From positions 1-64,000 of the forward strand of contig CAJQKB010000057.1 of assembly GCA_905478775.1 (NCBI GenBank): 64,000 bases of DNA. Reading direction: 5' to 3'. Shown here in pieces: positions 1-64,000 of this stretch. The first letter of the stretch is position 1; each line of letters opens with the position of its first letter. The translations under genes were made by a program, and so were the position numbers. The notes under the pieces were generated by a model, which searched no databases, was not told the origin of the DNA, and saw nothing but the letters and a program-made list of their open reading frames with translations. This stretch comes from an uncultured Opitutales bacterium. Its GTDB lineage: Bacteria; Verrucomicrobiota; Verrucomicrobiia; Opitutales; Seribacteraceae.

Positions 1-1689
1 CCCCGCTGCGCCTGGCTCCGCCCAGGCTTGCCCGGCCTCACGCGTCACACTGGCTCCCCCGAACAATTCCAGTTCGGGATTCACCGTGTCTGGCTGGACT
101 GGTTGGAAACCGACACGGAAGCCTATAGTGAAGCTGCAGTAACCGGGGGGGTTGGAGCCGCGCCTAGCCGAACGCAGGTGCGTCCCGTCGACGTTCCAGG
201 AACCACCCCGTTTGGCCCGAGACGATCCCGAGGCCGGACCCTCGGGATCGGTCTGGGCACCGGTAAGATAGTTCGCCTTCCAGTCGCTGACCCATTCCCA
301 CACATTTCCCTGCATGTCAAAAAAGCCCCAGGGGTTGGCCGCATACAGCCCCACATCACGAGTTTGTTTAAAATCGTTTCCTGTATTATGAGCTCCATCC
401 CAATTATAGTTGGCACGGGAAGAATTTATATCATTGCCCCACGAGTACGCCGTGGTCGTGCCTGCCCGGCAGGCATACTCCCACTGGGCTTCCGTGGGCA
501 AAACATATTTCCAACCCGTTGGTAACCGACCCGCGGTCTGCTCCATGGTATTCAATCGAGTGAGAAATATTTGAACATCGTTCCATGATACTTTCTCTAC
601 GGGGCGGTCATTGTTATTTGGCCAATTACTTGGCTTAACATTCAAGCCCTCGGGATTTCCTGTCATTATCGTCTCATACTGAGCTTGTGTCACCTCGTGC
701 TTACCCAGATAAAACCCATGGCTCAGGGTGACTGAGTGTTCGGTCTCATCCCCTCCCCGACCCGTTTCACTGGACGGACTGCCCATCGTAAAAGTGCCCG
801 GCGGGCAGAAAATCATATCCATACTGATCGAGGCCACGGTGTGGCTTGTTGGGGTACCATCCACCACAAGCGATGTAGGTTGCGTGGTGATGGATCCAAA
901 ATCATTGCTCACCACAAGGGTGTAGTTTCCATCGTGCTGGGTGCCATTTACATCCTCGATCACGAAGCGTTTTTTATCCGCACCTGCAATCGCCTGGCCG
1001 TTTTTATACCATTGATAATTCAAATACTTACCCTCTGCTCGGGAATGAAGAGTGATGGTCTGTCCATTAAAAATCAGACCTGGGGCCTGTGGGGCCAGGG
1101 TAATCTCCGGCTTTAAATATTTGAGGATTTGTTCGTTTAACTGGGCGGTGGTGATGGTGTTAGCCGCGATCTCAGAAGAAGTGACCGTGCGGTTGAGATC
1201 GGAAAGGACATCCTGCCCAAGCATCGACTTGGTAATAGCACCCGCCTGAACCGAGTCCGCTACCTTTGCAGAATCAGCATTTTTTGCGATCTTCGCAACC
1301 TCAGCAACTAGTGCCCGCGGGGTGGCGGTGATCCGTTGATCGGGAGCGAGGTGGCGAAGGCCCTTGCCGTCCCCATCATCAAAGCGAACCTTTAAATACA
1401 GTTCATCATTGTCCAAAAACAGTTGGGGTGGCAAGACGCTCATCCCCTGTCCACCGAGAAGAACAGTATACCGTCCGTTGCGAATATTTACTTTGATCGA
1501 GTCGTCCTTACTTTTACCATTCTGCCAGTGGGTCTTGCCATCCTTGTCCTGTAGGGAAAATGTAAACTGGGCATCCCCAAAGTAATTGACTCCCCGAATT
1601 GCGACCTTGCCCGAATACGGAACTGGATTGGCAGACCACAGGAAAAGTGTGGAAAATAGGAACGAAATCAGGATTGGTAGTTTTTTCAT
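1..1689 (-). CDS. Secreted Ig-like / FGE-sulfatase (SUMF1) domain protein, 3' end beyond window
   Basis: An open frame runs from the ATG at 1689 through base 1 without a stop, so at least 563 residues are encoded and the C-terminus lies outside the window. It begins with a signal peptide (MKKLPILISFLFS...), then a region with a QWYKNGQ...ITTQPTSLVV Ig-like domain. A formylglycine-generating-enzyme-type (SUMF1/FGE-sulfatase) domain follows, with PGTFTMGSP, LPTEAQWEYACRAG, MQGNVWEWVSDW and RGGSW...IGFRV. It ends in the beginning of a DUF5011-like surface domain (NPELELFGGASVTREAG). True FGE catalytic cysteine pairs are not evident, so a structural or binding role for the fold is as likely as catalysis. 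The last ~60 bases are strikingly GC-rich compared with the rest. The call is sure at domain level; the substrate is unknown. Confidence 0.85.
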   Translation of the reverse strand, partial: MKKLPILISFLFSTLFLWSANPVPYSGKVAIRGVNYFGDAQFTFSLQDKDGKTHWQNGKSKDDSIKVNIRNGRYTVLLGGQGMSVLPPQLFLDNDELYLKVRFDDGDGKGLRHLAPDQRITATPRALVAEVAKIAKNADSAKVADSVQAGAITKSMLGQDVLSDLNRTVTSSEIAANTITTAQLNEQILKYLKPEITLAPQAPGLIFNGQTITLHSRAEGKYLNYQWYKNGQAIAGADKKRFVIEDVNGTQHDGNYTLVVSNDFGSITTQPTSLVVDGTPTSHTVASISMDMIFCPPGTFTMGSPSSETGRGGDETEHSVTLSHGFYLGKHEVTQAQYETIMTGNPEGLNVKPSNWPNNNDRPVEKVSWNDVQIFLTRLNTMEQTAGRLPTGWKYVLPTEAQWEYACRAGTTTAYSWGNDINSSRANYNWDGAHNTGNDFKQTRDVGLYAANPWGFFDMQGNVWEWVSDWKANYLTGAQTDPEGPASGSSRAKRGGSWNVDGTHLRSARRGSNPPGYCSFTIGFRVGFQPVQPDTVNPELELFGGASVTREAGQAWAEPGAAG

Positions 1690-2116
1690 AACAGGAACAG
1701 AGAAATTAATGACCAATTAGATTAAAAATAGGAAGGTATTGTCAAACAGGATTTAGGGGGGAAGGCGTTTGGGTGATGCGGTTCCCTTACTGGTTCCCAG
1801 TGGATCGCCACGGGCTTTCAGCCCTCGCGATGACAAGGTGTGTGGGGAATGACATGGGCGGTTCGGTTACAACGCACACTTTGTCATTGCGAGGAGGGAG
1901 CGGAGCGAGGGACGCGGCAATCCATCGTGTCTCGAGGGAAGGCGATCGGGTGTTGCGGTTCGCTTACTGGTCCCCAGTGGATCGCCACGGGCTTCGCCCG
2001 CGCGATGACAAGACTGGTAAAACGGAATACTACGAATGGACATTAAAAAAATTAAAAAGAATTTGTCCTAAATATTTTGCTTTTTGATATTTGGATTATA
2101 GTTTATATATCAAAGC
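1690..2116. other. 427-bp intergenic stretch with a palindromic repeat element
   Basis: This is the only gene-free stretch over 300 bases. It separates the divergent secreted FGE-domain gene (-) from the iclR-type gene (+), so both promoters must lie here. The centre is filled by a repeat element (separate entry). Open frames inside it are short, overlap in several frames and are repeat-derived, so I do not call them as genes. The last ~80 bases before 2117 are AT-rich and are the likely promoter zone for the iclR gene. Confidence 0.7.
1760..2012. repeat. Dispersed palindromic repeat element (two direct copies plus inverted arm)
   Basis: Copies at 1760-1837 and 1937-2012 match almost base for base; both contain CAGTGGATCGCCACGGGCTT and end in GCGATGACAAG. 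Between them, 1881-1935 carries an inverted partner (GTCATTGCGAGG ... GCGGCAATCCA). As a result 1883-2009 forms one long imperfect dyad: GTCATTGCGAGG at the left end pairs with the GCGATGAC end, and GGCAATCCA pairs with TGGATCGCC. Elements with this GTCATTGCGAGG/GGCAATCC style recur in many unrelated bacterial genomes as non-coding palindromic repeats. No transposase is present. Confidence 0.75.
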
Positions 2117-2908
2117 ATGTCTTTATCAACTGATCAAAAATATAATGTTCCCGGTCTCGATCGTGCACTTTCAATTATTGAATTGCTGAACGAAAAAACA
2201 AAGGGGCTTTCCGTGAATGAAGTGGCTGCCATCCTAGGATTGCCAATAAATAGTGTTTATCGAATCATGACCACATTGGAACGGAGAAAGTATGTTAAGA
2301 AGAGTAAGGACGGACCGGGTTTTATTCTATCAGAAAAGTTGTTACAACTGGCTACCCCGGTAACGGGAGATCCTTCCTTCATCGAATCGGTTATTCCATA
2401 TCTTTATAAATTGAGGGATGAAACCCGAGAAAGTATGTTGGCGGGAACCATTGTGGAGGAGGAAGGAATTGTGTTGGAACAAATTGATGGACTGCACAAT
2501 TTTAGCTTTAAAGTAAAGCCTGGCTTACGCTTTCCATTACACACCTCGGCCCCCGGTAAGGCATACTTGGCTGCCCTGTCTGATGTAGAATCTGGTCAGA
2601 TAATATCAAACCTCAAGCTTACCCGTTTCACATCCAAAACAATAACCACCCAGGCAAAATTAGACAAAGAACTTATCCAAGTACGCCAACTGGGCTATGC
2701 GGTGGATCGGGAAGAAGAAATGGAAGGTCAAATTTGCATTGGTGCTGTGGTTAAAAACAAAAAAAATAATGTTGCAGGAGCCATTTGGTTAGTCGCTCCT
2801 TCAGGACGGATGGATAAACAAAATATCGAACATACTGGCCGGTTAATCAAGCAAGCTGCCGATGAGATTTCCACCAACCTCGGTTACCTTTCTTTAGCCG
2901 TGGCGTAG
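2117..2908 (+). CDS. IclR-family transcriptional regulator
   Basis: This 263-residue protein has the standard IclR architecture and length. An N-terminal winged helix occupies about residues 12-75 (LDRALSIIELLNE..LSVNEVAAILGLPINSVYRIMTTLERRKYV). A C-terminal effector-binding domain follows, with LRFPLHTSAPGKAYLAAL and GYAVDREEEMEGQICIGAVV, typical of the IclR GAF-like fold. IclR proteins usually bind a small carbon metabolite and control neighbouring catabolic genes. The gene is followed four bases later by the DUF1549/DUF1553 gene and then the DUF1501 gene, so it probably heads and may autoregulate that operon. The effector cannot be deduced. Confidence 0.93.
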   Translation: MSLSTDQKYNVPGLDRALSIIELLNEKTKGLSVNEVAAILGLPINSVYRIMTTLERRKYVKKSKDGPGFILSEKLLQLATPVTGDPSFIESVIPYLYKLRDETRESMLAGTIVEEEGIVLEQIDGLHNFSFKVKPGLRFPLHTSAPGKAYLAALSDVESGQIISNLKLTRFTSKTITTQAKLDKELIQVRQLGYAVDREEEMEGQICIGAVVKNKKNNVAGAIWLVAPSGRMDKQNIEHTGRLIKQAADEISTNLGYLSLAVA

Positions 2909-2912
2909 GACC

Positions 2913-5894
2913 ATGTTGCCCAGCAGAAATATAAGCATAAATTATTTATTGATGACTAAATCTTTTGTTCGGTACTTTTCTAAATCCCCAGTTGGCATCT
3001 GTATCCTTCTTTCGATCTGTCTGCTTACTCAAAATCTAAGTGCAGAGGATGGTATTGTATTGTGGAAAAAAGAAATCAAGCCCTTGCTCGAAGAAAACTG
3101 CTGGAAGTGCCACGGGGCAGATAAAGTGCGGGCAGAACTTGTCTTGACCACCAGAGAGGGAGTGCTTGCCGGAGGTGAAGTCGGTCCCGCCGTGGACATG
3201 GAAAATCCCGCAGCAAGCCTGATGCTGGAAATGGTTTCCTATAAGGATGAGGATCATCAAATGCCTCCGATTGGAAAATTGCCTCAGAATAAAATCGATG
3301 CATTGGGGAAATGGATTGAAATGGGACTCCCCTTTCCCAAGGAAGACGAGATTGTACCTAAAAATGCTCACAGCCATGCCAGTACCACCGAGGTTAATGA
3401 AACAACTAAATCTCACTGGGCATACAAGAAACCCACACATCCAATTATTCCGGATTTACCGGACCATGCCAACCCGATCGATCGATTCATCCAGGCTAAA
3501 CTTGCCCAACAAAATTTGCCTGCCAATCCACAAGCTGAGGATCATACCTTAATCAGGAGAATGTATTATGATTTGATCGGACTTCCCCCCACTCCAAAGG
3601 AAGTGGATGCTTATGTTTCCAATCAAGAACCAACGAAATTTAACCAACTGGTGGACCAGCTCCTCTCCTCTCCCCACTACGGAGAGAAATGGGGCAGACA
3701 TTGGCTTGATCTTGTTCGCTATGCCGAAACCAATGGGTATGAGAGAGACGGGAATAAGCCGCAGGCATGGCGATACCGGGACTATGTGATTAATGCATTT
3801 AACCAAAATAAACCCTACGACCAGTTTATTCTCGAACAACTGGCTGGGGACGAACTTCCAGAGGCGAATGCCGAAGCCATAACCGCGACTGGATTCCACC
3901 GACTCGGTATCTGGGACGACGAACCCGCAGATCGTGTGCTGGCCCGTTATGATTATTTAGACGATATTGTTCGTACCACAACTGAGGTTTTTCTTGGTAT
4001 GACTGTTGGTTGTGCCCGTTGCCACGACCATAAAATCGATCCAATACCAACTAAAGATTATTATTCCATGCTCTCGTTTTTTGCGAACATCACTCCTCAT
4101 GGAAGGGGTGACTCCAATTTGGTAGAAGTAAAAGACCAAGTTGGAAATAAAACATATGAATCAGATATTCAGAAATGGGAATTGCGTAGGCAAACACTCA
4201 GGTCGCTGATGACTGGTTTTGAAGAAAAGTTCCTTGTTGCCTTTCATAAAGATGCTTCCATTCCAAAGTCGAATAAAGTTCGTGCAAAACCAGTTTTATT
4301 ACTCGAGGATGCCAGAGGTAAAGGAAGCCAGTGGAATTATCTGGAAAGAAAGCCCAGGCAGGAATGGATTGAAGTCGGATTTGATGCCAGAGATTGGAAA
4401 AGCGGAATAGGTGGATTTGGAACCAAGGGAACCCCAAAGGCGAATGTGAGAACCATATGGAAGAGTAAAGATATCTGGATGAGGACTTCCTTTCGCTTGG
4501 CGGCCATTCCCAAAACTCTACGGTTGAACCTACACCATGATGAAGACGTGGAGGTGTATCTTAATGGTAAACTCGTTTTTCAAAAACCTGGACATATTTC
4601 GAAATACCAGACGCACGACATTACTGATATAAGTGCAGATGTTTTGCAAACTGGTAAGAATGTTGTGGCAGTACACTGCCGACAAACAGTTGGCGGACAA
4701 TATATCGATTTGGGATTGGAGTGTTTTGAAGAAGCCGCTGATCTCGCCGGACTTATTCGTAAACACGCTAAAAAAGTGATGAGTGACGGTACTTTTGGTC
4801 GCTATCAAGCCTGGAAGCGAGACCTTACGAAGCATTTTTCTCAAAAGCCAAAATCTGATCATTATAAAGTACTCGCGGTCGGAGAACATGGGGAGCGGGT
4901 AACCAAGATTCTACGTAGAGGAAATCCAGCCCTGGAAGGAGAGCAAGTTTTCCCTGCTTTTCCCGCAGTGCTAAGCCCACCAGAGCCAATCATACAAAAT
5001 CTGCCTAAATCATCGGGGAGGAGAACGGCATTGGCCAAATGGATTGGGTCCAAAGATAATCCGATATCTGCCCGGGTGATGGTCAACCGAATCTGGCAAT
5101 ACCATTTTGGCCGTGGAATTGTTGAGAGTTCAAGTGATTTTGGGTTCCAGGGAACGCCTCCGACTCATCTTAATTTACTCAATTGGTTGGCTCTTCAATT
5201 TATGGAATCCGGTTGGGATATAAAAGAGATGCACAGGTTGATCATGAGCTCCGATGTTTATAAAAGATCTTCCATGCCCAATGACCTTGCCCTCGCACAG
5301 GATCCATTAAACCAGTCATTTTGGCGCTATGATATGAGAAGATTAACTTCGGAGGAAGTGCGGGACTCGGTCTTAAATGCATGCGGTACCATTAACCTGG
5401 AAATGGGAGGCCAAAGCGTAACTCCTCCGGTGCCCGAGATAATTCTAGCAGGTTCTTCGGTGAAAGGAAAAGGCTGGGGAGCCTGTACTCCCGAACAAGC
5501 GAATCGAAGAAGCGTTTATGTGAAGGTGATGCGTTCTATGCAAATGCCTCTACTTATCAATCACGACATGGCAGATACCGACTCCACCTGCCCGGTACGG
5601 TTTAACACCACGGTTCCCACACAGGCTCTGAATATGCTGAACGGTAAATTTATGAATGATTCTGCCAAGTCGTTTGCAAACCGACTGCGAACAGAGGCAG
5701 GGAAAGAACCGAAGAAACAGGTTGAACACGCTCTTAAGCTGGTTTTTTCCCGCAGTCCCCATAAAAATGAAATTAATGCCGGTATAGAGATGATGAAAAA
5801 TATGAAGAGTAAATTTAGTCTTTCGGAAGAGGAAGCCCTGGATCGCTTCGCCTTGTTAGCTTTAAACCTGAATGAATTTGTATACCTCGATTAA
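2913..5894 (+). CDS. Exported cytochrome-like DUF1549/DUF1553 (PSCyt1-PSCyt2-PSD1) protein
   Basis: This 993-residue exported protein has a hydrophobic signal at about residues 28-42. The ATG at 2952 would give a more normal signal peptide than the one at 2913. Domains in order: planctomycete cytochrome c domain with the haem motif CWKCH (63-67); PSCyt2/DUF1549 from about 187, with a second CARCH motif (367-371); a galactose-binding-like beta sandwich at about 510-605 (HHDEDVEVYLNGKLVF); and PSD1/DUF1553 from about 703 (NPISARVMVNRIWQYHFGRG). The family is abundant in Planctomycetes and Verrucomicrobia, always beside DUF1501 genes. It is suspected of polysaccharide or organic-matter degradation or electron transfer, but its reaction is unproven. 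It is coupled to the next gene by a two-base gap. Confidence 0.9.
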   Translation: MLPSRNISINYLLMTKSFVRYFSKSPVGICILLSICLLTQNLSAEDGIVLWKKEIKPLLEENCWKCHGADKVRAELVLTTREGVLAGGEVGPAVDMENPAASLMLEMVSYKDEDHQMPPIGKLPQNKIDALGKWIEMGLPFPKEDEIVPKNAHSHASTTEVNETTKSHWAYKKPTHPIIPDLPDHANPIDRFIQAKLAQQNLPANPQAEDHTLIRRMYYDLIGLPPTPKEVDAYVSNQEPTKFNQLVDQLLSSPHYGEKWGRHWLDLVRYAETNGYERDGNKPQAWRYRDYVINAFNQNKPYDQFILEQLAGDELPEANAEAITATGFHRLGIWDDEPADRVLARYDYLDDIVRTTTEVFLGMTVGCARCHDHKIDPIPTKDYYSMLSFFANITPHGRGDSNLVEVKDQVGNKTYESDIQKWELRRQTLRSLMTGFEEKFLVAFHKDASIPKSNKVRAKPVLLLEDARGKGSQWNYLERKPRQEWIEVGFDARDWKSGIGGFGTKGTPKANVRTIWKSKDIWMRTSFRLAAIPKTLRLNLHHDEDVEVYLNGKLVFQKPGHISKYQTHDITDISADVLQTGKNVVAVHCRQTVGGQYIDLGLECFEEAADLAGLIRKHAKKVMSDGTFGRYQAWKRDLTKHFSQKPKSDHYKVLAVGEHGERVTKILRRGNPALEGEQVFPAFPAVLSPPEPIIQNLPKSSGRRTALAKWIGSKDNPISARVMVNRIWQYHFGRGIVESSSDFGFQGTPPTHLNLLNWLALQFMESGWDIKEMHRLIMSSDVYKRSSMPNDLALAQDPLNQSFWRYDMRRLTSEEVRDSVLNACGTINLEMGGQSVTPPVPEIILAGSSVKGKGWGACTPEQANRRSVYVKVMRSMQMPLLINHDMADTDSTCPVRFNTTVPTQALNMLNGKFMNDSAKSFANRLRTEAGKEPKKQVEHALKLVFSRSPHKNEINAGIEMMKNMKSKFSLSEEEALDRFALLALNLNEFVYLD

Positions 5895-5896
5895 TT

Positions 5897-7366
5897 ATGA
5901 ACAAAAAACCAGAAAACACATTTTGTAACCGTACACACCGAAGAGAATTCCTAAAGGATATAGGAGGAGGCTTTGCCTCGCTCGGACTGACCGGAATGCT
6001 TGCCCAGGACGGATTCTTTGCGAACAAGGCAATGGCGGGAAGTACATCATCCTATCTGAATCCCCTCGCTCCCAAAAACTCAGCTTTTCCAGGAAAAGCG
6101 AAGTCGGTTATCTTCCTGTTTATGTACGGTGGACCCAGTCAGGTGGACACTTTTGACTACAAACCTAACCTCTACCCATTGGATGGAAAAACAATCCAAG
6201 TTAAAACTTTTGGACGTGGAGGAAAAAGAAATGAAAGCCGGGTGGTGGGTCCAAAGTGGAAATTCAAACCCTATGGAGACTGCGGTAAGTATGTATCCGA
6301 TCTTTTTCCTCATGTCGGATCCTGTGTAGACGATATTGCGTTTTTACACTCCATGAAAGCCGAGTCCCCCATTCATGGCTCCGCCATGCTGATGATGAAT
6401 GCAGGAAACCTTCTTTCCGGGCACCCTTCCCTTGGTTCCTGGGTAAATTACGGACTGGGCAGCGTAAATGAGAACCTGCCAGGTTATGTGGTGATGCTGG
6501 ATAAAACCGGAGGCCCGATTAGTGGAGCCAAGAACTGGTCCAGTGGATACATGCCGGCAAGCTATCAGGGAACCGTATTACGTTCACAAGGATCTCCCAT
6601 CCTTGACCTAGAGAACTCGCATGGAATACCCCGTTCGCAACAGCGTACCATGCTGGACCATTTGCGGACGATGAATGAAGGCCATCTCTCCGAACGGTAC
6701 GACAACACCAATTTAGCCGCTCGAGTGGCATCCTACGAACTTGCTTACAAGATGCAGGCATCCGCTCCAGAGGCTGTCGATGTGGATAAAGAGCCCGGCC
6801 ACATTAAAGACCTATACGGTATGGACGGTTCCAACACCGAAGACTTTGGGCGCAAGTGCTTACTTGCCCGCAGACTTGTGGAACGGGGAGTACGATTTAT
6901 TCAAATTTATTCAGGAGGGCATCACAATGACAACAATTGGGATGCCCACGGCGACTTGGTCAAAAACCATTCCTACCATGCCGGAAATACTGACAAACCA
7001 ATTGCCGGTTTACTCAAAGACTTAAAACAACGTGGACTGCTCGATGAAACCCTTGTGGTATGGGGCGGTGAATTTGGACGGCAACCCACGGCTGAATATA
7101 AAGAAGGAACTGGACGCGACCACAACTCATGGGGATTCACCATGTGGATGGCAGGTGGTGGTATTAAAGGAGGAGTGAGTGTCGGAGAGACGGATGAACT
7201 TGGGAGCGAAGCGGTGAAGGATCGCTTTCATGTGCGTAGGTTACACGCAACGATTTTAAATCAGCTGGGCTTGGATCCTAATGCTCTTTCGTACTTCCAT
7301 GGCGGACTCGATAAAAGCCTCGTTGGAGTAGAAGGTGCGGACCCAATTCATCAGGTCATTGCTTAA
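5897..7366 (+). CDS. Tat-exported DUF1501 (alkaline-phosphatase-fold) protein
   Basis: At 489 residues it is normal for DUF1501. The N-terminus carries a twin-arginine motif (HRREFLKDIGG, RR at 15-16), indicating export as a folded protein. The family belongs to the alkaline phosphatase/sulfatase fold. Recognisable motifs are VIFLFMYGGPSQVDTFDYKP near residue 75, GGEFGRQP, and GRDHNSWGFTMWMAGGGIKG near the end. It starts two bases after the DUF1549/DUF1553 stop, the universal partner arrangement, and the two products probably act together outside the cytoplasm. The substrate is unknown. Confidence 0.92.
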   Translation: MNKKPENTFCNRTHRREFLKDIGGGFASLGLTGMLAQDGFFANKAMAGSTSSYLNPLAPKNSAFPGKAKSVIFLFMYGGPSQVDTFDYKPNLYPLDGKTIQVKTFGRGGKRNESRVVGPKWKFKPYGDCGKYVSDLFPHVGSCVDDIAFLHSMKAESPIHGSAMLMMNAGNLLSGHPSLGSWVNYGLGSVNENLPGYVVMLDKTGGPISGAKNWSSGYMPASYQGTVLRSQGSPILDLENSHGIPRSQQRTMLDHLRTMNEGHLSERYDNTNLAARVASYELAYKMQASAPEAVDVDKEPGHIKDLYGMDGSNTEDFGRKCLLARRLVERGVRFIQIYSGGHHNDNNWDAHGDLVKNHSYHAGNTDKPIAGLLKDLKQRGLLDETLVVWGGEFGRQPTAEYKEGTGRDHNSWGFTMWMAGGGIKGGVSVGETDELGSEAVKDRFHVRRLHATILNQLGLDPNALSYFHGGLDKSLVGVEGADPIHQVIA

Positions 7367-7437
7367 CTTTCTCAGTTTAGCACTTTCTCTTTTAGTTTAT
7401 CTTGTAGGAACTGCCATTTTCAGGCAGAAAGTATCCT

Positions 7438-8505
7438 ATGGTGAACCTAAAACAAAGTAAGCCGCTCCTAATCGATACTCCATTTGAACAATGGCAACTG
7501 AAAGGACTGCCCTCCTATCGAAATAAGCAAATCAGAGAGTGGATTTACGAAAAAGGCATTCTCGATTTTGAAAAAATGAGTAATCTTTCACTCGGGTTAC
7601 GGGAAGATTTAAAAAAGGAGTGGGATCTCATGCCGATGGAGTTATCCCGAGAACAGGGCTCTGAGGATACTACTCAAAAGTTTCTGTGGAAATTACGCGA
7701 CGGGCAATTAATTGAGAGTGTACTCATACCCGCAACTGAAGGTACAAAGGGAGTACGGGCATCCCGGCTCACCTTATGCGTATCCACTCAGGTGGGTTGT
7801 GCACTGGGATGTAAATTCTGCGCCAGTGGGCTAGATGGTTTAAAGAGGAATTTAACCACAGGGGAAATTATCGGCCAAATTCTCATTGCACGGGCGAAAG
7901 CGGGTCGAAGAATTGACAATCTGGTTTTTATGGGAATGGGAGAACCGCTTGCCAATTTACCGGCCATGATTCCCGCACTGGATCAAATTTTATCTCCCGA
8001 TGGCTTAGGGATTGGAGCGAGGCATATCACTCTCTCTACCAGTGGACTCGTACCCAAGATTCTTGAATTAGCAAAATACCCTGCGCAAATACGACTGGCG
8101 ATTTCTTTACATGGAGGTGATAACCGAACGCGTGAGCAAATTATGCCAATCAACAAGCGCTACCCGATCGAAGAATTAATCGATGCATGTGAAAGGTTTA
8201 TCGAAGAACGGAAAAAAATGATCACCTTGGAATATATTTTGATTAAGGGAATAAATGACGACCTTGGCCAAGCTATTCTACTGGCCAGGCATGCACGGCG
8301 ATTAAATGCAAAAGTGAACTTGATCCCCTATAATAAAGTGGAAGGGATGAAGTGGGAAAGACCGGAATTATCACAAATTAATGCATTTCGATCTCAAGTG
8401 GAAAAAGAAAATGCACCTCGGGTAACCTTACGGATGGAAAAAGGACACGATATCGACGCGGCCTGTGGACAGTTGAGACTAAGGGAAACTGTAGAATCCT
8501 GCTAA
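7438..8505 (+). CDS. rlmN: RlmN-type radical SAM 23S rRNA (A2503-C2)/tRNA (A37) methyltransferase
   Basis: This 355-residue enzyme has the expected length and motifs of RlmN. The radical SAM CxxxCxxC cluster site lies at Cys121, Cys125 and Cys128 (GCALGCKFC). GMGEPLAN binds SAM. The C-terminal methyl-carrying Cys sits in HDIDAACGQLR (Cys343). RlmN methylates C2 of adenine 2503 in 23S rRNA and A37 of some tRNAs. It stands 71 bases after the DUF1501 gene with a small CTGCC...GGCAG hairpin between (7411-7427), so it probably has its own promoter. The Cfr relative is less likely because neighbours and sequence style are housekeeping. Confidence 0.95.
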   Translation: MVNLKQSKPLLIDTPFEQWQLKGLPSYRNKQIREWIYEKGILDFEKMSNLSLGLREDLKKEWDLMPMELSREQGSEDTTQKFLWKLRDGQLIESVLIPATEGTKGVRASRLTLCVSTQVGCALGCKFCASGLDGLKRNLTTGEIIGQILIARAKAGRRIDNLVFMGMGEPLANLPAMIPALDQILSPDGLGIGARHITLSTSGLVPKILELAKYPAQIRLAISLHGGDNRTREQIMPINKRYPIEELIDACERFIEERKKMITLEYILIKGINDDLGQAILLARHARRLNAKVNLIPYNKVEGMKWERPELSQINAFRSQVEKENAPRVTLRMEKGHDIDAACGQLRLRETVESC

Positions 8506-8536
8506 ACCACAAAATAAGGAAATGAAGCAGTTGTTT

Positions 8537-9205
8537 TTAAATTTCCTTTAAAAACACTTCCCGAATAACTCCAGTGGTTGCATAGGTACATATTCCCAGG
8601 GGGACAGACATTTCGATCTCCCCATAGCGCATAGCTACCTTTCGACCCTCAACTTCGCAATCAATTACCTGCTCGTCGTTAATCCATACAGAGATTTCAC
8701 TATCGGTCGCACGGAGACGAATATCATACCATTGGTTATCCTCAAAAATATAGGCATCACCCGTTTCATTTTCTGACGCGTCAAAATCATCAATACTGGA
8801 AATACCGATTAGGGAACCTCCCCAACCCCCTAATATGAGGGTGGCATGAGATTGCTTAAATGGAAATGTTAAGCCGCAAAAGAAGTCACTCCCCATTGTT
8901 CTTTTAGCTTTGAAATGAATTTCATAATTTACAACAGGCAAAGGTTCACCTTTCCAATGGACTCCCGAAAGCTCAGCACCCATTTCCAAAACAAGACTGC
9001 CATTTGCATCAATCATAACCTCTCCTTTTCCGGCGAAATCGGTCGGCTCCCAATCTTCCAAACTGGATCCATCAAAAAGCCATCTCTTATTATCAATCAA
9101 TGAAGACGGAAGCATTTTCTCTGGCAGACAAGACAGCATACAAAGTGACAGCACAAAGCATAGGCCAAGACGTAGTAAAATGGAATGAATCACTTTCAAT
9201 TTCAT
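8537..9205 (-). CDS. DUF1080 (3-keto-disaccharide hydrolase-type) lipoprotein
   Basis: The start is placed at ATG 9205 (MKLKVIHSILLRLG...) because it gives a clean lipoprotein signal with lipobox LCMLSC; an upstream in-frame start at 9244 would only lengthen the n-region. The 222-residue protein then reads as a DUF1080 jelly-roll: RWLFDGSSLEDWEP at the front, GLTFPFKQSHATLILGGWGG in the middle, and WYDIRLRATDSEISVWINDE. DUF1080 proteins are common in Verrucomicrobia and Planctomycetes; some cleave 3-keto-glycosides. The gene converges with rlmN and is the last of its strand here. Confidence 0.85.
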   Translation of the reverse strand: MKLKVIHSILLRLGLCFVLSLCMLSCLPEKMLPSSLIDNKRWLFDGSSLEDWEPTDFAGKGEVMIDANGSLVLEMGAELSGVHWKGEPLPVVNYEIHFKAKRTMGSDFFCGLTFPFKQSHATLILGGWGGSLIGISSIDDFDASENETGDAYIFEDNQWYDIRLRATDSEISVWINDEQVIDCEVEGRKVAMRYGEIEMSVPLGICTYATTGVIREVFLKEI

Positions 9206-9290
9206 ACTGTAATCCTTGAATATGTCAGTGGTATCGACAACCAAGAACTCATTCTAATGGTAAAAAAGATAAGTAAGCCCGTTTTAAAAT

Positions 9291-9677
9291 TTAAGGCCTT
9301 TGGATAACTTCGATCTCATACCCGTCCGGTGCATCCACAAAAGCAAAAATTGAACCGGAAGAACTGGTTGTCGGCCCATCACTTAAAGGAACTCCGACGG
9401 ACTGGGCATGGGATTCAAATTCGGTCATACTTTCGACCTCGAAAGCAAGATGCATTAGGTCTTCCTGTACCTCAACGGTACCGGACCCTGGGAAATAAGT
9501 AAGTTCGATTTCCTCATCACTATTTGGCACGGTAAGGAAAACCAATTTGGAACCCCGGGGGGATTCGTGGCGCCTGGAAACTTCCAGGCCGAAGACCTTA
9601 TTGTAGAATTCAACTGATTTATCTAAATCACTCACCCGCATACGGGTATGAAGAAATTTACAAACTACTGCACTCAT
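9291..9677 (-). CDS. VOC-family protein, lactoylglutathione-lyase-like
   Basis: This 128-residue protein has the paired beta-alpha-beta-beta-beta units of the vicinal-oxygen-chelate family. It opens with KFLHTRMRVSDLDKSVEFYNKVFGLEVSRR. Likely metal ligands are the His in HTRM, the Glu in EIELTYF, the His in LMHLAFEV, and the Glu in YEIEVIQRP, which match the H-E-H-E pattern of glyoxalase I. Glyoxalase I isomerises the hemithioacetal of methylglyoxal. Because many VOC paralogues do other things, I call only the family with confidence. It lies 23 bases downstream of the second exbD gene but looks functionally separate. Confidence 0.82.
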   Translation of the reverse strand: MSAVVCKFLHTRMRVSDLDKSVEFYNKVFGLEVSRRHESPRGSKLVFLTVPNSDEEIELTYFPGSGTVEVQEDLMHLAFEVESMTEFESHAQSVGVPLSDGPTTSSSGSIFAFVDAPDGYEIEVIQRP

Positions 9678-9700
9678 TAAAACAAAAAATAAAGGCTGAG

Positions 9701-10156
9701 TTAAAAAGAAAAAGTTACTTTATTTACCCCGGCTTCTGAGCATGCATTTAATACACTCACTGCAGATTGATGCTCTGCAATACCGGAGGATTCAATTTGT
9801 ACTTTTAATTCCGCTTCCGCTTTGGTCTTTGCTCCCGAAGAAATGAGTTGATCCCGCATTCCTTTTTGAACCTTGAGGTTGGAAACTAGGTCAGGCATTT
9901 CAAAATCGAATCCATCCTCAATCTCGGACCCATTTAAATAAACCTCGCCCTGGTCTCCAATTTTAACATTAAGCATATCCATAGGAGTAACGTCGCTACT
10001 CTGGGGCTTTCCGGGCAGTTGAATAGATAACTCCGCCTCCGGTTGTTTAAGCATTGTCGTAACCATGAAATAAATAAGCAGTAAAAAGGTAACATCAATC
10101 ATGGGGGTCAGATCAACTTCATCCTCGTCGGCTAAAATTTTCTTTAATGTTTCCAT
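9701..10156 (-). CDS. exbD: ExbD/TolR-family proton-channel protein (second copy)
   Basis: The 151 residues show the ExbD pattern: a short cytoplasmic tail, then a single membrane helix beginning at the conserved DLTPMIDVTFLLLIYFMV with the proton-carrying Asp21, then a periplasmic domain. The C-terminal domain is longer than usual and charged. With ExbB it forms the ion-driven motor of TonB/TolA-type systems. It follows the other exbD gene by four bases. Two different ExbD proteins with one ExbB suggests a mixed stator. No tonB or tolA gene is present in the cluster. Confidence 0.92.
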   Translation of the reverse strand: METLKKILADEDEVDLTPMIDVTFLLLIYFMVTTMLKQPEAELSIQLPGKPQSSDVTPMDMLNVKIGDQGEVYLNGSEIEDGFDFEMPDLVSNLKVQKGMRDQLISSGAKTKAEAELKVQIESSGIAEHQSAVSVLNACSEAGVNKVTFSF

Positions 10157-10160
10157 TCGA

Positions 10161-10571
10161 TTATGTCCCTACTTGCCAGGTTCCAAAAATGATATCTGCC
10201 TGTCCCGCATTCCCGATCACTTTCATTACATCCTGAACCACTGCGTGGGTGACTTTTGGGTGAACCCGTAAAAAAACCTTCCATTCCGGATTTCGTTTTA
10301 CGGCTGTTCCGATTGCATCCATATCAATTTCCTGTTCTCCCCAATAATATTTCTGTCCGACAGGAGTTTCATCGATACTGATAATTGTGCGCGGAGGAGG
10401 CTGTTCTTTTACGCTTGAATTTCCGGCAACAGGAAGAGCGGATAATTCAATATATTGTTCAGACATTCTTTGTGCGACCACCATAAAAAATACGATCAAT
10501 AAGAATACCACATCAATCATGGGAGTTAAATCAGGCGAGTCATTGGACTCGGGTGGTTTGTATCCACTCAT
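10161..10571 (-). CDS. exbD: ExbD/TolR-family proton-channel protein (first copy)
   Basis: This 136-residue protein has one transmembrane helix starting at DLTPMIDVVFLLIVFFMV with Asp20 as the predicted proton site, and a periplasmic domain containing YYWGEQEIDMDAIG and VFLRVHPKV. It lies between exbB (29 bases upstream) and the second exbD (four bases downstream). It is clearly different in its periplasmic part from its neighbour, so the two are not a recent duplication and may contact different envelope partners. Confidence 0.92.
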   Translation of the reverse strand: MSGYKPPESNDSPDLTPMIDVVFLLIVFFMVVAQRMSEQYIELSALPVAGNSSVKEQPPPRTIISIDETPVGQKYYWGEQEIDMDAIGTAVKRNPEWKVFLRVHPKVTHAVVQDVMKVIGNAGQADIIFGTWQVGT

Positions 10572-10600
10572 CTACACTTAAATAAAATCAATTATGCTTG

Positions 10601-11446
10601 TTATGCAGGGGGCATTGGCGGTGCTCCGGGAGCTGGAGGCAAGCCTTCCTCCACAGGAGCTTCCTGCACCTCTTCGTAATATTCTTCGCCTGCCTCTTCT
10701 CCCCCTTCAGCAAAACCACCTCTTGCAGCACGCACTAAAGTGAAAACCATTTCCCCGGCAATTCGATTTACTTCTGCCACAATTGTAGCAAATTTTGTTT
10801 TGTAAATGAAATAAGAAATTAAAGTAGGAATTGCAACCACCAGACCCGCGGCAGTAGTCCATAAAGCACTACCAATATTTCCCGCCATCTTTTGACTCGA
10901 TTCTCCGCCCATTCCCGAGCTTTGCAAAACTTGGAACGCACCGATCATTCCGACTACTGTTCCGAGAAGTCCCACCATTGGAGCAATCGAACCCACAGTA
11001 TTTAACAAATTAATCCAGGTAAAGGGTTTGGCCAATTCAAGCCCAGATGTTTCCTCCAGTCCTTTCTCGATCGACTCGATATCCAATTCATCATCCTGAA
11101 TCCGTGCAAGTCCACCTTTAAGAACAGAAGTAACGGGCAATTTATACTGTTCGCAAAGTGCCATAGCACCCTCAACATTAAGGTTTTGCAGTTCCTGCAT
11201 GATAGGCTGAACCACATCCTCCTTTACAAATGCTTTTTTTCGAATCGCGATACCATTATAAATGATCAGTGTAAAACCGGCTAATATTAATATGATAAAG
11301 GGAACCAAGAAAGGCCCCAAGTTATCAACCAGGGCTGAACCAAAGCCCTTTTGTTGCGCGTGAACCACATTAGCAAAAAAACTGGGGGATAAACTGGAAA
11401 AAATAATTCCAAGTATGCTGAATTTACGGATTGAGCCAAGTTTCAT
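10601..11446 (-). CDS. exbB: ExbB/TolQ/MotA-family proton-channel protein
   Basis: The 281-residue protein starts with a signal-like segment (residues 1-30, ending NVVHAQQ) and three further membrane helices. The family signature GSIAPMVGLLGTVVGMIGAF lies near residue 155, followed by IGSALWTTAAGLVVAIP. The C-terminus is an acidic, proline-rich tail (about residues 240-281), unusual for the family. It is predicted to form the pentameric stator around ExbD dimers. Upstream are three TPR proteins and downstream two exbD genes, all on the same strand, suggesting a dedicated motor for that TPR complex. Confidence 0.93.
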   Translation of the reverse strand: MKLGSIRKFSILGIIFSSLSPSFFANVVHAQQKGFGSALVDNLGPFLVPFIILILAGFTLIIYNGIAIRKKAFVKEDVVQPIMQELQNLNVEGAMALCEQYKLPVTSVLKGGLARIQDDELDIESIEKGLEETSGLELAKPFTWINLLNTVGSIAPMVGLLGTVVGMIGAFQVLQSSGMGGESSQKMAGNIGSALWTTAAGLVVAIPTLISYFIYKTKFATIVAEVNRIAGEMVFTLVRAARGGFAEGGEEAGEEYYEEVQEAPVEEGLPPAPGAPPMPPA

Positions 11447-11511
11447 AATTTTGATTGTTTTAAGGTCTAAGAATTACGGGTAAGGGGGGATGGGTCAAGA
11501 GTAGGATTAAC

Positions 11512-12750
11512 TCAGGTGGCGGGGATTGCGTCTAGTCGTTTTTTACTTTCAATGGCCCATTTTGAACCCTTGTAAAAAATGGAGACCTGTTTGTAGACAT
11601 TGATTGCCGCCTCATTTAAACTTAATTTTTCATAGGCTCCACCCGCCATCAAAAGGGATTCCGGAAGCCAATCTAGACCGACGCGGGCACTCACAATTCC
11701 TTCGGTTACTTCCAAAACAGACTGACGATAAAATTCAGCGGCTTTCAATTCGTTCCCGCTTTGCTCGTATTGACGTGCGTACTGAACACGCAAGAGAGCA
11801 CGAATCAGTTTATAAAGAGAGTATTCATTTGTTTGCCGAGCGGGTGGTTTTTCGTCTAACTTTTTAACCGTCTGCATCGCAGTATTAAATATTTTACCGG
11901 CCGCTGCTTTATACCGTGCATCCTTTAATGCTGCCTTGGAATAGGTTTCGTATAATTTAATATAACAATAAATCGGCCAAATTTCGACTATCTTGGCATG
12001 GGGACTTCCCGGAGACTTTTGTACGATTGGTCCCAACCGGGCGTATTCAGAAATTGCATCGTTATACAAACCCTGGGTTCGTAGCGAATCGGCAAGTTTT
12101 AAATAAGAGGCATGATCAGCACTATTGTTTCGAATCGTTACTTTTTGCAAAAGAGCACGGGCAATCTTGGCAGATTTTGAGTTGGCTCGAATCATTTTAC
12201 TGGCGAGTTCAAGTGACGCTTCCGAGAAATCTCGGTATCCGTAACTGTCCAACTTATTTAAGTTTAGACGTGATAATAAATAAAACGCTTCATTATACTG
12301 CTCCATGGCAATTAATGCTTTTACATAGATCAAGCAATTATCATGGATGGCAAAGTATTGCTGGGGTATATCAAGAAAGAGCATTACTTTATACATAATT
12401 GGTCTTAAACTTGGCAGAAGTTCTTTGCTGTACTGTTCGTTAGAAAATGCTTGAAGAGTTTTCATCGCACCCTGTGGCCAAGCAAATGAAAAACCTTGAA
12501 TATTCTGTTTCTTCAATCCGCGAAGTTCCAGTTGCATCCTTCCCGCACCGTCCATGGAGGCATAAATAATGCCTTTCTGCCCATCCACCCCTAAGAGAGT
12601 GCCAGCCTTTGCTGCATTTCCAACAAATATCTTAACCGGTAATGCACCCGAATGGATCTTAAAGTAGTCCTGATTGGCTTGAGCGCACAAATTAATGTGA
12701 CCGAAATAAAAGCTGAACAAGACTGTAATACAAGTTAAATACTTACTCAT
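11512..12750 (-). CDS. Exported TPR-type repeat protein of the ExbB/ExbD cluster
   Basis: This 412-residue protein has a signal peptide (residues 1-24, ending NLCAQA). It then has a small beta-rich N-terminal part (LPVKIFVGNAAKAGTLLGVDG...IIYASMDG), and from about residue 110 helical repeats of TPR style (YNEAFYLLSRL, LYNDAISEYARLG, KAAEFYRQSVLEV, LNEAAINVYKQVSIFYKGS). Its ATG overlaps the TGA of the preceding gene in an ATGA junction, so the two are translationally coupled. It sits immediately upstream of exbB. I recognise no characterised orthologue; a periplasmic scaffold in an ExbB/ExbD-driven complex is inference. Confidence 0.82.
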   Translation of the reverse strand: MSKYLTCITVLFSFYFGHINLCAQANQDYFKIHSGALPVKIFVGNAAKAGTLLGVDGQKGIIYASMDGAGRMQLELRGLKKQNIQGFSFAWPQGAMKTLQAFSNEQYSKELLPSLRPIMYKVMLFLDIPQQYFAIHDNCLIYVKALIAMEQYNEAFYLLSRLNLNKLDSYGYRDFSEASLELASKMIRANSKSAKIARALLQKVTIRNNSADHASYLKLADSLRTQGLYNDAISEYARLGPIVQKSPGSPHAKIVEIWPIYCYIKLYETYSKAALKDARYKAAAGKIFNTAMQTVKKLDEKPPARQTNEYSLYKLIRALLRVQYARQYEQSGNELKAAEFYRQSVLEVTEGIVSARVGLDWLPESLLMAGGAYEKLSLNEAAINVYKQVSIFYKGSKWAIESKKRLDAIPAT

Positions 12751-14897
12751 TTAAGAAACTTTCTCTGCCAATCAACATACTGTTTTTCCACTTGAGTAAT
12801 TTGATCAGATTGCCCGGTTTGTTCGTAACAACGAATTGCTTGTTCGTAGGATTTGGAAGCCCACTTTGTTGCACTTGGAAAGTTAAGGGTTGTGTCCAGG
12901 TAATAATATGCTGCACCAGCATGATCGCGAATGGCGCGTTTGCACTCCCCCATCATGTAGGAGGATTGAGCTCTCTGCTCGAGGCTGGTATCGGTATCGC
13001 TTCTTACTTCCTCGAAAGAGGAAACCGCCTGGTCAAAGAGACTGGAATCTTTACTGGACTGCCCCACTTCAAAAAGAGATTCACCCAGGCGAATCCGAGC
13101 ATCGTTGGCGTTATCATGCCAGGATGAATTAGCAAGTGCAGATTGATAATGGGAGACAGAACTCTGGTAGTCCCGCTCCTTTTGCTTTGCTTGTCCCAAG
13201 AGGTAGTAAGCATCAAAAAGAAATTCGCCACCCGTATCTCCGTATACATTTACAAGGCGCTCCATCGCAGATACCGCATCCTCCACCGAGTTTTGGGCAA
13301 GTAATTGTTCGGCCATCCAAACGAGAACACCTGGACTTGCCGCAGGGAAGTCACTCTTTTGCGGATTATAACTCCCACCCGCTTTTGAACCAACCCGATC
13401 GAGCATTGAACGCATGCGCAATTCAAGTGGTCTGTTCCCTGCTGACTTTGCCTGTTCCAATAATTTTGCAAAGGCAACGGCAGGAGATAGATCCGACGGA
13501 AATCCCTTTTTAAATTCTTTGTATTTCTTTAAATAACCCTTAAATTTTGCCATATGAGAAGGGTTTGAAAAGATTGCTCCTCGGGATTTCACCACATCGC
13601 TATAAATATCCTGATCCATGCCCTTGTATTGAGAGGAAAGAAATGGCAGCAATTTTTTACGATCTCCAATTATATCCTCAACCGTTCCAGTAATCGTTTC
13701 TTCAATTCCCTTCCTGTCACGATAGGTGAATGAAATGGTTTGCCCGGGTTCTTGTAGCTTTGTAAGAAGATCTAAAGTTCTTCCGTATAATTTATCGTAT
13801 TCATCGTACTTAACGGTGTATTTTTTAAGGATAGCATCGACGCCTACATTACTAGGATCGTTGCCGTACTTTTCAATATCCTTATAATAAAGATTAAGCA
13901 TGGTAGAGGGACGACCTAGCATTTCATTGGCAAATCCAATTTTTTCAGTAGCTTCTGAAATTCTAGCCCCTTCTGAATCACTAAATTTTTCTGAATAGTC
14001 CGAGTATAATTTCACCATGCTTGAATAATAAACATAGGAGGCAACATCATAAAGTTCACCGAAATCGATGGACTTATCTTCATTCAAATCAAAATCGGCA
14101 AAAGATTTATCGGATTCAATTCCGATGGTAGAATATTCACTTGATTGCAATACTTCGTCTTTATTTTTGTCAAACGTAAGGTAATTTTCCACGATCCCGT
14201 CCGGATTTTCTGCCACTCGCTCGATCAGACCGCCTTCATTAAATGTGGCATCTGTAATTAATTTAATTTCCCGTGACTTTTCCCGAACCAATGAATAATT
14301 GGCCTGGGCATTTTGTATTTGTTCGTAGGAAGGTTGCTCGTCAGATTTTACATCGCTGATAGCCAAGTCACCCAAGCTCAGGTATGCCTCGGGGACCATT
14401 TTGTCTTCCGGGAAGTCTTTCACAAACTGTTGGAAAAGCCTAATTGCATTTGGGTTATCAGTGGAACCCTGATACGCGACTGCAAGGCGAAATAACGCAT
14501 CTTTGGCAAACTCATCGTCCGGGAAATGACGGGCTTTCCCCCCATCGCTCCATTTATCATTAATCGATTCTTTTCCGGACGAGACTATTTTTCCTCCCCC
14601 TGACTTATCGGAAATTTTCCAGATTGAACCATTAAACCACATGAAAAAGCCTTCGCCATTTACAAAAACAGGCTTTCCATTCTTTTCCTCTCCGTTTGGT
14701 AGGTAAACCCCATTTGGATTCGGCAGCACTATGACCTCCTCCTCGACCTCTTCGACTACGGGAGTCTTTTCAGGTTTTACTTCGGGTGCAGTTGTGTCTG
14801 TGGTAGCTTCAGAAACCGATTCAGTCTCATCGCCACCGCAGGAAACCAAGAAAAAAGAGAGAGGAAAGAGAAAGAAGATACGGTATATTTTATTCAT
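12747..14897 (-). CDS. TPR lipoprotein with an EF-hand pair
   Basis: The 716-residue lipoprotein has lipobox FFLVSC (Cys20) followed by a long Glu/Val/Pro-rich linker (25-60). TPR repeats cover about 110-180 (HFPDDEFAKDALFRLAVAYQ, NAIRLFQQFVKDFPED) and about 520-710. Between them lie two canonical EF-hand loops at 243-254 (D-K-N-K-D...E) and 270-281 (D-L-N-E-D...E). The C-terminal repeats resemble YbgF/BamD-type TPRs used on the inner face of the outer membrane. Its ATG overlaps the upstream stop codon (TAATG) and its own stop overlaps the next start (ATGA). This tight coupling ties it to the ExbB/ExbD genes. Confidence 0.85.
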   Translation of the reverse strand: MNKIYRIFFLFPLSFFLVSCGGDETESVSEATTDTTAPEVKPEKTPVVEEVEEEVIVLPNPNGVYLPNGEEKNGKPVFVNGEGFFMWFNGSIWKISDKSGGGKIVSSGKESINDKWSDGGKARHFPDDEFAKDALFRLAVAYQGSTDNPNAIRLFQQFVKDFPEDKMVPEAYLSLGDLAISDVKSDEQPSYEQIQNAQANYSLVREKSREIKLITDATFNEGGLIERVAENPDGIVENYLTFDKNKDEVLQSSEYSTIGIESDKSFADFDLNEDKSIDFGELYDVASYVYYSSMVKLYSDYSEKFSDSEGARISEATEKIGFANEMLGRPSTMLNLYYKDIEKYGNDPSNVGVDAILKKYTVKYDEYDKLYGRTLDLLTKLQEPGQTISFTYRDRKGIEETITGTVEDIIGDRKKLLPFLSSQYKGMDQDIYSDVVKSRGAIFSNPSHMAKFKGYLKKYKEFKKGFPSDLSPAVAFAKLLEQAKSAGNRPLELRMRSMLDRVGSKAGGSYNPQKSDFPAASPGVLVWMAEQLLAQNSVEDAVSAMERLVNVYGDTGGEFLFDAYYLLGQAKQKERDYQSSVSHYQSALANSSWHDNANDARIRLGESLFEVGQSSKDSSLFDQAVSSFEEVRSDTDTSLEQRAQSSYMMGECKRAIRDHAGAAYYYLDTTLNFPSATKWASKSYEQAIRCYEQTGQSDQITQVEKQYVDWQRKFLK

Positions 14898-16666
14898 TAT
14901 TCCGATTCCTCCTCGTCTTCACTATAACTTGAACCTCCAATCGGAAGCCCTTCAACGTTTACCCCGACCACCGCACCGAGCAATGGCTTAGCCTCTTCAA
15001 ACTTACCGGAGGCAAGCAATGCCAATCCACTCATGTAATGAGCGGTCGGCATAGCGGGGCTTTTAGTAAACTCACTACGATTTACATAGCCTTGGGAGCG
15101 ATTCATCGCACCATTCTCAAATCCGGCAAATTTTTCCAATAATTCTTCGAATTTTCTGCGCTTAAAGAAAACCGATCCCATCATGCCAACAAAATCCTTC
15201 GCATATTTGTGCTCAGGCATAACTTCGATGAAGTCATCACAAAGTCCAAAAAAGCGATTGTAGTATTCTGCGGATTTAACTTTTGATTTTTCTGCCCGGT
15301 CTTTTTCTGCAGTTCCCATTGCGGATTGTAAGCTGACTGCAATTGCTTGAAGGCTTTCCGCTTCCTGCCTGTAGGCATTCGCCATAATAAAAGTAACATC
15401 CGCCCGAAATTTCTTCCAGTCCTTATTTTGTAAGTATTCTTCTCCCAGCTCGATCGATTTTTCTCGATGTTTTACAGTATTGGCAGACGCGAAGGCCGCA
15501 TAAATAAAATTCTCCACACTTTCATGTTTTGGAAAGTCTTTGTAGAGCCAATAAAATCCCCAAAATGACTCCCAGTCTCTTTTGGTAACTTGAAAATTAT
15601 CCGCTTTTCTCCAGCGCAAAACGGTAGTGAATGGAGGTGTATCCTGAGCTAACTTGAGTTGACCTTTGGCACTGGTCAGCTTCATGGCGATGGCATTTGA
15701 ACGCTCTTTTAAAATTTCCAATCGACGCTTGGGCATTGTGTTTCCCTGTAACGCGATCAATTGTTCATATTGGGAAAGTTCTGTCTGTAATTGCTTCTGC
15801 CTTTCGGTATAAAATGCAACAATTTCCTCCGTTGTCATGGTCAGAGCATAAAAAAGTGAAGCCTCCACATGTCTTTCCTTATCTTTAAGTTGAGCCGCCC
15901 CCTGCATTAAATTGACATTCAGGCGAAGGTCATAACGGGCTGGGGTATCTCCAGATAAACGGGGTAATAAAGGAAAGACTTCATCGATCCGTTTGGTCTG
16001 CACGAACATTTCAGTGAGACAAGAAACTGCATATGCAGAACGGTCTTCATCCTTGGCGAGATCGGCATACTTCAATAATTCCTTGAAGGATGGTTCTCCT
16101 TTAACCCAGTTTTGCTCGATGTGATAGCACTGAGCTTTACCAAAATAAAGATTCATCAGTTCGCTTCGTTTGACAATCTGCTTACGGTAAGGTTTTGATG
16201 TATCCAAGAGTAATTCGATAACAATTGCGGCTTCCTTCCAATCATGAAGAGCACGAAGACAATCCGTTCTCTTTTGCAAAGCCATCACAGCTTTTGAATC
16301 ATTGGGAAACTTATCCGCAAAAAATCCAAATGCTCCCGATGCTTTCTCAAGGAAGTCCTTATTTCCCGTTTTTGCAAAACTCTGTAGATAGCCTACTCCA
16401 CGAACAAAACCAAATTGTTGAAGGATTTTTTCCACCTCCGGATCTTTTTCGTTTTCAAAGCGACCCTCCAATTCATCCAACAGAGGAGAAGCACCGGCAA
16501 AATCACCCTGACCAATAAGTGCCTGTGCCTCGGTAATTACTTGGCGCAGTGGCATATCCGCGGGACTCTGCCCCAGCGAGAGGGAATACGAAGAAATCCA
16601 GACTAAAATACAGATTAGGAAAGGCGAAATTAAAAACTTTCGAACTGTTATTCTTTTAAAGGGCAT
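14897..16666 (-). CDS. Exported TPR-type repeat protein, first gene of the ExbB/ExbD cluster
   Basis: This 589-residue protein has an N-terminal signal or anchor (residues 10-33, ISPFLICILVWISSYSLSLG). Helical repeats follow (EAQALIGQGDFAGASPLLDELEGRF, YLQSFAKTGN, HDWKEAAIVIELLLD), then a coiled-coil-like stretch around residues 275-335 and further repeats to an acidic tail (SYSEDEEESE). It begins a run of six same-strand genes with overlaps or short gaps: TPR, TPR lipoprotein, TPR, exbB, exbD, exbD. I know no function for it; the neighbourhood argues for an envelope complex energised by the ExbB/ExbD motor. Confidence 0.82.
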   Translation of the reverse strand: MPFKRITVRKFLISPFLICILVWISSYSLSLGQSPADMPLRQVITEAQALIGQGDFAGASPLLDELEGRFENEKDPEVEKILQQFGFVRGVGYLQSFAKTGNKDFLEKASGAFGFFADKFPNDSKAVMALQKRTDCLRALHDWKEAAIVIELLLDTSKPYRKQIVKRSELMNLYFGKAQCYHIEQNWVKGEPSFKELLKYADLAKDEDRSAYAVSCLTEMFVQTKRIDEVFPLLPRLSGDTPARYDLRLNVNLMQGAAQLKDKERHVEASLFYALTMTTEEIVAFYTERQKQLQTELSQYEQLIALQGNTMPKRRLEILKERSNAIAMKLTSAKGQLKLAQDTPPFTTVLRWRKADNFQVTKRDWESFWGFYWLYKDFPKHESVENFIYAAFASANTVKHREKSIELGEEYLQNKDWKKFRADVTFIMANAYRQEAESLQAIAVSLQSAMGTAEKDRAEKSKVKSAEYYNRFFGLCDDFIEVMPEHKYAKDFVGMMGSVFFKRRKFEELLEKFAGFENGAMNRSQGYVNRSEFTKSPAMPTAHYMSGLALLASGKFEEAKPLLGAVVGVNVEGLPIGGSSYSEDEEESE

Positions 16667-16768
16667 GTAAAAGTGGTAAGAGAAAGATGATCATAAAAGA
16701 GACTCGTTCATTTTGTCGCAAGCTTTTTTCTACTATTGAAAAAATGAGGGTGATCTATCTAAAAAAAT

Positions 16769-17743
16769 TCATGTGCAGCAAGGGCATTGAAGTACAAAAT
16801 GACCTGTAGAAACTTCTTCCATGTCTAATTTTTTTCCAACACTTTCAGGATAAAGAGATGAACCCACACGATGCCCAAAAGCACAGCCTGATGGAGGGTT
16901 GATGGGGGAGGGAACATCTCCCGGAATAATCACTCTCTTCCTTTTTTTGGTGGGGTCCGGGATCGGAATAGCCGAAATAAGTGCCTTCGTATAGGCGTGT
17001 GCCGGCTTTAAGTAAATCTCTTCCGCAGGCCCAATCTCAACGATCTTTCCCAAATACATGACCGCAATTATATCGGATACATGCTTTACAACCGCTAAAT
17101 CATGAGCAATCAAAAGGTAGGTCAATCCAAGCTTAGATTGAAGATCCATGAGCAAATTAAGAACTTGGCTCTGCACGGATACATCTAATGCAGAAACTGG
17201 TTCGTCGAGGACTAAAAGTTCGGGCTGCAGAGCCAAAGCACGGGCGATTCCAATTCTCTGCCTCTGTCCGCCCGAAAATTCAAACGGATATCGATTTGCT
17301 GCGCTTCTAGATAAGCCAACCTGTTCGAGTAACTCCGCCACCCTTTCAGAACGAACATTTTTTTCGACTATATGATGAATATCCAAAGGTTCCTCCAATA
17401 TTGCACCCACGGTCATGCGGGAATTGAGAGATTCTGCTGGATCCTGAAAAACCATTTGCACATTTTTACGAAAATTATTTTGAGCCTTTTTTCCCGCTAT
17501 TTCCTGGTTTTTAAATTTGATCGAGCCAGAAGTGGGTTCAACCAATTTTACCACGGACTTGGCCAAGGTCGATTTCCCGCAACCGGATTCACCCACCAGT
17601 CCGAGTGTCTGCCCTTTTTGTAATACCAAGCTTACCCGGTCTACTGCCTTACATGATCCGACTGCTCTGCGAAAAATCCCTCCCCGGACGGGGAAGTGAA
17701 CACGAAGGTCTGTAATTTTTAGTAATTCCTCGGGTGCATTCAT
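16769..17743 (-). CDS. oppF: Oligopeptide/dipeptide ABC transporter ATPase, OppF type
   Basis: I choose ATG 17743 (MNAPEELLKITDLRVHFP) because it overlaps the TGA of oppD in an ATGA junction; a longer frame from 17776 would run back into oppD. The 324-residue protein has Walker A GESGCGKST, signature [15 protein letters not shown], Walker B LLVLDEPVSALD and an H-loop AHDLAVV. A C-terminal oligopeptide-type extension has PSPINPPSGCAFGHR and ends near cysteines (LQCPCC), as in OppD/OppF proteins that carry an Fe-S cluster. It pairs with OppD to power the minus-strand peptide transporter and is the last gene of that operon. Confidence 0.93.
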   Translation of the reverse strand: MNAPEELLKITDLRVHFPVRGGIFRRAVGSCKAVDRVSLVLQKGQTLGLVGESGCGKSTLAKSVVKLVEPTSGSIKFKNQEIAGKKAQNNFRKNVQMVFQDPAESLNSRMTVGAILEEPLDIHHIVEKNVRSERVAELLEQVGLSRSAANRYPFEFSGGQRQRIGIARALALQPELLVLDEPVSALDVSVQSQVLNLLMDLQSKLGLTYLLIAHDLAVVKHVSDIIAVMYLGKIVEIGPAEEIYLKPAHAYTKALISAIPIPDPTKKRKRVIIPGDVPSPINPPSGCAFGHRVGSSLYPESVGKKLDMEEVSTGHFVLQCPCCT

Positions 17744-18726
17744 AAATTCGAACATAGGGGACAAGATTCCACCCAATGCCCTTCCGTGACTTCCTGCAAG
17801 GGCGACCTTTGATCAAGCAGGGCCTGTGGATGTACTTTTCCACTCCGTGGAGCAAAACGACAACCTTGGTTTAAGTCAGAAAGACCGGGAACCATGCCAT
17901 CGATTGTGGAAAGTTCAGTCTTGGGTATTCTATCCAATCGCGGGATCGAGGAAAGTAAGCCACGGGTGTAGGCATGTCTTGGATTGGCAAAGAGTTCGAC
18001 TGTGGATGCTCGTTCGACTATCCGACCTGCATACATCACACAAACCTCATCGCAAGTTTCGGCAATAACCCCAAGATCGTGGGTAATTAATAAAACGGAA
18101 GACCCCAGTTGTTTTTGCAAAGTTTGCAGAAGTTCAAGAATTTGAGCCTGTACCGTAACATCTAATGCAGTGGTGGGTTCATCTGCGATGACGAGCTTTG
18201 GTCTGCATGCCAACGCCATGGCAATCACAACTCGTTGTCTCATTCCGCCCGAAAGTTGGTGGGGATATTCGAAGGCCCGGCTATCGGATGCTGGGATTCC
18301 CACATCATGGAGCATTTCTACTGATTTGAACCAGGCTTCTTTTACTCCAATTTCTTGATGTAATAAAAAGACCTCACTCAATTGATCGCCTATTGTCCGA
18401 ACCGGATTTAATGCATTCATCGGTTCCTGGAAAATCATGCCGATCTCATTTCCTCGAACCTGCCTCATTCCATCTGCAGATAATTCCAATAAATCTTTCC
18501 CCTGAAAATGGATTCTGCCGGATGTTATTTTACCCACGGGCTTGGGCAATAAGCGCATAATGGACAGAGCGGTTACACTCTTCCCACATCCTGATTCTCC
18601 AACCAGGCCAAGAGTTTGTCCGAGCCCGACCTGAAAATCAACTGAATCAAGTGCCTGCACGCGTCCCTCGTCCGTCTCAAAAGAAACCGAAAGCCCTTTT
18701 ATATCAAGCAATATATCAGTTTCCAT
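17740..18726 (-). CDS. oppD: Oligopeptide/dipeptide ABC transporter ATPase, OppD type
   Basis: The 328 residues contain Walker A GESGCGKSVTALS, the OppD-style signature [15 protein letters not shown], Walker [13 protein letters not shown] and H-loop ITHDLGVI. The C-terminal oligopeptide extension is DLNQGCRFAPRSG ... CPLC, with the cysteine pattern of this subfamily. It follows the solute-binding lipoprotein gene by 26 bases and couples to oppF by an ATGA overlap. Together they hydrolyse ATP for import through the OppB/OppC-like permeases encoded upstream. Confidence 0.94.
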   Translation of the reverse strand: METDILLDIKGLSVSFETDEGRVQALDSVDFQVGLGQTLGLVGESGCGKSVTALSIMRLLPKPVGKITSGRIHFQGKDLLELSADGMRQVRGNEIGMIFQEPMNALNPVRTIGDQLSEVFLLHQEIGVKEAWFKSVEMLHDVGIPASDSRAFEYPHQLSGGMRQRVVIAMALACRPKLVIADEPTTALDVTVQAQILELLQTLQKQLGSSVLLITHDLGVIAETCDEVCVMYAGRIVERASTVELFANPRHAYTRGLLSSIPRLDRIPKTELSTIDGMVPGLSDLNQGCRFAPRSGKVHPQALLDQRSPLQEVTEGHWVESCPLCSNL

Positions 18727-18752
18727 TCAGCCTACCTTTTCGCATTTGGATA

Positions 18753-20966
18753 TCAATTGGACTGGTACTTATCATAAATCCGAACGGTCGGTTGATCCGA
18801 TAGAACCTCGCCTGCCAATTTAGCCTTGAGAATCGTTTTCTTTTCGGACTGATCGATCCAAAAAACCTGAAATTCTTCATAATCACGGGTTTCTTTTGGT
18901 CCCCAGTCCTGAGGAAACTTAATCCAATTCCAGTGACCAATCCTAATCCATGGTTTTTTCCAGGCTGGAACCCAAACCCCATGTTCATGGATCATTTCAC
19001 TGAGTTGATGGGATAATTCTGTAATTCTTTCAAGGCTTTCCTCCTCCCGATATTGATTAATTAGATGATCAATTTCACGCACTGCAGTTTGCGTAAAATT
19101 ATTGGTGCTAGTCTTGATTACTAAGTTATCCTTTAATCGACCATCCTTACGATATTTCGTATCCCCATCCTGCTGATACGCATTATCGGAATGGAAGGGT
19201 TCCCAATATCGGGGGAACAGTTCCACAAAAGAATTAAAGGCGGAGAAAATAACTTGGTGATTCTTTTCCCCCGCGGTCTTCCATGCAGCCGTACTCTCGA
19301 GAATTTTGAGCTTTATTTCCAAGCCTGCCTTCTTGGCCTCTTCTTTAAGCACAACCAATACATCCTCGAAATGCTTATAGCCCGTTACTATTTCAACCGA
19401 CAATCTTTCACCTTTTTTATTAACCAGTATTCCGTCTGGGCCACGCTTTAAATATCCGGCCTTTGCAAAGTGTTCGACTGCTTTCTCCACCGAAAAAGTA
19501 CGGGCCTGCAAGGTGGGGTGCGAGCGGGCTCCATATCCATCTGCCACGGTGTTCATCCTAACATAATCTCCCCGGAAGATCTTTTCCAAAACAAGCTTAA
19601 AGTTCATTGCATGGTGAAAGCCAATTCGAATGTTTTGGTTATCTAAAGGCGCTTTTTGCGAATTAATTCTCAACGCATAAGAGGGGGGTGGAGTTTGATT
19701 AAAAAAAGTGACTTTTGATAAATATCCGTTCTTCACTAATAGATTCTTGTCGGTTAACTTTTCATACCAGAACTCCGTTTTTGCTAAACCGAACATATCA
19801 ATCTCGCCCTTTAGAAAAATTTCAAATGCTTTGTTATAATCACGCACTACGCTTACCTTGATCTTGTCTGGATTAAAACGGTATCGATAGAATTTTTTCT
19901 GATCTGCCCACCAATCATTTTGCCGGACGAGAGTGACTGATTTCCCCTTATCTATATTCTCGGGGGTTGCCACATAAGGCCCTGTGGTAGGCTCGGGAAG
20001 CCACTGATATTTATTCAAATACTCACCATCTAACTCACCATAAAAATGTTCCGGAACAGGACGAAGGGATACCCGCTCAACCACATCAGGTTTTGCTTTA
20101 TAATAAGTGATTGAAAAGGTATGGCTATCAAAGAGAGTAACCTTGAGAAATTTATCCTTCCCAAAAAAATCATTATACCATGGAGCCTGGATATGTTTAC
20201 TTCGCATGTAATAAAACAAAAAGAAAAAATCACTGGAACGAACTGCTTTCCCATCACTGTACCGTGCATCAGGATCCAACCGGAAATAAACCGTCTTGCG
20301 ATCATCCGCAACCGCCCACGAACTGGCTAACCCGCGATAATATCCGTCCGAATTGGGGTGAGACATCACTAAACTCAGGGCATTATAATCTGACAAATAA
20401 CTTCGAAAGGCCCCATTTGCATCGGGTCCAATCGTTCGTAGCGTCCTCGGAAAATCTCTCATGAAAACATTCCAAGTGCCTCCCCTTTTTGCGTCCGGTG
20501 AGGAGAATTCTTCTTCTCCCAAACCGTCTTTCCAATTTAAACCAGCAGGAATTTCCTGGAGGGATTTAATAGCAAAACAATCCGCATGACTTTGATAAAA
20601 TTCCAGAACATCTTCTGAACAATGAGCTAGTAATGGATGGGGGCGGCCATCCATGTCCACTAATGAACCCGGATCTCGATCAATCTGAACAGAGTTTGCT
20701 GAAAAAACAGAATCCAGTTGAATCGATGAGTTTCCTTCATTTAATTGCCTGCTCAATTCTCGGGCAAATTCCCTCCCTAGCTCCCGGGCCAGTTCACGAG
20801 CAAATTCACGATCCACTGGCAGACCACTTTCTCCAGTTTGCCTGGAAGGCTCGCTTCCAGACTCGCGGGGTGGTTTAAGTTGATGGTCTTCGCAGCCATT
20901 AAAAAACAACAGGCTCACGAAAAAAAAAGCGGTATAGTAAATCTTATTAATTTTCATATTATTCAT
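18753..20966 (-). CDS. oppA: Peptide ABC transporter solute-binding lipoprotein (SBP family 5)
   Basis: The start at 20966 (MNNMKINKIYY) is preferred over one at 21017 because the longer form has no signal sequence at its front and overlaps the permease. A lipoprotein signal ends at lipobox FFNGC. A short Arg/Glu repeat stretch (FARELARELGREFAREL) then links to a family 5 binding domain (GTWNVFMRDFPRTLRTIGPD, DARYSDGKAVRSSDFFFLFYYMRS, NIRIGFHHAMNFKLVLEKIFRGDY). At about 737 residues it is larger than OppA (~540). Gene order here is permease, permease, binding protein, ATPase, ATPase. The ligand may be a peptide or another small solute. Confidence 0.9.
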   Translation of the reverse strand: MNNMKINKIYYTAFFFVSLLFFNGCEDHQLKPPRESGSEPSRQTGESGLPVDREFARELARELGREFARELSRQLNEGNSSIQLDSVFSANSVQIDRDPGSLVDMDGRPHPLLAHCSEDVLEFYQSHADCFAIKSLQEIPAGLNWKDGLGEEEFSSPDAKRGGTWNVFMRDFPRTLRTIGPDANGAFRSYLSDYNALSLVMSHPNSDGYYRGLASSWAVADDRKTVYFRLDPDARYSDGKAVRSSDFFFLFYYMRSKHIQAPWYNDFFGKDKFLKVTLFDSHTFSITYYKAKPDVVERVSLRPVPEHFYGELDGEYLNKYQWLPEPTTGPYVATPENIDKGKSVTLVRQNDWWADQKKFYRYRFNPDKIKVSVVRDYNKAFEIFLKGEIDMFGLAKTEFWYEKLTDKNLLVKNGYLSKVTFFNQTPPPSYALRINSQKAPLDNQNIRIGFHHAMNFKLVLEKIFRGDYVRMNTVADGYGARSHPTLQARTFSVEKAVEHFAKAGYLKRGPDGILVNKKGERLSVEIVTGYKHFEDVLVVLKEEAKKAGLEIKLKILESTAAWKTAGEKNHQVIFSAFNSFVELFPRYWEPFHSDNAYQQDGDTKYRKDGRLKDNLVIKTSTNNFTQTAVREIDHLINQYREEESLERITELSHQLSEMIHEHGVWVPAWKKPWIRIGHWNWIKFPQDWGPKETRDYEEFQVFWIDQSEKKTILKAKLAGEVLSDQPTVRIYDKYQSN

Positions 20967-22038
20967 AAGTTGAGAATTTCTTGGGATCGAATGCTTCCCG
21001 CACTGCCTCCCCCACAAAAGTGACCAGGGTTAATGTAAGCACCAATATTGAAACTGAGGAAATTACGATCCATGGAGCAATGCGGAGATTATTCACACCC
21101 TGCTTCAGAAGTTCCCCCCAACTGGGAGTTGGAGGAGGCAAACCATAGCCAAGAAAATCCAAGGCGGTAATGGAGGAAACCGCGGCCGCAATTGTAAAGG
21201 GGGCAAAAGTGACCAGGGTGGAAATCACATTGGGTAAAAGATGGCGAAAAATAATTCTGGCTGAACTCGCCCCAATTACCTTGGCCGCAGAGACGTAATC
21301 CCTGGCCTTTTCTTTATACACCGCCGCTCGAATGTAGTATGTCATTCCAGTCCATGAAAAAAGGACCATAATGAGTAATAGAGAGGAAACTTGCCAACCA
21401 GTGCCCCACCAACTCGGCATTACAGAAACCAAGATAATTACCATGTATAAAAAAGGAACATTTGCCCAAATTTCAACCAGTCGTAATCCAAGCATATCTG
21501 TCCTTCCACCAAAGTATCCCATTATACTACCCGCACAAATTGCGATGAGATAAGTTAACAGTAAATACCCCAGAGAAAAAGTCATCGCGATACGAAAGCC
21601 ATAAAGCAACCTAGCAAATACATCCCGTTCCGTTTTGTCAGTTCCGCAAAAATGCCCGGAAGAAAAACTCGGTGGTGAAAATCCAGTGGAAGATTCTTTG
21701 GCATAATCCATCTCATAGGGGCCAAAGGGAACGATTGGCATAAGTAACCAATCGTTGGAATTTTCTTTTTCAAATTTCTTTTGGAGGTCCCGGTAATTCG
21801 TTTCATATTCATAATCAAAACCAAAAAATTTTCCGCTAATCTGTTCGCCGTAGGTGGGAAAGAAAAATTCTCCTTGGTAAGAAACAATCAAGGCCCGTTT
21901 ATTCACAAATAATTCTCCCAAGAGACTGAGGCTATAAAGCAATACCAAGAAAATAAAAGACCAATACCCACGCTTAATCGAACGAAAGCGACGAAGCTTC
22001 TTGGTGGTCAATGGATTCAATTTAATCATGGTTTTCAT
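20959..22038 (-). CDS. oppC: Peptide ABC transporter permease, OppC/DppC type
   Basis: The 359-residue permease begins with a cytoplasmic tail and TM1 (YWSFIFLVLLYSLSLLGELFVN). It then has a longer-than-usual extracytoplasmic segment up to SGHFCGTDKTERDVFARLLYG, the OppC-type GTD..GRD region. The binding-protein-dependent transport EAA loop reads AAKVIGASSARIIFRHLLPNV. It overlaps the preceding oppB gene by ATGA and the next gene by eight bases. It forms the membrane channel with OppB. Confidence 0.93.
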   Translation of the reverse strand: MKTMIKLNPLTTKKLRRFRSIKRGYWSFIFLVLLYSLSLLGELFVNKRALIVSYQGEFFFPTYGEQISGKFFGFDYEYETNYRDLQKKFEKENSNDWLLMPIVPFGPYEMDYAKESSTGFSPPSFSSGHFCGTDKTERDVFARLLYGFRIAMTFSLGYLLLTYLIAICAGSIMGYFGGRTDMLGLRLVEIWANVPFLYMVIILVSVMPSWWGTGWQVSSLLLIMVLFSWTGMTYYIRAAVYKEKARDYVSAAKVIGASSARIIFRHLLPNVISTLVTFAPFTIAAAVSSITALDFLGYGLPPPTPSWGELLKQGVNNLRIAPWIVISSVSILVLTLTLVTFVGEAVREAFDPKKFSTYE

Positions 22039-23459
22039 TCGAAACGGACACGGGGGTCCACCATCGCCACTAAGGCATCCGACAGGATGTTCCCCAAAAG
22101 CATAAGAGTCGCAGAAAGAGTAAGTACTCCCATAACTACAGGATAATCCCGATCGATTACCGAGTTAAAACCCAACAGCCCAAAGCCATCAATATCGAAA
22201 ATAGTTTCAATTAAGAAGGAACCCGTTACGAATAATGTCACTTGGTGCCCCACATTGGTTGCTAAGGGGACCAATGAATTTCGCAGAGCATGTTTGCGGA
22301 CGGCATTACCAAATGAGACACCCTTCGCCATTGCGGTTCGAACATAATCTGCAGATAAATTGTCCATCAGGTGATTTTTCATCATCATCGTAACGAATGC
22401 AAAGCCACCAATCAAATAGCAGCATAATGGTTGAAAACTATGTTCCGCTAAGTCTTTTAATTGTTCGAACATCGACAATTGTTCATGGTTTTCACTCACT
22501 AAGCCCCCCATAGGCAACCAATCCAACTTTACAGAAAAAAATAGCAGTAAAAGAGAACCCAGCGCATAACCTGGAACGGCATAGCCCACAAAGATCAGAA
22601 TCGAAGACAGATCGTCATAGAGCGTGTTATGCCGAACCGCCTTAAAAATCCCCAAGGGAATACAGACTGCATAGGTAAGAAGAAAAGTCAGAAGTCCAAA
22701 ATAGGTTGATACTGGTAATCGCTCCGCGATAACATGAAGAACCGGTTCACCAAAACGGGTTGATTGACCAAAATTTCCTTGCAGAACGCCTTCATGTTGA
22801 GTCATGAAAAGCTCCGCCACCGGAACCGCATTTGATTGATCTGGGCTTCGTTCCTTCATTCGAACGTTCCAATTTCCCAATAATTCGGAAAGATTCACAA
22901 TCGTGACTCCACCCAACCGATCTCTTTTCAGGATTACCTTTTCCCGAGCCCCCTGAATAATCGAATTTGGTTTATTGATTTCTTCATTATCTAATTCGTT
23001 GTCCTGGTTTTGATCCAAGCTATTAAAATTAATATATTTTAAAATAGTGGGAGGTACCTCGTCACGTTGTAAATATCCATCCCTATCCCAATCCAATTGA
23101 GCAAGTGGGAAACTGGGCAAACTTACCCGTTCAGATAATTCCAATTCGTCTCCCAAAAAGCGAATCTGGCGAAATTCAGTTTCTCTTGGCAAAATGCCAA
23201 GCCAGATCAAATAGGCCTGCCAATGAGGTTTATCAAAACCGTATAATCGTTTCATTTGTTCCAATTGCTCTCGGGAAAGTGCTTGATTTGAACCAGAACT
23301 CCGTCCCCCACCCCCTTCTTCAGAAACTTGTTGCATTTGCATCATTGCCTGTTCGAGCGGACCGCCGGGCGCCAGTCTGGTAATCGCAAAGACCATAATG
23401 CTGATTCCGAGAAGAGTCGGAGGAATCAATAATAGCCTTCTGATAAAATAATCTCGCAT
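22035..23459 (-). CDS. oppB: OppB-type permease with an inserted EF-hand pair
   Basis: The 474-residue protein is about 150 residues longer than OppB/DppB. TM1 (8-30) and the family motif ITRLAPGGPLEQA are normal. A Gly/Ser-rich and charged region follows, then two EF-hand loops: 123-134 (D-W-D-R-D-G-Y-L-Q-R-D-E, fully canonical) and 149-160 (D-Q-N-Q-D-N-E-L-D-N-E-E). The typical permease resumes at about 225 (GVLQGNFGQSTRFGEPVLHVIAERLP), with the EAA loop TAMAKGVSFGNAVRKHALRN. The insertion falls in the first extracytoplasmic loop and would lie in the periplasm, so calcium may influence docking of the binding protein. It is the first gene of its operon. Confidence 0.92.
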   Translation of the reverse strand: MRDYFIRRLLLIPPTLLGISIMVFAITRLAPGGPLEQAMMQMQQVSEEGGGGRSSGSNQALSREQLEQMKRLYGFDKPHWQAYLIWLGILPRETEFRQIRFLGDELELSERVSLPSFPLAQLDWDRDGYLQRDEVPPTILKYINFNSLDQNQDNELDNEEINKPNSIIQGAREKVILKRDRLGGVTIVNLSELLGNWNVRMKERSPDQSNAVPVAELFMTQHEGVLQGNFGQSTRFGEPVLHVIAERLPVSTYFGLLTFLLTYAVCIPLGIFKAVRHNTLYDDLSSILIFVGYAVPGYALGSLLLLFFSVKLDWLPMGGLVSENHEQLSMFEQLKDLAEHSFQPLCCYLIGGFAFVTMMMKNHLMDNLSADYVRTAMAKGVSFGNAVRKHALRNSLVPLATNVGHQVTLFVTGSFLIETIFDIDGFGLLGFNSVIDRDYPVVMGVLTLSATLMLLGNILSDALVAMVDPRVRFE

Positions 23460-23631
23460 GTAACGGGTTTCTTCCTAGTCCTTTCAAGGAGATGGGGCAA
23501 AGTCAAATCTTTGCACTTTCCAATTTTGCTGATTCTTTTGCTTGCCAATAGTCAAGTGGTCGTCCCTTTTTTAAAGGATCAATTACCCAACAAACAGTCT
23601 AGCTTATTTAGGAGATACCAGGAGTTTTTTT
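23460..23631. promoter_or_regulatory. Divergent promoter region between two peptide-transporter operons
   Basis: These 172 bases separate oppB (-) from the second solute-binding gene (+), so promoters for both operons must lie here. I see one short perfect dyad, GCAAAG-N6-CTTTGC at 23497-23514, which could bind a dimeric regulator. I found no convincing sigma-70 hexamer pair. An AGGAG ribosome-binding site at 23620-23624 belongs to the plus-strand gene. Confidence 0.5.
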
Positions 23632-25530
23632 ATTCGGGTTCTCTTTTGCCTTCTGCTGGTATCATGCGGAGAAACTAGCAGTGTGGACGATGCCTCCCGT
23701 AAGGGAATACTAATCATGGGAAATAGTGGCGAACCCAAGGGATTGGATCCCCATATCGTGAGCGGAGTTCTCGAAAGCAATATTATCCGTTCACTTTTTG
23801 AAGGACTGGTCGAAGCGCATCCTTCCAAAGATGGAATTGCGATGCCCGGAGTCGCGGAAAAATGGTATCCCGTTGACCCTGCTCGACCGGATGAATGGAT
23901 CTTCGAACTTCGCAAGGATGCCCAATGGTCGGATGGAGAACCTCTTACCGCGGAGGATTTTCTTTTTTCCTTTCGCCGCCTACTCACCCCTGCCCTCGCC
24001 TCGGACTATTCTTTCATGCTTTATTACATTAAAGATGCCGAATTCTATCATAAGTCCCAGCGTTCCTACCTGCTTTTCCGTAAAGACGCCAACTTTACTG
24101 AAGATTGGTGGTCAACCTTCAAAAATGTGGACTTCGGCCCGAATGAAAAAGCGGAGGAAAATTCTTTCAATTTTATTGGTCTCGATAAATTGACTCTAAC
24201 TAATTTAGAAAATCTACTGGAAAATCCTTCGCTTTTTTTATGGCCAAAGAATCTTTCTCCAGAGATTCGACGATCCCTCATCATGAAAAACCTGAATTTT
24301 GAAAAAGGGGATCGGGGTCAATTAAAAAAAGATGAGTTAAAGGATTTATGGAAATTAATTGAATTGGGTGCCACCGCCCCGGACATGCACACCTTGAGGG
24401 TAAAACTCAATTCACCCATTCCATTTTTACCCGAGATCACTAAACACTATACTTGGTACCCCGTGCCTAAGCATATTGTTCTGAAGCACGGCACTATTGG
24501 AGAACGGTTCACTTCTTGGACTAAACCCGAAAACCTGGTTGGAAACGGAGCCTTCATCCTAAAATCGTGGAGATTCAATGACCATATTGAAGTGAGCCGT
24601 AACCAACATTATTGGGACAAAAGTAATGTCGGTCTCAACGGTATCCGGTTCCTCCCCATCGGCAATCTCTACACGGAAGACCGAATGTATTTTGACGGTC
24701 AGATGCATGTGACCTACAGCATTGCATCCGAACTAATTGAATACTCCCGAAAAAAATATCCAGAACATGTCCGTAGTGAACTTTATCTGGGCACTTATTT
24801 TATTAGAACCAATGTTTCCAATAAACCATTTACAGACCCCCGGGTACGACTTGCCTTCTCCTACTCGCTCAACCAGAAATCACTTATTGATAATGTCCTT
24901 AAAGGAGGACAGAAGCCGGCCAGTGGACTGGTTCCTCCCTTCGGAAATTACCCTGCCTCTGACACCGTGACATTTGACCCGGAACTGGCCCGTAAGTTAT
25001 TGGCCGAAGCAGGATATCCAGGCGGCAAGGGGTTACCTGATATTGAATTTCTTACTACGGATAAGGAATCTTCAAAGGTTACTGCAGAGGCATTACAGGC
25101 TATGTGGAAGGAACACCTCGGAGCCACGATCAAGATCAAGCAAATGGAATGGACTTCCTATATTACCGCGATGTTTGCAAAGGACTACGACCTTGCCGCT
25201 GGTGGCTGGATTGGTGATTACATGGACCCACTCACTTTTCTCGATATGTGGATGAAAGGGGTAGGAAATAACCGCACAGGTTGGCATAATGAAGAATTTG
25301 AGGACATCCTGGGCATGGCTGCCCAGACGGGAGAGGCGGCCAAGCGATACGAACTGCTCGCTCAAGCCGAAGCACTTTTTCTTGGTGAGCGGCCTATACT
25401 CCCGGTCTATTGGTATACACGCAATTATCTTCTTCACCCTGATGTAAAAGGATGGAATCCCCTTCTTCTCGATAATCATCCGTACAAGTTTTTACGCTTG
25501 CAACCGGGTGCCAACAATAGAAAGGACTGA
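23632..25530 (+). CDS. oppA: Peptide ABC transporter solute-binding lipoprotein (SBP family 5), probable AUU start
   Basis: No ATG, GTG or TTG in frame would include a signal peptide; the first standard start is GTG 23683, inside the mature part. Upstream codons in frame read (ATT)RVLFCLLLVSC, a near-ideal lipoprotein signal. The ATT at 23632 lies seven bases after an AGGAG, so I place the start there (632 residues). The rest is a family 5 binding protein: GEPKGLDPHIVSGVLESNII, DAQWSDGEPLTAEDFLFSFRR, NKPFTDPRVRLAFSYSLNQK. An insert near residues 155-255 carries a degenerate EF-hand-like loop (EKGDRGQLKKDE). The permeases and ATPase follow directly. Confidence 0.88.
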   Translation: MRVLFCLLLVSCGETSSVDDASRKGILIMGNSGEPKGLDPHIVSGVLESNIIRSLFEGLVEAHPSKDGIAMPGVAEKWYPVDPARPDEWIFELRKDAQWSDGEPLTAEDFLFSFRRLLTPALASDYSFMLYYIKDAEFYHKSQRSYLLFRKDANFTEDWWSTFKNVDFGPNEKAEENSFNFIGLDKLTLTNLENLLENPSLFLWPKNLSPEIRRSLIMKNLNFEKGDRGQLKKDELKDLWKLIELGATAPDMHTLRVKLNSPIPFLPEITKHYTWYPVPKHIVLKHGTIGERFTSWTKPENLVGNGAFILKSWRFNDHIEVSRNQHYWDKSNVGLNGIRFLPIGNLYTEDRMYFDGQMHVTYSIASELIEYSRKKYPEHVRSELYLGTYFIRTNVSNKPFTDPRVRLAFSYSLNQKSLIDNVLKGGQKPASGLVPPFGNYPASDTVTFDPELARKLLAEAGYPGGKGLPDIEFLTTDKESSKVTAEALQAMWKEHLGATIKIKQMEWTSYITAMFAKDYDLAAGGWIGDYMDPLTFLDMWMKGVGNNRTGWHNEEFEDILGMAAQTGEAAKRYELLAQAEALFLGERPILPVYWYTRNYLLHPDVKGWNPLLLDNHPYKFLRLQPGANNRKD

Positions 25531-25534
25531 ACTA

Positions 25535-26464
25535 ATGCTCCGCTTTCTAATCGGTCGGGTACTGCAAGGATTTCTTGTTCTTTTCGCTCTTTATACCATT
25601 ACCTTTTTTCTGGCCAAGGCCATGCCAGGGGAACCTTTTACATCCGAAAAAAATATATCTGCGGAAACGAAAGCAAACATACGCAAACTTTATGGATTGG
25701 ATAAACCGATCTGGGAACAATACATAGTCTATCCAAAAAATATAATAACGGAGGGTTCATTCGGGATTTCAACGAGTAAAGGAAGGCCAGTAATTGATAT
25801 TATTGCCCAGTCTTTTCCTAATTCATTAATGCTTGGCCTATGTGCTCTTGGCTTCGCAATCGGAATAGGTGTGCCGATCGGCATACTTTCAGCAGTTCGG
25901 AAAAACAGCTGGATAGACTGGTCGTGCATGGCGGTGGCAATGATTGGCATTTGCATCCCCTCATTTACAATCGGCCCGCTCTTGCAAATCTATGTGGCGG
26001 CCCATATTCCCGGACTGAAGGTGGCCGGTTGGGGAAACTGGGAGGACATCCTTCTGCCCGCCTTTACCTTGGGACTAGTCTCCGCCGCTTACCTTGCCCG
26101 CCTGACCCGGGGAGGCATTCTTGAAGTCCTGTCCCAGGACTTCGTTCGAACGGCACATGCAAAAGGGGTGTCTCCAACCCAAGTAATCCTTAAGCACACA
26201 CTGAGGGGTGGCCTTCTCCCGGCAGTTGCCTACCTTGGACCGGCTTTCGCTGCCTTGATCAGTGGTTCGTTTATCGTAGAGACCATTTTTCAAGTTCCGG
26301 GAATGGGACAGCACTTTGTAAATGCAGCCACTACAAGAGATGAGTTTCTTCTCTTAGGCCTGTCACTATTCTTCGGTTTGCTCATTGTGGTAATGAATCT
26401 TCTCGCCGATCTGCTCACCGGATTATTGGACCCTCGCATGAGACAAAGCGGAGGGACCGATTAG
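25535..26464 (+). CDS. oppB: Peptide ABC transporter permease, OppB/DppB type
   Basis: ATG 25535 (MLRFLIGRVLQGFLVL) starts four bases after the binding-protein stop; the alternative at 25508 would overlap that gene and precede TM1 with a charged tail. The 309-residue protein has normal OppB length. Motifs include TITFFLAKAMPGEPF, KLYGLDKPIWEQY and the EAA loop TAHAKGVSPTQVILKHTLRG. Unlike the divergent minus-strand OppB it has no EF-hand insertion, a useful internal control. It forms the channel with the next gene's product. Confidence 0.94.
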   Translation: MLRFLIGRVLQGFLVLFALYTITFFLAKAMPGEPFTSEKNISAETKANIRKLYGLDKPIWEQYIVYPKNIITEGSFGISTSKGRPVIDIIAQSFPNSLMLGLCALGFAIGIGVPIGILSAVRKNSWIDWSCMAVAMIGICIPSFTIGPLLQIYVAAHIPGLKVAGWGNWEDILLPAFTLGLVSAAYLARLTRGGILEVLSQDFVRTAHAKGVSPTQVILKHTLRGGLLPAVAYLGPAFAALISGSFIVETIFQVPGMGQHFVNAATTRDEFLLLGLSLFFGLLIVVMNLLADLLTGLLDPRMRQSGGTD

Positions 26465-26468
26465 AGAC

Positions 26469-27413
26469 ATGACTAATCAAGATCAAGCGAATCCTCAAGG
26501 TTCCTCTCTTTGGAAGGATGCCCGGGCCCGCATGGCGAAAAATAGATTCGCGATGGGGGGACTCTGGATAATCATCCTTATGTTCTCACTCTGTTTTATT
26601 TTCGCATGGTTTTGTACAGACCCTAACCAGGTCAACCTCATCAATAAGTTTGCCTCTCCTTCGCTGGATCATTGGTTTGGAACCGATGCTCTCGGGCGCG
26701 ATCTATTTGCCCGCATTCTCTACGGCGGACAGGTTTCCATTCTCGTTGGCTTAATCGCCACAGCCGTTTCCGTTGCCATCGGAATCGTTTATGGAGCTGT
26801 TTCAGGTTTCGCAGGGGGAAGAACGGATGCAATCATGATGCGCGTAGTGGATACATTGCTTGCCATACCCTTCCTGGTTCTCGTTATCGTACTACAGGCA
26901 ACATTAAGTGACTGGTCTGGGGATGCCACCCGATGGATCGTGGAAAATTTCAAATGGGATAAAGAATTCACGGGACGGTTAACCAATGTAATTCCGCTCT
27001 TCTTCGCCCTCGGTCTACTAGGCTGGCTTACCCTGTCCCGAATCGTGCGAGCCCAGGTGATGAGCATTAAGGAACGCGAATTCGTGGAAGCAGCAGTGGC
27101 ACTGGGATACGGAAAAGCTCGTATTCTTTTTCGACATATTATTCCAAATGTTCTTGGTCCCACAGTTGTCTACTCCACCCTTACCGTTCCAGGCTTCATC
27201 ATGTATGAAGCAATTCTCTCATTTCTCGGATTGGGAGTGGAATCACCAAATAGTTCGTGGGGCGTTCTAATCAAAGAGGGTTCCAATTTTTTGGAAACTG
27301 AAGTTCAACTTCTTCTTTTACCAGGTCTATTCTTTTCCCTCACTCTCTTTTCCCTTAATTTCCTAGGAGATGGACTTCGGGATGCACTGGATGTAAAAGC
27401 TGCCAAAGACTAA
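26469..27413 (+). CDS. oppC: Peptide ABC transporter permease, OppC/DppC type
   Basis: The 314-residue permease has TM1 (FAMGGLWIIILMFSLCFIFAWF), then the OppC hallmark HWFGTDALGRDLFARILYGGQ, and the EAA loop AAVALGYGKARILFRHIIPNV. It follows oppB by four bases and overlaps the next ATPase gene by a TAATG junction, so the operon is translationally coupled. Confidence 0.95.
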   Translation: MTNQDQANPQGSSLWKDARARMAKNRFAMGGLWIIILMFSLCFIFAWFCTDPNQVNLINKFASPSLDHWFGTDALGRDLFARILYGGQVSILVGLIATAVSVAIGIVYGAVSGFAGGRTDAIMMRVVDTLLAIPFLVLVIVLQATLSDWSGDATRWIVENFKWDKEFTGRLTNVIPLFFALGLLGWLTLSRIVRAQVMSIKEREFVEAAVALGYGKARILFRHIIPNVLGPTVVYSTLTVPGFIMYEAILSFLGLGVESPNSSWGVLIKEGSNFLETEVQLLLLPGLFFSLTLFSLNFLGDGLRDALDVKAAKD

Positions 27414-29152
27414 TGAGTTTGCTTAAAATAAAAAATCTGAAAACTTATTTCCACACCCGTGCGGGCACGAACCGGGCAGTGGACGATGTCAGTTTCTCGA
27501 TTAATAAAGGAGAAATCGTAGGGGTGGTGGGAGAATCGGGTTCAGGAAAGTCGGTCACTTGCCATACCTTACTTGGACTTCTGCCCCAACCCCCCGCAAG
27601 GGTGGAAGGTGGAACTGTAACCTTTGATGGTGGAGAACTCCTTACCCTCTCCCATTTACGCCTCAGAGAGATCAGAGGGAAGCGGATATCAATGATCTTT
27701 CAAGATCCCATGAGCTGTCTGAACCCGTACTTGAAAATTATTGATCAAGTAACCGAACCCATTCTCATTCATGAGCATGTCTCACGACAAACTGCAGAGG
27801 CGCGTGCGATTGAGATGATGAAAAAAGTCGGGATAAGAGATGCCGAATTAAGAGCCCACTCCTACCCTCACGAATTTTCCGGCGGTATGCGACAACGAGT
27901 CATGATTGCCATGGCATTGGTTACCAAACCCGATCTTTTATTGGCAGATGAACCAACCACCGCACTCGATGTAACCGTACAAGCCCGTATCCTGAAGATC
28001 CTTCACGACCTGAAAGATGACCTCGGAATTGCAGTGCTCTTCGTAACCCATGACCTTGGTGTAGTCGCTGACATTGCCGACCGGGTAGTGGTAATGTACC
28101 GCGGTAAGATTGTCGAACAAGGGAATACCCGTGATATCTTTGAAAAACCATCCCATCCCTACGTAAAAGGACTTCTTGCCTGTAGACCCACTCTAGAAAC
28201 CCAATATCAAACCCTTCCCACCGTGGACGATTTTCTTCAGTCGGAAGTCGGAGCGGACGGTTCTTTTATTCTCAGTGAACGGACGGATGCAAAAAAACGA
28301 CTGGCAGGGCTTCAAAAACAACTAAAATGTGAAATTTCGGACAAGGATATCCCGACCACTCTACTACAAGTTAAAGACCTAAAAGTACACTTTCACTCCG
28401 GAGGTGGATTCCTGGGAAAACCCCGCAGGACGATTAAAGCAGTCGACGGAGTCGACCTAACAATTGCAAAAGGTCAAACCCTTGGACTGGTCGGAGAATC
28501 CGGATGCGGAAAAACCACCCTCGGGCGGGCCATACTGCGCCTGCAAGAATCAAAATCTGGCTCAGTCCTCTACGATGAAAATGAGCTCACCTCTCTGAAC
28601 CGGTCCGAAATGCTCGGGTTTCGAAAGAGGATGCAGATCATATTTCAGGACCCTTATGCTTCCCTTAATCCTCGCCAAACGATCGAACAAACACTCATCG
28701 AACCAATGCTCGTTCACAAAATTGGTTCCAATCATTCGGAAAGACGGGATCGAATAGTTTCTCTCCTGGAGGAGGTTGGCCTTGGGTCCAATTTCCTTCT
28801 TCGATATCCGCACGAGTTTTCGGGGGGACAAAGGCAACGAATTAGCGTAGCCAGAGCACTGGCAGTGGAGCCGGAATTCATTGTCTGTGATGAATGCGTC
28901 AGTGCCATGGATGTTTCTGTGCAGGCACAGGTACTTAATTTACTTCGTGAATTGCAGCAAAAAAGAAACCTTACCTATCTCTTTATTTCCCATGACCTCA
29001 GCGTAGTAAAATTTATGTCCGATGACATGATTGTGATGAAAAATGGACAGGTAATGGAAAGCGGCAATGCAGAAGAGATCTACAAAAATCCTCGATCCGA
29101 ATACACCCGTGAATTATTGGATGCGATTCCCAAATCGACTCTTTCCGGCTAG
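27413..29152 (+). CDS. oppDF: Fused OppD-OppF double ABC ATPase
   Basis: The 579-residue protein contains two complete ABC ATPase modules. Module 1 has [39 protein letters not shown] and THDLGVV. Module 2 (from about residue 320) has [40 protein letters not shown] and SHDLSVV. The first resembles OppD and the second OppF, so one chain replaces the two subunits of the minus-strand operon. The Walker B of the second half reads CDEC instead of the usual LDEP, but the catalytic Asp-Glu is kept. Fused forms of this kind are known in peptide and glutathione importers (GsiA, YejF). It is the last gene of the operon. Confidence 0.95.
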
Positions 29153-29184
29153 AAAATTCTTGTTTTCCACCAGGAAGGATTATT

Positions 29185-30045
29185 CTACTTAATTAACCCC
29201 AATCTTTCACCCGAAAAAAGGAATTGCTGTGCTAATCCGCAAAACTTACCAAAGTGAGATCGTGCAAAAATTATTTTCTGAACTGGACTAAAAGATTCGA
29301 GGTTATAATGCCTATCCAGTGTTTTTGCGATCCAGGTATCAACGGGAAATGCCTCGGATTTCTTGGCTCCAAAAAGCAGTGCACAATCTGCAATTTTCGG
29401 ACCGACTCCCGGTAAGGAAACCAGTTTAGACTTTGCCTCCGGATAGGGTAAATTTATTATTGTATTTAAAAAAGTAGGTTCATCGTTGAGAATTGAAGCC
29501 ACTCCACAAACATATTTGGCACGATACCCTAATTTTAATTCCCTCAGTTCTTTCTCTTTAACTTGCGATAATACCTGCCAACCGGGAAAACTCCAAATAT
29601 TGGGGGCAAGTTGAATACCGAATTTTTGTGAAACCAAATAGCCCAATTCTTTGATTTGCGGAATACTCTTAGCAGAACTTAATAAAAAGTAAAAAAGCAT
29701 TTCTTCGAATGGTTGATTAAGTATTGTCAGACCCGGGAGGGATTGTATGCATTGGGCAAGAATCGAGTCACTTCGCCATGGTAGGTTCTGAACCGCATCA
29801 TCATAGGTTTTATCCAACCATAGGTACTCTAGTATTTCGTTTTGGGTGGCTGGAAATTGTTTCGAGGTTCGCCAATGAATAACCCCATTTACTAATTTTA
29901 ATTCAACTAACTTGGAACGAAATGAACCTAGCCACGTTCCATAATCTGTCGCGCTCCAAGTAAAACTTTGACCTCCTTCCAAAGTCTCTTTTAGCCCGAG
30001 AAGAGAAATGTTTTTCGGCTTAGCTAATTCCTTCCAGGGGAACAT
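29185..30045 (-). CDS. ogg: 8-oxoguanine DNA glycosylase/AP lyase, OGG1 type
   Basis: I place the start at ATG 30045 (MFPWKELAKPKN), giving 286 residues and a 19-base gap to the upstream gene; a start at 30114 would overlap that gene by 50 bases. The N-terminal OGG fold contains LGLKETLEGGQSFTWSATDYGTWLG. The helix-hairpin-helix GPD core reads LVSLPGVGPKIADCALLFG with the Schiff-base lysine, followed by AFPVDTWIAK with the catalytic aspartate. OGG1 removes oxidised guanine opposite cytosine. It converges with the oppDF gene. Confidence 0.9.
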   Translation of the reverse strand: MFPWKELAKPKNISLLGLKETLEGGQSFTWSATDYGTWLGSFRSKLVELKLVNGVIHWRTSKQFPATQNEILEYLWLDKTYDDAVQNLPWRSDSILAQCIQSLPGLTILNQPFEEMLFYFLLSSAKSIPQIKELGYLVSQKFGIQLAPNIWSFPGWQVLSQVKEKELRELKLGYRAKYVCGVASILNDEPTFLNTIINLPYPEAKSKLVSLPGVGPKIADCALLFGAKKSEAFPVDTWIAKTLDRHYNLESFSPVQKIIFARSHFGKFCGLAQQFLFSGERLGLIK

Positions 30046-30064
30046 CGAAAAAATAGTCTGCGAA

Positions 30065-30532
30065 TTAATCGTGACTCCAAAGAAAACTTTTTTTGAGTAA
30101 AAATAAGTCTTCATTTGAATTCTTTAATTCAATCTTCCATGCAATTGGTTTCACTTTATTACTGGCCCAGTCTTTTCCGGTGAGTCCAAGAAAAATCTCG
30201 CTCTTCCCTTCTTCAATAACCGGTAAAGAAAAGGTAAACCGTTCGATTTCGGTTCGACCATTACGAATCACAGATAAAATAATATTCTTTTCGGTTAGGA
30301 GTTTCCGAAAATATTGATTCAGAGAAAACGAGAAATATAGACCTTCTCTTTCTTGATTGGTTCTACAATAAACCATCTTCCCGGTATATTCTTTTCCAGA
30401 AAAGTACTCAGGAATGCGCGTCAGTTCATTGGCATTAAAATACCGAAGTGAAACGCGAGTAAGTTCTTTTCCGAAAAGAACCGAGCTATAAAAAAGCGAC
30501 AGGCAGAGGAGCAGAACAAACTGTTTGCTCAC
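30065..30532 (-). CDS. Small exported protein of unknown function
   Basis: The 155-residue product starts with GTG at 30532 and has a clear signal peptide (VLLLCLSLFYSSVLFG). The mature part is beta-rich and charged (YFSGKEYTGKMVYCRTNQERE, SEIFLGLTGKDWASNKVKPIAWKIEL) with a single Cys. I recognise no family. It lies 19 bases upstream of the glycosylase and 14 bases downstream of the basic-protein gene, so it may be co-transcribed with both. Confidence 0.65.
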   Translation of the reverse strand: MSKQFVLLLCLSLFYSSVLFGKELTRVSLRYFNANELTRIPEYFSGKEYTGKMVYCRTNQEREGLYFSFSLNQYFRKLLTEKNIILSVIRNGRTEIERFTFSLPVIEEGKSEIFLGLTGKDWASNKVKPIAWKIELKNSNEDLFLLKKSFLWSHD

Positions 30533-30546
30533 AAAACTACCACAAC

Positions 30547-30858
30547 TCAGCTCTCAGTTGAATCTTTCGATTCTTTCTGAGGGGCTTCTGCTTTTTCTTC
30601 TTTGGGAGCAGCATCTTTCACAGGTTTGTCTCCCAAAACATCAGTTGGTTTGGCTTTTTCTGCGACTGGTTCAGGTTTTTTCTCTACCACTTTTTCCTTC
30701 TTGGTAGTTGCAGTCTTTCGAACTGCTCTTGGTTTACTGACCTTGGCCTTAGTACTTTTTGACGATTTGCTAATTAATTCTTTAACCGCTAATTTCCGCT
30801 TTGCAATGTATGCTGCTCTTCGGCGACGCTTTAAGATTTTGTTGTATTGTTTGCCCAT
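30547..30858 (-). CDS. Small Lys/Arg-rich basic protein with histone-like tail
   Basis: ATG 30858 (MGKQYNKILKRRRRAAYIAKRK) is preferred over 30906, whose extra residues look like untranslated leader. The 103-residue product has a very basic N-terminal helix followed by a low-complexity Lys/Ala/Pro/Glu tail (KAKVSKPRAVRKTATTKKEK, then EKKPEPVAEKAKP). The MGKQYNK..KRRRR..Y.KR start looks familiar from short hypothetical proteins of Verrucomicrobia, though I cannot verify this here. Binding to DNA, RNA or ribosomes is inferred only from charge. Confidence 0.7.
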   Translation of the reverse strand: MGKQYNKILKRRRRAAYIAKRKLAVKELISKSSKSTKAKVSKPRAVRKTATTKKEKVVEKKPEPVAEKAKPTDVLGDKPVKDAAPKEEKAEAPQKESKDSTES

Positions 30859-30930
30859 AATGTAGGAATTACTCTGAAGGAAATTGGAACAAGAAGCAAG
30901 ATTCAAACTCCGCCACCGTGCTTGAAAATT

Positions 30931-32016
30931 TTACTGAATGTCAATCGGTTTTCCCGATTGAGCAGATTGGTAAGTCGCATCAATAATTTTCATCAGTGCC
31001 AACGCCTGGTCTGGAGTGTTCAAAGGACTCTCTTCTCCCGCAATAGTCCGTACAAAATTTTCTGCCGAACGAATTCGTCCCATATCTTCATTGGGCTCAG
31101 TTTTAATCGAACGGTTAACAGACCGGCCATGTTCCTGAACATATAATTCGCAATCATCAATTGCCGTATCATCCAAACCATCTGAGCCGAATAAACGACG
31201 AATCATACCTCCTGCCTTCTTCCCTTGAAAGGTTACCGATACTTCCTCTTGCTTAACCATTTCTGCCCAAGAGACTTGGAAAGAAAGAATTTGTCCGGTT
31301 GTGAATTTTATAAATCCATGAGAGGCACTTTCCACATCTGTCACTCCGTCTGCGACATCAGGAATACCCCAGGGGCCTTTAAAATTCTTGTCCTGAATGA
31401 AGTCCGAGAATGTTTGTGCCAACACACAGGATGGCGTCGGGTAGTCCATGTAGTAAAGAGCAAGGTCCACCATGTGTAATAAATCAATTAAGGGTCCACC
31501 TCCGGATAATTCCTTGTTGGTAAACCAACCACCAAATCCCGGTATCCCAGTCCTTCTTATCCATTTGGCCTGGGCAGAGTTAATCTGGCCCACTTCACCG
31601 GCTTCTATATATTTTCTTAGGGCATATGATTCTGGACGAGCCCGATTATTAAAATTGAACATCAAAGTCTTACCGGCACTTTCAGACGCTTCTTTCATTT
31701 GCAAAACTTCTGCCGCATTTAAAGCGGGTGGTTTTTCGCAAAACACATGTTTTCCAGCCTGCAATACCTGTAACGCTAATGGTCGGTGCGTACGATTGGG
31801 GGTTATGATACTAACCGCATCAAGGTCAGTTAATTGTTCGAGCATTTGAGCAGAATCTGAAAAGACATGGGGTACATCATAAGTCTCAGCTGCCTTTTTT
31901 GCCGCAACTTGATTCATATCACAAATTGCAACGATTTCTGCCCCAGCATTCCGAAAGCCCGCGCTATGATATTGCAGCATGCCGCCGGCTCCGATTATTC
32001 CTATTTTAATTGTCAT
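30931..32016 (-). CDS. Gfo/Idh/MocA-family NAD(P)-dependent oxidoreductase
   Basis: This 361-residue enzyme has an N-terminal Rossmann fold (IKIGIIGAGGMLQYHSAGF), the family EKP motif (HVFCEKPPALNA) and a C-terminal alpha/beta domain. The active-site region GPLIDLLHMVDLALYYM matches the G.l.D.g.H.id pattern. Members oxidise sugars, inositols or their derivatives at a hydroxyl. It is the third gene of a run (isomerase-type TIM barrel, dehydrogenase, dehydrogenase) on the minus strand, which suggests catabolism of an unidentified polyol or sugar derivative. Confidence 0.93.
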   Translation of the reverse strand: MTIKIGIIGAGGMLQYHSAGFRNAGAEIVAICDMNQVAAKKAAETYDVPHVFSDSAQMLEQLTDLDAVSIITPNRTHRPLALQVLQAGKHVFCEKPPALNAAEVLQMKEASESAGKTLMFNFNNRARPESYALRKYIEAGEVGQINSAQAKWIRRTGIPGFGGWFTNKELSGGGPLIDLLHMVDLALYYMDYPTPSCVLAQTFSDFIQDKNFKGPWGIPDVADGVTDVESASHGFIKFTTGQILSFQVSWAEMVKQEEVSVTFQGKKAGGMIRRLFGSDGLDDTAIDDCELYVQEHGRSVNRSIKTEPNEDMGRIRSAENFVRTIAGEESPLNTPDQALALMKIIDATYQSAQSGKPIDIQ

Positions 32017-32053
32017 TCAAATTCTTGTTTGTAGTTGATGAGAAGGGTCGTGC

Positions 32054-33220
32054 TTACTTTGGAATCGAAGGAAACTTAACCCATTTTTCCTTCGCGTTGG
32101 CACTTTTTACAACGGTTTCGATAAAAGCCATTCCAATTATTCCATCGCGAATATCCGGAAAATCATAACCTGATTTACGCGGAAATTTACCCGCAATTTC
32201 GTCTTTAATGGCAACGGCAGCAGAATTATACACATTGGCAAACGCCTCAATAAATCCTTCCGGGTGACCGAAAGGAATTCTTGTATTTTCTGCAGCGGCA
32301 CCAGTTATGTAATCATTCCCTCGACGATAAATTTCCCGGGGTGCACGCGCATCCTTAACGATTAATTCATTCGGGTGTTCCTGGTGCCATTCCAACGATT
32401 TCTTGGTGCCGTAGATTCGGATATTTAAATTATTTTCATCTCCGTTTGAAATTTGTGATGCATAAAGAATTCCACGAGCACCTCCTTTAAAACGAACTAG
32501 TAAATTACCATCATCATCCAACACACGACCGGGGATGTTAACCGATAAATCTGCACATAAAGAATCGATCTCTAAACCAGAAATATAATGAACCAAATTT
32601 TCCGCATGTGTGCCAATATCTCCCATGCAGTTGGAAACTCCTGCAATTTTAGGATCGGCTCGCCAGTTGGAAATTGCTTTGCTCTCCCCCGTTAATGCAG
32701 TGATCGCGTATCCTTGAGGATATTCACAGACAACCTTAATGATCTTTCCAAGCTTTCCCTTTTTTACCATATCACGGGCTAATTTAACCATCGGATAGCC
32801 CGTGTAATTATGAGTCAATGCAAAGACTTTTTTTGATTTTATAATTACCTTCCTGAGCTCTCTCGCCTGGGCGAGGTCAAGCGTGACTGGCTTATCGCAA
32901 ATCACATTAAACCCCGCTTTTAGAAAAGTTTTTGCCACATCAAAATGAAGATAGTTTTGCACCACTATACTTACAAAATCAATTCGTTCACCCTCTGGCA
33001 ACAAGGCTTCTTTCTCGGCCATTTCCTGGTACGATCCGTAGGTTCGGGAGGGATCGATAAAGAAATCTTTTCCCGACTGCTTCGATTTTTTGGGGTCGGA
33101 TGAAAAAGCACCCGCCACCAATTCGATTTTTCCATCAAGATTTGCTGCTCGTCGATGAACGCCGCCTATGAATGCACCACGCCCGCCTCCAACCATGCCC
33201 ATTTTTAGTTTTCTATTCAT
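32054..33220 (-). CDS. Gfo/Idh/MocA-family oxidoreductase
   Basis: The 388-residue protein has the dinucleotide motif MGMVGGGRGAFIGGVHRRAA, the catalytic-lysine motif VICDKPVTLDL and the substrate region NCMGDIGTHAENLVHYISG, all typical of the family. It is distinct from the neighbouring paralogue (the G-G-G-R-G nucleotide loop differs), so the two probably act on different steps or substrates. It lies 30 bases downstream of the TIM-barrel gene and 37 bases upstream of the other oxidoreductase. Confidence 0.93.
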   Translation of the reverse strand: MNRKLKMGMVGGGRGAFIGGVHRRAANLDGKIELVAGAFSSDPKKSKQSGKDFFIDPSRTYGSYQEMAEKEALLPEGERIDFVSIVVQNYLHFDVAKTFLKAGFNVICDKPVTLDLAQARELRKVIIKSKKVFALTHNYTGYPMVKLARDMVKKGKLGKIIKVVCEYPQGYAITALTGESKAISNWRADPKIAGVSNCMGDIGTHAENLVHYISGLEIDSLCADLSVNIPGRVLDDDGNLLVRFKGGARGILYASQISNGDENNLNIRIYGTKKSLEWHQEHPNELIVKDARAPREIYRRGNDYITGAAAENTRIPFGHPEGFIEAFANVYNSAAVAIKDEIAGKFPRKSGYDFPDIRDGIIGMAFIETVVKSANAKEKWVKFPSIPK

Positions 33221-33250
33221 AAATTTCTGGGTCCAATTAAATGATAATCG

Positions 33251-34294
33251 TCATTGATTTTTCTTATCAAATGCGGAATCAAATGCCATTTCATTGGATT
33301 TAAAATCCAGATTTTTTACAAATTCGCAGGATTCTGTGGCGCCATGAAAGCGATCCATCCGACCATCCTCCCACTCAATGGAAAGAGGCCCTGCATAATG
33401 AATGTCATTTAAAGCAACTATGATTTCCTCAAAATTCACATCTCCTCTTCCAACGGAGCGAAAATCCCACTGTCGGCGTGGGTCGCAAAATGTGGTGTGA
33501 CCTCCAAATACTCCAACCGTACCATCCCCGTGCCCCCACCAGGCATCTTTCATATGGGCATGATAAATTCGATCCGAAAAAGTTCGGATGAACTTCACAT
33601 AGTCAACTCCCTGATATCCAAGATGCGAGGGGTCGTAGTTAAAACCAAATCGCTTGTGGTTTTTAACGGCCTCCAAAGCACGCTGGGCACTGGCAATATC
33701 GAAAGCAATTTCAGTCGGATGAACCTCCAAGGCAAAATTTACATTTTGCTTTTCAAATTCTTCCAGAATCGGCCCAAAACGCTTCGCGAAATCTTCAAAC
33801 CCTTTATCCCAATAGGCCTGATCAGTTGGTGGGAAGGCATAGATTGAATGCCAAATACTGGATCCTGTGAAACCATTCACCACCGCGGGAAAATCATCTT
33901 TTTTTCTACGTCCAGGTTTTGCATTTATAAAGTTGCGACATGCCTTGGCAGTTTTTGACATTTTCTTTGCTGCCCTCTTACGAACTTTCTCAGGATCTCC
34001 ATCCCCCCAAACATCTGGCGGAAGGATTGATTGATGACGTTCATCAATAGGGTCACAAATTGCCTGCCCCACAAGATGGCTCGATATGGCAAAGCAATCC
34101 AGGTTATTATCGGACAAAATTTCCCATCTCTCTTGACAATATTTTTTGGAGATCGCCGCTTTATCTACATCAAAGTGGTCCCCCCAACAGGCTAACTCCA
34201 AACCGTCGTAGCCCATTTCTGAAGCTTTTTCAGCAAGCGTTGGTAAAGAAAGATCGGCCCATTGACCGGTAAACAATGTTACTGTTCTTGGCAT
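33251..34294 (-). CDS. Xylose-isomerase-like TIM-barrel sugar isomerase/epimerase
   Basis: The 347-residue protein is of the AP endonuclease 2/sugar phosphate isomerase fold. Likely metal ligands sit in [13 protein letters not shown] (Glu), [11 protein letters not shown] (Asp and His), [10 protein letters not shown] (His, Asp) and [12 protein letters not shown] (Glu). The front reads [20 protein letters not shown] with [13 protein letters not shown]. Relatives act as epimerases or dehydratases in inositol and uncommon-sugar pathways. As first gene of the run with two Gfo/Idh/MocA dehydrogenases it probably handles the keto intermediate they produce. Confidence 0.9.
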
Positions 34295-34429
34295 ATAAAA
34301 ATTGTTAAATTTATAGATTAATTAGTTCCAATAAGGAAGTTTTTACTAAGTGAGGGCAACGCTTTTTTGGTAAAACTATAATTAAATACCAAAAGAGGTA
34401 GTTGAATTTGATTTAAAATGAAATTGGAT

Positions 34430-35089
34430 TCAATCGGAGACAAGTATTTTTTGGGCTGTTTTATACCCCAGCGAAAATTTCGGCATTTTTTCAACCTGTA
34501 ATTCAATGGTATCGGCGACTTTTTCGTTTTTTACAAGCGTCACCATTCTTCCAGGCATCAGGCCTTTCGCCTGAGCAAAATTTAGAAATTCAGGACTTTG
34601 ATCAAGAATTGATTCAATTTTCATTTTCGTACCCACTAATGAATCTAAGAGGGTTTTTTTGGGTAATCTACGAATAATCCCGTTCTTTGTTGGAATTGGG
34701 TGCCCATGCGGGTCATGCCGAGGCTTGCCTAGAAATATGTCCAAACGCTCCAACACCTTCTCCGAAATGGCATGCTCGAGCACCTCCGCTTCATCATGAA
34801 TTTCGCTCCAATCTAGACCGAGAGTTTCAACTAAGAATGTTTCCAATAATCGATGGCGCCTTATCATTATCATCCCAATCTTCTTGCCCGATGGAGTAAG
34901 TCGAACTCCTTTCCGGGATTTATAAGAAAGCCATTTTTCTTTTTGAAGATTCTTCATCATCGAGGTCGCGGTCCCTGGAGTTACGCCAAGCGAAGTCGCA
35001 ATCATTCCCATCGGAACTTCTCCACGCTCACATTCCATCGATAATTTTAAGATCGACTTGAGGTAGTTTTCAACCGTCGCACTTGGCAT
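34430..35089 (-). CDS. mntR: DtxR/MntR-family metal-dependent repressor
   Basis: This 219-residue regulator contains a winged helix (ATVENYLKSILKLS, MIATSLGVTPGTATSMMKNL). The metal-binding dimerisation domain reads RRHRLLETFLVETLGLDWSE, then IHDEAEVLEHAIS and PRHDPHGHPIP. A C-terminal FeoA/SH3-like domain follows (GLMPGRMVTLVKN). The fold senses Fe(II) or Mn(II) and represses uptake genes. It is divergent from the metal transporter operon, sharing a 128-base promoter region with a dyad. The symbol reflects family likeness; metal specificity is not decided by the sequence. Confidence 0.9.
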   Translation of the reverse strand: MPSATVENYLKSILKLSMECERGEVPMGMIATSLGVTPGTATSMMKNLQKEKWLSYKSRKGVRLTPSGKKIGMIMIRRHRLLETFLVETLGLDWSEIHDEAEVLEHAISEKVLERLDIFLGKPRHDPHGHPIPTKNGIIRRLPKKTLLDSLVGTKMKIESILDQSPEFLNFAQAKGLMPGRMVTLVKNEKVADTIELQVEKMPKFSLGYKTAQKILVSD

Positions 35090-35116
35090 GTGGATTATCT
35101 TGAATGTAATGTCCTA

Positions 35117-35144
35117 TTGACTCAAGGAAAATGATTGCTACACT
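35117..35144 (+). promoter_or_regulatory. Predicted sigma-70-like promoter of the metal-transporter operon
   Basis: A TTGACT (35117-35122) and a TACACT (35139-35144) are separated by 16 bases, a good -35/-10 pair reading toward the binding-protein gene at 35218. It lies 29 bases outside the divergent repressor's start. The dyad described next begins two bases after the -10, where a bound repressor would block initiation. Confidence 0.5.
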
Positions 35145-35145
35145 T

Positions 35146-35177
35146 TGACTAATCAAAAATAATACTTTTAATAGTCA
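35146..35177. promoter_or_regulatory. Candidate DtxR/MntR operator dyad
   Basis: The 32-base stretch is flanked by TGACTA (left) and TAGTCA (right). Comparing the left arm with the reverse complement of the right, 10 of the first 12 positions match (TGACTA-n-T-n-AAA). It lies between the divergent repressor and transporter genes, overlapping the likely transcription start of the latter. That is the expected position for a metal-repressor box; the sequence does not match a consensus I can name exactly. Confidence 0.45.
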
Positions 35178-35217
35178 TAAATATTTAATTTATTCACCTA
35201 AATACTTTCTTTGGTGC

Positions 35218-36180
35218 ATGCTTTTTTTCTGCTCATTTTTATTGGGGGGATGCGGGGGAGAAACTAGACCCAAAGCAGACTCGGAGTCGAGTAGTTCGAG
35301 CAGTGAAAAAATTCGGCTTGTCGTGACCACAACCCAATTGTATGACCTCGCCCAACGATTAACCGGAGATCGTTTTTCCGTCACTTCCCTCATGGGTCCG
35401 GGTGTAGACCCTCACATATACAAACCCAGTTCGAGGGACATACTGGCACTTTCCAAGGCCAACCTTGTGGTTTATCATGGAATGCACCTTGAAGGCAGAC
35501 TAGCAGAAGCACTTAGTCATAGCGAAGAAAACGGCATTTCAACATTCAACGCCACTGGCAGTTTGCCGAACAAGAGAATCATTTACTCAATCTCAGGACA
35601 CAGCGAACAACAGTACCCAGACCCCCATGTGTGGTTTGATCCAAAGATTTGGTCCTTTATTGTAAACGAATTTACTCGCAGGGTGATTCGCTGTAACCCC
35701 TCGGAACAAAAACAATTTGAATCCAGGGCAATTCAAATTTCAGATAGTATTTCCAAAATTGAGGAATGGGGGATAAATGAAATTAAGAAAATACCCAAGG
35801 ACCAGCGTACTTTAATAACGAGCCATGATGCATTTCAATATTTGGGTCGGGCCATGGGACTACAGGTGATTGCACTACAAGGAATGTCTACCACCGCGGA
35901 AGCGGGATTAGCTGACCGGGCTAATCTGGTTGACCTTATTCAAGACCATAATATTCCCGCTATCTTTATTGAAAGTAGCGTCAATCCGACTGCGATTCAA
36001 GAAATTGCAAAAGAATGTAATGTCGAGGTGGGAGGAGAATTATTTTCGGATGCACTTGGTTCCAACAATCAATTTGCTACCGGGCCAAACGGAATACAAT
36101 ACTCTGTTGGTACCTGGGAAGGAATGATGGTTCACAATATTAACACTATCGTAAAGGCATTACGAAAAAGAAGAAAATGA
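35218..36180 (+). CDS. ytgA: Metal ABC transporter substrate-binding lipoprotein (TroA/YtgA type)
   Basis: The 320-residue lipoprotein starts at ATG 35218 with lipobox LLGGC (Cys12); the n-region lacks a positive charge, so the real start may be a little upstream and non-standard. A Ser/Glu-rich linker leads to a cluster A-I binding protein. Predicted metal ligands His66 (DPHIYKP), His137 (DPHVWFD), His203 (TSHDAFQYLG) and Asp278 (FSDAL) form the His3-Asp set of TroA. This set binds Zn, Mn or Fe. It begins a four-gene operon with ATPase and two permeases, overlapping the ATPase start by ATGA. Confidence 0.92.
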   Translation: MLFFCSFLLGGCGGETRPKADSESSSSSSEKIRLVVTTTQLYDLAQRLTGDRFSVTSLMGPGVDPHIYKPSSRDILALSKANLVVYHGMHLEGRLAEALSHSEENGISTFNATGSLPNKRIIYSISGHSEQQYPDPHVWFDPKIWSFIVNEFTRRVIRCNPSEQKQFESRAIQISDSISKIEEWGINEIKKIPKDQRTLITSHDAFQYLGRAMGLQVIALQGMSTTAEAGLADRANLVDLIQDHNIPAIFIESSVNPTAIQEIAKECNVEVGGELFSDALGSNNQFATGPNGIQYSVGTWEGMMVHNINTIVKALRKRRK

Positions 36181-36977
36181 GTGCCAGTCCACCGTTATTC
36201 CCCCTTGAGGTTCATGATTTAACCGTTTCCTACCACACAAAACCAGTATTGTATGGGGTTGATTTACAGATAGAGGAAGGTTCATTAGTGGGAGTAATTG
36301 GCCCAAACGGTGCCGGTAAATCGACACTTATAAAAACCATTATGGGAATCGTTCCACCCAGCGGTGGATGGGTAAAAATCTTTGGTCAAAAAGGAAAAAA
36401 GGCTTACACGAGAGTCGGATATGTGCCTCAACGCGAATCAGTGGACTGGGATTTTCCTGTCTCAGTATTAGATGTTGTCCTGATGGGTCGATTTGCACAT
36501 GTGGGATGGTTGAAGCGAGTAAGTAAAAAAGATCGCTCCATTGCTTGTGAATGTCTCGAAAAAGTAAACATGCTTTCATTTGCGGACCGACAAATTGGAA
36601 AACTCTCCGGTGGACAACAACAGAGAGTCTTTCTTGCTCGGGCATTGGCACAGGAGAGTGACCTCTACTTAATGGACGAACCCTTCTCAGGAGTGGATGC
36701 AGTTACTGAGAATGCGATTATTGAACTACTCAGAGAATTAAAGAATAATGGAAAAACATTACTTGTAGTCCACCATGATTTATCCAATGCGAAAGATTAT
36801 TTTGATCAGTTGATACTACTCAATATGAGATTGATTGCACATGGAAAAAGGGAAGACACATTCACCAAAGAACTTCTTCAAAAAACATATGGTGGAAGAC
36901 TTACAGTGTTTACAGAAATTGCAGGACAAGCCGCCAGTAGCCAAACTTCCAACCAATTCCCTCAAAAGCATTTGTGA
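36177..36977 (+). CDS. ytgB: Metal ABC transporter ATPase (TroB/YtgB/MntA type)
   Basis: The 266-residue ATPase has Walker A GPNGAGKST, Q-loop GYVPQRESVDWDFPVSVLDVV (typical of metal-type ATPases), signature [15 protein letters not shown], Walker B LYLMDEPF and H-loop VHHDLSN. Its start overlaps the binding-protein stop (ATGA). It provides energy for the two permeases downstream. Confidence 0.95.
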   Translation: MSASPPLFPLEVHDLTVSYHTKPVLYGVDLQIEEGSLVGVIGPNGAGKSTLIKTIMGIVPPSGGWVKIFGQKGKKAYTRVGYVPQRESVDWDFPVSVLDVVLMGRFAHVGWLKRVSKKDRSIACECLEKVNMLSFADRQIGKLSGGQQQRVFLARALAQESDLYLMDEPFSGVDAVTENAIIELLRELKNNGKTLLVVHHDLSNAKDYFDQLILLNMRLIAHGKREDTFTKELLQKTYGGRLTVFTEIAGQAASSQTSNQFPQKHL

Positions 36978-37008
36978 GGTTATATAACTCTCCGTATAGA
37001 CTAGTTGT

Positions 37009-38478
37009 ATGAATCTGAATTTTTTTCAATTCGTTCCCTTTTTTCGCACCATTCTTTTTCTTTTTACTGCGGGTAGTCTCCATGCGGAACAGATTGCAGA
37101 AGATTCCTCTCTCTCTATTCAAACAGTTCGCTTTCTTTCGCTGACAGATTATTCAGTCCAAATCGTTCTTTTAGGAGTAATATTGATGGGAATGGGGTGC
37201 GGGTTAATGGGAGGCTTTGTAGTCACTAGGAAGTTATCCCTTTTTGGTGATACCTTGTCACACGCTGTACTTCCCGGTGTCGCAGTGGGCTTTATATTTA
37301 GCCAGTCAAAAAATTCGTTCAGTATTTTAATGGGTGCGATGATCGCCGGTTTCCTAGGAGTATTTCTGATTTCCTTAATCAAAAAAACTACAAAAGTGAG
37401 ACTTGATAGTGCGCTCGGATTAGTACTGTCCGGATTCTATGCAGTGGGAATTTGCTTATTAACTAGAATCCAGAAAATGGAATTTGGAAATCAATCCGGG
37501 ATTGACCGATACCTGTTTGGTCAAATTACCGGACTGTCGACAGCGGATGTTTTGGGGATGGGAATTTCATGCATTCTTATTCTTTTACTCACATTTCTAT
37601 TATACAAAGAAATGCTAGTAACCGGATTTGATCCTGGATTCGCTCGTTCTGTAGGAATACCGGTGGATTTGCTTCAATACATACTTTGGATGTTGTTAGC
37701 ATTTTCTGTCATTACTTCCCTTCAGGTAGTGGGAGTAATATTGGTTTCCGCATTGTTAATTATACCGGCTGCAACTGCATCGATTATTACCCAAAGAATG
37801 AAGTCACTTCTTTTTTGGTCAGCCGGGCTGGGAATTCTAGCCGGAATTGTGGGAACATACTTATCATTTCTGGGCAATCGATTACCGACGGGGCCCTTGA
37901 TCATATTAACCTCAACAAGTTTTTTTATTATTACCCTTTTCTTACATTTCAGAAATGGTCTTCTTTTCAAATGGATTCGCTCGCGGGGAAAAGAGCAAAA
38001 AATCGCAATCGAAAACACATTAAAGGCAATCTACCAAGAATTGGAAAATCATAATTTTTCGGAAGATACAATCACACTTGGAAATCTAGCAAAAAGGAGA
38101 AGGATTAATATGCCAGAGGCCCATAAGGAGGTAAAAAACCTGGTTAAAAAAAATCTCGCTTTTCTGCTTCTTAAAAAAAATCAGACACTCCCGAATGAAG
38201 ATATCTTGTCATTAACCCCAGAGGGTTGGAGTGAAGCATGCAGAATTGTGAGAAACCACAGACTATGGGAGTTGTATTTAACCAATGAAGTTCACTATGC
38301 CCCAGACCATGTTCACGAAGATGCGGAAAAAATTGAACATATTTTGGGCGATACAACGGTTCGAAAAATTGAACGAATTTTATCCAATCCAAGACGGGAT
38401 CCCCATGGAAAATTAATCCCTAGCCAACAAGATATTGAACAGGGGTTTATCGAAAAAAAAGTAATTCGGACTGTATAA
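37009..38478 (+). CDS. ytgCR: Metal ABC permease fused to a DtxR-like repressor (YtgCR type)
   Basis: The 489-residue protein is an ABC-3 permease (about residues 45-320; GCGLMGGFVVTRKLSLFGDTLSHAVLPG, VVGVILVSALLIIPAATA) carrying a C-terminal cytoplasmic extension from about 328. The extension is a DtxR-like module: a winged-helix region (AIENTLKAIYQELE, TLGNLAKRRRINMPEAHKEV, LTPEGWSEA) and the dimerisation/metal region (RNHRLWELYL, HVHEDAEKIEHIL, PRRDPHGKLIP). The same fusion exists in Chlamydia as YtgCR, where the repressor is released by proteolysis and controls iron-responsive genes. A hydrophobic N-terminus (residues 8-26) may be a signal peptide. It overlaps the next permease start (TAATG). 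Confidence 0.93.
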   Translation: MNLNFFQFVPFFRTILFLFTAGSLHAEQIAEDSSLSIQTVRFLSLTDYSVQIVLLGVILMGMGCGLMGGFVVTRKLSLFGDTLSHAVLPGVAVGFIFSQSKNSFSILMGAMIAGFLGVFLISLIKKTTKVRLDSALGLVLSGFYAVGICLLTRIQKMEFGNQSGIDRYLFGQITGLSTADVLGMGISCILILLLTFLLYKEMLVTGFDPGFARSVGIPVDLLQYILWMLLAFSVITSLQVVGVILVSALLIIPAATASIITQRMKSLLFWSAGLGILAGIVGTYLSFLGNRLPTGPLIILTSTSFFIITLFLHFRNGLLFKWIRSRGKEQKIAIENTLKAIYQELENHNFSEDTITLGNLAKRRRINMPEAHKEVKNLVKKNLAFLLLKKNQTLPNEDILSLTPEGWSEACRIVRNHRLWELYLTNEVHYAPDHVHEDAEKIEHILGDTTVRKIERILSNPRRDPHGKLIPSQQDIEQGFIEKKVIRTV

Positions 38479-39425
38479 TGGATCATTTTTTCCCACCCCT
38501 GGACTTACTTGATACCTTTGCCATGCCATGGGCATCACCAGAAGATATTATTTGGAACGGGAAAATTGTCGCGATGGGCTTTTTTGTTTGTCTTTCGTGT
38601 GGATTAATTGGCGCCTTTATCGTAGTTCGAAAACTCGCCTTGATGGGAGATGCAATTAGTCATGGAATCCTTCCCGGGCTCGCCCTTTCATTTATGATAA
38701 CTCAATCAAAAGCCTTACTCCCCATGTTCATTGGTGCCTGTATTGCCGGATTGCTATGTAGCCTTTGTATTGAATGGCTTCAAAAAAAATCACCCCTTAA
38801 AGCAGATGCAGCTCTTGGCTTAACATTTACCAGTTTTTTTGCTTTAGGCGTCCTGTTAATTACTCAAATGGGAAATAACGCACATATTGATGCAGAGTGT
38901 TTACTGTACGGAGAAATTGGATTCACTCCTCTCGCGAAAAATTTAAAATGGGGGGCTATTGAACTTGGTCCCCGTCCCCTTGCGACCATGGCAATGGTTA
39001 CACTTTTAATCATTTCTATAATGATTGTATTTTACAAGCAATTGCTTGTGACAAGCTTTGATGAAACACTTTCGATATCACTAGGGTTACCAATCAAAGC
39101 AATCCATTATGGACTAATGTTGCTCCTTGCTACCACTATTGTCGCAGCATTTGAATCAGTGGGAGTAATTCTTGTCATTGCGATGCTTATCTTTCCCTCC
39201 ACCACTGCCTCCTTTTTCTTTTCTCGGATGCCAGCAATTTTATTTTCTACAATCCCGTTGGCTTTTATTTATTCTTTCGGAGGATTTTTCTTGGCTCGAT
39301 GGCTTGATTGCTCGATTGCAGCATCCATGGTTGTAATTGCAATGTTTTGCTTTGGATTGGCATGGCTGTTTGGACCGGTTGATGGTGTAATCCCAAAACT
39401 GCTGTATCGGAAAGTATCGGTCTAG
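38478..39425 (+). CDS. ytgD: Metal ABC transporter permease (TroD/YtgD type)
   Basis: The 315-residue protein is an ABC-3 permease with the family landmarks CGLIGAFIVVRKLALMGDAISHGILPGLALSF, ALGLTFTSFFALGVLLI and ESVGVILVIAMLIFPSTTA. Unlike its upstream neighbour it ends just after the last helix with no regulatory extension. The two permeases form a heterodimeric channel. A strong hairpin terminator follows 25 bases after the stop. Confidence 0.95.
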   Translation: MDHFFPPLDLLDTFAMPWASPEDIIWNGKIVAMGFFVCLSCGLIGAFIVVRKLALMGDAISHGILPGLALSFMITQSKALLPMFIGACIAGLLCSLCIEWLQKKSPLKADAALGLTFTSFFALGVLLITQMGNNAHIDAECLLYGEIGFTPLAKNLKWGAIELGPRPLATMAMVTLLIISIMIVFYKQLLVTSFDETLSISLGLPIKAIHYGLMLLLATTIVAAFESVGVILVIAMLIFPSTTASFFFSRMPAILFSTIPLAFIYSFGGFFLARWLDCSIAASMVVIAMFCFGLAWLFGPVDGVIPKLLYRKVSV

Positions 39426-39450
39426 AAGAAACCTTCTCGAACAGGCACAA

Positions 39451-39481
39451 AAAAAGCCTTCGATTTCTCGAAGGCTTTTTT
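39451..39481 (+). terminator. Intrinsic (probably bidirectional) terminator
   Basis: A 12-13 bp perfect stem AAAAGCCTTCGA / TCGAAGGCTTTT with a TTTC loop, flanked by A and T runs, ends the metal-transporter operon. It also faces the end of the small exported protein gene from the other strand. Confidence 0.88.
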
Positions 39482-39504
39482 ACTAAATTTGAGAGGAACT
39501 AAAG

Positions 39505-39813
39505 TTATCCCTTCTTTTCTTTCTTTCCTTTTCCTTTTGCCAAAGCAATCTTGGAAGCAGTCTTATTTTTGCAATTGCAACCGTCAATGCTTACGCGGGC
39601 ACCTTTTTTGAGTTTTGTTGGGCAATCAATACCAACCATTTCAGTTTTGCTGCCTACTTGGACTTTCTTTTCCTTTTTTCCTTGAGTAATTGTAAGTGTT
39701 TTTGACTCTTCATCGAATCCAACAACCTTGCCGTGAATAGCTTTGGATGGACAACCGGCAAACACGGAACCAGCAAATGCGATAGAGGCGAGTAATAAGA
39801 ATAATTTTTTCAT
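39505..39813 (-). CDS. Small exported Cys-containing protein of unknown function
   Basis: The 102-residue product has a signal peptide ending SVFAG, then CPSKAIHGKVVGFDEESKTL, DCPTKLKKGARVSIDGCNC and a Lys-rich end (KGKGKKEKKG). The four cysteines (CP, DCP, GCNC) could form disulfides or bind a metal. The central part with TITQGKKEKKVQVGSKTEMV resembles short beta-barrel domains that handle small exported cargo, but I recognise no family. It converges with the metal transporter operon. Confidence 0.7.
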   Translation of the reverse strand: MKKLFLLLASIAFAGSVFAGCPSKAIHGKVVGFDEESKTLTITQGKKEKKVQVGSKTEMVGIDCPTKLKKGARVSIDGCNCKNKTASKIALAKGKGKKEKKG

Positions 39814-39963
39814 AGTGGGTAATATATTTTGTTAATATGTTATGTATTAGAAATATCATTCAATGAGCAATTACAAGATAGACAAGGAAGAAGTACTCAA
39901 TTTTAATAAATTTACTGAACGACCTTACAAGAAATACTAAAACCTAGATTTTCCTACCCCTTG

Positions 39964-41124
39964 ATGAAATTCGTAACGATTTATTTCCTCCTCCTATCCA
40001 CATTTGCCCTATTAAATGGCCATCCGATCCCTGATATTCCCGTAATTGGTGATTTTGATCAAAACGGGTCCAGTGTGATCACCGTGGAAATTGATACCCG
40101 TAGCTTTGCTGATGACCCCGAAGAGGTTCCCATGCTCAGTGGACCCGCTTTTGATAAGCTAACAGCGGAAGAAAAAAAAGACTTACTGCTGGAAGGAAAA
40201 AACCTAATTAGGGAGGCTTTGCTTATTAGATTTGATGAAAAAGAATGGTTTTTACCTGACTTTGAATATGACTTTGAAAAAAAAATCGGGGGGAACACCG
40301 TTGAAGAAAGTGATACCTTTGTCATCCGGGGATACGCTCGCATAAAGTTAAGTTCGGAATCCCAATCCTATCAAATTCGTGCCAAGGAATCAGCAGTTTA
40401 TGATATTATATTTACAAACCGGCTAAATGGCATACCACAAAAAAGAGTTAATGTTTTATTTCCTGGAGAAAACAGCTTTACTTTAGATTTGACCAATTTT
40501 TTTGGACCGGGAGAGGAAAGTAACAGTACCGAATCATCCAAGTTCGAATATAAAGACACTGCTGATTCGCAAAGCACATTCATTTCATTTCTCCGACAGG
40601 GATTTGTCCATGTTGTTCCTCTCGGACTGGATCATATTTTATTTGTCTTCGGTTTATTTCTTTTGTCCAGAAGATGGAAACCCCTGATCTTACAAGTGAG
40701 TGCATTCACATTAGCGCACACCCTAACTTTGGGTCTAGCCACATTGGGTATCATTTCAGTTTCTCCCCAAATCGTGGAACCAATTATTGCCGCCAGTATT
40801 GCGGTCATCGCTCTGGAAAATATTTTTTTCCCAGGATACAAACCCTATCGCTTAGTAATTGTTTTTATTTTTGGGCTGATTCATGGTCTTGGTTTTGCCG
40901 GTGCATTAAGTGGATTTAATCTTGAACCCACCTCCCTGTTACTTGGATTGTTTGGGTTTAACCTAGGCGTTGAGTTTGGACAGCTTGCTTTGCTCATTGC
41001 TGCTTATTTGTTAACCGCTCAAATTAAAAATCAGTCAAATTATAGACAATGGATTGTCATACCCGGTTCAATCACTATTGCCCTTTTCGGCATATATTGG
41101 ACGATTGAACGGATCTTCTTTTAA
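39964..41124 (+). CDS. HupE/UreJ-2-type membrane protein with large exported N-terminal domain
   Basis: The start is ATG 39964; the preceding in-frame TTG adds only one residue. A signal peptide (MKFVTIYFLLLSTFALLNG) leads into a ~190-residue extracytoplasmic domain. The C-terminal half is a HupE/UreJ_2 membrane domain: FVHVVPLGLDHILFVFGLFL, ILQVSAFTLAHTLTLGLATL and FIFGLIHGLGFAGALSG, with conserved histidines in helices. HupE/UreJ proteins are linked to nickel, cobalt or other metal import or insertion. It precedes a CxxC protein, a Met/His-rich outer-membrane protein and a TonB receptor. Confidence 0.85.
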   Translation: MKFVTIYFLLLSTFALLNGHPIPDIPVIGDFDQNGSSVITVEIDTRSFADDPEEVPMLSGPAFDKLTAEEKKDLLLEGKNLIREALLIRFDEKEWFLPDFEYDFEKKIGGNTVEESDTFVIRGYARIKLSSESQSYQIRAKESAVYDIIFTNRLNGIPQKRVNVLFPGENSFTLDLTNFFGPGEESNSTESSKFEYKDTADSQSTFISFLRQGFVHVVPLGLDHILFVFGLFLLSRRWKPLILQVSAFTLAHTLTLGLATLGIISVSPQIVEPIIAASIAVIALENIFFPGYKPYRLVIVFIFGLIHGLGFAGALSGFNLEPTSLLLGLFGFNLGVEFGQLALLIAAYLLTAQIKNQSNYRQWIVIPGSITIALFGIYWTIERIFF

Positions 41125-41219
41125 CTGTTATCGAGCTCAATCTTCAAAAAATTGATGTAACTGATCAAAAATCCTTGAACATTCCGTGGTTTTAAAGTTT
41201 TAAGGGTGAGTCCAAATTG

Positions 41220-41609
41220 ATGTTTAAAAGAATTCTATATTTCCTTTCTTTTCTTTCAGCACTCACAATAAGCGGTATGCCATTGGCCATCGTTCAAGTG
41301 GGAGCGTGGTTGAATATGATCGATGAATTTTATGAGGAAACCCAATCAATCAGTTTATCCGTAGAATGGACATTCAACGGGGATCTCCCCTGTAGTGTCT
41401 GTCAATTTGTGAGTGAACAAACAGATTCAGGTAAAAAAGGTTTAACAGCCACAGAGCTTTTTTCGCACAAGTTAAAATTAGCGTCCGAAATATCTGAAAT
41501 TATTACTGACCATGGACTAAAAATGGTGGGGGAATTATACCCTCCTATCGGGTATGTCTCATCAACCTACGATCCAGCGGAGCTACCTCCTCCGCGAATC
41601 AGAGCGTAA
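41220..41609 (+). CDS. Small exported CxxC protein
   Basis: The 129-residue protein from ATG 41220 has a signal/anchor (ILYFLSFLSALTISGMPLAI), then AWLNMIDEFYEETQSISLSVEW and a CSVC motif in FNGDLPCSVCQFVSEQ. I have the impression of a family often encoded near copper-related TonB receptors (FDG..PC..C), but only the CxxC context is visible here. It lies 95 bases after the HupE-like gene. A short hairpin (TTCCGC/GCGGAA, 41634-41651) without a T tract follows. Confidence 0.68.
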   Translation: MFKRILYFLSFLSALTISGMPLAIVQVGAWLNMIDEFYEETQSISLSVEWTFNGDLPCSVCQFVSEQTDSGKKGLTATELFSHKLKLASEISEIITDHGLKMVGELYPPIGYVSSTYDPAELPPPRIRA

Positions 41610-41737
41610 GTCATTCTCTCTTCGAACCCGTCTTTCCGCACAATCGCGGAAGAAGCTACAAATTTGCGTAATTAAACTAACGCGCACGGATTCGATTTTT
41701 TTACTCTATGTTCTAACTCTTTACACTTTATATAATT

Positions 41738-42745
41738 ATGAAAAAAACTTCTCTCTTCTTTCTTACCATTCTTTTAAATGCCCCCTTTTCCTTTGCTCAT
41801 GATGAGCCCTGGTCTGCTGCCCGACCCGATGGCCACGCTCCCATCTCCGTAATGGGAGATCATATGCACACCATGGGCGAATGGATGGTATCCTATCGCT
41901 TCATGACCATGGAGATGGAGGGACTACTCGATGGATCCAATGATATTAGTGCATCTGATGCGAACACTACTTATGGCTATAATAAGATGATGCTTCCCAA
42001 GTCTATGACTATGGATATGCACATGTTTGGTGCGATGCATGCGATTTCTGACAAGTGGACATTAATGTGCATGCTCCACTATTTAGACAACGAAATGACC
42101 ATGCAGGGTTCAAGTATGGGCAAGATGGAGTCGAACGGAATTGGAGATTTGAAAATCGCGGGCCTTTACGATCTAGCCCGATGGGACTCTGGGCGTCGTA
42201 TCCATCTCAATATTGGGCTAAGCCTTCCAACCGGTTCCATTGATGAAAAGTCGGGTAACAACACACTCGGCTACGGCATGCAATTAGGTTCGGGAACTTG
42301 GGATTTCCATCCTGCAGTAACCTATTTGGCACAAACTGAGAACTATTCTTACGGGGCACAACTTGGAGGAATTCTTCGAATTGGAGAAAATGATCAGGAT
42401 TACTCCCTCGGTAACAAATTTGAGGCAGGATTATGGGGAGCTCATAAGATTACTGATTCCCTTAGTGCATCAGCAAAGCTTGATTATTCCAACCAAGGTG
42501 AAGTCGACGGTGCTCACAAGGGATTGTCCACCATGCAAAAAAACATGAGCCCAGGTAATCAAGCTACTTCTCAAGGGCGTGATATAACCACATTAGGTTT
42601 AGGCCTTAATTACTATTTTCAAGATGGTGGACTGAAAGGCCATCGCTTGGCTGCAGAATGGGAAACACCCCTCGATCAAAAAGTAAATGGTGTCCAACTG
42701 GAACTTGATTCCACATGGACTCTTGGATGGCAGTACGCCTGGTAA
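41738..42745 (+). CDS. Met/His-rich outer-membrane beta-barrel protein
   Basis: The 335-residue protein has a signal peptide ending SFAHD. A remarkable Met/His-rich front follows: PISVMGDHMHTMGEWMVSYR, FMTMEMEGL, MMLPKSMTMDMHMFGAMHAI. The rest alternates as amphipathic strands and ends in the outer-membrane-type WTLGWQYAW. Such proteins are usually annotated as putative transporter (phenol-degradation meta-pathway-like porin fold). The Met/His clusters suggest copper or silver contact. Adjacent TonB receptor and HupE-like genes support a metal role. Confidence 0.78.
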   Translation: MKKTSLFFLTILLNAPFSFAHDEPWSAARPDGHAPISVMGDHMHTMGEWMVSYRFMTMEMEGLLDGSNDISASDANTTYGYNKMMLPKSMTMDMHMFGAMHAISDKWTLMCMLHYLDNEMTMQGSSMGKMESNGIGDLKIAGLYDLARWDSGRRIHLNIGLSLPTGSIDEKSGNNTLGYGMQLGSGTWDFHPAVTYLAQTENYSYGAQLGGILRIGENDQDYSLGNKFEAGLWGAHKITDSLSASAKLDYSNQGEVDGAHKGLSTMQKNMSPGNQATSQGRDITTLGLGLNYYFQDGGLKGHRLAAEWETPLDQKVNGVQLELDSTWTLGWQYAW

Positions 42746-42765
42746 TTATAAATTATTACCTTTTC

Positions 42766-42808
42766 CACCCCTTTGACTTTCACTTCAAAGGTCAGAGGGG
42801 TGAATTTT
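42766..42808 (+). terminator. Intrinsic terminator after the Met/His-rich protein gene
   Basis: CACCCCTTTGAC (42766-42777) pairs with GTCAGAGGGGTG (42791-42802) with a single G-T wobble, followed by AATTTTTG. It ends the group of genes starting at 39964, so the TonB receptor at 42937 probably has its own promoter. Confidence 0.7.
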
Positions 42809-42936
42809 TGATCTGAATTTTGCCCTCAATCTATTTTGTTCAAATGAACATATTTTAGATTAAAACAAAATTTTATAATTTCTTTGATTTTGGCTTCCGG
42901 TTTAATTTAAAATAGGTAAGTGTTCAAAGGAGCATA

Positions 42937-45135
42937 ATGTCTAATTTTAAATCACTCGCTTTTTTCTTTCGACCACCGGCGATAGCAAGAGGGTTATGCT
43001 TCTTCTTCATCTTTTATTTTGCCTTTCTATATCTCCAAAAGGTTGTGCAGGCCGAAGAAACCTCGGTGCAAACCAATGAGCTAGATCCGTTTGTCATTAC
43101 CGCCAAGGGAGGATTTGCCACTTCATTGCGTTCATCTCCATGGGCAATTAATAGATTAGAGGGGACCGAGTTGCTATATTCTGCTCGCTCTCTTCCCGAG
43201 TCTTTATCCGGCCTTAACTCAGTCATGGTTCAAAAAACCGCACTCGGACAGTCTTCGCCTTACATACGCGGTTTTACCGGTTACCATAATGTTCTGCTAG
43301 TAGATGGAATTAGAATTAACCATTCGGCGATGCGTTCTGGTCCAAATCAATACTGGAGTACGGTGGAAATGCTCGGTGCGAACCGCCTTGAAATTGTTCG
43401 CGGACCCAATGGTATAATACACGGAGCAGATGCCATTGGAGGTGTCGTTAATATCATATCGAAAGAGCCCCGATTTACAGATGGGGAAATGTCACATAAC
43501 GGACAATTAATCGGCCGGCTTTCATCAGCCGAACATTCATGGACCGCGGGAGTTAAAGGTAATTTCTCTACACCTGATTGGTTTGCCGAACTATCCCATA
43601 TTGAACGTTCTTTCGGAGATCTTGAAGGAGGAGCAGATATCGGTGAGCAAGAAAACACCGGCTACGATTCCAGAGGTTCCCAGTTTCGATTGTCCCGTAA
43701 ATTGAATGAAGATACCCGATTCACTTTTGGATTTCAAAACGTGTTTATGGATAATGTTCCCCGAACCCATAAAACGATAAATGGTTTAACTTGGGAAGGG
43801 CTCACTCCGGGTTCCGAAATCTGGCGACAGTTGGATCAGGAAAGAAATCTCTTTTATGGAAAATTTTCCTGGGAAGATGCTGGGGGATTTGCCGATGCAG
43901 GCCTGCTGACACTGAGCCTACATAAACATGAACAGGAGCGCCAACGGATGAGAGGGTCAGTAAGCGGTTTGGCTACTGGTGGAGATTTCCAATATTTCGG
44001 GCTCGAAGATCTCGGATTTTCATCCCGGTTTGAAACCGATGATCCATGGGGAGGGCGGCTGGCATACGGTGTAGAATGGCAAAGAGAATCCCTGTATTCC
44101 GGTGGTTACAAGTTTAATAGCTCACAAATAAAGAGTGCGGAATTAGTCCAAGGCCCTCTTGCCGCAGATGCCCACTATGACCGATTTGCTTTTTACCTAA
44201 GTGACAACTTCCTGCTTGGTGATTGGAGTGTTGAACCTGGAATTCGCTTTTCTTCGATTCAAGCTGACCTTGAACGCTATTATCTCAAGAACAGCGATTC
44301 TTCGACTCTGCAACCATCCGAGAAAAAAAAATATAGGGAACTGATTGGAAGCATACGGGCAAGCAGAGAGGTCATGCAGGGTAACTTTCTCTTTCTTGGT
44401 CTGTCTGAGGGATTTCGTCCGCCTAGTTTATATGACCTTACTTCCACGGATGAGACCAGTGCAGTAGAACGGCCAAATACCTCACTTGATTCAGAAAGTT
44501 TCTTACAAGCAGAAATGGGTTTTAAAGGAAACTCCGATTCATGGAATTGGGAAGCTTCCTATTATCATACCTGGATTAATGATATGATTGTACGCTCGCC
44601 AATTGAATCTGGAAAATCAGATGTTTTAAAAGCCAATGCAAACGGCTTTATTCATGGATTGGAAATTCAAGTTGGGCACGACTGGTCCCCTTCATGGAGC
44701 TCACAATTTCGGATTTCGTTAATCGATTCAGAGGTGGAACAATTGCGAGATAATAACGCAACTGGATCTATTACTGTTGACGGTCGAAACTACGACCCAA
44801 TTGACCGGGCAACCACCCGGCTCATGCCCCCGCAGTTTCATTTTGTTACCCGTTATGCTCCTCCAAAGTCTAATTGGTGGGGAGACATTTCCATTTTGGC
44901 AGTGGGGAAGGCGGATGATCTGTCATTAAAAGATGAAACAGATTCCTCCCGAATTCCCTCGAATGGAACTCCTGGTTACGCGGTAGTCGGAATAAGTGGT
45001 GGACGAAAATGGGGAGAGAATTCATCCGTTTTCCTTGCGGTGGAAAACCTGGGTGATATTGACTACCGGGTGCATGGTTCCGGCTTAAATGGAAGTGGTC
45101 GAAACTTTATACTTTCATTCTCCCGCTCATTCTAA
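42937..45135 (+). CDS. TonB-dependent outer-membrane receptor
   Basis: The 732-residue protein begins with a long signal (residues 18-41, ending VVQAEE). A TonB-box-like segment (DPFVITAKG) follows, then the plug domain (LPESLSGLNSVMVQKTALGQ, YIRGFTGYHNVLLVDGIRIN, EMLGANRLEIVRGPNGIIHG). The 22-strand barrel ends in FILSFSRSF with the C-terminal aromatic residue. The substrate cannot be read from it. Proximity to the Met/His-rich and HupE-like genes suggests a metal such as copper; the ytg operon and ExbB/ExbD are elsewhere in the window. Confidence 0.92.
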   Translation: MSNFKSLAFFFRPPAIARGLCFFFIFYFAFLYLQKVVQAEETSVQTNELDPFVITAKGGFATSLRSSPWAINRLEGTELLYSARSLPESLSGLNSVMVQKTALGQSSPYIRGFTGYHNVLLVDGIRINHSAMRSGPNQYWSTVEMLGANRLEIVRGPNGIIHGADAIGGVVNIISKEPRFTDGEMSHNGQLIGRLSSAEHSWTAGVKGNFSTPDWFAELSHIERSFGDLEGGADIGEQENTGYDSRGSQFRLSRKLNEDTRFTFGFQNVFMDNVPRTHKTINGLTWEGLTPGSEIWRQLDQERNLFYGKFSWEDAGGFADAGLLTLSLHKHEQERQRMRGSVSGLATGGDFQYFGLEDLGFSSRFETDDPWGGRLAYGVEWQRESLYSGGYKFNSSQIKSAELVQGPLAADAHYDRFAFYLSDNFLLGDWSVEPGIRFSSIQADLERYYLKNSDSSTLQPSEKKKYRELIGSIRASREVMQGNFLFLGLSEGFRPPSLYDLTSTDETSAVERPNTSLDSESFLQAEMGFKGNSDSWNWEASYYHTWINDMIVRSPIESGKSDVLKANANGFIHGLEIQVGHDWSPSWSSQFRISLIDSEVEQLRDNNATGSITVDGRNYDPIDRATTRLMPPQFHFVTRYAPPKSNWWGDISILAVGKADDLSLKDETDSSRIPSNGTPGYAVVGISGGRKWGENSSVFLAVENLGDIDYRVHGSGLNGSGRNFILSFSRSF

Positions 45136-45136
45136 A

Positions 45137-45161
45137 GTGTTTTATAAACACAATAATTTTT
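45137..45161 (+). terminator. Possible weak terminator after the TonB receptor
   Basis: GTGTTT-TAT-AAACAC forms a six-base-pair perfect stem two bases after the TAA, followed by AATAATTTTT. The stem is short and AT-rich, so termination efficiency is doubtful. Confidence 0.35.
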
Positions 45162-45319
45162 AAGTGATATTTTCTTTTTGCGGACAGTAAGAAGAAAAAA
45201 TTCATAAAACATTTTTTCATAACACCAATAAAATAAGGGATACCTTCCAAAAAAAAATCTAGTTTTTTATTACTTTATGGGTGAAACTTTTTATATGAAT
45301 TTGTAGTTTATTTATTGTT

Positions 45320-47485
45320 ATGAAAACTATATTTTTTGCCCCACTGGTTTTTCTGATTACTTTACAGTTTACATTGTATGCAGCCCTTCCAGAGGATACA
45401 TTTTCCTCTTCGATTATCCAAGCTGAAGCAGTGGCGATCGATAAAATCCTCAACAGCACATACCAAAAGAGAAATGTCAAAATTCCCGCTAAGATAGACG
45501 AATCAGCGTTGGTTAGAAGATTGTACCTTTCCTTGGTTGGAAGAATTCCCACTTTTGAGGAAATAAATTCCTACCTCTCCGACACATCAGTCCAAAAAAA
45601 GTCTCAGCTTATTGAAAAACTGACCGAGTCGTCAGGCTATAATAGCCATATGTTTAACTGGTGGGCTGATTTACTTAGATTAAAATCACGAATGCGTGGC
45701 GGTAACCAGATACAAGCCGGTCAACTTTACAATCACTGGGTAAAAGAACAGGTCGTACAAAATGTACCCTTTGACCAAATGACATATTCTTTAGTAACTG
45801 CAGAGGGATACCCGTGGGAAAACGGAGCCGTTGGCTATTACCTACGGGACACAGGCATGCCCCTTGATAATATGTCCAACACCGCTCAAATCTTTCTTGG
45901 AACACAAATGGTTTGTGCGCAATGCCATAACCACCCTTTTGATAAGTGGACCCAAATGGAATACTACAAGATGGCATCCTTTACCTACGGGATTTCCACC
46001 CGTATGGGACAGGGGTTACAAAAGAAAATTGGGCAGTATTTTTATCAACAAACCAAAGGGTTATCGAAAGCAGAAAAGAAAAAGTTAGGGAATTCTCAAA
46101 AAGCACAGGTGCTCAGAAAGGCGATTCAAGAAATGGTACAGCCCCTTCGATATGGAGCCACTCATACTGGCCGAAAACTCAATTTGCCCCATGATTATCA
46201 ATACGAGGATGCAAAACCCAAAACAGTGGTGAATTCCGAACCTATTTTTGCACCAGACTCCCTGAATAAAGAAATAGAAAATCCTGTTAATGCGTATGGC
46301 CAATGGATCATCTCAACCAATAATCCACGCTTCACTAAAGTAATTTCCAATAGAATGTGGAAGAAAGTATTTGGCCGTGGAATCATAGAACCTGTGGACG
46401 ATTTACGTGACGATTCAGAATCTTCCATTCCTGAATTATTAACTCACTTAGAATCGCTCATGGTTCGTGTGAAGTATGACCTTAAAGAATTTCAAAAGAT
46501 CCTGCACAATGTGGAAGCCTTTGAAAGAGAGGCTACGGGTCGTGAACTTACCAATGTCGAAAAATATTATTTTGAAGCACCTATCCTTAAGCGCATGAGT
46601 GCTGAGCAACTGTGGGATTCGATTGTTGCCCTTTCCATTCCCGAGGTTGATGAGAGAAAAGCGGATTCCTCAAAAGTTGAACTTCGACTCAAAAACTTTG
46701 CGAATTATCAAAAGCAGGTTGACGACTTGAGCGAGAAAAAATTCGTTCAACTCGCCAAAAAAGGTGCTAAAGAGAATGCCCGAATCAATAATAACATGAA
46801 TGAGATTCAGCTTAAAATTCGAGAAGCACAGGAAGCAGATGATAGACAAGCTGTATCAATGCTAAGACGGGAATATGGAAAAAAACGAAACGAACAAAAG
46901 TCCCTTTTTGCAGGTTTGGTAATGGGTTCCGAATTTGATGTCCAATCTCTTTATCGTGGTGGCAAAAGTAAAACTTCTTCCGATCCTAGATGGAAGGGAT
47001 ATTCCGGAAATTTAATGCGGGCTTCAGAAATTGAAACTCCTGCCCCCCCCGGCCATTTCCTTCGAGAATTCGGCCAATCAGATCGTGAGGTCATTGAAAA
47101 TGCGTCAAGTGAATCATCCGTGCCCCAAGCACTCACTCTCCTCAACGGGGTTTTTTACAAAGCCCTATTTGATCCTAAGTCTCCCCTTTCCAAAAATCTT
47201 CTCCAAGCCGAATCCTCAGAGGAAAAAATTAAGGTGCTCTTTCTTTCCATCTTAAATCGAAATCCTTCAGCCCAAGAACTTACCCAATCCCTTGCCATGG
47301 TGACAAGTTCTCCGAAGGTTCCCTATCAGATACCACTCCCCAAAAAAGTAAGTCCTGAAAAAAAGAAGAAGTACTTGAATTCGATCGAAGGTAAAAAACA
47401 AAAGCTTTCCTACTATAACGATCGTGATTTTCGTGGGATTGCCTGGTCATTAATTAACACAAGGCAATTTTCCTTCATTCAATAA
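45320..47485 (+). CDS. Exported DUF1549/DUF1553 protein (second copy, no N-terminal cytochrome domain)
   Basis: The 721-residue protein has a signal peptide ending TLYAALP. It starts directly with PSCyt2/DUF1549 (DESALVRRLYLSLVGRIPTFEE), contains one haem-type motif CAQCH (199-203) and continues with a long coiled-coil-like stretch (about 440-520) and DUF1553 (INTRQFSFIQ at the very end). It lacks the leading PSCyt1 domain and the galactose-binding insertion of the copy at 2913. A DUF1501 gene follows 21 bases later. Function is unproven in this family. Confidence 0.9.
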   Translation: MKTIFFAPLVFLITLQFTLYAALPEDTFSSSIIQAEAVAIDKILNSTYQKRNVKIPAKIDESALVRRLYLSLVGRIPTFEEINSYLSDTSVQKKSQLIEKLTESSGYNSHMFNWWADLLRLKSRMRGGNQIQAGQLYNHWVKEQVVQNVPFDQMTYSLVTAEGYPWENGAVGYYLRDTGMPLDNMSNTAQIFLGTQMVCAQCHNHPFDKWTQMEYYKMASFTYGISTRMGQGLQKKIGQYFYQQTKGLSKAEKKKLGNSQKAQVLRKAIQEMVQPLRYGATHTGRKLNLPHDYQYEDAKPKTVVNSEPIFAPDSLNKEIENPVNAYGQWIISTNNPRFTKVISNRMWKKVFGRGIIEPVDDLRDDSESSIPELLTHLESLMVRVKYDLKEFQKILHNVEAFEREATGRELTNVEKYYFEAPILKRMSAEQLWDSIVALSIPEVDERKADSSKVELRLKNFANYQKQVDDLSEKKFVQLAKKGAKENARINNNMNEIQLKIREAQEADDRQAVSMLRREYGKKRNEQKSLFAGLVMGSEFDVQSLYRGGKSKTSSDPRWKGYSGNLMRASEIETPAPPGHFLREFGQSDREVIENASSESSVPQALTLLNGVFYKALFDPKSPLSKNLLQAESSEEKIKVLFLSILNRNPSAQELTQSLAMVTSSPKVPYQIPLPKKVSPEKKKKYLNSIEGKKQKLSYYNDRDFRGIAWSLINTRQFSFIQ

Positions 47486-47506
47486 AATACTCAACTCAGC
47501 AAAATC

Positions 47507-48808
47507 ATGAGCACCACAATTAAAAAATCAGACGAATTGGAACGTAGACGCTTTATGAGCTTAGCTGCAAAAGGTCTTCTGGGAGTAAGTATTTTACCTT
47601 GGGCAAACTCACTATCGCTTCAGGGGGCCGGTCTAGGATTAAACCGTCCACTCAATCACGCCCCCAAAGCAAAAAATGTCATTTACCTATACATGTCAGG
47701 TGGAATGACCCATCTTGACACCTTCGACCCTAAGCCCGGTACCGAAACTGGAGGCCCGACACAATCAATTAAAACACAGGCAGAAGGCATCCAACTTGCG
47801 GAAAACCTTCCCCTGCTTGCCAACCATGCGAAAAAAATTGCTGTAGTTCGAGGAATGAGTTCTACAAAAGGGGCTCACGAACAGGGCAACTATTTTATGC
47901 ATACTAGTTATGCACAACGAGCGACAATTAAACATCCTACCATGGGTTCCTGGATGACCAAGCTTGATGGTCGCTTTAACCCTACCCTTCCAGGTGCTGT
48001 GGTCGTAAACGGAGGAAGCCGGCACCCGCTTTCTGGATTTCTTCCCTCCTCTCATCAACCACTTGCTATCGGAGACCCAGAAGCCGGGCTGCGAAACAGT
48101 AAAATGCATCCGGGACTAACTAATAATACTTTTGAAAAACGACTCGATTTTTCTCAAAAACTAGATGAGGCATTCGTGAAGAAGTATAGTTCTGCAAAAG
48201 TAAATTCCTATGCGGATATGTACGATGACGCCATTCGTTTAATGAAGAGCGGTGATCTCTCGGCATTTGATCTTAGTAAAGAAACAGCACAGGCAAGAGA
48301 ATCCTATGGGGAAGATAGATTTGGGCAGGGCGTATTGCTTGCCCGGCGCCTTGTTGAACGACAAGTTAGATTTGTAGAAGTTCAACTTGGAGGATGGGAT
48401 ACGCATCAAAATAACTTTTCCCGAGTTCCTGAACAGAGTGCGATTTTAGACCAGGCACTTTCTGCCTTGTTAGCTGATTTAGAACAAAGAGGAATGCTCG
48501 AAGAAACTTTGGTTGTACTCGCAACTGAATTTGGACGCACTCCAAACATTAATGTTAATGATGGCCGCGATCATTACCCCAAGGCTTTTTCATGCATGCT
48601 GGCAGGAGGAGGGATTAAAGGTGGTCAAGTCTGGGGCAAAACCGATAAGGAGGGGAGAGAAGTAATTGAACAAAAGGTCGAGATTCCTGATTTTAATGCA
48701 ACCATTGCATTCGCACTTGGCCTCCCTCTGGACGAAATTGTCTATTCTCCGACTCGCCGTCCATTTACCTTATCTGATAAAGGACAGCCCATTACCCAAT
48801 TAATTTAA
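47507..48808 (+). CDS. Tat-exported DUF1501 protein (second copy)
   Basis: The 433-residue protein has a Tat-like start (LERRRFMSLAAKGLLG, three consecutive Arg at 13-15). It carries DUF1501 motifs VIYLYMSGGMTHLDTFDPKP, LATEFGRTP, DGRDHYPKAFSCMLAGGGIK and GGQVWGKTDKEG. It pairs with the DUF1549/DUF1553 gene upstream exactly as the pair at 2913-7366 does, but has no IclR regulator beside it. Confidence 0.92.
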   Translation: MSTTIKKSDELERRRFMSLAAKGLLGVSILPWANSLSLQGAGLGLNRPLNHAPKAKNVIYLYMSGGMTHLDTFDPKPGTETGGPTQSIKTQAEGIQLAENLPLLANHAKKIAVVRGMSSTKGAHEQGNYFMHTSYAQRATIKHPTMGSWMTKLDGRFNPTLPGAVVVNGGSRHPLSGFLPSSHQPLAIGDPEAGLRNSKMHPGLTNNTFEKRLDFSQKLDEAFVKKYSSAKVNSYADMYDDAIRLMKSGDLSAFDLSKETAQARESYGEDRFGQGVLLARRLVERQVRFVEVQLGGWDTHQNNFSRVPEQSAILDQALSALLADLEQRGMLEETLVVLATEFGRTPNINVNDGRDHYPKAFSCMLAGGGIKGGQVWGKTDKEGREVIEQKVEIPDFNATIAFALGLPLDEIVYSPTRRPFTLSDKGQPITQLI

Positions 48809-48951
48809 TTTCGTAACTACTTTCGGTTTTTCGGCCGTTGATACATCTGAAAGATTGAATGTTTTTTATTTCACTCTTTACCATCGGGACGATTTGAGAT
48901 GATATATCGATCTTTATACTTAATTACCATTAACTCTAAATCCAATAAATT

Positions 48952-49569
48952 ATGAAGAAGTATTTCGCGTTGCTCGTGTTCCTGCTTCCCTTTGTTATGT
49001 CAGCAGCAAAAACAGAAAAATTAGATCCTGAAAACACCTTAACCATTGAACTTAAGGATGGAAAAGTGGTCATTGAATTGTTTAAAGACGATGCCCCAAA
49101 TCATGTTGAAAGAATCAAGAAACTAGCAAGCGATGGCAAGTATGACGGCGTTGTCTTTCATCGGGTAATTGAAGGTTTTATGGCCCAAACGGGAGATGTG
49201 GAGCATGGTAATTCAAAAAATTATAAAGCTAGTCGAGTGGGAACCGGGGGTTCTGATCTACCTGATTTAAAAGAGGAATTTAACGAACGGGAACATGTGA
49301 AAGGAACTTGCTCGATGGCAAGATCATCAAGTCCGAACAGTGCAAATAGCCAGTTCTTTATTTGTTTCGATAATTCTTCCTTTCTCGACGGGCAGTATAC
49401 CGTTTGGGGACAAGTAGTGGAAGGGATTGAATTTGTAGATAATATCAAACTTGGTTCCAGTTCTGACAATGGTTCTGTGGATGATCCCGATGTAATGATT
49501 AAAGTCACAGTTGGATCTGCCAAAAAAGCAAAGAAGAAAGCTTCCCCCAAGAAGAAGAAAGAAAAATAG
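48952..49569 (+). CDS. ppi: Exported cyclophilin-type peptidyl-prolyl cis-trans isomerase
   Basis: The 205-residue protein has a signal peptide (residues 1-19, LLVFLLPFVMSAA). A cyclophilin core follows (YDGVVFHRVIEGFMAQTGDV, SMARSSSPNSANSQFFICFD, FLDGQYTVWGQVVEGIEFVD) with the catalytic Arg of HRVI. A Lys-rich tail (AKKAKKKASPKKKKEK) follows the core. It is predicted to catalyse proline isomerisation in the periplasm. The tail could bind polyanions. It converges with the DUF3299 gene. Confidence 0.92.
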   Translation: MKKYFALLVFLLPFVMSAAKTEKLDPENTLTIELKDGKVVIELFKDDAPNHVERIKKLASDGKYDGVVFHRVIEGFMAQTGDVEHGNSKNYKASRVGTGGSDLPDLKEEFNEREHVKGTCSMARSSSPNSANSQFFICFDNSSFLDGQYTVWGQVVEGIEFVDNIKLGSSSDNGSVDDPDVMIKVTVGSAKKAKKKASPKKKKEK

Positions 49570-49585
49570 TATTGCTTAGTCCCTT

Positions 49586-50317
49586 TTACAGGGATGGACC
49601 AATAATATTCTCGCAGTCCAAGTGGTAGAGTCCCACGAAAAATTCTTCATCCCATCGTTCCTCCACCGTTAGGTTGCCATTGACCCGTATGATTTGGTCC
49701 ATCAATACCTCTACGCCATCGGAGGAACTCACTACTACCCATCCATTTGCCTCTGGGCTTTTACCAAAACAACAACTCATTTGATCTGGCAAAAGAAGAA
49801 ATTCTTTCACCATGTTGTTTTCGTCCACTACCGTGGGAAGCATAAAGCCTTCGACTGCTACCGTTTTGCCAGATTTCTCCCTGAGATTTTTAGGAACCCT
49901 TTGTGAGTAAGAGGCAAAGTCGAAATCTTTCCCGTCGCGCTCCCAATTCACATCATAAGTAAAGCCAGAGATATCACGAAAGGCCAAGGGTTCAAATATA
50001 CTATTTTCATCTATTGGTGGCAAGTGATTGGCAATTGATTCGTTTGCATCTTCTGGCCTATTGGGCTGTGCTACTCCATTAAGAATAATTCCTTCCTCAA
50101 TCGATTCCTCCAATCGCTCCACAGGGACCAATGGTTCAGGTTGAGAATCTAAACGAGAAAAATTGGATTCGTTACTATCAAGTTCAACAGTTAAAATGGA
50201 TTCAACGATAATGGGTTCCCCAACTGGAATGATGGTTTGAGTCGCGTCTTCTTCCTCCTCTTTTCCGCAGGAGAAAAGAAAAATAGATATTAGGAATAAA
50301 TAAATTTTTGGTGGCAT
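49586..50317 (-). CDS. DUF3299 lipoprotein
   Basis: Start at ATG 50317; a GTG one codon upstream is also in frame. The protein begins with a lipoprotein signal (lipobox IFLFSC) followed by a long acidic linker to about residue 125. The conserved domain then reads FDFASYSQRVPKNLREKSGK, VEGFMLPTV and LLLPDQMSCCFGKSPEANGW. This is the DUF3299 pattern, with the conserved cysteine pair. The family is exported and often next to MacB/LolD-type ABC genes, as here, but has no established function. Confidence 0.85.
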   Translation of the reverse strand: MPPKIYLFLISIFLFSCGKEEEEDATQTIIPVGEPIIVESILTVELDSNESNFSRLDSQPEPLVPVERLEESIEEGIILNGVAQPNRPEDANESIANHLPPIDENSIFEPLAFRDISGFTYDVNWERDGKDFDFASYSQRVPKNLREKSGKTVAVEGFMLPTVVDENNMVKEFLLLPDQMSCCFGKSPEANGWVVVSSSDGVEVLMDQIIRVNGNLTVEERWDEEFFVGLYHLDCENIIGPSL

Positions 50318-50397
50318 CACACTTTCAAGTTAGCTGAGTGGTAATTTCTCGCAAGTTCTTATGATTCAAACCTCTCGATAAATAATCTGAAAGAGTA

Positions 50398-51612
50398 CTA
50401 ACTGGAGGGACGAAGATTCTTACTGATATCGACCCGATATGCCATCCAGGCAGGTGGTATTCCACTAATCAATCCAAGGAGAACGATTACCAAAAATACA
50501 TATACAAAAGTAAGATCAAAAGAGAATGGATCTAATAAAACACCCGTTTGATCACGGATGAAGTGCGACGCGACTCCACTCATTATCAAATAAACCAGAA
50601 AGGAACCTAAAGCCCCAACCAAAGAAATGAGTAAGGACTGCCCAAGGACCACATTCGTAATAAAATACCGACTCGCTCCCAGGGAGCGGAGAATCGCAAA
50701 TTCTCGCTTCCTTTCGTTCATTGAATTTCGTAATACTGATAAAATAATTAAACAAGCCACACTACCAACAAGATAGGCGATCCATTCCAGTACTTTTTCG
50801 AACCAAGTTAGACGATCAAAAAATTCTGCAAGAGTTGCCGCAATCGGCCATGCAAATGTGGCTTGATTTCCCTGCTTGTTATACTTCATCTCCAAGGCAA
50901 AACCAGCAGCTCCCCGCAATTTAACCAATACCGCACTGACTGAAGTGGAATACTCACTTGCATGACCCTCCATGAACTGAATTCCTTTAATAGGAACCCA
51001 AATTACCTTATCTGCAGGAGTTCCAGTTGCACTTAATATCCCCACGATCACATACACTTCGTCATGCTTACTTTCTTCCCGAAAAGTTAATCCGTGGTAT
51101 GGTTGAAAGCGATCGCCCACCTTGAGCCCTAATTTATTGGCTACAAAATTTCCGACAAGTGCTTCTTTCGCATTACTGGAAAAGAGCCTTCCGCCTTTCT
51201 CAATCTGGTACTTGACGCCCTTCTTCCATTCGTGCTCATCAAATAAAGAAGGTTCCGTTCCCACGAGTCGATAACCCATAAAGTTATCACCTACGGCCAA
51301 TGGGTACGCTTCTTTCACTCCCGGTGTATTTTTAATAATTTCGTATTGCTCCCATTCAAGATTTCCCGGAGAGGCTTCCAGATGAAAAATGGCATTAAGA
51401 ATGAGTTGAAGTTTGGATCCACGGGCTCCCAACACTGCATCAAACCCGCTAGATGAAAGTGTAAATGCATTTTGAGCACCCTCTTTTATTTTCCACGTCC
51501 CTAAAAATAATCCTCCCGACATCGCAATCGCAAGAGATGCCACCAAAGAAGAAAATGCATATTGCCTCACTCCCCTTGTGCAAAGTGCGAAAAGAGCTTG
51601 TATACTGCTCAT
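50398..51612 (-). CDS. ABC transporter permease, MacB/FtsX type
   Basis: ATG 51612 (MSSIQALFALCTRGVRQYAF) is chosen because it overlaps the ATPase stop in ATGA. The 404-residue permease has TM1 near residues 20-42, a large periplasmic MacB-type domain (about 45-265) and three C-terminal helices with the FtsX signature FAILRSLGASRYFITNVVLGQSL. Such permeases mechanically move lipids, lipoproteins or peptides rather than forming a channel. Partners are the LolD-type ATPase before it and the DUF3299 lipoprotein after it. Confidence 0.9.
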   Translation of the reverse strand: MSSIQALFALCTRGVRQYAFSSLVASLAIAMSGGLFLGTWKIKEGAQNAFTLSSSGFDAVLGARGSKLQLILNAIFHLEASPGNLEWEQYEIIKNTPGVKEAYPLAVGDNFMGYRLVGTEPSLFDEHEWKKGVKYQIEKGGRLFSSNAKEALVGNFVANKLGLKVGDRFQPYHGLTFREESKHDEVYVIVGILSATGTPADKVIWVPIKGIQFMEGHASEYSTSVSAVLVKLRGAAGFALEMKYNKQGNQATFAWPIAATLAEFFDRLTWFEKVLEWIAYLVGSVACLIILSVLRNSMNERKREFAILRSLGASRYFITNVVLGQSLLISLVGALGSFLVYLIMSGVASHFIRDQTGVLLDPFSFDLTFVYVFLVIVLLGLISGIPPAWMAYRVDISKNLRPSS

Positions 51613-52292
51613 ACTTCCCCCTTCACACAATTAGACTTACTTACTTCTTCCCAATTTTCTTGCCGGTCAAAATTTTGAATTACTTTTTCATCATGGCTTA
51701 CCAAAAATAAAGTAGTTTTCGACTCCCTGCATAATTCGCATAAAAGCTCCATCGATTTTGCCGCATTCACGGGATCCAGGTTCCCTGTTGGTTCATCGGC
51801 CAACACTAATTTGGGCTGGTTAATAAGTGCTCGTGCCAAAGCTACCCTTTGTTGCTGGCCAATCGATAATTGGTGAGGGTAATAGTTTATTCTTTTACCC
51901 AGTCCTACCCTATCCAGCAATTCATAGGGGTCACTTTGATTGGAATGATCTGCGAAAGACATAGTAAGTTGCAGGTTTTCCAAACAAGTAAACCCTTGAA
52001 GCAGGTTAAAGGATTGAAAGACATAACCAATTAATCTAGCCCGGAGTAAATCACGGCTAGAATCTGTCATTTGAGAAACATTCTTTCCGTTTATTTGAAT
52101 TTGACCTCGGTCCGGAGAAAGAATTCCGGCAATAAGGTGCAAAAATGTGGTTTTCCCGGATCCACTTTCTCCCCTCATTCCGCAAAATTCTGCTTCATTA
52201 AGAGTGAAATTTTCAACATCCACCACGCACAAGGAATCTCCCTCTGGTGCGAGAAAGGATTTCCTTAACTGCTCAATCTTTAATAGACTCAT
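51609..52292 (-). CDS. ABC transporter ATPase, LolD/MacB type
   Basis: The 227-residue ATPase has Walker A GESGSGKTTF, signature LSIGQQQRVALARAL (Ile replacing the usual Gly-adjacent Ser/Gly context), Walker B LVLADEPTGNLD and H-loop SHDEKVI. The LADEPTGNLD wording is typical of LolD/MacB/FtsE. It couples to the permease by ATGA overlap. Confidence 0.92.
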   Translation of the reverse strand: MSLLKIEQLRKSFLAPEGDSLCVVDVENFTLNEAEFCGMRGESGSGKTTFLHLIAGILSPDRGQIQINGKNVSQMTDSSRDLLRARLIGYVFQSFNLLQGFTCLENLQLTMSFADHSNQSDPYELLDRVGLGKRINYYPHQLSIGQQQRVALARALINQPKLVLADEPTGNLDPVNAAKSMELLCELCRESKTTLFLVSHDEKVIQNFDRQENWEEVSKSNCVKGEV

Positions 52293-52385
52293 TGTGCAAT
52301 CTATCTCAACAAACCAATCCTATAAGGCAAGCAGTATGCTATCGGTAAGCCAATTTTCCAAATTTGAAACCGATATTAAATTCGA

Positions 52386-54221
52386 TTATATTACATTGTT
52401 CAGGGCTTGAACAATATTTAATGAGTCATTTCCAATCCGCTCCATTTCATTCAAGATATCGACATAGATCATCTCCGCCTTTAAATTTTCCTTATCTTGC
52501 ATTCTTTTAACTGCATTCTTCCGTAAGGATTTTCGGGAAGCATCAATTCGGTCTTCAATCTCTTCTGCCTTTTGAATTTCCGGGATACTACCATCCTTTA
52601 AATGGGTCTGGTATAATTCCATGAAATCAAGGATTTGCTCCGAAAATACTTTGATTTCGCGCAAAGTTTCTTGAGGAAGAACACGATTTTTTCGGTACTT
52701 ACGGTGTGCTAGTTGAACGAGACGATGACAACAGTCACCAATATCCTCAAGTTCGCCAGTTACCCTTAACAGAGAGGCTACGCGGAGGGCACGCTCACCT
52801 GCTAGGCTTTCAGTTGTACAGTAAATTAGGCTCTGGGTAACATCAAACGCGAGCTCATCACATTTATTTTCAAGTTCTTTCAATTCCTTTATGAGATCGC
52901 TTTTGTCGATGTCAGGACTTTCAAATACTTCCACAAAACCTTCAAACATGTATCGGGAAATTGCGGCCAAGCGATCTATTTCTGCTTCAACAAGTGCAAG
53001 GTTGAGCTCCCCTGTTTTGGGGAGAACCCCCGATCCCTCATAGTGAAGTGACGCCAAACTACCCGGCTTGGGTGCCTTACCATCATGAGTTTTTGGTTTA
53101 ACAAGCCGTTCCGCTAATCGACTCAATTGAGGAGCAAAACCAATCAATAATGCGATATTAGCCAAGTTGAAGAGCGTATGAAAAAGTGATAGATGCAAAG
53201 GAATATTTCTATCAACAATTGCTTTCTTTGCCTTGGCGAGGTCATCTTCTGTTGGGGCACCTTCGAATTCATTATCTGATAGATATGCAGTCGCGTCTGC
53301 TTGCGTAACATCATCGATATAGATGGCTCCGGGCATGACTTCGTCTAACATTCCTATAAAAGGATAAAAAAGAAGAAGCATCCAGCAGACTCCTACTATA
53401 TTGAAAATAAAATGGGCCCGAGCAGCTCTTTTTGCGTTAATGTTGGCTCCCAGGGAAGCAAGCCAAGCAGTAACGGTGGTACCAATGTTCTCTCCAAGAA
53501 CAATGGCCGCCGCGATCTCGAAATTGATCCAACCGTTAATCGCCACAATGATGGTAATTCCCATGGCAGCTGATGAGGACTGAACCAAAATGGTAAGGAA
53601 GACCCCGATGATGAGGAAAATAATTACTGAGCCAAATCCATAACTGTTGAGTTGTTGGATAAAGTCCTGAATGTCCTGAACAAGCAATTGATCTCCAGGA
53701 TCTGCACTTTTAAGCAAACTTTTAACATCCGGTACCGCATTTTTCAACTCGCTGAGTCCAAAAAATAATAAGCCAAACCCAACGAGGAATTCACCGGTAT
53801 GTTTAAATTTTGGCTTACTCATAAACACCAAAGGCAAACCAATACCAATGATAGGAAGTGCAATTTTGGATAAACTAAACTTTCCAATTGTAGCAATAAT
53901 CCAACCTGTAAGTGTGGTACCAAGGTTTGCCCCCATGATAACTCCGATAGATTCCGTCAAAGTAAGAAGCTGAGCGTTTACAAAACTCACCACCATTACG
54001 GTAGTAGCCGAGGAAGACTGGACAAGGCAAGTGACCAAAAGCCCAGTGCCCAATCCGAAAAATCGGTTTTGAGTCATAGTCGCCATTATCCTTCTCATCC
54101 CTTCTCCAGCTACTTTTTGAATACCTTCGCTCATCACCCGCATTCCAAAAAGAAAAATACCTAGGCCTCCAAGGATGTATAAGAAGCCTACAATAAATTC
54201 CCACGTTGTTACATTAGCCAT
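52386..54221 (-). CDS. nptA: Na/phosphate cotransporter with PhoU-like C-terminus
   Basis: The 611-residue protein has a Na/Pi-cotransporter II membrane domain with two inverted repeats containing QSSSA motifs (CLVQSSSATTVMVVSFVNAQ, ILVQSSSAAMGITIIVAING). A C-terminal helical PhoU-like domain (from about residue 420) follows. These proteins move phosphate with sodium; YjbB-like members export it under excess. Last gene of the phosphate block, 42 bases after the porin gene, with no terminator between them. Confidence 0.92.
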   Translation of the reverse strand: MANVTTWEFIVGFLYILGGLGIFLFGMRVMSEGIQKVAGEGMRRIMATMTQNRFFGLGTGLLVTCLVQSSSATTVMVVSFVNAQLLTLTESIGVIMGANLGTTLTGWIIATIGKFSLSKIALPIIGIGLPLVFMSKPKFKHTGEFLVGFGLLFFGLSELKNAVPDVKSLLKSADPGDQLLVQDIQDFIQQLNSYGFGSVIIFLIIGVFLTILVQSSSAAMGITIIVAINGWINFEIAAAIVLGENIGTTVTAWLASLGANINAKRAARAHFIFNIVGVCWMLLLFYPFIGMLDEVMPGAIYIDDVTQADATAYLSDNEFEGAPTEDDLAKAKKAIVDRNIPLHLSLFHTLFNLANIALLIGFAPQLSRLAERLVKPKTHDGKAPKPGSLASLHYEGSGVLPKTGELNLALVEAEIDRLAAISRYMFEGFVEVFESPDIDKSDLIKELKELENKCDELAFDVTQSLIYCTTESLAGERALRVASLLRVTGELEDIGDCCHRLVQLAHRKYRKNRVLPQETLREIKVFSEQILDFMELYQTHLKDGSIPEIQKAEEIEDRIDASRKSLRKNAVKRMQDKENLKAEMIYVDILNEMERIGNDSLNIVQALNNVI

Positions 54222-54263
54222 AATAAATTTTTATTTAGTGTTTAAATTTTAATGATTCCCTGT

Positions 54264-55424
54264 TTACCAGCTAATACGAAATGCAGTGGTGAATCCCCAA
54301 CCTTCATATTCTTTTGTGCCAGCTTGTTCGAGCTCGGTGTATTGCAGACCATTTTGCCATTTCAGTTTGTGACCATAAAAAAAGTGATTCAACCCGAAAA
54401 AATACTCGGTCAAGTCATCTCCACGGTATGCACCACGATCTAGTCTATCTTCCCATCGACTTGCTCTTAATTGATCGTCTCCTGAGCTTTCAAGGTGCGT
54501 GTAACAGAAAATAACCTGAGTCTTGTCAGTGATATCATAAAAAGGCATTAACTGAATACCCCAGACATCACCTTCTTTTCTGTCCGCAAAGCTCAGGTCA
54601 GTCCAAAAGTACCAAGCATTATTTTCCCATTTAGTTACAAACGAATAGGCTCCATTCCAATCATTAAAGTCTTCTACTTCGTCATTTCCATCGTCTTCTT
54701 GGAACATAAAGTCTAAGCGGAAGTAAGATTTTTCTAGATTAAATTTATCAGCATAGTCTCTGCCTAGGGATAAGATCCCGAATTGACCGTATTTGAAAGC
54801 TCCATCAAATTCTGGTTTGTTATCGCTTGAATACAATCCGGCAAAATAATCAATTTCCTTGTTGGAACCTGATAAGGAAAGACCAGGAAAATACTCCTGC
54901 CCAAACCAAATATTTCCGGCAATTTTGCTCCTTTCAAGCGTGTGTAATTTTTTAGACGATGTCGAACCGTCCAATGTAAAAGGAGCTGATTGTTTCCCTA
55001 CTTTAAATTTTATCCCATTGTCCGTGGACCATGAAAAATAACTATCAGTTAGGTCGTTGTATAGAGGCCTTCCTTCGTTCTCCAAGCCAAGGTCTGCCTC
55101 CGAGTGCAGCGTTATGTCTCCCCAAAATGTTGCTTTAAAACCGAATCGAAACCTTCTCCAATCATAATCATCATGATCAAGTGCTGGAGATATTTCATTT
55201 TCAAAACTATGATATTCACCCTGAAGCCTTCCCGTGAGCCAAAACTTACTGATCCATGAATTCTCTTCATTTTCATAGAGCACAACTTTGTCCCAGATTT
55301 TATCATAAGTAGATTGTTCATTTTCTTGGGCCTGCAGGCAATAAGCACTAATAAGTAAAATCGCAACAGAGCTAAGGGGAGGTAGGGCTTTTTGAAGAAA
55401 GGATAGGTGACTTAAAGAAATCAT
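54264..55424 (-). CDS. Phosphate-selective porin, OprO/OprP family
   Basis: The 386-residue exported protein (signal peptide ending AYCLQAQE) has strand-rich sequence typical of OprO/OprP: DYDWRRFRFGFKATFWGDIT, IKFKVGKQSAPFTLDGSTSS, GWGFTTAFRISW at the end with the C-terminal aromatic residue. OprP takes up phosphate under starvation. Its position beside the pho genes and the Pho-box-like motif 43 bases upstream (55467-55487) support this reading. Confidence 0.85.
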   Translation of the reverse strand: MISLSHLSFLQKALPPLSSVAILLISAYCLQAQENEQSTYDKIWDKVVLYENEENSWISKFWLTGRLQGEYHSFENEISPALDHDDYDWRRFRFGFKATFWGDITLHSEADLGLENEGRPLYNDLTDSYFSWSTDNGIKFKVGKQSAPFTLDGSTSSKKLHTLERSKIAGNIWFGQEYFPGLSLSGSNKEIDYFAGLYSSDNKPEFDGAFKYGQFGILSLGRDYADKFNLEKSYFRLDFMFQEDDGNDEVEDFNDWNGAYSFVTKWENNAWYFWTDLSFADRKEGDVWGIQLMPFYDITDKTQVIFCYTHLESSGDDQLRASRWEDRLDRGAYRGDDLTEYFFGLNHFFYGHKLKWQNGLQYTELEQAGTKEYEGWGFTTAFRISW

Positions 55425-55449
55425 GTTTTCTTTTTTATCATCTTTATCT

Positions 55450-55487
55450 TACATAATTGGGTCATGATTGTTACAATTATGTTACAA
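55450..55487 (-). promoter_or_regulatory. Pho-box-like PhoB site and -10 upstream of the porin gene
   Basis: On the minus strand, TTGTAAC is repeated after four bases (TTGTAAC-ATAA-TTGTAAC, 55470-55487), giving the 11-base period of Pho boxes, and is followed 11-12 bases later by TATGTA (55450-55455) as a -10. This is the classic PhoB-dependent promoter layout in which the Pho box replaces the -35. A 17/21 match to it occurs upstream of pstC. Confidence 0.6.
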
Positions 55488-55540
55488 TTATAAATGTAGA
55501 CTTTTAAAATACTACCTTTGGTATATCCTTTTGTATTGAT

Positions 55541-56380
55541 CTACAGGGATTTGGGAATCTTGAAAGAAAAAACTGTACCGCTGTCGACCTTGCTTCTAAC
55601 AGAAATTTCGCCACCATGTGCGTCGACAATTTCTCGTGCAATACTCAAACCAAGTCCGGTTCCGCCTCTATTTCGCGATCTTCCTTTATCAACACGATAA
55701 AAACGCTCAAAAAGCATCTCTTGGTCTTCCTGCTCAATTCCTTTGCCATCATCTTCCACTTCGCTGGTGATGGAATTATCCTCCAAGTTTTCACTAATTC
55801 GAATCGATATCTGGGATAGTCCTCCCGCATGTATGATTGCATTGTCAATTAGGTTTTCAAATACACTGACTAATTTTTGCGGGTCGGCAAGAATTCTAAC
55901 CGGGGCTGCAGGACAAAGTAAGATCAGTTTTGGAAGAGAAGATTCTTTTCTCTGCAGAAATTCTTCTTCGATCTCTCTGACAAGTTCACAAAGATCGAGT
56001 GGTTCCTTGGATAATGTAGTTTTGGGCTTCTCCAATTTAGCGAGGACAAGTAGATCCTCGACAAGAGAATTGAGCCGCTCTGCATTTTTTTGAATTTTGG
56101 ATAAAAAACTTTTACGCTTGTTTTCGCTGAGGATTTCATAATCTTCCTGAAGAGAGTCAGCGAACCCCTTAATAATCGATACCGGGGTACGTAATTCATG
56201 CGAAACATTGGCAACAAAATCTCTTCGGGTTTGCTCGTCCTGGTCTTTCGCCTCTCTTTTCTGAGGTTTATTCTCAGGCCACATTTTTTTGCTATTAGAT
56301 GTGAAATTCTTAATCGACGCATATATACCAAAAAGAAATCCTGTAATTAGTAAAACGCATAACCAAGGAGGAAGGTGCAT
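55541..56380 (-). CDS. phoR: Phosphate sensor histidine kinase, short PhoR (copy 1)
   Basis: The 279-residue kinase has one N-terminal membrane helix (residues 3-22) and no PAS domain. The HisKA motif is DFVANVSHELRTPVSIIKGF with His61; the ATPase N and G boxes are VFENLIDNAIIHAGG and GGTGLGLSIAREIVDAHGG. It starts a few bases after phoB1. Lacking a PAS or sensor domain, it presumably senses phosphate through PhoU/Pst. It differs from PhoR2 in length and front end. Confidence 0.9.
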   Translation of the reverse strand: MHLPPWLCVLLITGFLFGIYASIKNFTSNSKKMWPENKPQKREAKDQDEQTRRDFVANVSHELRTPVSIIKGFADSLQEDYEILSENKRKSFLSKIQKNAERLNSLVEDLLVLAKLEKPKTTLSKEPLDLCELVREIEEEFLQRKESSLPKLILLCPAAPVRILADPQKLVSVFENLIDNAIIHAGGLSQISIRISENLEDNSITSEVEDDGKGIEQEDQEMLFERFYRVDKGRSRNRGGTGLGLSIAREIVDAHGGEISVRSKVDSGTVFSFKIPKSL

Positions 56381-56383
56381 AAA

Positions 56384-57082
56384 TTAATTCAAATCTTCTA
56401 CTAGCCGATAACCGACTCCTCGAATTGTTTCAATTTCAATTCCTGCATTCTGAATTTTCTTTCGTACCCTTCGAATATGTACATCAACTGTTCTGGTCTC
56501 AACATCTGCATCAAATTTCCAAACGCCCAAAAGCAGATTATCACGAGTCTGGACACGTCCCCTCCTTTTAAGAAAATAATGTAAAAGTTTAAACTCAGTG
56601 AGCGTGAAATCCACTTTGTTTCCAGAAATTGAAATACTATGATCCTCCTCATCCAGAAGAAGGTTTCCAAACATAATTCGGCCTTGATCGTCATCCACTT
56701 GCTCGGCTGTTCTTTTTAAAATTGAACGAATGCGAAGAACAAGCTCTTGTGAATCAAACGGTTTTCCAAGATAATCGTCAGCTCCTTGCTCCAAACCTTT
56801 TATTCTATGCTCTACATCTGTTTTCGCGGTCAGCATAATTACGGGAGTCTTTTGAAGCAAATTGTCAGCACGTATCATCCGCAAAAGCTGAAATCCATTT
56901 AAGTCAGGCATCATGACATCCAAAATAATAAGGTCAGGATTGAAATCGCGAGCATTCCCAAGCGCTTCGTACGGATTATTAGAAAATTTTACTTTGAAAC
57001 CTTCTTTACCAAGTTGGTAATGCAAAAGATCAGTTAAATCTTGTTCGTCATCGACAACAAAAATACGAATTCGGGAGCTCAT
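56384..57082 (-). CDS. phoB: Phosphate response regulator, PhoB (copy 1)
   Basis: ATG 57082 (MSSRIRIFVVDDEQDLTDLL) is preferred to the in-frame GTG at 57109. The 232-residue protein has a receiver with acidic pair Asp11/Asp12, phosphoacceptor Asp55 (LIILDVMMPDLNG), LTAKTD and the lysine of GKPF. An OmpR/PhoB winged helix follows (FTLTEFKLLHYFLKRRGRVQ, TVDVHIRRVRKKI). The stop and phoR1 start are separated by three bases. Confidence 0.93.
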   Translation of the reverse strand: MSSRIRIFVVDDEQDLTDLLHYQLGKEGFKVKFSNNPYEALGNARDFNPDLIILDVMMPDLNGFQLLRMIRADNLLQKTPVIMLTAKTDVEHRIKGLEQGADDYLGKPFDSQELVLRIRSILKRTAEQVDDDQGRIMFGNLLLDEEDHSISISGNKVDFTLTEFKLLHYFLKRRGRVQTRDNLLLGVWKFDADVETRTVDVHIRRVRKKIQNAGIEIETIRGVGYRLVEDLN

Positions 57083-57173
57083 GAATGAGATGCCTATATC
57101 ATTCAGCACCCCGAAAATAGCAAGTTTGATTTCCTCTCCCGCTTTTTAAAGCATAAACTAATTCAATAATGAA

Positions 57174-57851
57174 TTATTTTAGGTCCCTCCTCAATGCAGC
57201 TTTTTTATATTCAGGTGCATGCCTTACATCCCGACTTGTAGCCATAAAGAAAATTTCCTTGGATATATTTACCGCATGGTCACAAACGCGTTCCAGGGAT
57301 TTAGAAATAAATAAGACTTCAAAAACCGATGAAGCCACAGTGGGATCTTTTTCTACCAAAGTTTGACAAAACTTATTGTTATCTTTGTGAAGTTGATCAA
57401 CTTCCAAATCTGTTGTCCAAATGGACTTTGCCTTATCTTCATCAAATTCAACAAATATTGAAAGTGCATCTCGAATCATATCATGAGCAATGTTAGCCAT
57501 TTGTGGAATCCCATGAAATTCGTGCATTGTAGTTTTACAGGAGCGTTTAGCAATTGCTTTGGCTTCATCACCTATGCGCTCAATCTCATGGCTTATTTTC
57601 ATAGTTGCTACAAGAAGCCTGAGATCGGCAGCAACTGGCGCATGGGTCGACAAGTATGTAGTTACGGATCCACTAAGTTCATTTTCTAAATCATCAATTT
57701 CTTCATCTTTTGCCCGTACAGCTTTTGCTAGAACAGAATCTCCCTCAACCAAAGCCTGAACCGCTCCCTTCACCGATTCATTTGCAAGCTGACCCATGAG
57801 AAGGAGCTTTGATTTTACATTTTCAAGATTATGTTCGAAAAAAGTTGTCAT
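57174..57851 (-). CDS. phoU: Phosphate transport/signalling regulator PhoU
   Basis: Start at ATG 57851 (MTTFFEHNLENVKSKLLLMG) is preferred over TTG 57857. The 225-residue protein shows two PhoU helical repeats with conserved E/D-x-x-x-D metal-cluster motifs (KDEEIDDLENELS, HEIERIGDEAKAI and the second copy SLERVCDHAVNI). It represses the PhoR/PhoB response when phosphate is plentiful. It follows pstB by 32 bases. Confidence 0.95.
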   Translation of the reverse strand: MTTFFEHNLENVKSKLLLMGQLANESVKGAVQALVEGDSVLAKAVRAKDEEIDDLENELSGSVTTYLSTHAPVAADLRLLVATMKISHEIERIGDEAKAIAKRSCKTTMHEFHGIPQMANIAHDMIRDALSIFVEFDEDKAKSIWTTDLEVDQLHKDNNKFCQTLVEKDPTVASSVFEVLFISKSLERVCDHAVNISKEIFFMATSRDVRHAPEYKKAALRRDLK

Positions 57852-57883
57852 GATCAAATGAGTTTAAATTTTTTGTAATAATT

Positions 57884-58699
57884 TTATCCAAATTTTCCAG
57901 ATATGTAATCTTCAGTCTGTTGTTTATTCGGATTAAGAAAAATTTTCTTTGTTTGATCGCATTCAATCAATTTACCTAGGTAGAAAAACGCTGTGCGGTC
58001 AGATATTCTACCAGCTTGCTGCATGTTGTGAGTGACTACCACGATGGTATATTCTTCCTTAAGTCCAAGTATGAGTTCCTCTACCCGACCTGTTGCGACT
58101 GGATCAAGGGCTGAACAAGGCTCATCCATTAAGATTATTTCTGGCTCCACTGCTAAAGTTCGTGCAATACAGAGACGCTGTTGTTGTCCGCCTGATAAGC
58201 CATAGGCATTCTCATTCAATCTATCCTTTACTTCATCCCAAAGTGCAGATTTTCTTAAAGACTCCTCAACTTTTTCATCAATGACGCGCTTGGATTTAAT
58301 ACCCTGAATCTGCAACCCATAAGCAACATTTTGATAGATTGATTTTGGGAAAGGATTAGATTTTTGAAATACCATCCCAACTTTTTTTCTTAACTCGATC
58401 ACATCGACAGATTTATCATGCAAATCAATTCCCTGAATTTCAATCGTTCCGTTCCCAATACGAGCACCATCGACTAGATCATTCATTCGGTTAAGACAGC
58501 GCAAGAGAGTACTTTTACCGCACCCAGAAGGACCGATGAAGGCCATAATCTCTTTAGGGAAAATATCTAAATCAACATTATGTAGAACTTGGTTTTCGCC
58601 GTATAGAAAATCCAAGTCACGAATACGAATAGATGGCTCATTGTCCAAAACAGTCGAGTCAATTGATGTGTTTGGGGAAGTGTCGGTTACATTGTGCAT
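57884..58699 (-). CDS. pstB: Phosphate ABC transporter ATPase PstB
   Basis: The 271-residue ATPase has the PstB wording throughout: Walker [42 protein letters not shown], signature [16 protein letters not shown], Walker [19 protein letters not shown] and H-loop THNMQQA. It starts 20 bases after pstA. Confidence 0.97.
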
Positions 58700-58718
58700 G
58701 ATTTATAAAAAATTTAAA

Positions 58719-60392
58719 TTACCATCGATATTTTTTTCGGAGTCTGTTGCGTAATAACATAGATAAACTAGCCACTCCTATAACGAGGAATAGGAATACA
58801 AACGCAGTACCATACTGCATATCAGAAGTATATTCATTTTGAGGAATTTTTGCACTGACAACATAGATATGATAAGGAAGAGCCATAACTCCCTGAAAAA
58901 AGAAATCGGTCCAATGTTCTAAACCCTCCCAAGGTAGTTCAGAGCGTTTAGCGTAGGCAGCAGTAAACATTATCGGAGCAGTTTCCCCCGCCGCTCGTGC
59001 CACCCCTAAGATAGATGAAGTAAGAATCCCTGGCATTGCAAATGGAAGTACGCTCGTTTTAATCATAATCCATTTAGTTGCACCCAAGGCCAAAGATCCT
59101 TCACGAAAACCCTGCGGAATAGAACGTAAGGATTCCTCACTAGCGGTTATTACAATTGGTAAAACCATAAATGCCAATGTAAACCAACCTGCCAACAAGG
59201 ATACATTCCAATCTAGGAAAATCACGAACAGTCCGAACCCGAATAGTCCATATATAATAGAGGGCACACCCGCCAAATTTAATATAGCTAGACGAATTAA
59301 CGAAAGAAATTTTCCGGGTTTTCCATATTCAGCCAGAAAAATTGCACAAAATACACCTAAAATTATCGCAATAGTCATCGCACCTAAAACCAATAACAAT
59401 GTACCAATAATTGCTGGAAAAATGCCGCCACCAGAATAAGCATAATCACGCGAAGGTAAAGAAACCGACATTGCCTGCTTGAATGGAATGATTAACTCTT
59501 TTATGGAATTCCAATTTTTAGTTTCAATATCTAAAAATGCACGACGGATCGTTTCATAAGCAACCAAGGCTTCAGCAAAGCGTCCGAATTCCTTTGGCCC
59601 CCTTAAAAGAGTAAAATCTTCATAGGTTAATGACACTTCATTTCCAAAATCCTTAATTGCCTGGTTGTAAGTCTCAGGAATTTTCATGAGAAAAGCATTA
59701 TATGCCTTTTCAATTTCCTTAAGCGTATTAAGGCTTGGTTCTTCAATATTAGAATATTGCTGAGCACGAAAAAGAATTATTTTTGTTTCAACCAATGGTA
59801 ACCTGCTTCTCTCTTTCTCAAAATGACCGAGGATAAATTCGCTAACCAGACCTGGAATCTCTTGTGGTTCAACCTCAAAGTCCCGTGCAGAAGCATTAAT
59901 GTCTGTCAACAAATCACTCCAAAAGGCAAATTTGTTAGATATGTTATCACGCTCTTTTTTCAAAAATTCTGCATTAGTAAACTGCAAACTTTTTTCTGTC
60001 CATTCCTTTTGCAGTTCAATCATTTCATTATCTAAATCTGATAGATTCGAGGTAAATCCTGGGCTTTTCGCAAAAAGATTCCATTTTGCAAGAATTTTTT
60101 CGTCTTTTAATTTGTAATAATTACTGGAACTTAATTTGATTTCCTCATCACCTTCACCAATTACATGAAGAGTTTGAGGGTGTTCAGTAAGAAATTCCCA
60201 ATTTATCAATCCATCGCCCTCAAATATCTTATTCGCTCCCTTTGACAAAATATCCCAAAACAAAAAGGCTGCACAGAACAAAACGAAGTAAGTCATCCCC
60301 CTGAACAACCCAAACATCAAGTTTTCCTGTACTTTTTCTCGAGATAATTTGGGACTGAAAGGATTTACTTCCTTATTTTTATGATCACTCAT
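58719..60392 (-). CDS. pstA: Phosphate ABC permease PstA with ~250-residue inserted extracytoplasmic domain
   Basis: ATG 60392 (MSDHKNKEVNPF) is used rather than TTG 60425, which would overlap pstC; the gap becomes four bases. At 557 residues it is far longer than PstA (~290). TM1 (about 30-50) and INWEFLTEHP are normal. About 245 mostly helical, charged residues (about 72-319) are inserted before the typical SGGGIFPAIIGTLL. After that TMs 2-6 and the EAA loop SLALGATKWIMIKTSVLPFA follow the PstA pattern to the C-terminus. Confidence 0.94.
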   Translation of the reverse strand: MSDHKNKEVNPFSPKLSREKVQENLMFGLFRGMTYFVLFCAAFLFWDILSKGANKIFEGDGLINWEFLTEHPQTLHVIGEGDEEIKLSSSNYYKLKDEKILAKWNLFAKSPGFTSNLSDLDNEMIELQKEWTEKSLQFTNAEFLKKERDNISNKFAFWSDLLTDINASARDFEVEPQEIPGLVSEFILGHFEKERSRLPLVETKIILFRAQQYSNIEEPSLNTLKEIEKAYNAFLMKIPETYNQAIKDFGNEVSLTYEDFTLLRGPKEFGRFAEALVAYETIRRAFLDIETKNWNSIKELIIPFKQAMSVSLPSRDYAYSGGGIFPAIIGTLLLVLGAMTIAIILGVFCAIFLAEYGKPGKFLSLIRLAILNLAGVPSIIYGLFGFGLFVIFLDWNVSLLAGWFTLAFMVLPIVITASEESLRSIPQGFREGSLALGATKWIMIKTSVLPFAMPGILTSSILGVARAAGETAPIMFTAAYAKRSELPWEGLEHWTDFFFQGVMALPYHIYVVSAKIPQNEYTSDMQYGTAFVFLFLVIGVASLSMLLRNRLRKKYRW

Positions 60393-60396
60393 AAGT

Positions 60397-62043
60397 TCAG
60401 TAACTTGTTTTGTATCGACCAGCAATAGCCTGTGATAAAAAGTTAACCAATAAAGCGATCAAAAATAAAGCTATGCCGACCATAAAAAGTGCCCGGTAAT
60501 GAATACTGCCGAATTCCACTTCGCCCATTTCTTGAGCAATAATACCTGTCATCGTATGGACAGGTTGTGCAAACACCCCAAATCCAGTAGTAAAATCAGG
60601 TATTGCGATCCTGTTACCTGCGCATAATAGAACAACCATTGTCTCCCCTATTACCCTTCCAAATCCAAGCAAAACTGCTGAAATTATGCCGGTAATTGCA
60701 GAAGGGAAAATAACTCGTGCACAAGTTTGCCAACGAGTTGCTCCCAACGACAAAGACGCATCGCGCAATGCTCTAGGCACATTATTCAAGGCATCTTCTG
60801 CAAGCGTAAATACAGTTGGCACTGTCATTAATGCAAGAAGAAATCCAGCGGTAAGAGAATTTAAGCGCTCATCAGCAATTAAACTTACCATGCCGCCCAA
60901 TACAGCAATTCCAAAAAAACCAATTAATACTGAAGGAATAGCAGAGATAAATTCTATACATGGTTTAATTACAGATTGTTCTCGAACCGAAGCTACTTGG
61001 TTAACATAGATTGCTGAACCCACTCCAAATGGAATAGCCAGTGACAGAGCAATCATACTCACAAGCAAGGATCCAGAAAATAGAGGCAGAATACCAAACC
61101 AATCATGACGAGCACTGTTGGTGACCCAATCTTTACCGAAAAGAAAACCAGTAAAAGCCCGACTCAATGGATAAGGCTTTTGAGGATCCCATGCACTCAA
61201 ACGCTCTTTGTAAAGTGAAGTTTTGTCTAAATATTCATCTAATGCTTTGCTAGCATTAGCAAAGTCTTTTCTTGATTCTGGAAGAATAAAAGAAGGCTTA
61301 AATTCTGTAAATATTGAAGAAAACTCGTTCTTTTGCTTTTCCAAGACAGCAGGATATTCGTTGAGCGAGGATTTTTTTATAAACTGAGTTAGGTTATTAA
61401 TTTCACCCTCCTTTGCTGTTCCTGCTTCCGTCCCAACAAATGGATTTATACGTTTTGCTAAATCTTCACGATTATTACGTATGAAATAATTTTGCCACCT
61501 TGCTAGCTCTTTATGCGTGAATGACTTTCTGTTACTAAGTTGATCGATAGTTTCCGGAAAATCTTCTTCTGCTAATGAATCATTAATTGCCTCTCTTTTA
61601 ATCTCCAGTAGATCACTTTGCGTTAATAAAAATAATTTTGTCTCTGCAGCCCATTTAACTACTTGTTTCTCATAATTTAATAGATGTTCTTTGGTATTCT
61701 GAAATTTTCTACTTAATGCTAAAAGGGCTTTTGTTCCGTCATTATTGTTTGTCTCATTCAGTCCGCCACCATTAAGAGATTCCAATGCTTCGGTTTCCTT
61801 AGAAAGAATATTTTCCAAATACCGGTAAAGAATAGTTAAATCGTCATGCTGTGCTGTAATAACTGAGGCATATTCCATACCTGACTTTCGGTATCTCTCT
61901 AATTCATGTCGGTACTGACCAAAAAATTCAATTCCCTCCTTGAAAAGAAAAAGTGTTATCAATCCAAGAATAATTATCGATGTAACTGCATTACTAGCAA
62001 AAAAAACTCTGATTAAACGGTCTTTCTTAAAGGAAGAGATCAT
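60397..62043 (-). CDS. pstC: Phosphate ABC permease PstC with ~250-residue inserted extracytoplasmic domain
   Basis: The 548-residue permease has TM1 at 14-35. A ~255-residue helical insertion (about 40-298, coiled-coil-like, e.g. SLNGGGLNETNN, KEGEINNLTQF) then separates it from FLFGKDWVTN, FGILPLFSGSLLVSMIALSL and the PstC EAA loop SLSLGATRWQTCARVIFPSA. A normal PstC is about 310-320 residues. First gene of the pst operon in this window, 169 bases after phoR2, with a Pho-box-like site at 62178-62198. Confidence 0.94.
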   Translation of the reverse strand: MISSFKKDRLIRVFFASNAVTSIIILGLITLFLFKEGIEFFGQYRHELERYRKSGMEYASVITAQHDDLTILYRYLENILSKETEALESLNGGGLNETNNNDGTKALLALSRKFQNTKEHLLNYEKQVVKWAAETKLFLLTQSDLLEIKREAINDSLAEEDFPETIDQLSNRKSFTHKELARWQNYFIRNNREDLAKRINPFVGTEAGTAKEGEINNLTQFIKKSSLNEYPAVLEKQKNEFSSIFTEFKPSFILPESRKDFANASKALDEYLDKTSLYKERLSAWDPQKPYPLSRAFTGFLFGKDWVTNSARHDWFGILPLFSGSLLVSMIALSLAIPFGVGSAIYVNQVASVREQSVIKPCIEFISAIPSVLIGFFGIAVLGGMVSLIADERLNSLTAGFLLALMTVPTVFTLAEDALNNVPRALRDASLSLGATRWQTCARVIFPSAITGIISAVLLGFGRVIGETMVVLLCAGNRIAIPDFTTGFGVFAQPVHTMTGIIAQEMGEVEFGSIHYRALFMVGIALFLIALLVNFLSQAIAGRYKTSY

Positions 62044-62177
62044 GAAGGATATGAAATTATTAGTGACTTACGAAAGAGCATTTAATGCCAAATTTTTTGC
62101 GGGAAATTTGAATAAGTAAAGTAAGCTCATTTATATTTGAATATCATATCAAAAAGCTTTGATCATTATGTTAAAGA

Positions 62178-62198
62178 ATTGCGCCAATTATGTAACAA
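62178..62198 (-). promoter_or_regulatory. Pho-box-like PhoB site upstream of pstC
   Basis: On the minus strand the stretch TTGTTAC-ATAA-TTGGCGC-AAT matches the porin-gene site at 17 of 21 positions, including ACATAATTG and the end C-AAT. It lies 134 bases before the pstC start, just after phoR2. The first 7-mer is good; the second is degenerate. CATAAT downstream could serve as a -10. Confidence 0.5.
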
Positions 62199-62212
62199 GT
62201 AACAAAGGTCGT

Positions 62213-63535
62213 CTAAACTTTAGCTATTCTTGGTAATTCGAAAGAAAAAATAGTTCCCTCTCCAAGTTTGCTTTTCACGCGAACATTACCACCATGTGCT
62301 TCAATTATTCTTTTCACTATACTCAGACCAAGCCCAGTTCCGCCTTTTTCTCGGGATCTTCCTTTATCCACCACATAAAAGCGTTCAAAAATTCTATCTA
62401 AATCATTGGCAGGAATTCCGTTTCCATCATCATATACCGAACAGGTTATAAAATTTCTATCATCAGACAGTTGAGTTGATATCTTAACCGCAGAAAAATT
62501 ACCCGCATACTTAAATGCATTATCAATCAAGTTGCCGATAGCCATGGCAATTTTAATAGCGTCAAATGGAAATGCCTCTCTTTCTTCCTCTAATGAAAAC
62601 ACAAGCTTTTCGGAATCAACATATGGTTTATCTTGTAAATATAAATCAATTCCTCGAATGACATCACTAAGTTTATTATTGGTCGGATTAATTGCCTGTT
62701 CACTACCCTCTAATTCAGAAATACTTAAAAGGTCATCAACTAATGCTTTTAACCTCAATGCATTTTTATGAATCTTACTTATAAAGGATCTAGATTGATT
62801 ATGAGAAATTTCAGGCTCTTCAATCAATGTTTCTGAAAATCCTTTTATCATTGTAACAGGGGTCCGTAATTCATGTGAAGCATTTGCCACAAAATCCTTC
62901 CTCAATCGTTCGGTCCGTTTAATTTCTGTTATATCCCTCAATAGTAATAGATATACTTCATTTTGAGAGGACCTGACTGGAGAAAGAAGGCCACATGTAA
63001 TTTCATATACTGTTATCTTACCTCTTCTTTCATAACTAAACTCAGCCTTACTAGGCTTTTTCCCCCTACTTAGTTTGTCTAATAATTCCAAAACTTCAAA
63101 AGCATCAATAAATGCTTCAATCCTTCTTCCTTTCATTGGTCCATCAGGCGAAAAATTTTGTAAAGCCACGGAATTCGAAAAAGTTACCAAATGGTTGCCG
63201 TCTAGAATCATCGCCCCGTCAAGCATTCCACCCAAGATCTCATTAAATGTATGAGTCCTGCGATTGCTTTCTTCCACCAGCCTTTCCATTTTCTCTGCGT
63301 TTTCTTCTAAAATATTTTGGCATAACCTCAGCGGAAAGTTATCCCCTAGCAGAAAAGGTTTTTCTAAAATCAATGAATTCCCCTCTTTTATAGAACCAAG
63401 AACTTGACGAATTATACGATTCGTATGTTTAACCTGTAACCCAAAATAGCCAGCTACAAGAGTTAAGATTAAAATTAAAAGCCAAAGCATTGAAGAATGT
63501 AATCGAATTAATTCCTGTAGTTTATTATTCGACAA
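62213..63535 (-). CDS. phoR: Phosphate sensor histidine kinase PhoR (copy 2, with PAS-like domain)
   Basis: The 440-residue kinase starts at TTG 63535, overlapping the phoB2 stop by 11 bases; ATG 63490 is an alternative beginning at the membrane helix. One TM (about 16-32) is followed by a PAS-like region (95-205, MLDGAMILDGNHLVTFSNSV). HisKA is DFVANASHELRTPVTMIKGF with His221, and the ATPase boxes are IGNLIDNAFKYAG and GGTGLGLSIVKRI. It has the domain order of classical PhoR. Confidence 0.9.
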   Translation of the reverse strand: MSNNKLQELIRLHSSMLWLLILILTLVAGYFGLQVKHTNRIIRQVLGSIKEGNSLILEKPFLLGDNFPLRLCQNILEENAEKMERLVEESNRRTHTFNEILGGMLDGAMILDGNHLVTFSNSVALQNFSPDGPMKGRRIEAFIDAFEVLELLDKLSRGKKPSKAEFSYERRGKITVYEITCGLLSPVRSSQNEVYLLLLRDITEIKRTERLRKDFVANASHELRTPVTMIKGFSETLIEEPEISHNQSRSFISKIHKNALRLKALVDDLLSISELEGSEQAINPTNNKLSDVIRGIDLYLQDKPYVDSEKLVFSLEEEREAFPFDAIKIAMAIGNLIDNAFKYAGNFSAVKISTQLSDDRNFITCSVYDDGNGIPANDLDRIFERFYVVDKGRSREKGGTGLGLSIVKRIIEAHGGNVRVKSKLGEGTIFSFELPRIAKV

Positions 63536-64000
63536 TCAATTTGTATCCAACACCACGCACAGTCTTAATCATATCCCCCTTTTCTCCAAGTTTTCCGCGC
63601 AGGCGACCAACATGATTATCAACCGTTCGGGTTTCAATATCTGTGTCGTAATTCCACACATTAACTAGCAAATTTTCGCGACTCTGAACCCGCCCAATTC
63701 GCTCCATCATAAGATGGAGCAATCGAAACTCGGTATGAGTCAAATCAACCAGCTTGTCTTCAATAAAAACCTCATGGCTTTCAGGGTCCAAAATAATTCC
63801 ACCACCCCTTAATTTGCCTGCAAGAGTAAGCTTTTTTTTCAAGGTCCGTGAGAGGATTGCCTTACTTCTTGCTATAAGTTCCCGGTTATCAAAAGGCTTA
63901 GTTAAATAATCATCAGCACCTCTTTCGAATCCTTTTATTCTTTCATCCGCATCACTTCTAGCTGTTAAAAATAAAATTGGCACATCCTTGAGTTGAGAGT
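63525..64000 (-). CDS. phoB: Phosphate response regulator PhoB (copy 2), 5' end beyond window
   Basis: The frame is open to base 64000, so the N-terminal part of the receiver (including the phosphoacceptor Asp) lies outside. Visible are SQLKDVPILFLTARSDADER, ERGADDYLTKPFDNREL and a full winged helix (VDLTHTEFRLLHLMMERIGR, RTVDNHVGRLRGKLG, VRGVGYKLIVE). An internal GTG at 63983 is not the true start because the preceding codons continue the receiver fold. It pairs with phoR2. Confidence 0.92.
   Translation of the reverse strand, partial: SQLKDVPILFLTARSDADERIKGFERGADDYLTKPFDNRELIARSKAILSRTLKKKLTLAGKLRGGGIILDPESHEVFIEDKLVDLTHTEFRLLHLMMERIGRVQSRENLLVNVWNYDTDIETRTVDNHVGRLRGKLGEKGDMIKTVRGVGYKLIVE

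Follow-up and report, generated by a model that had tools for sequence, protein, structure and literature searches.

The Yej systems described elsewhere import microcin C, peptide antibiotics or muropeptides. These importers dock a substrate-binding protein (SBP) on the outer face of the permease and, in DppB, the docking site is a scoop (residues 32-62) that links TM1 with helix alpha3 and, in the pre-catalytic state, lies in the binding-protein cleft (PMC12136057). The calcium sites described for ABC importers in the literature that we found lie in the binding proteins and not in the permeases. For example, SBPs of the AlgQ2 type contact the ABC transporter through an EF-like calcium site (PMC5717064). 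In the presence of Ca2+, the EF domain of the SLC25 carriers APC1-3 binds an amphipathic helix, and the carrier APC4 has neither of the two (PMC7611780). In lanmodulin, a single proline lowers the calcium affinity (PMC11848957). An EF-hand ABC permease was not found described in the open-access literature.

Here we describe an EF-bearing permease from an uncultured Opitutales bacterium, encoded in a contiguous DNA stretch of 64,000 nucleotides (hereafter, the window). The EF pair of this protein is real, conserved and unusual. Furthermore, the pair co-occurs with a predicted helix in the linker of the cognate SBP; both this co-occurrence and the linker helix are new here.

A Yej-like importer with an enlarged permease

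The locus (Table 1) is, as judged from its sequence, a YejBE-like importer of the peptide type. YejB is the best NCBIfam model for the 474-residue permease (NF011712, 240 bits, not reaching the cut-off of 445), and the YejE-like partner also scores under its curated cut-off. The original prediction labeled the permease as OppB-type, which is imprecise, as the protein is closest to YejB. It carries the PF00528 domain and a DppB-like fold (Foldseek against DppB: same fold, E 5e-9). The operon has the gene order B-E-A-D-F, also present in gammaproteobacterial and verrucomicrobial relatives, and the SBP gene sits two genes downstream of the EF permease. Counted from a TTG codon, the SBP lipoprotein has 754 residues; its true start is probably the ATG at 20957.

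Table 1. Features of the importer operon in the window (residue numbers refer to the encoded protein)
Feature	Positions	Strand	Support
YejB-like ABC importer permease, 474 aa	22035..23459	minus	BPD_transp_1 E 9.7e-33
Region equivalent to DppB scoop motif, conserved, permease residues 30-62	23274..23372	minus	phmmer alignment to DppB
Inserted periplasmic domain, permease residues 88-223 (~136 residues)	22791..23198	minus	DppB alignment
EF-hand loop 1, permease residues 123-134, DWDRDGYLQRDE	23058..23093	minus	
EF-hand loop 2, permease residues 149-160, DQNQDNELDNEE	22980..23015	minus	
YejE-like permease, 359 aa	20959..22038	minus	NF011596 267.7 bits, cut-off 439
Cognate substrate-binding lipoprotein (SBP_bac_5)	18753..21017	minus	PF00496 E 1.9e-44; lipobox FFNGC
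Predicted amphipathic helix DREFARELARELGREFARELSRQLN, SBP linker residues 69-93 (25 residues)	20739..20813	minus	
DppD/OppD-type ATPase	17740..18726	minus	
DppF/OppF-type ATPase	16769..17776	minus	

The operon (16769-23459, minus strand) lies back to back with a second peptide-importer operon (23683-29152, plus strand), with an intergenic region of ~220 bp between them. This divergent layout is retained in most EF-bearing relatives of the window's family. The neighboring plus-strand OppB (25508-26464, 318 aa) is without an insert, as had been noted originally. Genes downstream of the importer include several TPR proteins and a MotA/TolQ/ExbB homologue. One of the TPR proteins (12750-14897, minus strand) has a single EF-like loop, DLNEDKSIDFGE, at residue 270.

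Position and fold of the periplasmic insert

Alignment with phmmer matched permease residues 3-87 to E. coli DppB 3-70 and residues 224-473 to DppB 72-337, and the insert falls between the positions equivalent to DppB 70 and 72. The predicted enlargement of the permease is borne out as a real insert, although it adds ~135 residues over relatives of 340 aa rather than ~150. Taken together with the position of the DppB scoop, the alignment places the insert directly after alpha3, on the periplasmic face where the SBP docks. By analogy to the topology of DppB, the insert would occupy the first periplasmic loop.

An AF2 model of the full-length permease was weak (pLDDT 62.7) and too uncertain in the membrane part, so we folded the insert on its own, which gave a confident model (residues 86-224, 139 residues; pLDDT 86.5, pTM 0.72). 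The model has two strands followed by the EF pair and then four strands, forming a beta domain in which a single loop holds the EF pair. The DSSP strands at 129-131 and 155-157 are short and fall at positions 7-9 of each loop, where canonical EF pairs also have them. Helices flank the EF loops in the model, each of only about 3-4 residues. A Foldseek search of the composite insert domain against the PDB returned no significant match.

Sequence and conservation of the EF-hand loops

The two loops start 26 residues apart and both fit the 12-residue EF pattern, which calls for acidic ligands at positions 1, 3, 5 and 12, a glycine near position 6 and a hydrophobic residue at position 8. Shuffling the residues of the insert yielded at least one EF loop in 0.7% of the shuffles and two loops in 0.0015% (1.5e-5). 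Among all the ORFs of at least 100 aa in the window, the strict pattern recurs in one further loop only. The ligands are also conserved. In loop 1 of 27 EF-bearing sequences, D1, D5, G6 and E12 are invariant and position 3 is D or N; in loop 2, D1, D9 and E12 are invariant and N3 and D5 are present in 26 of the 27. The ten ligand positions have a mean entropy of 0.21 bits versus 1.31 for the whole insert (permutation p 4e-5), and the non-ligand positions of the loops average 1.38 bits. Conservation extends beyond the ligands to W124 (invariant) and Y129 (one Phe), which, from sequence, may form a contact surface.

Pfam EF-hand matches to the window permease alone were sub-threshold. The same models match 25-28 of 33 aligned inserts, with the best E-value (1.6e-7) in relatives. 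Profile searches matched the EF pair to solved proteins, namely two lanmodulins (6e-6 and 1e-5) and SCaMC-1 (1e-3). The module is very probably a true calcium-binding EF pair. This agrees with the original prediction of two EF loops across 22980-23093: their exact positions, the shuffles and the ligand entropy are all in accord with it. The prediction that they form a genuine pair in the first periplasmic loop also held, as seen in the conserved ligands, the Pfam matches of relatives, the profile matches and the EF-type pairing in the model of the insert.

Elsewhere in the genome, the sole EF-hand_5 match over the cut-off is a sulfatase-like protein with a C-terminal EF pair (L089:1166-2818, minus strand), a possible source of such EF modules.

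Distribution and history of the insert

We identified a match to the permease in 38 of the 42 genomes of the window's family. Of these, 26 are EF-bearing, another eight carry a distinct, EF-less insert of ~115 residues, and four apparently have no insert (three of them were read over their full length). In a second family (f26), 8 of 20 genomes have an EF-bearing permease and four others an EF-less insert of ~88 residues. Neither of the two outcomes named as refuting the original prediction arose: the EF-bearing relatives keep the insert with its ligands conserved, and the modeled loops pair in EF fashion. Among the other genomes of the class, the permeases that were read either lack the insert or have it without EF-hands, and a profile of the insert matched only the window's own genome in a phylum sample of 388 genomes. 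The EF pair was found in two Verrucomicrobiota families. Some relatives have the beta domain without the EF pair and many YejB relatives have neither.

In a tree of the permease core, a sequence with an EF-less beta insert (L032) is sister to the window clade, and EF-less f26 sequences lie beside both. Grouping the EF-bearing permeases in a single clade was mildly rejected (AU p 0.024), so a single gain with neither loss nor transfer afterwards is not proposed here. The EF pair is a second-level module, set within an insert that is itself more widely distributed, and has since been lost or transferred. Because the Akkermansiaceae-type insert could not be reliably aligned to that of the window, we consider homology of their beta domains likely and nothing firmer. 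Permeases with no insert, with a beta insert and with a beta insert plus EF pair show that, in Verrucomicrobiota, the periplasmic loops of permeases have grown module by module.

Other parts of these importers are enlarged as well. EF-bearing f26 permeases (L171:4536-6206, minus strand, and L094-L096) have, in a later loop, a second insert (NVSAG...HGLSNGEEVWLEGQLP...YYAEVVDANSFRL) that is ~80-90 residues long and without a Pfam match. Four operons with an EF-less, Akkermansiaceae-type YejB (L182, L183, L184 and L187) encode a YejE of 532-563 aa versus 359 in the window, which suggests that it also carries a large insert.

A conserved predicted helix in the linker of the binding protein

Alignment of the SBPs revealed that, in EF-bearing operons, the linker that connects the lipid anchor to the folded SBP body has an additional run of (R/K)E(F/L)A tetrads, (REFA)n. 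The run is amphipathic, as judged also from computed hydrophobic moments, and is predicted to be helical by its pattern alone. All 23 EF-bearing operons of the window clade with a readable SBP have the helix motif, with scores of 17-22 of 24, and L070 scores 20. So do all seven EF-bearing f26 genomes with an SBP (15-20 of 24), including a genus (g145) where the helix is degenerate (15-16). EF-less operons score at most 13 of 24, even those that retain the beta insert (L032 and L034-L037). The helix is a conserved island in the EF-bearing SBPs, with an entropy of 1.0 bits versus 2.05 and 2.71 in the flanking linkers, and a search of the genome for a second copy of the motif found none.

The presence of the EF pair and of the linker helix was discordant in none of 45 tree rows. 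The original prediction had linked the insert to the enlarged binding lipoprotein, and this exceptionless co-occurrence supports the link in a more specific form than was claimed. However, there are just two contrasts for the coupling that are phylogenetically independent (sign test p 0.5), so shared operon history could explain the co-occurrence. Its presence in all the relatives examined suggests a calcium-loaded clasp that joins permease and SBP.

The SBP of one of the EF-less operons (L184, 3326-5482) has an EF-like loop of its own, DGDENGSLDKNE, at residue 80 in the N-terminal region.

A candidate calcium clasp and alternative roles

We tentatively favor a model in which the EF pair, displayed on the periplasmic beta-scaffold domain of the permease, would bind two Ca2+ and serve as a constitutive clasp rather than a switch. 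The SBP is lipid-anchored through a long linker, and the loaded pair would grip the conserved, amphipathic (REFA)n helix of that linker, holding the SBP next to the scoop motif, its docking site for peptide delivery. Near-invariant EF ligands in an insert that otherwise drifts, the location of the insert beside the scoop and the co-occurrence of helix and EF pair are consistent with this model. So are the loop strands in the model of the insert, the profile matches to lanmodulin and SCaMC-1, and the standing of the helix as a conserved island unique in the genome. The nearest precedent for the mechanism is that of the SLC25 ATP-Mg/Pi carriers (PMC7611780), and AlgQ2 offers one for contact between SBP and permease through calcium (PMC5717064). 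The small number of independent contrasts, the degenerate helix of g145, the short helices flanking the EF loops, the poor full-length model and the lack of a Foldseek match for the insert weigh against it. If the EF pair does hold the tether helix, it would provide a Gram-negative cell with a way to retain a lipoprotein SBP at its own channel. The grip is directly testable with the 139-residue domain and the 25-residue peptide.

The calcium could also be purely structural, the loaded pair only stiffening an insert that contacts the folded body of the SBP. The linker helix would then serve another purpose, either self-association or membrane-surface binding. The marine setting, the AF2 model, in which the EF pair forms an excursion from the beta domain, and the contact between the AlgQ2-type site and its ABC transporter (PMC5717064) are consistent with such a role. 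We consider it doubtful though credible, because it leaves unexplained why the helix tracks the EF pair exactly, even against relatives that have the beta domain alone. The original prediction went further and proposed that calcium gates docking, and canonical EF loops and the precedent of the SCaMC carriers are in line with periplasmic Ca2+ changes controlling docking and transport. Yet we found no sensor evidence, and the sample names of relatives point to a marine origin. Porins let the periplasm equilibrate with seawater, where Ca2+ is close to 10 mM, and such millimolar levels are far above the usual Kd of EF-hands. A periplasm that sees seawater calcium is expected to keep the site permanently loaded, which makes calcium gating the less likely outcome and, in our view, an improbable one.

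Two further readings concern the nature of the site itself. Lanmodulin is the best solved-structure match and has a similarly short loop spacing (26 residues here versus 24 in the aligned lanmodulin stretch, a two-residue gap), as a site for lanthanides or another metal would have it. The proline that lowers calcium affinity in lanmodulin occupies loop position 2. This position is a tryptophan in loop 1 and mostly Q, R, H or T in loop 2, without the proline; the permease has two loops rather than four; and the genome encodes no PQQ alcohol dehydrogenase over the cut-off. After checking loop position 2 and the PQQ dehydrogenases we set this reading aside as very unlikely. Chance or vestigial DxDxDG motifs without an EF fold would account for the sub-threshold Pfam scores of the window protein alone, and are strongly disfavored, to the point of being scarcely credible, by the shuffles, the ligand conservation, the Pfam matches in relatives (down to 1.6e-7) and the AF2 model.

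Comparison with known systems

YejABEF and YejBEF-YepA provide the best NCBIfam matches of both permeases and share with the window locus a peptide-type SBP and ATPases. The window locus differs in having two separate ATPase genes where YejABEF has the fused double ATPase YejF, in its B-E-A-D-F gene order, and in the additional EF insert and long, helix-bearing SBP tether. E. coli DppABCDF has the same permease fold and an equivalent scoop region, but its DppB is without an insert between residues 70 and 72. Among calcium sites of ABC importers, the cluster G SBPs (AlgQ2, FusA and Smon0123 types) come closest with an EF-hand-like site, which in AlgQ2 touches the permease. However, theirs is a single EF-like loop in the SBP, whereas the window system has a pair in the permease. 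Lanmodulins have the closest solved EF sequences and a short loop spacing like that of the window pair, but are free soluble proteins with four loops and a proline that lowers calcium affinity, rather than a permease with two loops.

The combination proposed here, EF-hands and an amphipathic helix on a transporter, resembles that of the SLC25 carriers (SCaMC/APC1-3 and AGC), and the EF-less SLC25 paralogue is also without the helix, paralleling the EF-less operons. The carriers are unrelated transporters in which a regulatory EF domain and the helix belong to one chain, whereas here they reside in two proteins. By this likeness, the EF clasp and tether helix could possibly be a two-protein analogue of the binding of calmodulin to its targets or of SCaMC to its helix.

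Follow-up and report, generated by a model that had tools for sequence, protein, structure and literature searches.

A DtxR-like tail on a manganese-type ABC permease of an Opitutales bacterium as a candidate metal sensor for its own importer

Background

A 64,000-nucleotide stretch of DNA from an uncultured Opitutales bacterium (the window) contains an operon whose product is probably an ABC importer of the manganese (or Mn/Fe) type. Its C permease bears a DtxR/MntR domain that appears to have been captured. We propose, with about an even chance of being right, that this tail is a cytosolic metal sensor gating its own importer (trans-inhibition). High cytosolic metal would occupy the tail site, formed by helix 1 together with H417, E421, H436, E440, E443 and H444; the metal-bound tail would alter its packing or pairing and, via a rigid helix from the last membrane segment, would keep the transporter resting. 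Transcription would be handled separately by a divergent stand-alone DtxR acting on the palindrome TTTGAYTAATCAAA at the ytgA promoter. The 'membrane-tethered metal sensor' offered by the first-pass annotation of this DNA comes near to this explanation.

Ever since they were studied in Chlamydia, permease-DtxR fusions have been interpreted as repressors that a protease sets free. In YtgCR of Chlamydia trachomatis (CT069, ytgABCD), as in the window, an ABC-3 permease with a C-terminal DtxR-like domain is encoded by the third gene of an A-B-CR-D operon, and the metal-coordinating residues are reported to be conserved (PMC5599777). What is new here is evidence, drawn from sequence comparison, against a released repressor in the window lineage.

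Results and discussion

Organization of the operon

The operon lies on the forward strand in the order A-B-CR-D, with CR as the third gene between the ATPase and an untailed permease, and the gene pairs A-B and CR-D show stop/start overlaps. Gene A (35218-36180) encodes a substrate-binding lipoprotein of the YtgA/TroA/PsaA type (ZnuA-type SBP; PF01297, E 1e-67) with the lipobox LGGC. Gene B (36177-36977), which overlaps A by 4 bases, encodes an ABC ATPase of the YtgB type (PF00005) with 266 aa, in which ABC_tran is the sole full domain recognised and for which the top NCBIfam matches are Mn MntA-type ATPases. Gene CR (37009-38478) encodes the YtgCR-type fusion of permease and DtxR-like tail (489 aa), and gene D (38478-39425), with one base in common with the CR stop codon, encodes a second, untailed ABC-3 permease of the YtgD type (PF00950, E 8e-47). 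The divergent gene on the reverse strand (34430-35089) encodes a stand-alone DtxR/MntR-type regulator of 219 aa with a FeoA domain (PF02742, E 3e-31; PF04023; PF01325). The operon has the components of an ABC-3 Mn/Fe/Zn importer (TC 3.A.1.15), namely a substrate-binding protein, an ATPase and an ABC-3 permease with the GD..SH residues. These Pfam matches confirmed what had been annotated at first: an A-B-CR-D operon in a non-chlamydial Verrucomicrobiota genome, accompanied by a second, stand-alone divergent DtxR. Only two PF02742 matches were found in the window genome, namely the CR tail and the divergent DtxR. On the 3' side of the operon (39505-41124), a small secreted protein (102 aa, with a weak LSM12-like match) and a HupE/UreJ membrane protein are encoded.

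Domains and fold of the CR protein

The coordinates of the CR open reading frame and its sequence motifs were as first described, and the reading of its product as an ABC-3 permease with a DtxR-like C-terminus was borne out by Pfam (ABC-3 and Fe_dep_repr_C) and by the Foldseek match to repressors. The ABC-3 domain covers residues 50-311 (37156-37941, forward strand; E 3.1e-66). Its D81 and H85, both invariant among relatives, align to the GD..SH residues of PsaC, and their counterparts in MntC, D47 and H51, are essential (PMC8487065). The metal-binding/dimerisation module of the tail covers residues 403-471 (38215-38421, forward strand; PF02742/Fe_dep_repr_C, E 1e-23, above the Pfam cut-off), so that permease and DtxR-type metal/dimer domain stand in a single ORF, the architecture that defines YtgCR fusions. 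Of the proposed match to DtxR families, this half is recognised by Pfam; for the winged-helix half, a Pfam search of the CR tail for PF01325 gave no match, and the likeness to repressors comes from structure comparison.

In the AlphaFold model of CR (mean pLDDT 85), the N-terminal part matched the Mn permease PsaC (7kyp, E 1.5e-16) by Foldseek, and about 143 residues of the tail matched Mn/Fe repressors (8pvt, 5zr6, 5cvi and DtxR, E 1.8e-6 or weaker), with the Mn repressor DR2539 among the matches. The nearest solved structures are thus a Mn permease and Mn repressors, a kinship that supports the gating reading. On the basis of these structures and of the Glu at the position of DtxR Cys102, manganese is favoured as the metal, and iron is possible. 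At its N-terminus (37009-37140), CR has an extension, modelled with low confidence, that resembles a signal peptide (ILFLFTAGSLHA) and lies ahead of the first permease helix.

Distribution of the fusion

A search for related loci gave 68 loci, nearly all from Verrucomicrobiota and with the A-B-CR-D order retained, and the full-length fusion in the same gene order was present in more than 60 independent records. A profile built from an alignment of 27 CR sequences had matches in 50 of 57 close relatives, and a hand count, which may be off by a few, gave a full or near-full fusion in 23 of the 27 genomes of the genus. A sequencing or assembly chimera was rejected on the ground of this recurrence in independent records and same-genus genomes, in agreement with the first-pass annotation, which had treated the fusion as genuine. 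At the phylum level, counts made by hand from match ranges, which may be off by a few, gave the full fused permease in about 52 of 388 Verrucomicrobiota genomes and in 19 of 248 genomes of a Bacteroidota sample (the phylum of Nonlabens), where a further two dozen genomes have the HTH part only. No relative spanning 80% of the query was found among plasmids, viral contigs yielded no relatives, and the plasmid records of the chlamydial Simkania and Waddlia had no match to CR. The fusion indeed extends beyond obligate intracellular chlamydiae, as had been noticed in the window. This is already known and is not new, as orthologous permease-repressor fusions in 11 phyla are attributed to Thompson et al. 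2012 by the review PMC5599777.

A DtxR/MntR unfused to a permease is also present in 41 of 44 carrying genomes, a count made by hand that takes in incomplete genomes; no other DtxR match was found in the remaining three (G641, G657 and G687). The retention of an unfused regulator by nearly all carriers supports the gating reading.

Metal face and DNA-reading face of the tail

The tail ligands N336, H417, E421, H436, E440, E443 and H444 are 98-100% conserved in 64 tails of the window type (class I), one contig of this set stopping before three of the ligand positions. The putative recognition helix of the tail (residues 367-378; 38107-38142, forward strand) is not conserved. Mean pairwise identities were compared between tails and stand-alone regulators in the same 24 loci that have both: 0.35 against 0.79 for the recognition helix, 0.27 against 0.59 for the wing, 0.89 against 0.87 for the metal/dimer region and 0.71 against 0.70 for helix 1. 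In 12 disjoint nearest pairs, the recognition helix was less conserved in the tail in 10 and more conserved in 1 (p 0.012), and the other regions had no such bias. The mean net charge of the recognition helix was -1.5 in tails versus +1.0 in stand-alone regulators, and that of the whole wHTH was -2.0 versus +2.3. The T-P-G-T-A-T helix of the stand-alone DtxR is largely constant in 24 relatives; the tail has the PF02742 domain with its ligands, and where a conserved PF01325 DNA-binding helix of the S/T-P-x-T/S-V type was sought, a hypervariable helix was found.

A recognition helix that drifts and is acidic while the metal face is kept supports gating. It also bears on the possibility that the tail works as in Chlamydia, where YtgR is known as a 28 kDa fragment repressing the ytg promoter (PMC5599777, PMC7755916): a protease would free the tail, which would bind DNA in a metal-dependent manner and repress the operon beside the stand-alone DtxR. 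The shared architecture and gene order and the repressor-like fold of the tail speak for this possibility, and the DNA binding of released chlamydial YtgR weakens the gating reading in so far as repressor use is possible in one branch. However, the unconserved, acidic helix makes a released repressor a disfavoured reading for the window lineage, and a dedicated DtxR already adjoins the operon. The drift could instead reflect lineage-specific DNA targets, which would weaken the case for gating. Residue W420 (38266-38268), in the motif H-R-L-W-E, is the same in each of the 58 fused tails of the tail tree, whereas stand-alone regulators have L, W or V at this position. This Trp may serve in docking.

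Promoter and candidate operator

The operon promoter was read from the sequence as a -35 box TTGACT (35117-35122, forward strand) and, after a 16-base spacer, a -10 box TACACT (35139-35144, forward strand), with TTGAC[TA] at the equivalent place in nearly all of the 24 loci. Comparison of these loci predicted an operator, TTTGACTAATCAAA in the window (35144-35157), beside the -10 box. In the intergenic region of 24/24 loci, the palindrome TTTGAYTAATCAAA overlaps or adjoins the -10 box. It departs from the consensus by 1.1 mismatches on average, compared with 4.9 for shuffled sequences, and none of 200 shuffles did as well. An exact copy of its extended form ACTTTGACTAATCAAA occurs only once in the 2.78 Mb genome, at the ytgA promoter. 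Because both this palindrome and the stand-alone helix are constant while the tail helix is variable, the stand-alone DtxR is the likely reader of TTTGAYTAATCAAA. An operator that stays constant in 24 loci although the tail helices differ is evidence against a cleaved tail acting on the promoter and supports gating.

In six loci that lack a divergent DtxR (L051, L055, L056, L058, L060 and L064), another operator-like palindrome, TTAGCC(NN)GGCTAA, precedes the SBP gene A. A two-domain MntR with a well conserved helix is encoded elsewhere in the two genomes of these loci that were examined, as well as in others of the clade.

The link between permease and tail

Permease and tail are joined by an 18-residue step from G317 to E335 (37957-38013, forward strand), predicted as a continuous helix. 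When its length was measured with separate HMMs, the permease model ending at G317 and the tail model starting at E335, it was 18 in 117 of 117 measurable proteins; a joint alignment that included HTH-only tails, a less independent measure, gave 18 in 163/163. In the AlphaFold model a single ordered helix (318-347) runs on into the winged helix, and the start of the winged helix near residue 328 had accordingly been placed correctly to within a few residues. The release of a free tail from an internal start was rejected, as the proteins with measured spacing have no conserved start codon there.

Such an invariant, helical and basic link fits conformational signalling better than domain release; together with the absence of a conserved internal start, the fixed spacing and continuous helix support the gating reading. 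The invariant spacing could also be a by-product of a single ancient fusion within a helix. A variable, protease-accessible stretch is absent, and the fixed length would count mildly against proteolytic release of the tail. The 'protease-released' sensor suggested at first is disfavoured here by the unconserved and acidic helix, the conserved DtxR with its operator and the invariant spacing, and we regard a cleaved repressor in the window lineage as unlikely.

Variants and ancestry

Tails fall into several types. In class I the tail is on C only and the ligands are N/H/E/H/E/E/H; in class II the N of helix 1 is replaced by H, H436 by D and E440 by D, and DPHG is lost. In the double-tailed operons L190-L202, C bears a class II tail (H/D/D) and the ligands of the D tail are classical, so such importers would possess two sensors each. 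These operons support the gating reading. It is weakened by the window itself, where C alone is tailed and a CD heterodimer would have one sensor, yet DtxR domains pair. Other arrangements include co-directional DtxR-A-B-CR-D loci in the Bacteroidota phylum (L205-L210) and permeases fused to a three-domain regulator with a FeoA-like domain that have no A/B/D neighbours (L214, L215). In L212 and L213 (genomes G641 and G657), a tailed permease without adjoining A, B or D contains the sole PF02742 match of the genome. In L064 (4681-5007), from a MAG, the tail is a separate ORF of 108 aa owing to a stop or frameshift, either an error or a natural fission.

Winged-helix-only tails without the metal module occur on both C and D in L164-L176, L070 and L204 (Bacteroidota-type and one Verrucomicrobiota), the C tails keeping H and [HP]H and the D tails keeping H, H and HL..H. 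These Bacteroidota tails weaken the gating reading, which would need a new site in them, and it is possible that the conserved histidines provide a substitute metal site where C meets D. The same tails bear on the idea that an ancient fusion was retained to help folding or assembly and takes no part in regulation; their persistence and the many untailed D permeases can be cited for it. The near-invariance of the metal ligands across two phyla would be unexpected for a passive domain, and we find a vestigial or structural tail improbable.

An unrooted tree was built from 78 DtxR-like domains, comprising 58 fused tails and 20 stand-alone regulators from such genomes, in which the long rows L203 and L214 are unsure. 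One split with a support of 100/100 sets the fused tails, which belong to C, to D or to single permeases of two phyla, apart from the 20 stand-alone regulators. Independent fusion in each clade is not supported, as 58/58 fused tails are on one side of this branch. The permease tree, also unrooted, separates C from D. This pattern fits an old fusion, perhaps preceding the C/D duplication and followed by losses on D, the direction not being proven by unrooted trees. The single split further supports the gating reading. An origin confined to the PVC group, as in the first-pass proposal of an 'ancestral PVC' sensor, was rejected, as the fusion is present in the Bacteroidota sample and the fused tails are split from stand-alone regulators with full support.

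The same tree bears on a role of the tail as a membrane trap or partner, in which its dimer face would pair with the stand-alone DtxR and the state or abundance of the transporter would set the level of free repressor. A metal/dimer module as conserved as that of the stand-alone repressor and the co-occurrence of tail and DtxR/MntR in most carriers, often adjacent, would suit this role. Against it, the fused tails form a clade of their own, the three genomes named above have a tail with no other DtxR match, and the partners vary, being three-domain DtxR in some clades and two-domain MntR in others, which makes such a role quite unlikely.

Comparison with known systems

The window operon differs from ytgABCD in that a stand-alone DtxR lies beside it and has a constant operator of its own, and its type of tail has an unconserved recognition helix that is acidic on average, the chlamydial side of this comparison being taken from published descriptions. 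It resembles the Mn importers PsaBC and MntBC (7KYP; TC 3.A.1.15) in the permease fold and the GD..SH metal residues. Unlike CR, PsaC and MntC lack a cytosolic tail, and unlike the homodimeric MntC (PMC8487065), C and D of the window are different subunits. The tail shares its fold, its metal ligand positions and the Glu replacing DtxR Cys102 with repressors of the MntR/SloR/DR2539 type; it differs from them in being fused to a permease, in lacking a conserved recognition helix, in its invariant W420 and, in the window, in having no SH3/FeoA domain.

For the proposed logic, MetNI and ModBC offer an analogy, as in both the imported substrate binds an added cytosolic domain and stops transport (PMC10710835). 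The gating reading gains support from the fact that trans-inhibition by such extra domains is an established mechanism in these importers; that their domains, of another fold, are located on the ATPase, and not on the permease as is the repressor-derived domain of the window, weakens it.

Conclusions

With a probability that we put slightly short of even, Verrucomicrobiota and Bacteroidota would share a large metal importer family in which a metal-responsive repressor domain became an in-cis permease gate. Its variants would have one tail, two tails, altered ligands or the HTH part only, and the release of YtgR in Chlamydia would be a special use by organisms in which repression passed to the tail. 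Should the tail indeed act as a gate, these importers would, as far as we know, be without precedent among ABC importers in having a substrate sensor on the permease that derives from a transcription factor; the retention of a separate repressor by almost all carriers would then be accounted for.
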